DNA of 25,844 bases from Basidiobolus heterosporus B8920 (taxonomy: Eukaryota; Basidiobolomycota; Basidiobolomycetes; Basidiobolales; Basidiobolaceae): the NCBI GenBank assembly GCA_000697455.1, contig JNET01032895.1, positions 1 through 25,844 of the forward strand, read 5' to 3'. Numbering within the stretch: the stretch's first letter is position 1; each line of letters opens with the position of its first letter. The notes under the pieces were generated by a model. That model was not told where the DNA came from. It ran no database searches and saw only the letters and a program-made list of their open reading frames with translations. Made by a program: the position numbers and the translations under genes. Shown here one piece after another: positions 1-25,844 of the stretch.

Positions 1-38
1 AGGTTAAGGTCCCCTAGTAGTATAGGCATAGCATATAA

Positions 39-111
39 GGACTAGTAGCTCAGTGGTTAGAGCACCTTGCTAGGGTTAAGGAGGTCCCAGGTTCAATTTC
101 TGGCCAGACCA
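39..111 (+). tRNA. tRNA-like sequence, anticodon AGG (Pro); probably a tRNA pseudogene or tRNA-derived repeat
   Basis: The 73 nt fold as a cloverleaf. The D arm is intact (GCTC pairs with GAGC). The anticodon stem CCTTG/TAAGG has five pairs including one G-T, and its loop CTAGGGT places AGG at positions 34-36. The T arm has five pairs including one G-T. The A box TAGCTCAGTGG is good, but the B box GGTTCAATTTC carries T where the final invariant CC begins. The acceptor stem GGACTAG/CCAGACC has two mismatches (3:70 and 6:67). This is more decay than expected of a working tRNA, so a pseudogene or SINE-like copy is likelier. It abuts and partly overlaps the reading frame of the copia fragment. 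It lies on the far side of the adapter junction at 618, so it may not belong to this locus. Confidence 0.45.
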
Positions 112-615
112 ATAATTCTCCCCTAATAATCTCAACAGAATAAACCAATCTTTTTGATTTGTGAAGTGTTGGGAAGCTCCAGAACCAATATACCACATCT
201 GAGAATCCTTGTTTGTGGTCATAGATAGTGCAGATATAAATAGTTGGTCACCAGTTGAAGCAGCATTTCCAGATTTAGCCTTCTTTCCTTCTTTTGCTAA
301 TCTTTTCCGGTAATCTTTACTTAAATATCTAGTCCTTTTACAGTGATCACAGTATGTGTTACTTTTCTTCTTATGGTGTTTTGTACCCTTATAGGAAAGT
401 CCTCCATTGCTCAAAAAGGCATTCTCACCTCCTTTTTTGCAGGCACCTGATTTCTGCAAATCTTCATCCAGCAATCTTCCATAAGCATAATTTAGGGTCA
501 AATCTTCAGTTCTGGACTCTAGGGCCATTACCAGGCTCTGAAACTTATCAGGCAGGCTATTCAGGAGTGTAACTATGATATCATCATCTGTGGTAGATAC
601 CCCAATTGATTCCAT
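76..615 (-). mobile_element. Decayed Ty1/copia-type retrotransposon fragment (Gag C-terminus plus start of protease)
   Basis: The 179-codon frame contains the copia Gag signature LLNSLPDKFQSLVMALE (about residues 17-33). A CCHC-knuckle region follows in which two Cys remain (C89, C92), but the His and last Cys positions are both Tyr (Y97, Y102). The aspartic-protease motif has context W-Y-I-x-S-G-A-S at 141-148, and the catalytic Asp position reads Gly (G144). The recognisable copia part ends near the WF at 157-158; the last residues are translated tRNA-like sequence. No LTR, integrase or reverse transcriptase is present. The upstream edge is two bases from a Tn5 mosaic end, so the cut is technical rather than biological. 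The missing residues argue that this copy is dead. The family call is secure; the genomic location is not. Confidence 0.8.
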
Positions 616-617
616 TT

Positions 618-636
618 AGATGTGTATAAGAGACAG
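618..636 (+). other. Tn5 mosaic-end (Nextera adapter) sequence left in the assembly
   Basis: AGATGTGTATAAGAGACAG is a perfect 19/19 match to the Tn5 transposase mosaic end used in tagmentation libraries. It sits exactly between the copia fragment and the following AT-rich DNA. No transposase, resistance gene or second inverted end is nearby, so this is an untrimmed library adapter or chimeric junction rather than a natural Tn5 insertion. Bases 1-617 and 637 onward should be treated as possibly unlinked. Confidence 0.93.
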
Positions 637-1875
637 CAGTAAAATAATCAGTAAAAGTACAACAACATCTTCTTGATACTCAAGGTCACTTCCAATATCA
701 CTATTTTCACTTTCAACAGAAGCTACTGGGGGAATTTATACTAATTGCTCACCAAGCTCAAGCAGGTAACAGGTATTTCTTACCTTTCTGTCTTTTTAAG
801 CATTACAACAGCTATATAGGGGCCTCTAGAAGCATGTGAAAGATATTTCAGACAAATATTGGATTTAATACAAGTTCAACATTTACTTGCTGTTTGTCTT
901 GCAAATTGACCTTTTATCAATGTTATTACATACTAGGTAAAGCTGTTTTACTAATTCAGTTAGTACTGTTAGTACCTAGATGTTGAACAAATATACTTCA
1001 AAATTTAGAAGCTTGGGTAAGGGTTGTCTGACATATGGGTCTTTTATTGCTAATTAATTGTTGTCTGTGGCCTGAAAGTTTTTTGTTGAGGTAAAGAATT
1101 GGAGCAAATCAACCATGGAGAGTGAACTTGGTAGTGATGTTGAATTACAAAAATCCAAAAAAACCCGATATTCGTTCTGACTGCATTTGGGTATTCTTGT
1201 AATACTACTGTGAACATGCATGCTACAAGCAAATATAGTGCTCTTCAAATTGCTATTCACATACGATTAGGAACTGTTTCTAGTATAATTCATGGGATAA
1301 TATTGATCACCTTTCATTGAGAAATTCACATGGCTCAATATAGATAATTCCTAAGTTTCTTCCATCCAATGAAGGATTTACTAGCAGTTCATATTCATGA
1401 AGAATATCATTCAGGTTAATTCAAAAATGTGTACCGCACTCAAGAAAGTCAACTTGATTATTGTGAAACCCAAGTATCAAGAGATTTCCTGAAAAAGATG
1501 AAAGCATGACCGATGTCCAATGAATTTCGCGGATGCGGAAAACGAATTCAATGGGAATATTTCGCAGATACTAGTTTAGGTACCTAATGGAGCGGTGTTG
1601 AGTGACTCGAAAAATCAACCTTGCGGGCAGTGCGTCGACTTGTACCAGTGGATATCCCCTCGTACACAATCACCATTCGTTGGATTGGTGGGGGTCAACT
1701 TCACCCCATCTCGAAGAAATCAATAAAGCTGCCTGGTTGGGTTTAACATCTGTATCTCTTTTATTCACTACCTTCCTTTGTATTTCTAGACCTACTTGAA
1801 GAGATTCCTTATTTCTATTATTGTTAAAGCTCTGGAAGCTGATTTTTTACATAAGACATCTCGATTTATTGAATT
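637..1875. other. AT-rich region with no recognisable gene
   Basis: Open frames here are at most about 68 codons. The longest two (1054-1260 minus, 1602-1799 plus) begin at GTG, not ATG, and show no family resemblance. I see no tRNA, clear repeat or splice-linked exon chain. The last part presumably contains the promoter of the gene starting at 1876. Confidence 0.5.
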
Positions 1876-3338
1876 ATGTTACAAAGGCCCAGGTTCAATT
1901 CCTATACCGATCATTCACATCCATTTCCAGTCATAGAGGAGCATGGTTTTATTAAACATGAGTACTCCAAGCAACACCGTAAATCGAGTGACTTCAAGAA
2001 TATCCCTTCCATCCCTTCCATCCCTTCCCCGGTAGATATAATCAAGAATGATGGGAACTTGACACTCGGCCGAAAATCTTCGAAAATTCGGAGGTTCTCC
2101 GCCATACTAAACAAAAAATTTCAACGTAATCGGCTGAGCCGGGAACAAATCTCTCCTCCAATTCTCATTACCTCTAGCTCACTCATACAAACCACTCCTA
2201 TCCAAAAGCCGGCCAAAGAGCTTGTTCATCTAGAGAGGTCAATGAGTACCCATCTATGTTACACACATTCCTCAAGTCAACCACATGGCACTGGTCAACT
2301 GTCAAGACAATCATCTAAGAGCAGTACTAATACACAACCAAGTGAAAGAAATCATTCTCGTCTGGAGTCTCAGAATTTCATGAGACATCGTGGGTTTCTT
2401 TCTGGTGGCTCCCTTTCATCGTTTACCTCTAGTGGATCTAGCGATAAACACTCCAGCATTGGGACTTACACTAAAGAAAAGTACCAGTCGTCTACTTACT
2501 GTGGTTCAGTCGTCAATGATTGGGAGGAGAAATGTTCTAGCGGTCAGTCAAATTATAATCAGGACAATGCTGAAGTCATTTCTTCAGCCATGACGAAATG
2601 GGAGGAAGCAGCACTAGCACAACGTGAGGCACCAAGTTCGCATGAGTATGCGATAATGCGGAATACTTCGCCCCCGTATCGTCACTCAGGTTCATGCTGC
2701 TTTTCCGAACCCATCAAATGGATCGATGTGAAATCCAACGAACGAGCCGTGTCAGATTATGGTTCTTCTTCTTACAACGACGCTACCCTACCTGGCAGAT
2801 ACTCTCGTCAGTCTTCATCCATCGACACCGTGAAGAGTAGACGTCGTGAAGCTGTCGTATATGCAAAAGAATCTGAAGATTACCAGCGGGTTTTTTCTCC
2901 TGGGTGCTTCGTATCGGCCTGTCCAGAAGAAGGTACTTTGACTAAAATTATGTTGTTTCACTTTCAATGTCTGATGTGTATATCATAGCTTCAATTCTTA
3001 AATATTTATCCACTCTCTCCACACTCAATTCATCGACTGCTGTGCACCCTCTAGACATTGATTTTGTGGAGAAGGACAACTTCTCGGCCATTGCTGAAGT
3101 GGAGGAGGAGGAGGATGAGGAGTTGTATGCAGATGAGGGAGAAGAATCGTGTCAACATTCCATCTTTGACCTTTACGACTATGAAAGCGATGAAGAAGCA
3201 GAAGTAGAAAGTAAATTGTTGCCTCGATCTAAGGCCGTTGAGGAGTCAATACAATGTGACCAAGAGTCCAATACAAGCAGTACCTCACTAACCGAATTAA
3301 TTGAAAAGTTGAATAGAATATCAACGACCATCAGTTAA
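1876..3338 (+). CDS. Uncharacterised Ser-rich protein with acidic C-terminus (two exons)
   Basis: Exons are 1876-2932 and 2989-3338, with a 56-nt intron (donor GGTACTTTG, acceptor ATCATAG; phase 1), giving about 467 aa. I do not recognise the family. The N-terminal half is rich in Ser, Thr, Gln and His. It carries a short PSI repeat (residues about 45-51, from a 9-bp DNA repeat) and a basic patch around RKSSKIRRF (about 66-74). Many R-x-x-S sites and a W-E-E doublet (about 216 and 237) follow. The second exon contains an acidic run (VEEEEDEELYADEGEE) and ends in a short amphipathic segment, LTELIEKLNRI. There is no signal peptide, transmembrane helix or catalytic motif. The composition suggests a disordered, possibly phosphorylated regulatory protein, which is inference. 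The open frame is long and the intron keeps it open, so coding is likely. Confidence 0.65.
2006..2032 (+). repeat. 9-bp tandem repeat inside the orphan gene
   Basis: Three copies of a CCTTCCATC-like unit encode Pro-Ser-Ile, Pro-Ser-Ile, Pro-Ser-Pro. The period is a multiple of three, so copy-number change would keep the frame. Confidence 0.7.
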
Positions 3339-3545
3339 ATGGAATCTGATAATTTAACTTTCCATTGATCTGATTCGATGAATTCCGGAAGTTTCAAGAT
3401 CATTTACCCCTTGCTTTACATAAATGGTGTCTTTGTGTATATTCCTTTGGTAAAGATCATCCGGGTATAACATTGAGCAATTGATTCCCTTGATACCCAT
3501 TTCCTCACCCACTACACAACCCGATAACAACATCCAGTTCTATAT

Positions 3546-3599
3546 CTCTACCTCTACCTCTACCTCTACCTCTACCCTTACCCCTACCTCTACTCCCAC
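3546..3599 (+). repeat. Hexanucleotide CTCTAC microsatellite, about nine units
   Basis: Five exact CTCTAC units are followed by degenerate units (CCTTAC, CCCTAC, CTCTAC, TCCCAC). The tract lies about 200 bp downstream of the stop at 3338. It is pyrimidine-only apart from one A per unit. It is too short and variable to be telomeric. Confidence 0.85.
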
Positions 3600-4294
3600 T
3601 TGTGCATCTATTTCTACGTCTTCTATCGATGCTAGCTTCCTGGGTGATGAATAGAGTTAGGAATGTGTCAAATGATCTATTGGATAAAAAAGGTTAACTC
3701 TCGTTTAATAGAAATTCCGATTGCTTATCTCTCATTATTCCTATTTGGTCCCATATTTATCTCTAGTGACTTCATGATTCTCAGATGAGCAGCCGCCAAT
3801 GATCTAAGATGACTAATTATGGGTGAAGTCATCGATACTTGCAATTCTCGGTGCCAAGTCATTAGACCAAGTCTTTACCAAGACCTAATCTAATCATTGT
3901 TGTACGTGGTACGTGATGTGCGATATGTGGCGATGCAACACAAACTTGAGAAGAGGCGGTATAAGACACACTGAGGCTCAATATGGCGAATGTGTGCAAT
4001 GTTTATCCGGTTTACTAAGACCAATTAGTAATCTACACCATCCAGTCTATGTCACACACCAGCATAGACGTTGCCATAGTCATTACCATAGCCGTACTCA
4101 TAAACATAGGCCTTACCGCGGTTGAGATTGCTACGAAGACCAAGGCTATCTTGTCATCTCTAGGCAGGTTTCTTTCGCAGAGAGTTCCACCAATTTGGAA
4201 GATGGATGACCATTGCGCTTGGACAGTTTTGTTTTGGTCGATAGCGATGGATAGAAAATTCGCGGGATCAAAGAATTTCCTGAATGAATTAACT
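3600..4294. other. Intergenic DNA with one doubtful small ORF (4049-4309, +)
   Basis: The only ATG-initiated frame of note encodes 86 aa. A hydrophobic stretch near its start (about residues 8-25, VAIVITIAVLINIGLTAV) could be one membrane helix. No homologous family is recognised and no intron connects it to a longer gene. It could be a small membrane protein or chance. The rest of the stretch shows nothing further. Confidence 0.3.
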
Positions 4295-4347
4295 AATATG
4301 GAAGTATGAAGGTAGTGATGAGCAAATATGGAAGTATGAAGGTAGTG
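4295..4347 (+). repeat. Direct repeat: 23-bp unit twice at 30-bp spacing
   Basis: Bases 4295-4317 recur identically at 4325-4347 (AATATGGAAGTATGAAGGTA, then GTG). The second copy is followed by diverged sequence. A 96-codon ATG frame (4306-4596, +) runs through it but resembles no family I know. Confidence 0.8.
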
Positions 4348-4607
4348 GTTAACAAATATTTACCAAATGTGGGTAAGCCTGATGGTTTGGATTTTCCAAG
4401 GCATATGCAGCGTTTCCTCGGATCTAGGTTTGTTTCCGATCTCTGTCGGGTGAATAATTTAGTCAGCATAATCACTTACGCGTGGATAGAGCTTCCTTTG
4501 CTCGAGTGCCGATCGACCAATTACCGAGTGAACGATTTATTTGGCAAACAGATCATAAGTTGGCCGAATCGTTACCAAATAATCACCACCAGATAATGTT
4601 ATCAAAT

Positions 4608-4637
4608 GATGCTTACTGATGCTTACCGATGCTTACC
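4608..4637 (+). repeat. 10-bp tandem repeat GATGCTTACY, three units
   Basis: GATGCTTACT, GATGCTTACC and GATGCTTACC lie head to tail, about 30-60 bp upstream of the TATA box of the DUF1769 gene. They could be a promoter element array or simple slippage; nothing in the sequence decides. Confidence 0.7.
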
Positions 4638-4665
4638 AGATTGTAGTCATCAAATTGGGACAAAG

Positions 4666-4672
4666 TATAAAA
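4666..4672 (+). promoter_or_regulatory. TATA box of the DUF1769 gene
   Basis: TATAAAA lies 67 bp upstream of the ATG at 4739. A pyrimidine-rich stretch (CATCCTTTTTCTTTACC) follows, typical of a fungal core promoter leading into the start site. Confidence 0.55.
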
Positions 4673-4738
4673 TCAGCCTGATCTTGGCATACCATCCCTC
4701 ATCCTTTTTCTTTACCTCAGTATCAGTATTATTCGAAT

Positions 4739-5711
4739 ATGGTCCTTAAAGTTAGTGTTGGCCCAACCTACGACAATCTTAGTGTCATTAAAGTGAATGA
4801 TGACTTCCACCCATTTCTAATCGATTCGCCGGAGTTCGTGGGACGTGTGACTATCCGTATCAAGGATTTCAATGGTATTACTCCGGATGGCTCAGCTCCT
4901 ATCAAAAACAGTGATTACTTCCATCATCACAACCGTCGCTTCTCTATGCATGTTGAGGGAAGATTCAAGAAGCTGGTCAGTGCTGAGGACATCTGGTTCG
5001 GTACTGACTTTGACCGAAAGGTAGGCACATCTCTCTCTGATTGAGCCATTCTCAAGCCGACTAATCCTTATCCTTTCATTAGATTCCTATTCCTGAAGTC
5101 TTTTGGATGGGTCTAAAAGCCGCACAATATATTGATCCTGCTATGGAAACTAATGATACTACCGATAAACCATGGATTCTTAGCCCCTATATCTGTGCCA
5201 TTAATGCCTTTGCAGCCTGGCCTGCGCCTTCAGAAGATCCTAATCCAGATCCCAATGTAAGTTCGCTCGTAATATCAATTCATTCAAACTAGAAGACCGA
5301 ACTGATCTTGGAATTCTTTCACAGGACCCAAATTTCGAGAAAACCTTAGGACCCTGGAAATGGGGTGGGGAGAACAGATTAGAAGAGCACAATTCATACA
5401 TCACAGGCGAGGATATGTCGGTTGCAAAGCGTCGTAAACATTTCTTCGATATCAATGTTCGTCGAGAATTCAAGTTCAACACCAACGAAGTGTTTGCTTT
5501 CGATTTCTTTGCACCACATATGGACTTCAATACTTTTAATGTAAAGCTTGGTCTCTCGATTAACGTGGAGAAGTACATCGATAACCACCCTATTCGTTAT
5601 ACTTGTCGCTCCAAAGATGGGGATATCGTCTACTTTGTGTTGCAATTCGACCAAGTTCATGATCCCAATCACCCAGAGGCACACAAACACTTCTCGTTCT
5701 TCGGGCATTGA
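4739..5711 (+). CDS. DUF1769 family protein (three exons)
   Basis: Exons are 4739-5020, 5083-5256 and 5325-5711, all phase 0. The introns are 62 nt (branch GACTAAT) and 68 nt. The product is 280 aa. The layout fits the fungal DUF1769 family: an N-terminal V-S-x-G-P-x-Y-D motif, the middle segment ending FGTDFDRK, a D-P-A-x-x x-D-K-P segment in exon 2, and the C-terminal KRRKHFF ... FAFDFFAPHMDFNTF ... YFVLQF. The biochemical role of this family is unknown to me; there is no signal peptide or TM segment, so it is probably cytosolic or nuclear. It is convergent with the CPD1-like gene (139 bp between stops). Confidence is high for the gene and family, with no functional claim. Confidence 0.88.
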
Positions 5712-5850
5712 TCTGTACATCCCCTTTTACTTACTATACATTGCTAATGTAGACGAATTATACTTCCAATTATCAACTGGCTACAGTATTATAGATATTA
5801 TAGATAATAATTCCATTTAATGAAAATAAATTACTCAAGTTCACAAAATA

Positions 5851-6465
5851 CTAGTCAGTATTTGAGGTTGGTAATCCTCCGTTTAGCTCTATTTCAGCAA
5901 TTACTTGCCATTCCCGAGGTTCCCCTTCAGTATTAACCACCAAGATTCTATCCACGTCGAAACTAAGCTCTTGAATGACCAGATCATTGCTGTCCATTTC
6001 TCCCATTTTCCCCATTTTTTCTCGAATATTCAACCTTTCTGAATGGGTGAAATCACCGTAGACCAGGCTTAAGTGAGGAAAGTACACTGGCTCCAGTTTT
6101 TTCTCGAATATTTCTCTTGCAAGTTGGTTAGCTTCTCTTAAGGTTTTGGTACTCGAGTTATTTGCTACTTTCCAAAGTACGCACTGAAAGTACGCTTCGC
6201 CAACTGCTATTTGGTCCAATTCCAAGTGGATTTTGTTTACCTTAAGTTTAGTAGTCAACTCTCGAGTTTTTTCAATTACTTCTTCAGCTGAGGCTTCGAT
6301 AGCGCCTAGAAGTGTAACGTGTGGTTGGAAATTAGGGGAACTGAACGTCTTTGAAGCTGTCGTAATAAGTGTTTGAAGTAAATTGCTCACTGGAGACTCG
6401 GTTTTGGGACTAAGCCATAAGGAGTAACCCTTGAAGGAGCTTGAGTTGTAAAGTTCCTTAGGCAT
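5851..6465 (-). CDS. CPD1: 2',3'-cyclic-nucleotide 3'-phosphodiesterase (CPD1-like 2H phosphoesterase)
   Basis: This is an intronless 204-aa protein. Two H-x-[S/T] motifs mark the 2H phosphoesterase fold: H49-V-T51 (in FQPHVTLLGAI) and H131-L-S133 (in FPHLSLVYGDF). Spacing and length fit fungal CPD1 enzymes. Known members hydrolyse ADP-ribose 1'',2''-cyclic phosphate, a by-product of tRNA splicing, to ADP-ribose 1''-phosphate and also act on nucleoside 2',3'-cyclic phosphates. Both catalytic His/Thr-Ser pairs are intact, so activity is expected. There is no targeting signal. The ATG at 6465 is the first in frame and directly precedes the conserved S-L-W-L segment, so the start is secure. The gene is divergent from the chitin deacetylase. 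Confidence 0.9.
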   Translation of the reverse strand: MPKELYNSSSFKGYSLWLSPKTESPVSNLLQTLITTASKTFSSPNFQPHVTLLGAIEASAEEVIEKTRELTTKLKVNKIHLELDQIAVGEAYFQCVLWKVANNSSTKTLREANQLAREIFEKKLEPVYFPHLSLVYGDFTHSERLNIREKMGKMGEMDSNDLVIQELSFDVDRILVVNTEGEPREWQVIAEIELNGGLPTSNTD

Positions 6466-6997
6466 ATTTCAATAACGAACAGTATTCAGTATTGGCTATA
6501 GGGTATCGGTTGAAATAAGCTGTCCAGCCTAAACGTAACACTGATTGAAGTTTGTCCTCTAGCATGCAATTATTAAACCATTTTTGCTTATTCATATTCC
6601 ACTTTTAAGCTGATAAATAATCAGTAATATCTATTTTTGAATATCGCTCATGATTGGCGTCTATATCGGAAGTCGAAAGCTATTCTAAGCAGGGCTTTGA
6701 AGCTCAAGGGTGGCTAGACCAATTAAGACAAAAGCCTACCCAATCGACCTAAATCAAATCTGGGACTACTTGTAGATTGTTGTTTAGTAGTCAGAGTTAG
6801 GGTTATCAATGGACTTTTGGGAAACTATGGAGTGGACTCGGTTTGAAAAGGAAAATAAATCACAAGTGAATGGGGTGTTTACAGACGTGAACGTACTGTT
6901 GACAAAAATGGCTTTATCGTAAAAAAAATCCCCCATAAGAAGCACATCGCGATCCAATACAAAAAGGCCAAGATGTCGGTTTTTTGAGGTTGTCCTT
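6466..6997. promoter_or_regulatory. Divergent intergenic promoter region between CPD1 and chitin deacetylase
   Basis: This 532-bp region carries both start regions. Near the deacetylase end it has GCCAAG (6967-6972), which matches the PacC consensus GCCARG. It overlaps a short upstream ATG frame, ATG TCG GTT TTT TGA (6973-6987), ending 10 bp before the deacetylase ATG. No canonical TATA box is seen at the usual distance. Apparent ORFs on the minus strand here are antisense shadows. Confidence 0.4.
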
Positions 6998-8417
6998 ATG
7001 TTTTGGAAAACTTCCCTGATTCTCGGGTGCGCGGTAGTCGCATCTGTCGCCAAAGAATGCGTCCCTTATAACTCCCCTTATGACTTCCAAGTCGGATACC
7101 CACCAGTATGGAAAACGCCTGACCAAAGTTCGTTCAACACTCCAGAGTTCCAGAAGGTTTACCACTCCATCGATTGGAGTCAGGTTCCCAACATCAAGCC
7201 TAGGGTTATGAATGCTGCTGGTCAATGGACCCAACCATATCCATCCAGCGATCCTGACTGTTGGTGGACATACAGCGGTTGTACCACCCCTAAACATAAG
7301 AATCTCAAACCGGATGTCACTACATGCCCTGAGCCTGATACATGGGGCTTGACTTTCGACGGTGGACCTAACTGCACACAAAGCCAATTCTATGACTTCC
7401 TGAAGGCCAACAACCAAAGAGCCACCATGTTCTACATCGGCTCGAACGTTGCTGATTGGCCCATACAAGCTAAACGTGGTATCGAAGATGGTCACCACAT
7501 CTGTGTTCATACATGGTCTCATCCATACATGACCACGTTGACCAACGAAGGGGTTGTGGCCGAATTTTACTACACCATGAAGGCCATCAAAACCGTGCTT
7601 GGCGTTACTCCTACTTGTTGGCGTCCAGTAAGTATACCTCTAACTGGAATGATTTGTCATGTCCGAACTAACTTTTTCCCTCCACTTCTTTCTATTCTAG
7701 CCTTATGGTGATATCGATGATCGTATTCGCGCTATTGCCAAGGGGATGGGATTAACTAGTATTCTCTGGCATCTGGATACAGATGATTGGAATGTGGAAC
7801 CTGAAGGCCACGAACCTGCATCTGTTATCGACAAAAGGTTCCAGAGTTTCGTGGATATGGGACTGAACGGTACCTTCGCTCGCTCGGGCACCATTGTCTT
7901 GGAGCATGAATTGAACAACGGTACTATGTCTTTGGCTGAAGAGTGGTATCCCAAGATTACACAGGCTTTCAAGCATGTTGTTCCTGTTGCCACATGTATG
8001 AACATCACCACCCCATACGTCGAAAAAGAATACACCTATCCTGATTTTGCTCAATATATCAGCGGTGATCACGCTGGAGATGTCTTAAAAAATGCTACCC
8101 ACCAAGAATCCACTTCTTACTCTTCCACTTCAACCAGTACTGATTCCTCTGCCTCTACTTCAGCCAGCACTGATTCCTCTGCCTCTACTTCAGCCAGCAC
8201 TGATTCCTCTGCCTCTACTTCAGCCAGCGCTGGCTCCTCTGCCTCAACCAGCACCGATTCTGACGAGTCCAAATCTGCCACAAGTACTTCTGGTAGTAAA
8301 GATGCCTTAAAAACACACAAATCCAGCAGTTCTGGTGACAAACAGTTCGATGCTACTAGAAAGATTGCTAGTCTCACCCTAGTCGTACTCGGTTTAACTG
8401 GTGCTTTATTGGCCTAA
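6998..8417 (+). CDS. Chitin deacetylase (CE4/NodB), secreted, GPI-type, with an altered metal-binding motif
   Basis: Exons are 6998-7627 and 7701-8417, with a 73-nt intron (phase 0, CTAAC branch); 448 aa. A signal peptide covers residues 1-18 (cleavage near SVA/KE). The NodB domain spans about 110-290. Motif 1 reads T-F-D121-G122-G-P, where the family has a second Asp as metal ligand. The other motifs are intact: H171-T-W-S-H175, R209-P-P-Y-G-D214 (across the intron), D236-T-D-D-W and L-E-H279-E. A Ser/Thr/Ala-rich stalk with 10-residue repeats follows, then a C-terminal hydrophobic tail ending LTGALLA, as in GPI-anchored wall proteins. Family members convert chitin to chitosan at the cell surface. 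With G122, the zinc site loses one ligand, so activity may be weak or lost; that is inference. A 5-codon upstream ORF may temper translation. Confidence 0.9.
8139..8258 (+). repeat. 30-bp coding minisatellite in the deacetylase stalk
   Basis: Three near-identical 30-bp units (8139-8168, 8169-8198, 8199-8228) are followed by a degenerate fourth. Each encodes a TDSSASTSAS-type decapeptide. Period-30 repeats keep the frame and probably set stalk length between the anchor and the catalytic domain. Confidence 0.85.
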
Positions 8418-8572
8418 ATCCTTCAATTTCATTCCTGTCATCATTGCCTTCCTCATCTTTACCCTCATCCCTACCCTCACCGCCATTACATTAATTTAGA
8501 ATCTTGGGAAGCAACGAACTAATAAAGTCGCCATGTTGTCTATTTCACGACGGAAGCTATTTAAATGGAATT

Positions 8573-9562
8573 TTAATGAGTTTTGGTGACGCTATCTGGC
8601 TGCAGTCCGTCGTGGACATCGGGGACTTTCCATTTCCTGAAGGGGTTCCGTAATTCGTATTTATCGTTGGTCAACCTGTCCATGATTATGAATTCACAGT
8701 GTTGAAGGTTGTCCTGACTCTCGAATTCCTCTACTGATGTACGGAACCATCGCATAGCAAATAATCGAGCCAATAATCCATGGGTGATGAGGACCAGCAC
8801 ACTTGGGAAATCGGGTCTATCAAATGCTCGATGCAAACTCTCAATAAATGTACTCAGTCTGTCGTATACATCTGCACCCGATTCTCCGTTTGGAATCCGA
8901 TAATAACTAGATAAAGGGTATGAGTGATGACTAGGAAAGAGGGGAACCGATTAGAATTCATTTACAAATGCCCGTATTTCTCTCGTTCTGAACAAATCTT
9001 TTTCATGATCTCTGAGGGGGCCTGGAAATTTCCCCAATCTTATATAAAGAAGGTTAGCTTGTCGTATTTTGAGGGGATCTTTAGGGTACGATAGAACTAA
9101 TATCTACCTTGTTCTCGTAGTCTGGGTTCCTCGGATATCTTGTATTCTTTCGTGCTTAACGTACTCGAGAGTTCCTTGAAGGTTTGTCGAGTCCTTAGAT
9201 AGGGGGATATGTAAAACTGTAACGTATCTCCGGGTACGAGCTCCTTTTGAAGTCTATCGCCTGCTTCTCGTGCTTGTTCTACCCCTTTCTTCGTGAGTCT
9301 TATCTTGTGGTCTGGCACCACTTGATGGATGGATTTATCTAGATTCGCTACTGACTCTCCATGTCGAATGAGTATGATTTTACGTGGTCGTTGAGTGTAA
9401 ACTTGGGTGGTGGAGAAGGAGGAACTTCCTTTGGGACGCAAACAGCCCACGGCGCTTGAAGAAAAGGTTATTTGGAAGTCATATAAGGGTCACTTGGCTA
9501 GTCTCTTACCAACGTTGAAGAGGGTTGCGTGGTAGGGCACTAAGAAATAGGACAGAACGCAT
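8573..9562 (-). CDS. Histidine phosphatase, phosphoglycerate mutase family (four exons)
   Basis: Exons on the minus strand are 9562-9510, 9454-9108, 9038-8966 and 8906-8573; introns are 55, 69 and 59 nt; 268 aa. The catalytic core is L-I-R-H-G-E-S, followed by RTRQT, LREQDWGNFQ (spliced across intron 2), YYRIPNGESGADVYDR (across intron 3) and the second His in V-L-I-T-H-G. These are the landmark motifs of the fungal and plant PGM-like phosphatases. The substrate is not predictable; most relatives are not glycolytic mutases. The in-frame 5' end at 9450 is a GTG, and upstream of it the frame has a stop and no ATG. A 53-nt first exon with ATG at 9562 (MRSVLFLSALPRNPLQR) solves this in phase. That N-terminus is basic, Ser-containing and free of acidic residues, so mitochondrial import is possible. 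It is convergent with the chitin deacetylase. Confidence 0.85.
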
Positions 9563-9907
9563 AATTCTTTACAAAGCACATAAAAATCCAACCATTTATC
9601 TACTTGTCTTAGACCAATGCCAGTCTGCATCTAATTCAGGGATAAGTTGGGACATAGGAGTGGGGTTACTTTTAATCATGTGTGTTATTGACGTCACATT
9701 GATGTCTTCGAATCTACGAAAGGAGTTCCTTTTTCTAGAATTGTGTTGCTTTTCTAGTCATTGAGGCTATAACTAAATTGCTAACCGATATGAGGAGTTT
9801 CTTAGATCCTTGACACTAGCAAGGGAACGGGCCAAGTATTGTAGAAGCTAGGAGTGCGGTGTTTTCAATGGCTTCGTTTATTGAATGTTGAATAGATTAG
9901 AACCATT
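9563..9907. other. Spacer between the histidine phosphatase promoter and metacaspase 3' end
   Basis: This stretch holds the phosphatase promoter (minus strand, reading away to the left) and the downstream end of the metacaspase transcript. I see no gene; the short plus-strand frame ending at 9764 has no family features. Confidence 0.5.
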
Positions 9908-11603
9908 TCACATGACAAACAATGCGTTAATGTCAAGTGGACGACCAGAAGACAAAGATGGCTGTTGTTTGTATCCTTTTTCGATCATGACTTGACGTAG
10001 TGATTGCAATAATTGCAAGTAAGTCAGCTGTTTCGTGCGACTCAATACTGTGATGAAAGCGTAGGACATGGCTCCAGTGTTTCCGAATCCTGACTGGGAC
10101 GTGTCTGCCGAATATTGGTAATCTTTGCATCTGTAACGATCAAGGAGTCAGTCATGGTGAAATGATTGATATGTGTTTGTATCAGTGACATAACACTTTA
10201 CCCGCTAAACATGATGACATCGGCAACCGACGATTTGCTTTGTTGATTCTGCTTTGATTTGTTTTTGCTACCGAATACGTTCCCTAACATGGAGACGGCT
10301 GAAATGGGATCCAACATCGCTCGTTGAAGCGATTGCCCAGCAAGAGCCATAGGGTTCATTTCCTTGAGCTTTCCTTGGCTACTATATACGTATGGCAGAT
10401 CCATAGCCGTGCCAGAATGACATGAGTCAAATACTGCAGTCAAACGTACTCCGGGGGGAAGGCGTCTCACAAGAATTGCATTGATTTCCTTAGAACGAAG
10501 AAGTGTGAGAAAATAGAAATTCACTAGAGGTTCGGAGATCACAGCTACATACATCATCTACAATCTGCCCCGCGTGCTTGTAATCAACCGGCAAAATGGT
10601 TTCGTCTGTTCCGTCTAACTCATCTCCATCAAGATCCTTGGTCTATACGGAAAATACATTAAGTAACGCCAACCGATGAATCGGTATGTCGGTGACTAAC
10701 CTGCCCGCCGTGTCCGGAGAAATGTAAGAAATAGGAGTCGTTTGGCTGCGCACCATTCACTAGCCAGTACATCCCACTAGTAATATTGGCACGAGTAGGT
10801 ATAAACCGGGGATCTTTTTGATCATCAGTCAAAACAACCATATCTTCAGCTCGATAGCCATATTGCTGCATCAAGAATTTCTTAATGTTATTCACGTCAT
10901 TAATACAGCCTACATTCAATGTTTAGTCAGCCTCAAATAAGGGTTCTCTTCTATTGGATCCATTACCTCTGAGCTCAGCACTGGTGCCAAAATAGTTGAT
11001 TCCAATTAAAAGCGCTTTTCGGCGGCCTGAACATTGGGAAACCATGGGGTTGAAAGTATTGGGTGGGCGTGCCCCGTTTTGATAACCACCTGGTGCTGCT
11101 GGGGGTGGTACGACACTACCGTAATGGCCACCAGGGGGTGGTGGTCCGTATGGATTTGGTGAGCTTTGTAGAACGGGTGCGCCATAAGGAGTGGAGGGTG
11201 GTGGGGGTGGGGGTATTAGGCGGGCTGAATTCATGTTGGGTTGTTGTGGGTTACCTCCAGCAGATGGCGAGTATGGTGGTGGTGGTTCTTCAAACGTTAA
11301 TGCAGGAGGCCGATTAGGGGCTGGTGGATATCCACCGTACTGCATGTTGGGCTGTGGAAAACTTGGTTGCCCTCCCATTGGAGGGGGTGAGTTGAATTGT
11401 TGTTGATTGGGGTAGCCACCATAGAAAGGTTGCTGCTGTGGTGGGCCTGGAGGTGGAGGATAGCCACCATACGATGGTTGTTGTGGTGGTTGCTGTGGCG
11501 GTGCTGGATAATAAGCTCCTCCACCATAGGGATTGAAATTTTGTTGTGGTGGTGGCGGATTAGGCCGAGGATTTTGCATGTGATACTTAGCACCAGGATA
11601 CAT
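9908..11603 (-). CDS. MCA1: Type I metacaspase with Pro/Gln/Gly/Tyr-rich prodomain (five exons)
   Basis: Exons on the minus strand are 11603-10967, 10909-10701, 10642-10553, 10488-10202 and 10130-9908; introns are 57, 58, 64 and 71 nt; 481 aa. Residues 1 to about 190 are a low-complexity prodomain of P, Q, G, Y and N ([15 protein letters not shown]-type), starting MYPG. The C14 peptidase domain begins at [11 protein letters not shown]. Catalytic His279 is in HFSGHGGQ and Cys335 is in [21 protein letters not shown] and AGQIVDDEINAI are rejoined across introns exactly as in other fungal metacaspases. The protein ends LDINALFVM. Metacaspases are Ca2+-dependent Arg/Lys-specific cysteine proteases linked to cell death and protein quality control. 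All catalytic residues are intact. Confidence 0.95.
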
Positions 11604-12024
11604 GATAAAAAGAAGTGTTTTTGTTGTTGTGGGTAAAGCTTTGCAGGAAGGTGCCTACAAAGTGGGGAGTTTCTTGTAACCTTGAAAAGAGAGTTAATAG
11701 AGAATGAGGAATAGGAAACGAGGAAATGAGGGAATGAGGAATTGGGAAATTCGAATCACACTCAAACTTAAATCCATTCTGACACATGCAGATGCTAATT
11801 TGACCGTATCGTATGTTAGGCAAGGTCGCCGCAGTCAATTTAGTAGTTTATGGATATAATTTTAATATATCTTAACGGATTTCATTTACATATGATATAA
11901 ATTAATGATCAATTTGTTTACATAATGAAACGAGTGAAGTTGACTAAATGTGTCGTTAACTTGCGAATAGAGTAGAAAGGAAAGGAAAGGAAAGGAATAG
12001 AAATAGAAAGTGAGTTGGCAATTT
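11604..12024. other. Metacaspase promoter region with purine-rich tracts
   Basis: The metacaspase 5' flank carries a G/A-rich block at about 11685-11755 (repeated GGAATGAG/GAAATGAGG words) and an AAAGG tract at 11976-11995. I see no gene. The tracts are polypurine on the plus strand (polypyrimidine on the coding strand), common in fungal promoters. Confidence 0.45.
11976..11998 (+). repeat. AAAGG pentanucleotide repeat, four units plus remnant
   Basis: GAAAGGAAAGGAAAGGAAAGG is followed by AATAG. It lies just beyond the 3' end of the RRM gene and upstream of the metacaspase. Confidence 0.8.
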
Positions 12025-13693
12025 CTAAGATATATTAACAGTGATGTGATTGTCGGCCAGAGCGCTCCTACAAACAAGGTTAGGGTGAGCATCAGGGTGA
12101 GCATCAGGGTGAGCATCATCCGAGTGACCGTCGATTGAGCTTTGAGCTTACCTATGAAATTTACGTCGGAACATCTTTGCGGAATCAGTGGTTTGGAAAA
12201 TCATCTCTGCTTGATTACTTCTCCTGTCAATCACTACCGACTACAATTGTTATCTGGTTAGTTGATCTGCCAGACGTAGAGAACAGATGCAGATGCGGAA
12301 AGTCCAAAGTTTACCTGAATACTTCCTTTCTTGATTGAATCAGCCATTTCTATTAGCTGTGGTCGGGACACACTACTGGCAATATTGCTGACAACCACAC
12401 GAACTCCCTTTGTATTTGTTGGTGTTGTTGAGGCTTGGGGCTGAACCTCAGGATGCTTGCGATTCACAGATGAATCAACCTTGAGATTGTTCTGTTGTTT
12501 GGGCCCATTGTTGGAATGATGCTTTTTACGTTCTTCAAAAGAATCGTGTGTATTGGAGGTGTAGGCACGCTTCCCGCTTGAACCGTTCTTTTTGCTTTCC
12601 TGCTCCCGGTCTATCAAGAAACGGTTAAGTTATGAGTGATATATGTGTAGTATGGAGGGGCAGGTCGTACCTGGTTTCTGGTCCCTATTTCTGTTCATGG
12701 GCGGGTTTTTTCTAGACAGCGAGTTGTTTGTGTCCGATGGCTTACCCTGCCGGTAGATTCGCTTGATTAGTTTTCAAGTCTATTACCAAAGCAGAGGATG
12801 CCTTACCTGCTTGTGATTGAACTCCATACCGAACCCTGGGCGAGCTCCATTGTATCCTCTACCGTTCATCATCCATGGCCGCATCCCCATCATTGGAACT
12901 CCGAATGATGATACTGGATTCATAGGAAATGGAGGTCTTTGCTGGAACCCCCTAAAGTTCGGGTTGACGTGAATGGTTCCGCTAGGAAATGGTCTCATCC
13001 CTGGCATCATTCCGTTTACCGGTCTGTATGGCATAAATCTATCGTAGTTAAGGGAGCTATAAGAACGAGGAAGTCTAAAGATTGTCTCAACCTTTCATAC
13101 CTCATTCCGGGTTGAAACCCTTCATTATTCATGGGTCCTCTACGCTGGTTTGGTATCTGATTACCACGAGCTCGATATGTATTCGTTCCTTGAGCTGTGT
13201 TGGATTTGCCCTCTGAATTACGCTTTGTTGACTTGGCTAGACCACTGTCTAATTCGCCATCTTCTACCTCACCTGGCTTCCGGTTAAGTTTTTCGTTCAC
13301 TACCGCTACTGTAGTAACCTCTTTCTTGGACTCGTTTGGCAAAGGATTGACCTCTTCTTCATCGAGCTCTGGAAATGGATCATCCTCGATGCTATAGTCT
13401 ACATCAAATTCCTCGAATTGTTCAACAGGATCTTTCACGGAATGTGATGCATCAACCTTGGTTTCTGTGGAACCAAGTTCTTGAAGCACATCGCCACGGT
13501 CAGTTCCTTTGGAAACAGATTCAATAGTAGGTTCATCATGCGCCAAAACCTTCACTTCATCTTGTAGTTCGAGCGGAAGCTCTTCCTTGAAAGGATCTTC
13601 AAAGTCAGGATCGTCAGGGTCAAAGTTGGCTAGATCGGCTTCGGTCAGGCCAAAATCTTCAGGAAAGTCGTCGAATTTCTCAATATCTGCCAT
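12025..13693 (-). CDS. RNA-binding protein with acidic N-terminus and C-terminal RRM (six exons)
   Basis: Exons on the minus strand are 13693-13101, 13056-12807, 12746-12671, 12610-12315, 12240-12152 and 12067-12025; introns are 44, 60, 60, 74 and 84 nt; 448 aa. The first 130 residues are highly acidic (FDPDDPDFEDPF, ELDEEEVNP). The middle (about 185-280) is rich in Arg, Gly, Met and Pro (PMNPVSSFGVPMMGMRPW). A polar linker with KKHH follows. Residues 375-448 form an RRM-like fold: VRVVVSNI (strand 1), RPQLIEMADSIK (helix 1), IQSVVID, AEMIFQTTDSAKMFRRKFHR and a final strand HITVNIS, visible only after joining exons 4-6. The RNP1/RNP2 aromatics are weak. A layout of acidic N-terminus, Pro-rich middle and C-terminal RRM recalls RBM33-type proteins, at low confidence. 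Likely an mRNA processing or export factor (inference). Confidence 0.8.
12082..12117 (+). repeat. 12-bp tandem repeat inside the last intron of the RRM gene
   Basis: AGGGTGAGCATC occurs three times without mismatch. On the coding (minus) strand the repeat regenerates CTGAT at unit junctions, and its downstream edge creates CTAAC at 12083-12079. Several candidate branch points therefore lie within about 40 nt of the acceptor at 12068. Confidence 0.85.
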
Positions 13694-15182
13694 AATAACG
13701 AATTCGGGGATATTTCACGCTGAAGAGAATATTTGGTTAAACAAGTGCGTGTCGATACTATATCAAAATTGGAGAGATAAATTGCAAAGGAAACTATAAG
13801 TAAACAAGACTATGTCAAATAAACAAATATTTCAAGAATTTAAGTTATCCAAGTAAGGGTAAGAGATGGAGGTGATACGGGGATTTGGGTGTACGAATAT
13901 GCATTCGTTGGAGTATCTCCCAATGTTTTCAATGCGAAGAACATAATAAAATTGCGTTCCTTGTTTGCAAACACCCAACATTTGAAGCAAACAAAGATAA
14001 GCAGAAAGACCCGTACAGCTTTCTGTCATGAGGCCGAGACAATATGAAACGGCTTGGCGTATTAACGTGTTTATGGAGGGGGCGTGTGGATTCAAGAACG
14101 AAAAAAAAATATTGATAACATCTCACGAAAAAGGAAGTAAGTTGATCGTCTTTTTTCAAGACAAGCGATCAGAAGTTTCAATATACTTAAGTAACGAGGA
14201 AGAGAATACGTAGAGTAAAAAATCAGGCATAGAAAATGGATTATAACTTGAAAACTGAAAACTACGTACAGTAGGTAAGCTTAGCGAATATACAGTTAAT
14301 GATACCACAAGCGATGGGTATTGTTGGATTTCTACACAAATATATCGCTAATTTTAAAACACTTGGTTCTGTATGTGAGGTGAGGATTAGATCGGGAAGA
14401 GAGAAAGCAGTAAAGGACAAGATTGGTGACTTCAAAGTTGAGTCTTCTATGCAGTGTATTTGCTATCGGGTTGAGAATACAAATGATCTGGTCTTCATTG
14501 ACCTCGACTATAAGTGGATTTCATTGGTCATATTATGATGAAGACGATGATTAATTTGTTAACAATAAATGAACTATCACCCCAACCCCCAGCTAAGCCT
14601 TAATCAGAAAATCAGAAAGAATGGTTGATTTATGCAAAATATTCATATCACTTGGCGTCTATTTTTATTTTGGTTACTGGTCGCGCTATATTGGCCTGGT
14701 CATATTCCGACTCTGCACACATTAGTATTGTTATTAAACTACCAACCTCCAAATCGCACAATTAGCCTTGACGTTTAGGTTTTGAATGAATTTAACTAAG
14801 CTCCATTGGTCACTTAGCACATGGCCTATCTTCTATTTATATAATGGGCTTATTTCTCTCACTTGACAGAAATCCAATTTGGAGTTATCGATATTTGGAG
14901 GCCAATGTTTTGCCCGAGAAATATAGAATTTTCAACTGCCAAGCTTTTCAAAATTCTAGGAAGTAGGCCAAGCCTTGTGACCCACTGAGTTGATATATTG
15001 GGTTCGTGGAATGTTCAGATTGATATTTGCAGCTCCCGATTAGCTTTTAAACCAGTTAATCCGTTGATCTTCTTGAATCCTTTCTCTAGGGTGGTCGTTT
15101 CATTTTCTCTATATTACCATCGCATATTCGCCTTTCTCCCACATTTATTCGAAACTCTTACTTTCTGGACAATACCAAGTGT
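13694..15182. promoter_or_regulatory. 1.5-kb divergent intergenic region between the RRM gene and pacC, with PacC-type sites
   Basis: No convincing gene is visible. A 79-codon ATG frame at 14299-14538 (+) has no recognisable family and no splice continuation. Three hexamers match the PacC consensus GCCARG: GCCAAG at 14967-14972 (+) and its reverse complement CTTGGC at 14651-14656 and 14053-14058. The first lies 211 bp before the pacC-like ATG. These fit, but do not prove, autoregulation. Confidence 0.4.
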
Positions 15183-17289
15183 ATGGATTTTTATAGCGGC
15201 TTCTGCACTTGTTATTGGAATGAATGCGGTTTAGTGTTCACTGATCTCGAGACTTTATATTGCCATCTAACTGAAGATCATGTTGGCCGTAAATCAACCA
15301 ATAATTTATGCCTTACCTGCCATTGGAGTGGATGTAAAGTAACGACCGTTAAGAGAGACCATATAACTTCCCACCTTCGTGTTCATGTCCCACTAAAGCC
15401 GTACCCATGCAAGGTCAGTGTACTCGTACTTTGTTCACCAGTTAAAAGGTTGATGCTGATTAGAGATATCTTCAAAGTACTGTCGAAAGCCATTCAAACG
15501 CCCACAAGACCAGAGAAAACACGAGAAAATTCACGAAGAAGCTCAACGTCGTCAATCTTTACAATTACCTCCGAGCTCGACTAGACATAGTAGATCCTGC
15601 TCCCTCTCCTCCCTCAATTCTTCCCCTGGCTTCATGTCTTTCTCACTAGGTATGCCCAACGAAACACTTGATAGGGTTGTGCCAGGTACGCATATGTGCT
15701 TTTTTCTCGCCTGGAAATCAGGAATAATCTTTTGTAAACCCAAATTTAGGACATTCCCCTTATTCTGATGTCTCAGATCATTTCGGCACTGGCTTCACGA
15801 ACCCCACTCATAGTTTTAACGACTCGCTAGAATTCCAACAGAAGCATCTCGCCCAGTTTTCGACCCCCAACATACATGCGGGACTGATCAGCGACGGCAG
15901 TAAGAAACGCACACATGGTTACGGGATCATTGATTTCTTCCAAGACGTCAAGAAGCAGAAACTACCTGCAGATTACAATCCCCGTACGTTGGAATTGACT
16001 TGTTTTTGGTTAATCTCAGCTAACCATCATTTCTAGATATGGCTGATGTCCTGAATGTCGTCGGCAAATACGTCTTTGACGATGGAATGGAGAAAATCGC
16101 TAGTACCGTTGCCAGCGAAGACCGTGATGCGTACTTGAATTTCATGGAGTCTTTGAAGCTTCAAATCGATGCTTCTATGCATTCCGACCCTGGAAATTAC
16201 TCCCCTGTTCATAGCGCAGACGCACTTAATACCACGCTCATGCAGCTCCCTATTGCTGAGCCGAACACTGCTTTCCCTTACGATATGGACAATTTCAGTG
16301 ATGGTCTTAGCCCAGTTGACCAAAATAGCGGTGATGTCTATACCGCACCGTTCTTGGATGACGCATTACTTACATCCAACATCTATCCAAATTCCGGTGC
16401 TAACCATTTAGGAGGCGTAGATAACACCGGCTTTGACTTCAAGCTTATGAATGGTCCCATGGCCCCATCTTTTGATGCACAGCAACCCTATACAGAGATT
16501 CCCACCGACCCGCCCCTGCTCTCCAACAATGAATTCAAGACGCTGAACGTTGTTACAATGTCACCATCGTCAAGCAGTGGTTCCAGTCCGATGGACCCAA
16601 GCAACGCATCCCACGGCGTTTCGTTCCACAACTCCTACCAAAGCAATGTCATCCTGGCCCCTAACCCGAAGAAAGGCGGTTTTAGCCGAATGGATGACTT
16701 GATCAACTCCAAGGGAGCATTCGGTTTGCCCCACCGCCCAATTGCTTCATCAAGACCTCCCAGACACTTTACAGAGCACAGACGCCGTGAATCCGAGATC
16801 GCACGCCTTCAACCGTACATCGAAACTGCCCATATCGCACTCAACAACAAATCGAGTGACAATGCTACTACCATGCCATCCAAACCAGCCTCTCCATCTT
16901 CGCATTCCGCGCATGTTGCAATTCGAGCTCGTTCAACATCAACAAACAAGACCATCAATGGCAGCTCGAATGTAAAAGCTAGCGCAGATGAACCAGGCAT
17001 GAGACGCAGACTCGCTGGTCGTACTTCAATTCCTTTCAATGATCTTGCTAAGCCAGTAGAACGTACAGAACTTTCGAAATCTGGGCTTCAGGAGCGTCGG
17101 TATCATTCGCAGCTACTTGATTTACTGATCAAAAAGCTCAATGCTGGCGCAGACTTGGCACAAAACCAGAAATCTTCTATGTCTGAAACCGACAATGGCC
17201 CAAGTTCAGGGAATACCAAGACCGAGGGCATCATGGATCTGCTGCAGACTCAGCTAAGTACTATACAGATTGGCGATTGTAGCCATTAG
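15183..17289 (+). CDS. pacC: PacC/Rim101-type pH-response zinc-finger transcription factor (four exons)
   Basis: Exons are 15183-15413, 15478-15685, 15750-15983 and 16037-17289; introns are 64, 64 and 53 nt; 641 aa. Three C2H2 fingers are seen: C10-C15-H28-H33, C46-C51-H64-H68 and C76-C79-H92-H96 (the last split by intron 1). The linker [12 protein letters not shown] and finger 2-3 text [28 protein letters not shown] are diagnostic of PacC/Rim101. [14 protein letters not shown] segment (about 145-157) matches the conserved post-finger block. The long C-terminal region is Ser/Asn/Pro-rich with [17 protein letters not shown] near the end. In ascomycetes this factor is cleaved at alkaline pH and binds GCCARG. 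I see no YPX[L/I] motif, the PalA/Rim20 docking site. The ATG at 15183 leaves only nine residues before finger 1, so a further upstream exon is possible. Confidence 0.92.
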
Positions 17290-17771
17290 AGTTCTTTTAA
17301 TTATTGTACCATGTTATATATGAGCGTTTAGTCCGTTCCTTAGTAGGCGTGTGGGTATGAATGTATAATTTGTCGTAGTTCCCCGAAATCCACCTTCATC
17401 CTCTTAATCTCAGAGTCCTTGTTATATTAGTAAATATCTTTATGCTTGTATCTGTATGTGTGTATGTTGTGTATTTATCCTCAACAGATCCAATCATTTG
17501 ATATGTTTGAATGGACCGTATCCCTATTAGGTAGTATTAAGTTGTATTCAGCGATATGTTAATAGTATTCAATATAATCTAATATTGATATATACTTGCA
17601 AGTAATCTATTCTTTGTTGTGTCCAGATCTAGATATTCATTGCTATAGTTTCTGATTGACTGATTTCTTTGGTGGCTTCTTCAGTATATGTAGCTTTACT
17701 CTCTGTCAATTGTATGCTTGCACTGTGACTCGGTTTTGTTACACATAGTTCTTGTCAATCCCTGTCCTATA
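17290..17771. other. AT-rich spacer between pacC and INPP4 genes
   Basis: The stretch holds the pacC 3' end and the INPP4 promoter. No gene or strong motif is visible. The open frame of the next gene extends upstream to 17718, but only through a TTG; the first in-frame ATG is at 17772. Confidence 0.5.
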
Positions 17772-20700
17772 ATGTCATTTGAACCAACTGAAGCCAGTGG
17801 CTCCCCATTTTCACTTGCACAACCTGGTGATTCTTTCGAGTCAATCCTTGATTTAAGACCTACTGAACAAAAGCTTAAACGGAAGAGTACTTTCAACCAA
17901 AGTGTACACAGTCTAAGCGTTGAACCTATAGAACCGACGTTAAAAGTGACTCTTCCTCAGAATATTAATGAAGAGCAAGTGTATGAAATGTCGTTTCTGG
18001 CTTCTTGGTTAAATACGAACCTGGCAAACAAAGAGCATTTACTTGCCATATATAATAGAAGAAACCCTGAGGTGGAATGGAAATTGAACGCACGTACAGA
18101 AATAACAACTGCCAAGGTGAGACCTTTTAACAGCCAATATTTACTCACTTTGTGCATCCCACTCTTATAATTAATTAGGGGCTGAACTCTATTTGTCCTG
18201 TTAGGATATGCGTTCAGTATTTGTCGTCACAATGCCCTTTCGAGCTGACGAGGAGTCTACAGAGGACTCTTTTTACAAATTTTCCTTACAAACTAGCTTA
18301 AAGGAAAACTGCGAAGTAATCGGGTATGCGGAATGTCGTAAAGAACAGTTATTACTTTGTTGTGAACATGAAGTACCAGGTACTTTAACAATAGATTTGA
18401 GATATGTGATTTCCGAACAACTTTTAGCAGATAAAAAAGTCGGATCCATCTCTATATTCATGGAGAATGTAAGTACAGTCTTGGTATTGATTTTTAGTAT
18501 CACAGCGTGCTTAGCTTTTTTTGAAAGATTCCACGGTTACCCAGATCTGTTGGACTCCCACTCTTGAGAGTTTTTTCCTCCCCTATCCAGCAGACCTACC
18601 GACTTGTAAACAACCAGCAAATTCGCCTACGAGTCCATGAGTCGTTGTCTGAATCACCATTCATTTCTTCACTACCATGCAAACTATTGGGTCTCTTTAT
18701 TGTTGAAGAGCGAGATGTCATCCAAAAGCTGGAGTCTCTTGATCTTGCATATACAACTAATACAGACACCAACTACAAATTTATGGAGGATTTACAAACG
18801 ACACAGATCGATCGGCATAGAGATTTGCTTGAATATTACGCGGATATCTTTCATGAGCTGAACCACAAGCTGCAGACCAAAATCATGGAAGGTGAAGGGG
18901 ATTTTCGCAGAAGTCCGGAAAAAAAAGAGGAAGAGCTACAGTGGCTACCATTGAATTGTTGCATTCAACAAATGCAGGTCGAGGAAATTGAGCAGGCTAA
19001 ATGTAATAGAACCTCCGAATAACTCAAATGTTGGCCAGTGCATTAAATTTGTTCAATTTTCTAGTCTCTAGCTACTCTATCGTAACATTTGGTGCACCAT
19101 GTGCGCATTCAATTCTCTACCAAGAGAAATCCTCACTTTCTCCGAAGGATGTATATCAAACATCCTATTGTACAGAGTATCTGGATAATACTGTTGAGCA
19201 TCTGAGGTCTGATGTGGAGAATCTAACTCAGGCCCTAGAGAAATGCGTTCAAACTACACTAGAGGGGGTACACAATGGCTCGTTCGACACTATTGGTTTG
19301 AAGAAGCAGCTAAGTGAGCTAAGGTTTTTGGCAGATGGGCTACGTAAATACACTGTAGACTTCCTGGATACAACCATGTTTCAAGAAGGACGTGCCGAGA
19401 ACAACCCTACTGTCGCTGCGATATGCGAAGAGGTTGACCTCGTCAGCTATCAGTTGAACGAAGAGAGTTTGCCCAGTCTAATGGAATTGATTGACTCTTT
19501 CACCACAACACGAGCAAGTGCACACACAGCACAAATCTCGTTGGAGCAGTGTCTAGAACAGATTCGATCGGCTAATGCCAACGTCAAAGCGCGACTCTTT
19601 TGCCTTATAGATTGCTATCTACTCACTGTAGATAAAGAGCACACAGACAATGTGACCATGAGAAAAAGGGATGATATCGCTCTGTCGCAGGCTATCACTG
19701 CTGTTGCTACTGGATTTGTTTGTATGGTTGACGAGTGCTTAGAAACCTTGAATCCGTCGAAATCTGATAGACATCAGTTCCTTTGGTCGCTATTTTGGGA
19801 GAGACTCGAGCAAGTCGGGTTTGTGTGTCAATTCGAGAGTTTACTCAGCGCGTACGGCCATGAATACAACATGCTTGTTGATACATATAAGGCACTGCGT
19901 TCTATTGAGCACTCGGTAAAGATTAGCCTTCATGCAGTACCGGGGGATTTCCAAATCGATCAAGCACTAGATGTTTTCGGGCACCACGGGTCCATTGTGA
20001 TATCGGTAGGGATCCCAGACACTTATTTTGCAAAGGTAAACTCGTCTCTGCAGAACGGTGGCCGTATCTCTGTGGTCCCAATCATCTTCACTCAAGGAAT
20101 CAACGAACAACAAGCCTATGCCAACATGATGGGTGATTTGAAGTTCCAAGACAAAATCAATGCTGAGAGTTGTGAACAGTATTGTCTTTATTTAACCAGG
20201 TACAAATGTTGGTGGGAAATGCGCGCTATTCCTGGAAACTACGCTGATTATTGGAAACAAGCTGATCAAATGATGACCAGACTGAAAACCGAGGTTGACA
20301 ACGCAAATCAGTCATTTCTGCAGAAAGCCTGGAGAATCAAAGCCACAACATCCCCAATGATACTCCAGCTTGCATCTGAGATAACGTTACTAGTTGGTTC
20401 GTATCCCCAGCTGGATAGCACTGAACCGCAGCATGAGCCTGAATGCCATATTGCAGACTCGAGTGTTGTTGCGTCATTCGTACTACCACGCTGCTCCATG
20501 CGTTATACTATGTGCAAATCAGCCAAAGACCGTACCTCGATGTCGGTAACCTTAGAACAAGCCAAAATATTGAAAAACATCCATCAAATTTCTGACGAAT
20601 ATTATGGCAAAATTCTCAAAGCAATGCGTGAAGAATGTGGCGTTCGAATTGCAAATATTGAAAGAAATTTCAAACTGGGGTTATGGGAAACTAAGAACCA

Positions 20701-20902
20701 CGAAAATGGAGCGATCGAGGAACCTTCGTCAGAACTTACCAAACTCACACTTCAAGTTATCCCTAACCCGTTGTTGAATGATGAACATTCGGTTCCGAAA
20801 CGAGGAGAAAAAGGCAAGTACGCTTTCAATTTTTGGCAACTGTATTTCTTTCCCGAAGAATACCGGCCAGCCTCTCGAGTCATTGCGAATTTTCAAAGTT
20901 AG
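17772..20902 (+). CDS. INPP4: Inositol polyphosphate 4-phosphatase (INPP4 family; four exons)
   Basis: Exons are 17772-18116, 18205-18468, 18594-19002 and 19065-20902 (introns 88, 125 and 62 nt; the second acceptor is a CAG/CAG tandem, so exon 3 may start at 18591); about 951 aa. The active site is C823-K-S-A-K-D-R829-T, the CX5R motif peculiar to INPP4, followed by M-S-V-T-L-E-Q. The C-terminal K-Y-A-F-N-F-W-Q-L-Y-F-F-P-E-E-Y-R-P block and the YSIVTFGAPCAH segment are further INPP4 landmarks. The N-terminal 230 residues probably form the C2-like lipid-binding domain. INPP4 enzymes remove the 4-phosphate of PtdIns(3,4)P2, giving PtdIns3P on endosomes. Length matches animal INPP4 (about 920-980 aa). 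The frame change near 19022 is a 62-nt intron, not a break: AAA T joins TC TCT AGC in phase. Confidence 0.9.
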
Positions 20903-21368
20903 TTCACTCTATCATACTATTGTCAGTATCACCATCCCTAGTTTTGATACGTTGAGGGATTTACTATAAATATTATGCCACAAGTGTGTTTCCGCCACTA
21001 GCTCGCCATTCATGCATTCGCAGTATTTTCCTTTGTTGCGCGTAATCACATGATATCATTAAATATTATTCACAAATATATCATCAACCATCTAATCTCA
21101 CCTAGTATTAGTTACTCAGTATATTGTTCAATCCACCGTCATCATCTTCTACACCGTCACTTCTGACTATCAAATGGTGACGAAATACTTAGAAATCCAT
21201 GGGATTCACATATATTACTTCTTTAAAATCAATCACATGCTATCATCAGTCTAATTCAGCACTCCACCTCCCTTCTTTATCCCTTAGCCGCATAGCCTCC
21301 CTTAGTGGAACCAGAAAGACAAGCTTCCAAGTCAACTAATAACAATAAACCTGAGCCTACTTTTAGAT
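20903..21368. other. Spacer between INPP4 and the four-TM orphan
   Basis: 466 bp of AT-rich DNA with no gene seen. It presumably holds the INPP4 polyadenylation region and the promoter of the next gene; the CT-rich stretch CTCCACCTCCCTTCTTTATC at 21262-21281 is compatible with a fungal promoter. Confidence 0.45.
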
Positions 21369-22454
21369 ATGTCGAGTGACTCGGAACAAGAACCAAGGCT
21401 TCCCAACCCAGAAGTCCCGGATAAAGTTGAGGATCTCAATGCTAATGAAAGCACAGAAAATATTTCGAACGAACAAAGCTCTTCCAGCGAAAAGGAAGAC
21501 AGTATCCAAGAAGATTTGCAGGAAACTCCTGAGATAGAACCCGAAGTCCCCCAAAAGAAGAAACGTGGAAAGAAGAAGGATAAAAAGAGTAAATCCAGTA
21601 AGGAGCAAAAGAAACCCACCAAAAATCAGGATAAGAAAGAAGCGGATAGAATACAAGAGAACGCTGAAAAAGAACAAGAGCAAAGAGCGGATAAAGAATG
21701 GGTGAAAATGGATAAAGTCCCGGAAAAGGACGAGATACTCAACACTGCCCTTACAGAACAATCAGAAGAGCAAGGGGGAAAAGCGAAGAAAAAAGAAGTT
21801 GACCCAGATATAGATACGGAAAAGCAAGCAGTTTTCGAGAATATGTGGAATAAAGCTATACAAGAGTCACAACGAGCTAATAACACTCCAAAACCCAAAT
21901 CCCAAAATGACCGACCTGGCAGTAATTCAAGCAAGAGCCTTGGCAAAAGGAATGAAAAAGAAGAGATCTCCCCACGAAATCCGCCACCTTCGGTCACTAG
22001 AAGATTTCTTGGTCATATTCTGCAAGCGCTGCTGGACCTAACCCACACCAACTCTACTGCATTTGCTGTTAACTTACTATGGCATAGTGCAGCTGTTTAT
22101 TACCTAATACTCCGTCCACGAAAGGCACTCCTTGCGAATGCAGTAGTCTCGGGCGGAAAGAGTGGGGTTCCTCACTTTGCAATTGACACTGTAAAATTCT
22201 TAGGCGGTGTCCATGCTGCTTGGGCTTTGTTGTCTCTTTTGTCATTTAAAATCAAAGACTCCACCGCCCAGAAGGCCATTCTACTAGCATTTACTCTGGC
22301 AAATTTCAGCCATTTGTATTTTAATTTATCGGCCCTTGCCTCGGGAAGATGGAGAATCTGGTTTACTAAGATCACTGCTGGTAGTAGCTTAGTCACATTA
22401 GTGAATATTGCCTGCTACTTGGCGTCAGTAAAGAAGAACGGTCGCTACTTGTGA
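21369..22454 (+). CDS. Uncharacterised protein: long Lys/Glu-rich N-terminus and C-terminal four-helix membrane domain
   Basis: This is an intronless 361-aa protein. Residues 1-205 are disordered and charged: first acidic/Ser (SSSSEKEDSIQEDLQE), then a strongly basic block (KKKRGKKKDKKSKSSKEQKK, about 58-77), then mixed K/E. Residues about 215-355 hold four hydrophobic segments: AFAVNLLWHSAAVYYLILR, VKFLGGVHAAWALLSLLSF, QKAILLAFTLANFSHLYFNL and FTKITAGSSLVTLVNIACYL. The pattern GGVHAAW ... ANFSHLYFNL ... ASGRW suggests a conserved fold I cannot name. There is no signal peptide, so the tail is probably cytosolic and the four helices anchor it in an internal membrane. The basic block could bind acidic lipid or RNA (inference). 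The ATG at 21369 is the first in the frame. Confidence 0.78.
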   Translation: MSSDSEQEPRLPNPEVPDKVEDLNANESTENISNEQSSSSEKEDSIQEDLQETPEIEPEVPQKKKRGKKKDKKSKSSKEQKKPTKNQDKKEADRIQENAEKEQEQRADKEWVKMDKVPEKDEILNTALTEQSEEQGGKAKKKEVDPDIDTEKQAVFENMWNKAIQESQRANNTPKPKSQNDRPGSNSSKSLGKRNEKEEISPRNPPPSVTRRFLGHILQALLDLTHTNSTAFAVNLLWHSAAVYYLILRPRKALLANAVVSGGKSGVPHFAIDTVKFLGGVHAAWALLSLLSFKIKDSTAQKAILLAFTLANFSHLYFNLSALASGRWRIWFTKITAGSSLVTLVNIACYLASVKKNGRYL

Positions 22455-22908
22455 TTTCGTGTAATTTCGTGTAATTTATTCCCGTATTTCATTCGTAGGT
22501 AGCCAATTCTCACACTTAGTATATATAAATTAAACTATCAGTTAATCAATCAGAGGATGGGTAAATTATGCAGTATCTAGCAGTAATCTGAACCAAGGCT
22601 TTTGTGTGGGAAATTCTTATCTTGGCTCATGTGATTACTCGATGTTATCGGGTGAGATCAAACTTCTTTTTGCGGAATTGATTAAAGCCAAGAGTAGATA
22701 AATCATCGGTCGCAAGCCAAATGCTTTCCCCAATCTAGAATTCTGAATTCCAAATATTTACATATTTACGATTGGTTTGAAGAAGGAATAAATTGTAGCA
22801 ATTATAAAGAATAGCTGTTTCTACCTTTAACCTCTAGATCTTGTTCACTTGAACCGATTTAACTTAACCTCTACCTTATCTTAACCAAACGTAAATAACT
22901 CGCCTAAC
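22455..22908. other. AT-rich spacer upstream of TVP18
   Basis: No gene is seen. Just after the preceding stop is a short direct repeat (ATTTCGTGTA twice, about 22456-22475). The TVP18 leader ends in a CT/AACC-rich stretch (CTTAACCTCTACCTTATC) before the ATG. Confidence 0.45.
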
Positions 22909-23821
22909 ATGAGTTTCATGGAAGAACTGAAATCTGGGAAATTCTCAGTCTATGCACAATGGTATGTTGATCTAGGTATTTTCTGTTCCAGAGCTAAGCT
23001 AATCAAGTTTGACTTCACCCTAGGGTTGGGATGCTATCCGCACTTCGTACGCGCATTTCTGTATAACTCTTCTTTTGGTTAACGATAACTAACTCGAACT
23101 GTTTGTGCGTTTAGTGATGCTCATTCTCGGTATCGTTGAATTCCTCAGAGTCCCTGTATTCTCGATTCTCGGCTTGTAAGTCACTTTACTCAAACCAGTA
23201 GAGAGGCTCTCCTTCTATTTAATATCTTCGTACTAATTTGATATATTTCAAGTATTTTCACAGCTTTAATCATTTTCATGGAGATTTCCTTTTTGACCAA
23301 GGTATGCTTGAGTTTTCTTTATTTTATACGTGACTCGCTCTTGGTTCTTTTATCATTTGCTAAACTCTAAACTTTTCTAGTGCTGCCCTACCAGTCCTAC
23401 CTTGTAAGTTATTCATAGTCCTAGAAAACTATGTTACGTACAAACTGTTAAACTCTCTTACTTTAGCGATAATTTTATCAAGAAGCTTTCAGGTAGCCAT
23501 ATTAGAGCTGGAGTTTACTTAGTGTAAGGCACTATATTTCTGGTCAGATCTAGTGTCAACCATGCATTAACATCCTATCATACAGCTTCGCCATTGTCAT
23601 GTGGCTCTCACTTATTCAACGCTTCAACGTTCTCTTCATTCCTGCAATCACCTTAACTTTCACTGCCATCTTCTACGGTAAGCATTATTTCATTTAAGGT
23701 TGCCCGTTACTTGGCCTGATTTTAACGAATTATAATTATAGCCACCGGCTACTTCAAAGGCCAAGAAAGAACCTCCACCTCCATGATGCCAGGAGCTGGA
23801 AAATTCGTCTCTATGGTCTAA
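22909..23821 (+). CDS. TVP18: Golgi membrane protein Tvp18 (eight small exons)
   Basis: Exons are 22909-22961, 23024-23046, 23115-23175, 23253-23301, 23381-23403, 23467-23523, 23586-23677 and 23742-23821; introns are 62-77 nt; the spliced product is 145 aa. The spliced text follows the family in order: MSFMEELKSGKFSVYAQW, VGMLSALLMLILGIVEF, LIIFMEISFLTK, CCPTSPTFDNFIKKL, SHIRAGVYLVFAIVMWLSL, TAIFYATGYFKGQE. Four hydrophobic segments are present. Tvp18 is a small tetraspan protein of late-Golgi/Tlg2-containing vesicles; its molecular role is poorly defined. Every junction keeps frame and restores family residues. Two exons are only 23 nt long, so automatic predictors may miss the gene entirely. 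It lies 690 bp upstream of another Tvp-like gene in the same direction. Confidence 0.92.
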
Positions 23822-24512
23822 ATGGAAGTTGAAGCATCATCTATGTTAGACTCTTACATACAAACAACCATTTTTCTTAACCTTCTTCGCAATACAGTAG
23901 ATACAAAAGTTTCAAATTGGAATTCATTTACGTGCCAATTATATAAATACTTTGAATTATCAATGTTGCCGTTTTTTTGATCACGCTTTTAGTATTCTCT
24001 ATAGTTCTCGAGGTAAACTCTGTTGACTCTTAATTTTGGTTCTCTGAGATCTCGGGAAATGATGACTAATGTCGAGGAAGCAGTATTTATGCAGTATTTA
24101 TGCAGTATTCGATTAATGGAATACCTATTTGTTGTGTAGAAGGATGTTTATTTGTTATACAAATGGTTGCTTATTTGAGATGGTACAAAACCATCTAATC
24201 AAGCTTGTATTCAAACCACGCAAATATTCTCCAATCAATTGGGCCTCCGAATAAAAACCTAATAACAAAACGCGTGGAGGGCAGGGAGTCGGGTGATGCT
24301 ATACATGATGCTATAGATTATGTTATATTAAAAAGAACGTCCAAAGATGCTAGATAATTGGACCAACTGCACTATATCAATAAACGTTATTCTGATCTAT
24401 CACACCAACCTAGACACTATTTATCTGAGGTTCTGCTTATCCAAGCCATTCATATCCCATCTAGTGTACTCTTGTAAATTATCCTACCTTCCTTCCCACC
24501 CTCCTTCACTAG
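23822..24512. other. Spacer between TVP18 and the Tvp15-like gene
   Basis: This 690-bp AT-rich stretch has no gene visible. It contains an 11-bp direct repeat (GCAGTATTTAT twice plus GCAGTATTC, about 24080-24109). The last 40 bp before the next ATG are pyrimidine-rich (CTACCTTCCTTCCCACCCTC), a typical fungal leader. Confidence 0.5.
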
Positions 24513-25613
24513 ATGTTTTTTAGATTCAATATTATGAACAAATTCTTCAACCGCGCCAGCCTCGCTCTAGTGACTAATCTGTTGAATCTTGTGTTATTTT
24601 CACTAGTCCTTGCCGCAGGTATTCTCAATATTGTGAAAGGGCCCAAAGATTTTGCTTACATAGGAGCGAACGTGTATCTGTGGTAAGAGATAGTGTTTCT
24701 CGAGGTTTTTAAGCTATACACCAACCGCTCGAGTATTTATAGTTTGCTCGCCATCCTACTTTTCGTCACCGAAATCGTTTGTTTCAAGAAGGTTGTGCAA
24801 CAATGCCAGTTCATATACACCCATCGAGGCCGTAGCTTTGTCTACCTTTAGTAAGAATTCTTATACTTCCTTCAACTGGGGTCTGATTTAACTGAATTCT
24901 TTAGCCTGGGCTTTTTCGTGTATGTTAAGGGCTCTGCATATCATCAATTTAGTGGAATTTATTGTATTACGATGGCATGTTTACTCTTAATGTTCTCTTT
25001 CCTTAAACAGTATCCAGGTCGCTGCGAATTAAAGATTAGCATAGCGTGGTTAAGAAATGGCTTGTCTGGGCGAGAACCGGAGCTGAAAGAGATAGGGTGT
25101 ATGGATAATGAGGTGGTAGGCCATTCGCCTCCAGTAATGCCCTCGCCTATAGTACCTCCTAGCCTTATTTATCATCCTACATATCAGCTACCTCATCAAT
25201 TACCCCATCAATTACCCCATCAATTACCCCATCAATTACCCCATCAATTACCCCATCAATTACCCCCTAGGTCGATTTCTAACCCTAATCTTCATGTGAC
25301 TACTCCTAGGTTGCCAAGGAATGAGGAGATTACTGCTCAACCAACCTCTCATATCTATAGATACCCGGGAATTCTACCAGCAAGGCATCCATGGAGCACA
25401 ATGAAATCAAATCCGTATTCTTTTTCATCTCCAAATTCTTGGTACTACAATGGGTCTCCTTACTTCTACCCAGCTATGTTACCTTCTCGCGTATCTCATC
25501 AGCATCAACTGTGCCCTTCATATACTGGTTTACCCAACGGGCCAAGAGACACATGTAAATACCCTTATGCCCACCCTTATGCCAGGTGTCGATCTCATTC
25601 CATGGTAGCATGA
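24513..25613 (+). CDS. Tvp15/COPI-associated-family-like tetraspan protein with Pro-rich LPHQ-repeat tail (three exons)
   Basis: Exons are 24513-24682, 24743-24850 and 24905-25613; introns are 60 and 54 nt; about 328 aa. Residues 1-135 have four hydrophobic segments (LLNLVLFSLVLAAGILNIV; ANVYLCLLAILLFVTEIVCF; FVYLYLGFFVYV; IYCITMACLLLMFSFL). A H-R-G-R-S-F-V-Y-L-Y-L-G motif lies before the third. This resembles the G-R-G-x-x-Y-x-x-L-G signature of the COPI-associated/Tvp15 family, whose members sit in Golgi vesicles. The tail (about 160-328) is Pro/His/Tyr-rich and presumably cytosolic. It contains QLPH repeats (about 187-213) and a PYFYPAMLPSR segment, unlike Tvp15, which is short. The second ATG (Met8) could also be the start. 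Family assignment is from the hydrophobic pattern and one motif, so moderate. Confidence 0.62.
25186..25267 (+). repeat. 12-bp coding minisatellite (QLPH)n
   Basis: A diverged first unit (CAGCTACCTCAT) is followed by five exact CAATTACCCCAT units (25198-25257) and a partial one. The DNA identity of the units indicates recent expansion. Copy-number change keeps the frame. Confidence 0.9.
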
Positions 25614-25844
25614 CGTGATTTAATATAAATCAATAAACACCACCGAGCTATAGACCCTGGTGGATTATTATTCTCGTCTAAAATCTGGATTATTCTATTA
25701 ACCAATAGAATTTCCCTGACGAGAGATGCACATGAACTTATTTTGTTGTTTGTGTGGAAAGAAGTGGGAGCTGACTCAGCTACACCCAAATTCCATCTAT
25801 AATCAAAATTTCGTACGCTTTATGTTGGAGAATGGCAGGAGGCG
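25614..25844. other. Downstream flank, no gene seen
   Basis: The stretch follows the stop at 25613. CAATAAA at 25631-25637 is a plausible polyadenylation signal. The minus-strand frame across 25595-25789 has no family features. Confidence 0.4.

Follow-up and report, generated by a model that had tools for sequence, protein, structure and literature searches.

The window analysed here, the whole stretch of 25,844 bp, is the entire contig C279 in an assembly whose 428 contigs total 8,137,145 bp. It carries at 618..636 of the plus strand the 19-bp sequence AGATGTGTATAAGAGACAG, an exact Tn5 mosaic end (ME) with 0 mismatches. The ME lies in the transferred-strand orientation, its GACAG 3' end adjoining base 637. 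It is the sole ME match in the window with up to 3 mismatches permitted, and shuffled versions of the window gave none (0/100), so that the exact 19-mer noticed in the first-pass annotation stands. As that annotation also had it, the ME separates a copia/tRNA-like fragment from the remainder. The left side opens with the 3' portion of an LTR-like repeat of 282 bp (1..137, plus strand; 30 match rows in the assembly, self included), which holds a tRNA-like sequence at 39-111. At 138 this repeat adjoins a fragment of a copia-type gag gene on the minus strand (138..617; PF14223, E 1.9e-8, ORF 76-615) that ends at the ME. To the right lies the start of a second dispersed repeat (637..719, plus strand), cut by the ME at 637, whose TATA-box-like and AATAAA stretches we read as LTR-like. 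Its first nine bases (637..645, plus strand) are the putative Tn5 target 9-mer, where the right-hand fragment would have been cut, assigned from the pooled signature of 32 distinct post-ME starts; this 9-mer alone is not diagnostic, and a lone join cannot be judged by its Tn5 signature.

The window holds 27 listed ORFs of at least 100 aa. The claim that no transposon genes lie around holds for the seven of these that were scanned against Pfam, none of which matched a transposase family. Two inverted MEs around transposon genes are thus not what we see: the ME is single in the window, with no transposase in the seven scanned ORFs. A phage search of positions 1-4000 gave no match. Two ORFs contain tandem repeats, of 30-bp units at 8127-8260 (ORF 7746-8417) and of 12-bp units at 25189-25266 (ORF 24918-25613). 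For a 624-residue ORF at 19028-20902, the best database matches (3 of 11) are to Basidiobolus meristosporus and B. ranarum at 63-68% identity, the remaining eight being far weaker; judged from this one ORF, the window most likely comes from a Basidiobolus-like fungus.

Results

Both flanking repeats are broken exactly at the ME. The left flank (118-617) has 43 match rows in the assembly, self included; the window itself aside, 14 of them are at least 80% identical over 370 bases or more. Past the equivalent of base 617, all 17 paralogues that reach the flank end, among the best 20 of the 43 rows, share a continuation beginning like CATCAACTAAAG, which is neither the ME nor the sequence from 637 onwards; one of them (L156) diverges from the others after about 35 bases. 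The mirror image is found on the right. The second repeat, from 637 to about 719, also has 43 match rows if its own is counted, and 41 of these fall within query bases 1-90. Again among the best 20 of 43 rows, all 16 paralogues aligned from its first base have a common upstream stretch ending in CTTTATTA, a contig end leaving just 34-97 upstream bases comparable in three of the 16. These counts exclude the window itself (L154 and L174), L182 (the same place as L163), copies of the left repeat that stop short of its final two bases, and copies of the right repeat whose alignment starts only at base 5-19 (8 rows, 6 places). Since both repeats break exactly at the ME, what we see is a join of two places and not an insertion into one, and linkage across this point is, as suspected from the start, unreliable. 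The accompanying suggestion that the first 617 bp could be foreign finds no support: the gag repeat and the tRNA-bearing repeat recur in the same assembly (the 43 and 30 match rows given above), and both flank repeat types occur together on other contigs, C194 (L179) for example, so that neither flank looks foreign.

The tRNA-bearing repeat deserves a word of its own. Three complete copies on other contigs (L165, L216, L217) are 282 bp each, start with TGTTGAAAG and end with TTTCAACA, giving TG...CA ends, and all three are flanked by perfect 5-bp duplications (GTCAC, GTAAC and TAGAA). The tRNA-like sequence is present in the window, where it is called Pro, and in all three copies, where it is called Ser. 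The repeat at 1..137, here in a Basidiobolus-like fungus, resembles the LTRs of Helenus elements, a kind of TRIM that bears a tRNA and has been described in fungi, from rusts and some Agaricomycetes (PMC10886601, whose main text does not contain the word Basidiobolus). The likeness to those TRIMs lies in a tRNA-like sequence within an LTR-like repeat, in the 5-bp duplications and in a fungus with many copia-gag matches; the difference is that the element is known here from the 282-bp repeat unit alone. On C230, two copies of the repeat (151-280 and 934-1070, both plus strand) lie 783 bp apart and are possibly both LTRs of one small element.

The window is not an isolated case. A search of the assembly for other copies of the 19-mer, the check proposed in the first-pass annotation, found 64 MEs on 27 of the 428 contigs (8.14 Mb), all of them exact although the search tolerated one mismatch. 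The ME pattern read backwards occurs nowhere in the same assembly, and about 1e-4 chance occurrences of the 19-mer would be expected from composition on both strands of 8.14 Mb. Searches with only the last 15 or only the first 15 bases led to the same 64 places and no others, and so revealed no ME that lacks up to 4 bases at one end or the other. We read the junctions from the window and 26 further stretches of the assembly. In none of the 64 is the ME preceded by the end of a sequencing arm, and in none does a repeat of 3-12 bp, including the 9-bp Tn5 duplication, span the ME; instead, genomic DNA adjoins the outer ME end in every one. In total the junctions contain 29 distinct sequences before the ME (X) and 32 after it (Y), forming 32 distinct pairs. 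Repeated ME units on seven contigs account for 43 of the 64 MEs, 19 contigs have one ME each, and C262 has two in opposite orientation, 865 bp apart.

The two sides of these junctions differ in a telling way. Scored with a weight matrix derived from the MEs of prokaryote contigs (133 among the matches listed), the first nine bases of the 32 distinct Y starts reach a z of 8.4 at offset 0, with other offsets ranging from -4.2 to 2.8, a spread that we put down to the symmetry of the motif. The last nine bases of the 29 distinct X ends give a z of -0.1, and none of 25 offsets exceeds 1.0. The bases preferred in the Y starts are G at position 1, T at 2 and 4, A/T at 5, A at 6 and 8, and C at 9 (G-T-N-T-W-A-N-A-C), which matches the GTNYWRNAC reported for two Illumina tagmentation kits (PMC8224930). 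No clear Tn5 site is found at the four pre-ME ends whose continuation is known, and an excess of A/T at the last pre-ME base (22/29, against 59% in a genome sample) is not significant by a rough estimate. Taken together, the joins pair one Tn5-cut end, on the GACAG side, with one end made otherwise.

Some of the joins appear to close on themselves. On six contigs, DNA of the contig enters X and is followed by one to eight complete X units between MEs, the unit measuring 437 bp on C123, 155 bp on C136, 361 bp on C189, 198 bp on C228, 152 bp on C307 and 483 bp on C313. Where several units are present within an array they are identical; on C123 and C313 the last full X is followed by other DNA. 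Our reading is that these six arrays are circular ME-X molecules of 152-483 bp, unrolled by the assembler. On C401 the unit consists of two fragments, of 124 bp between inner ME ends and 106 bp between outer ME ends, which we read as a two-fragment circle. The resulting tandem periods are 174 bp (C136), 380 bp (C189), 217 bp (C228), 171 bp (C307) and 268 bp (C401), with one ME per unit, or two in C401. In the array at C136:9668-11214 the last unit, through which the array exits, is a 96.8% variant (3.2% different), as if from a second allele or paralogue.

Other joins lead elsewhere. The C189, C228 and C307 arrays exit into sequences that have no copy in the contig DNA leading up to the join (5.0, 12.4 and 15.4 kb, respectively). 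Nor does the left flank of the window recur in the 25.2 kb to the right of its ME, so that none of these four joins is a plain mate pair of usual size from one molecule. For every non-array junction except that of the window (20 of 21), the assembly was searched with tips of 70 bp. The X tip has a second exact copy for C56, C294 and C412, and the Y tip for C294 and C353; the C384 tips had diverged matches only (82-92% and 86%). At C56, C294 and C353 the local duplicates are 85-93% identical, with identical runs of at least 74 bp, while the C412 duplicate was compared across 100 identical bases only, and given these local duplicates the geometry at C56, C294, C353 and C412 is ambiguous. C353 is compatible with a circle of 419 bp. 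On C294, taking the first copies on the contig, X lies 1.8 kb upstream of Y; a 1.6-kb circle fits, but the join can also be read as a 1.8-kb deletion.

As a control for ordinary adapter residue, we scanned prokaryote genomes for exact MEs, which gave at least 119 loci with at least 133 MEs. Among the 133 listed, a current Nextera arm is present in full on 82 and truncated on 21, while 20 are preceded by nothing. Another 4 end in TCAG, which we take to be the older Nextera arm, and 6 have something else. Five of these six, among the matches listed, sit beside N runs; one ME of the 133 (L080) adjoins genomic DNA with neither arm nor N run, like the joins described here. Seven actinomycete scaffolds from public genomes (L018, L050, L071, L087, L103, L116 and L127) have internal MEs beside N runs, apparently older adapter residue.

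Discussion

The ME at 618-636 is almost certainly a residue of library preparation. A library chimera at a residual ME, as first proposed, is borne out by three observations that converge: the repeats on both sides of the window join break at the ME, the 64 MEs are exact and arm-less, and the joins have Tn5 polarity. To account for them, we consider it very probable that DNA was tagmented with the ME alone and ligated to ends not made by Tn5, and that the reads were left untrimmed and walked through by the assembler. Tn5 carrying arm-less (ME-only) oligos would cut the fungal DNA, each fragment gaining a 5' ME. The outer end of the ME, still free, would then be ligated to a DNA end of non-Tn5 origin. 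Where this was the far end of its own fragment a circle would form; otherwise the partner would be another molecule. Reads spanning such joins would escape trimming, and the assembler would pass through them, unrolling short circles as tandem copies and joining unrelated contigs. The outer ME end, intact in 64 of 64 cases, is what ligation to the end of an oligo predicts.

Which protocol could do this? Within this tagmentation-and-ligation scheme a mate-pair protocol is probable, most likely a Nextera-type library whose single-ME junctions would have been left untrimmed. Protocols of this kind combine tagmentation with a biotinylated junction adapter, strand displacement, self-ligation and shearing (PMC4676930, PMC6298255). 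The circularised ME-fragment molecules make the mate-pair reading the best fit. In one published mate-pair set the inserts measure 2-12 kb (PMC6298255), and the circles here, at 152-483 bp, are far shorter. Counting further against a plain mate-pair library, the pre-ME ends show no sign of cutting by Tn5, which would be expected at both ends of a mate-pair fragment. The main product of mate-pair kits is a 38-bp double-ME junction, and its absence from the assembly, at up to 3 mismatches, also speaks against this protocol, although trimming could explain it. With pre-ME ends free of Tn5 cuts and the 38-mer absent, at most a single-ME variant of the mate-pair junction comes into question.

The nearest known counterpart of these arm-less single-ME joins is the "Nextera mate-pair single junction adapter", a name that goes back to an Illumina technical note. 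The likeness is considerable: an arm-less 19-bp ME between genomic stretches, a Tn5-cut GACAG side and circularised molecules. The joins here differ in having no 38-bp junction and unusually short circles, and several of them do not link parts of the same molecule within 5-15 kb. The first-pass idea of an untrimmed mate-pair junction is thus favoured by the circularised molecules and weakened by the missing 38-bp junction and by the several joins that are not same-molecule. Illumina-only and PacBio Basidiobolus genomes are named in PMC7466969, in whose main text neither "mate pair" nor "library" occurs; the Nextera mate-pair library in PMC5954228 is that of Smittium simulii; and a literature search for the ME 19-mer together with "junction adapter" found nothing. 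We infer the kit and the ligation step, as we do the standing of the window join as a real molecule or as an assembly hop.

The latter choice bears on a refinement that we hold with slightly less than even confidence, namely that only the self-circles and local joins are true junctions and that the window join is a hop made by the assembler through short k-mers of the ME plus one or two bases. Three arrays in which the same X end is followed now by its own start, now by unrelated sequence, speak for such hops, as does the C136 exit, which passes through the 96.8% unit variant; against this, true intermolecular ligation yields identical contigs.

Could the joins instead have arisen during amplification? 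Multiple displacement amplification of low-input or single-cell DNA joins distant DNA by strand switching, which could have carried the ME along, and rolling-circle copying of small circles would give real tandem arrays like those seen here. The outer ME end, intact throughout and in no case shortened by up to 4 bases, resembles ligation to an oligo end instead, and whole-genome amplification usually precedes tagmentation. We consider this origin improbable.

Very improbable is ordinary Nextera read-through or terminal adapter residue. Such residue is common elsewhere, 121 of the 133 MEs from the 119 prokaryote loci lying within 150 bp of a locus end (among the matches listed), and it shares with our joins the same 19-mer and the same Tn5 target signature. 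However, 119 of these 121 terminal MEs have arms or nothing outside the ME, the other 2 ending in TCAG. Residual adapters in draft assemblies thus lie mostly near locus ends and have arms in 103 of the 133 listed, whereas here all 64 are arm-less with genomic DNA on both sides. Finally, a natural Tn5/IS50-like or other ME-bearing mobile element is practically excluded, since 64 copies in one genome look like a repeat family only superficially (variants would be expected, yet no one-mismatch copy exists, nor any target duplication of 3-12 bp) and the window flanks are two different repeats, both broken at the ME, which refutes it there together with the clean 19-bp insertion between neighbouring bases that the absent duplication had suggested.

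Returning to tagmentation and ligation, joins in which a single ME links a Tn5-cut end to a non-Tn5 one may, tentatively and on a limited check of the literature, form a distinct and little-noticed class of artefact that makes internal chimeras, a proposal that we ourselves think rather unlikely to hold. If true, the class would follow a simple rule: an exact arm-less 19-mer, a Tn5 motif on the GACAG side only, no duplication, and small circles appearing as tandem arrays. It would then affect 27 of the 428 contigs of one fungal assembly.

For the biology of the fungus, the ME at 618-636 is an artefact without significance of its own, and its value is that of a warning on this assembly. Gene order across 617/637 is to be discarded, and for users of the assembly the 64 ME joins on 27 contigs are all suspect. 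Likewise, tandem arrays that contain MEs, their periods ranging from 171 to 502 bp, are not to be taken as real repeats or satellites. The one-sided Tn5 signature offers a simple means of finding such joins.
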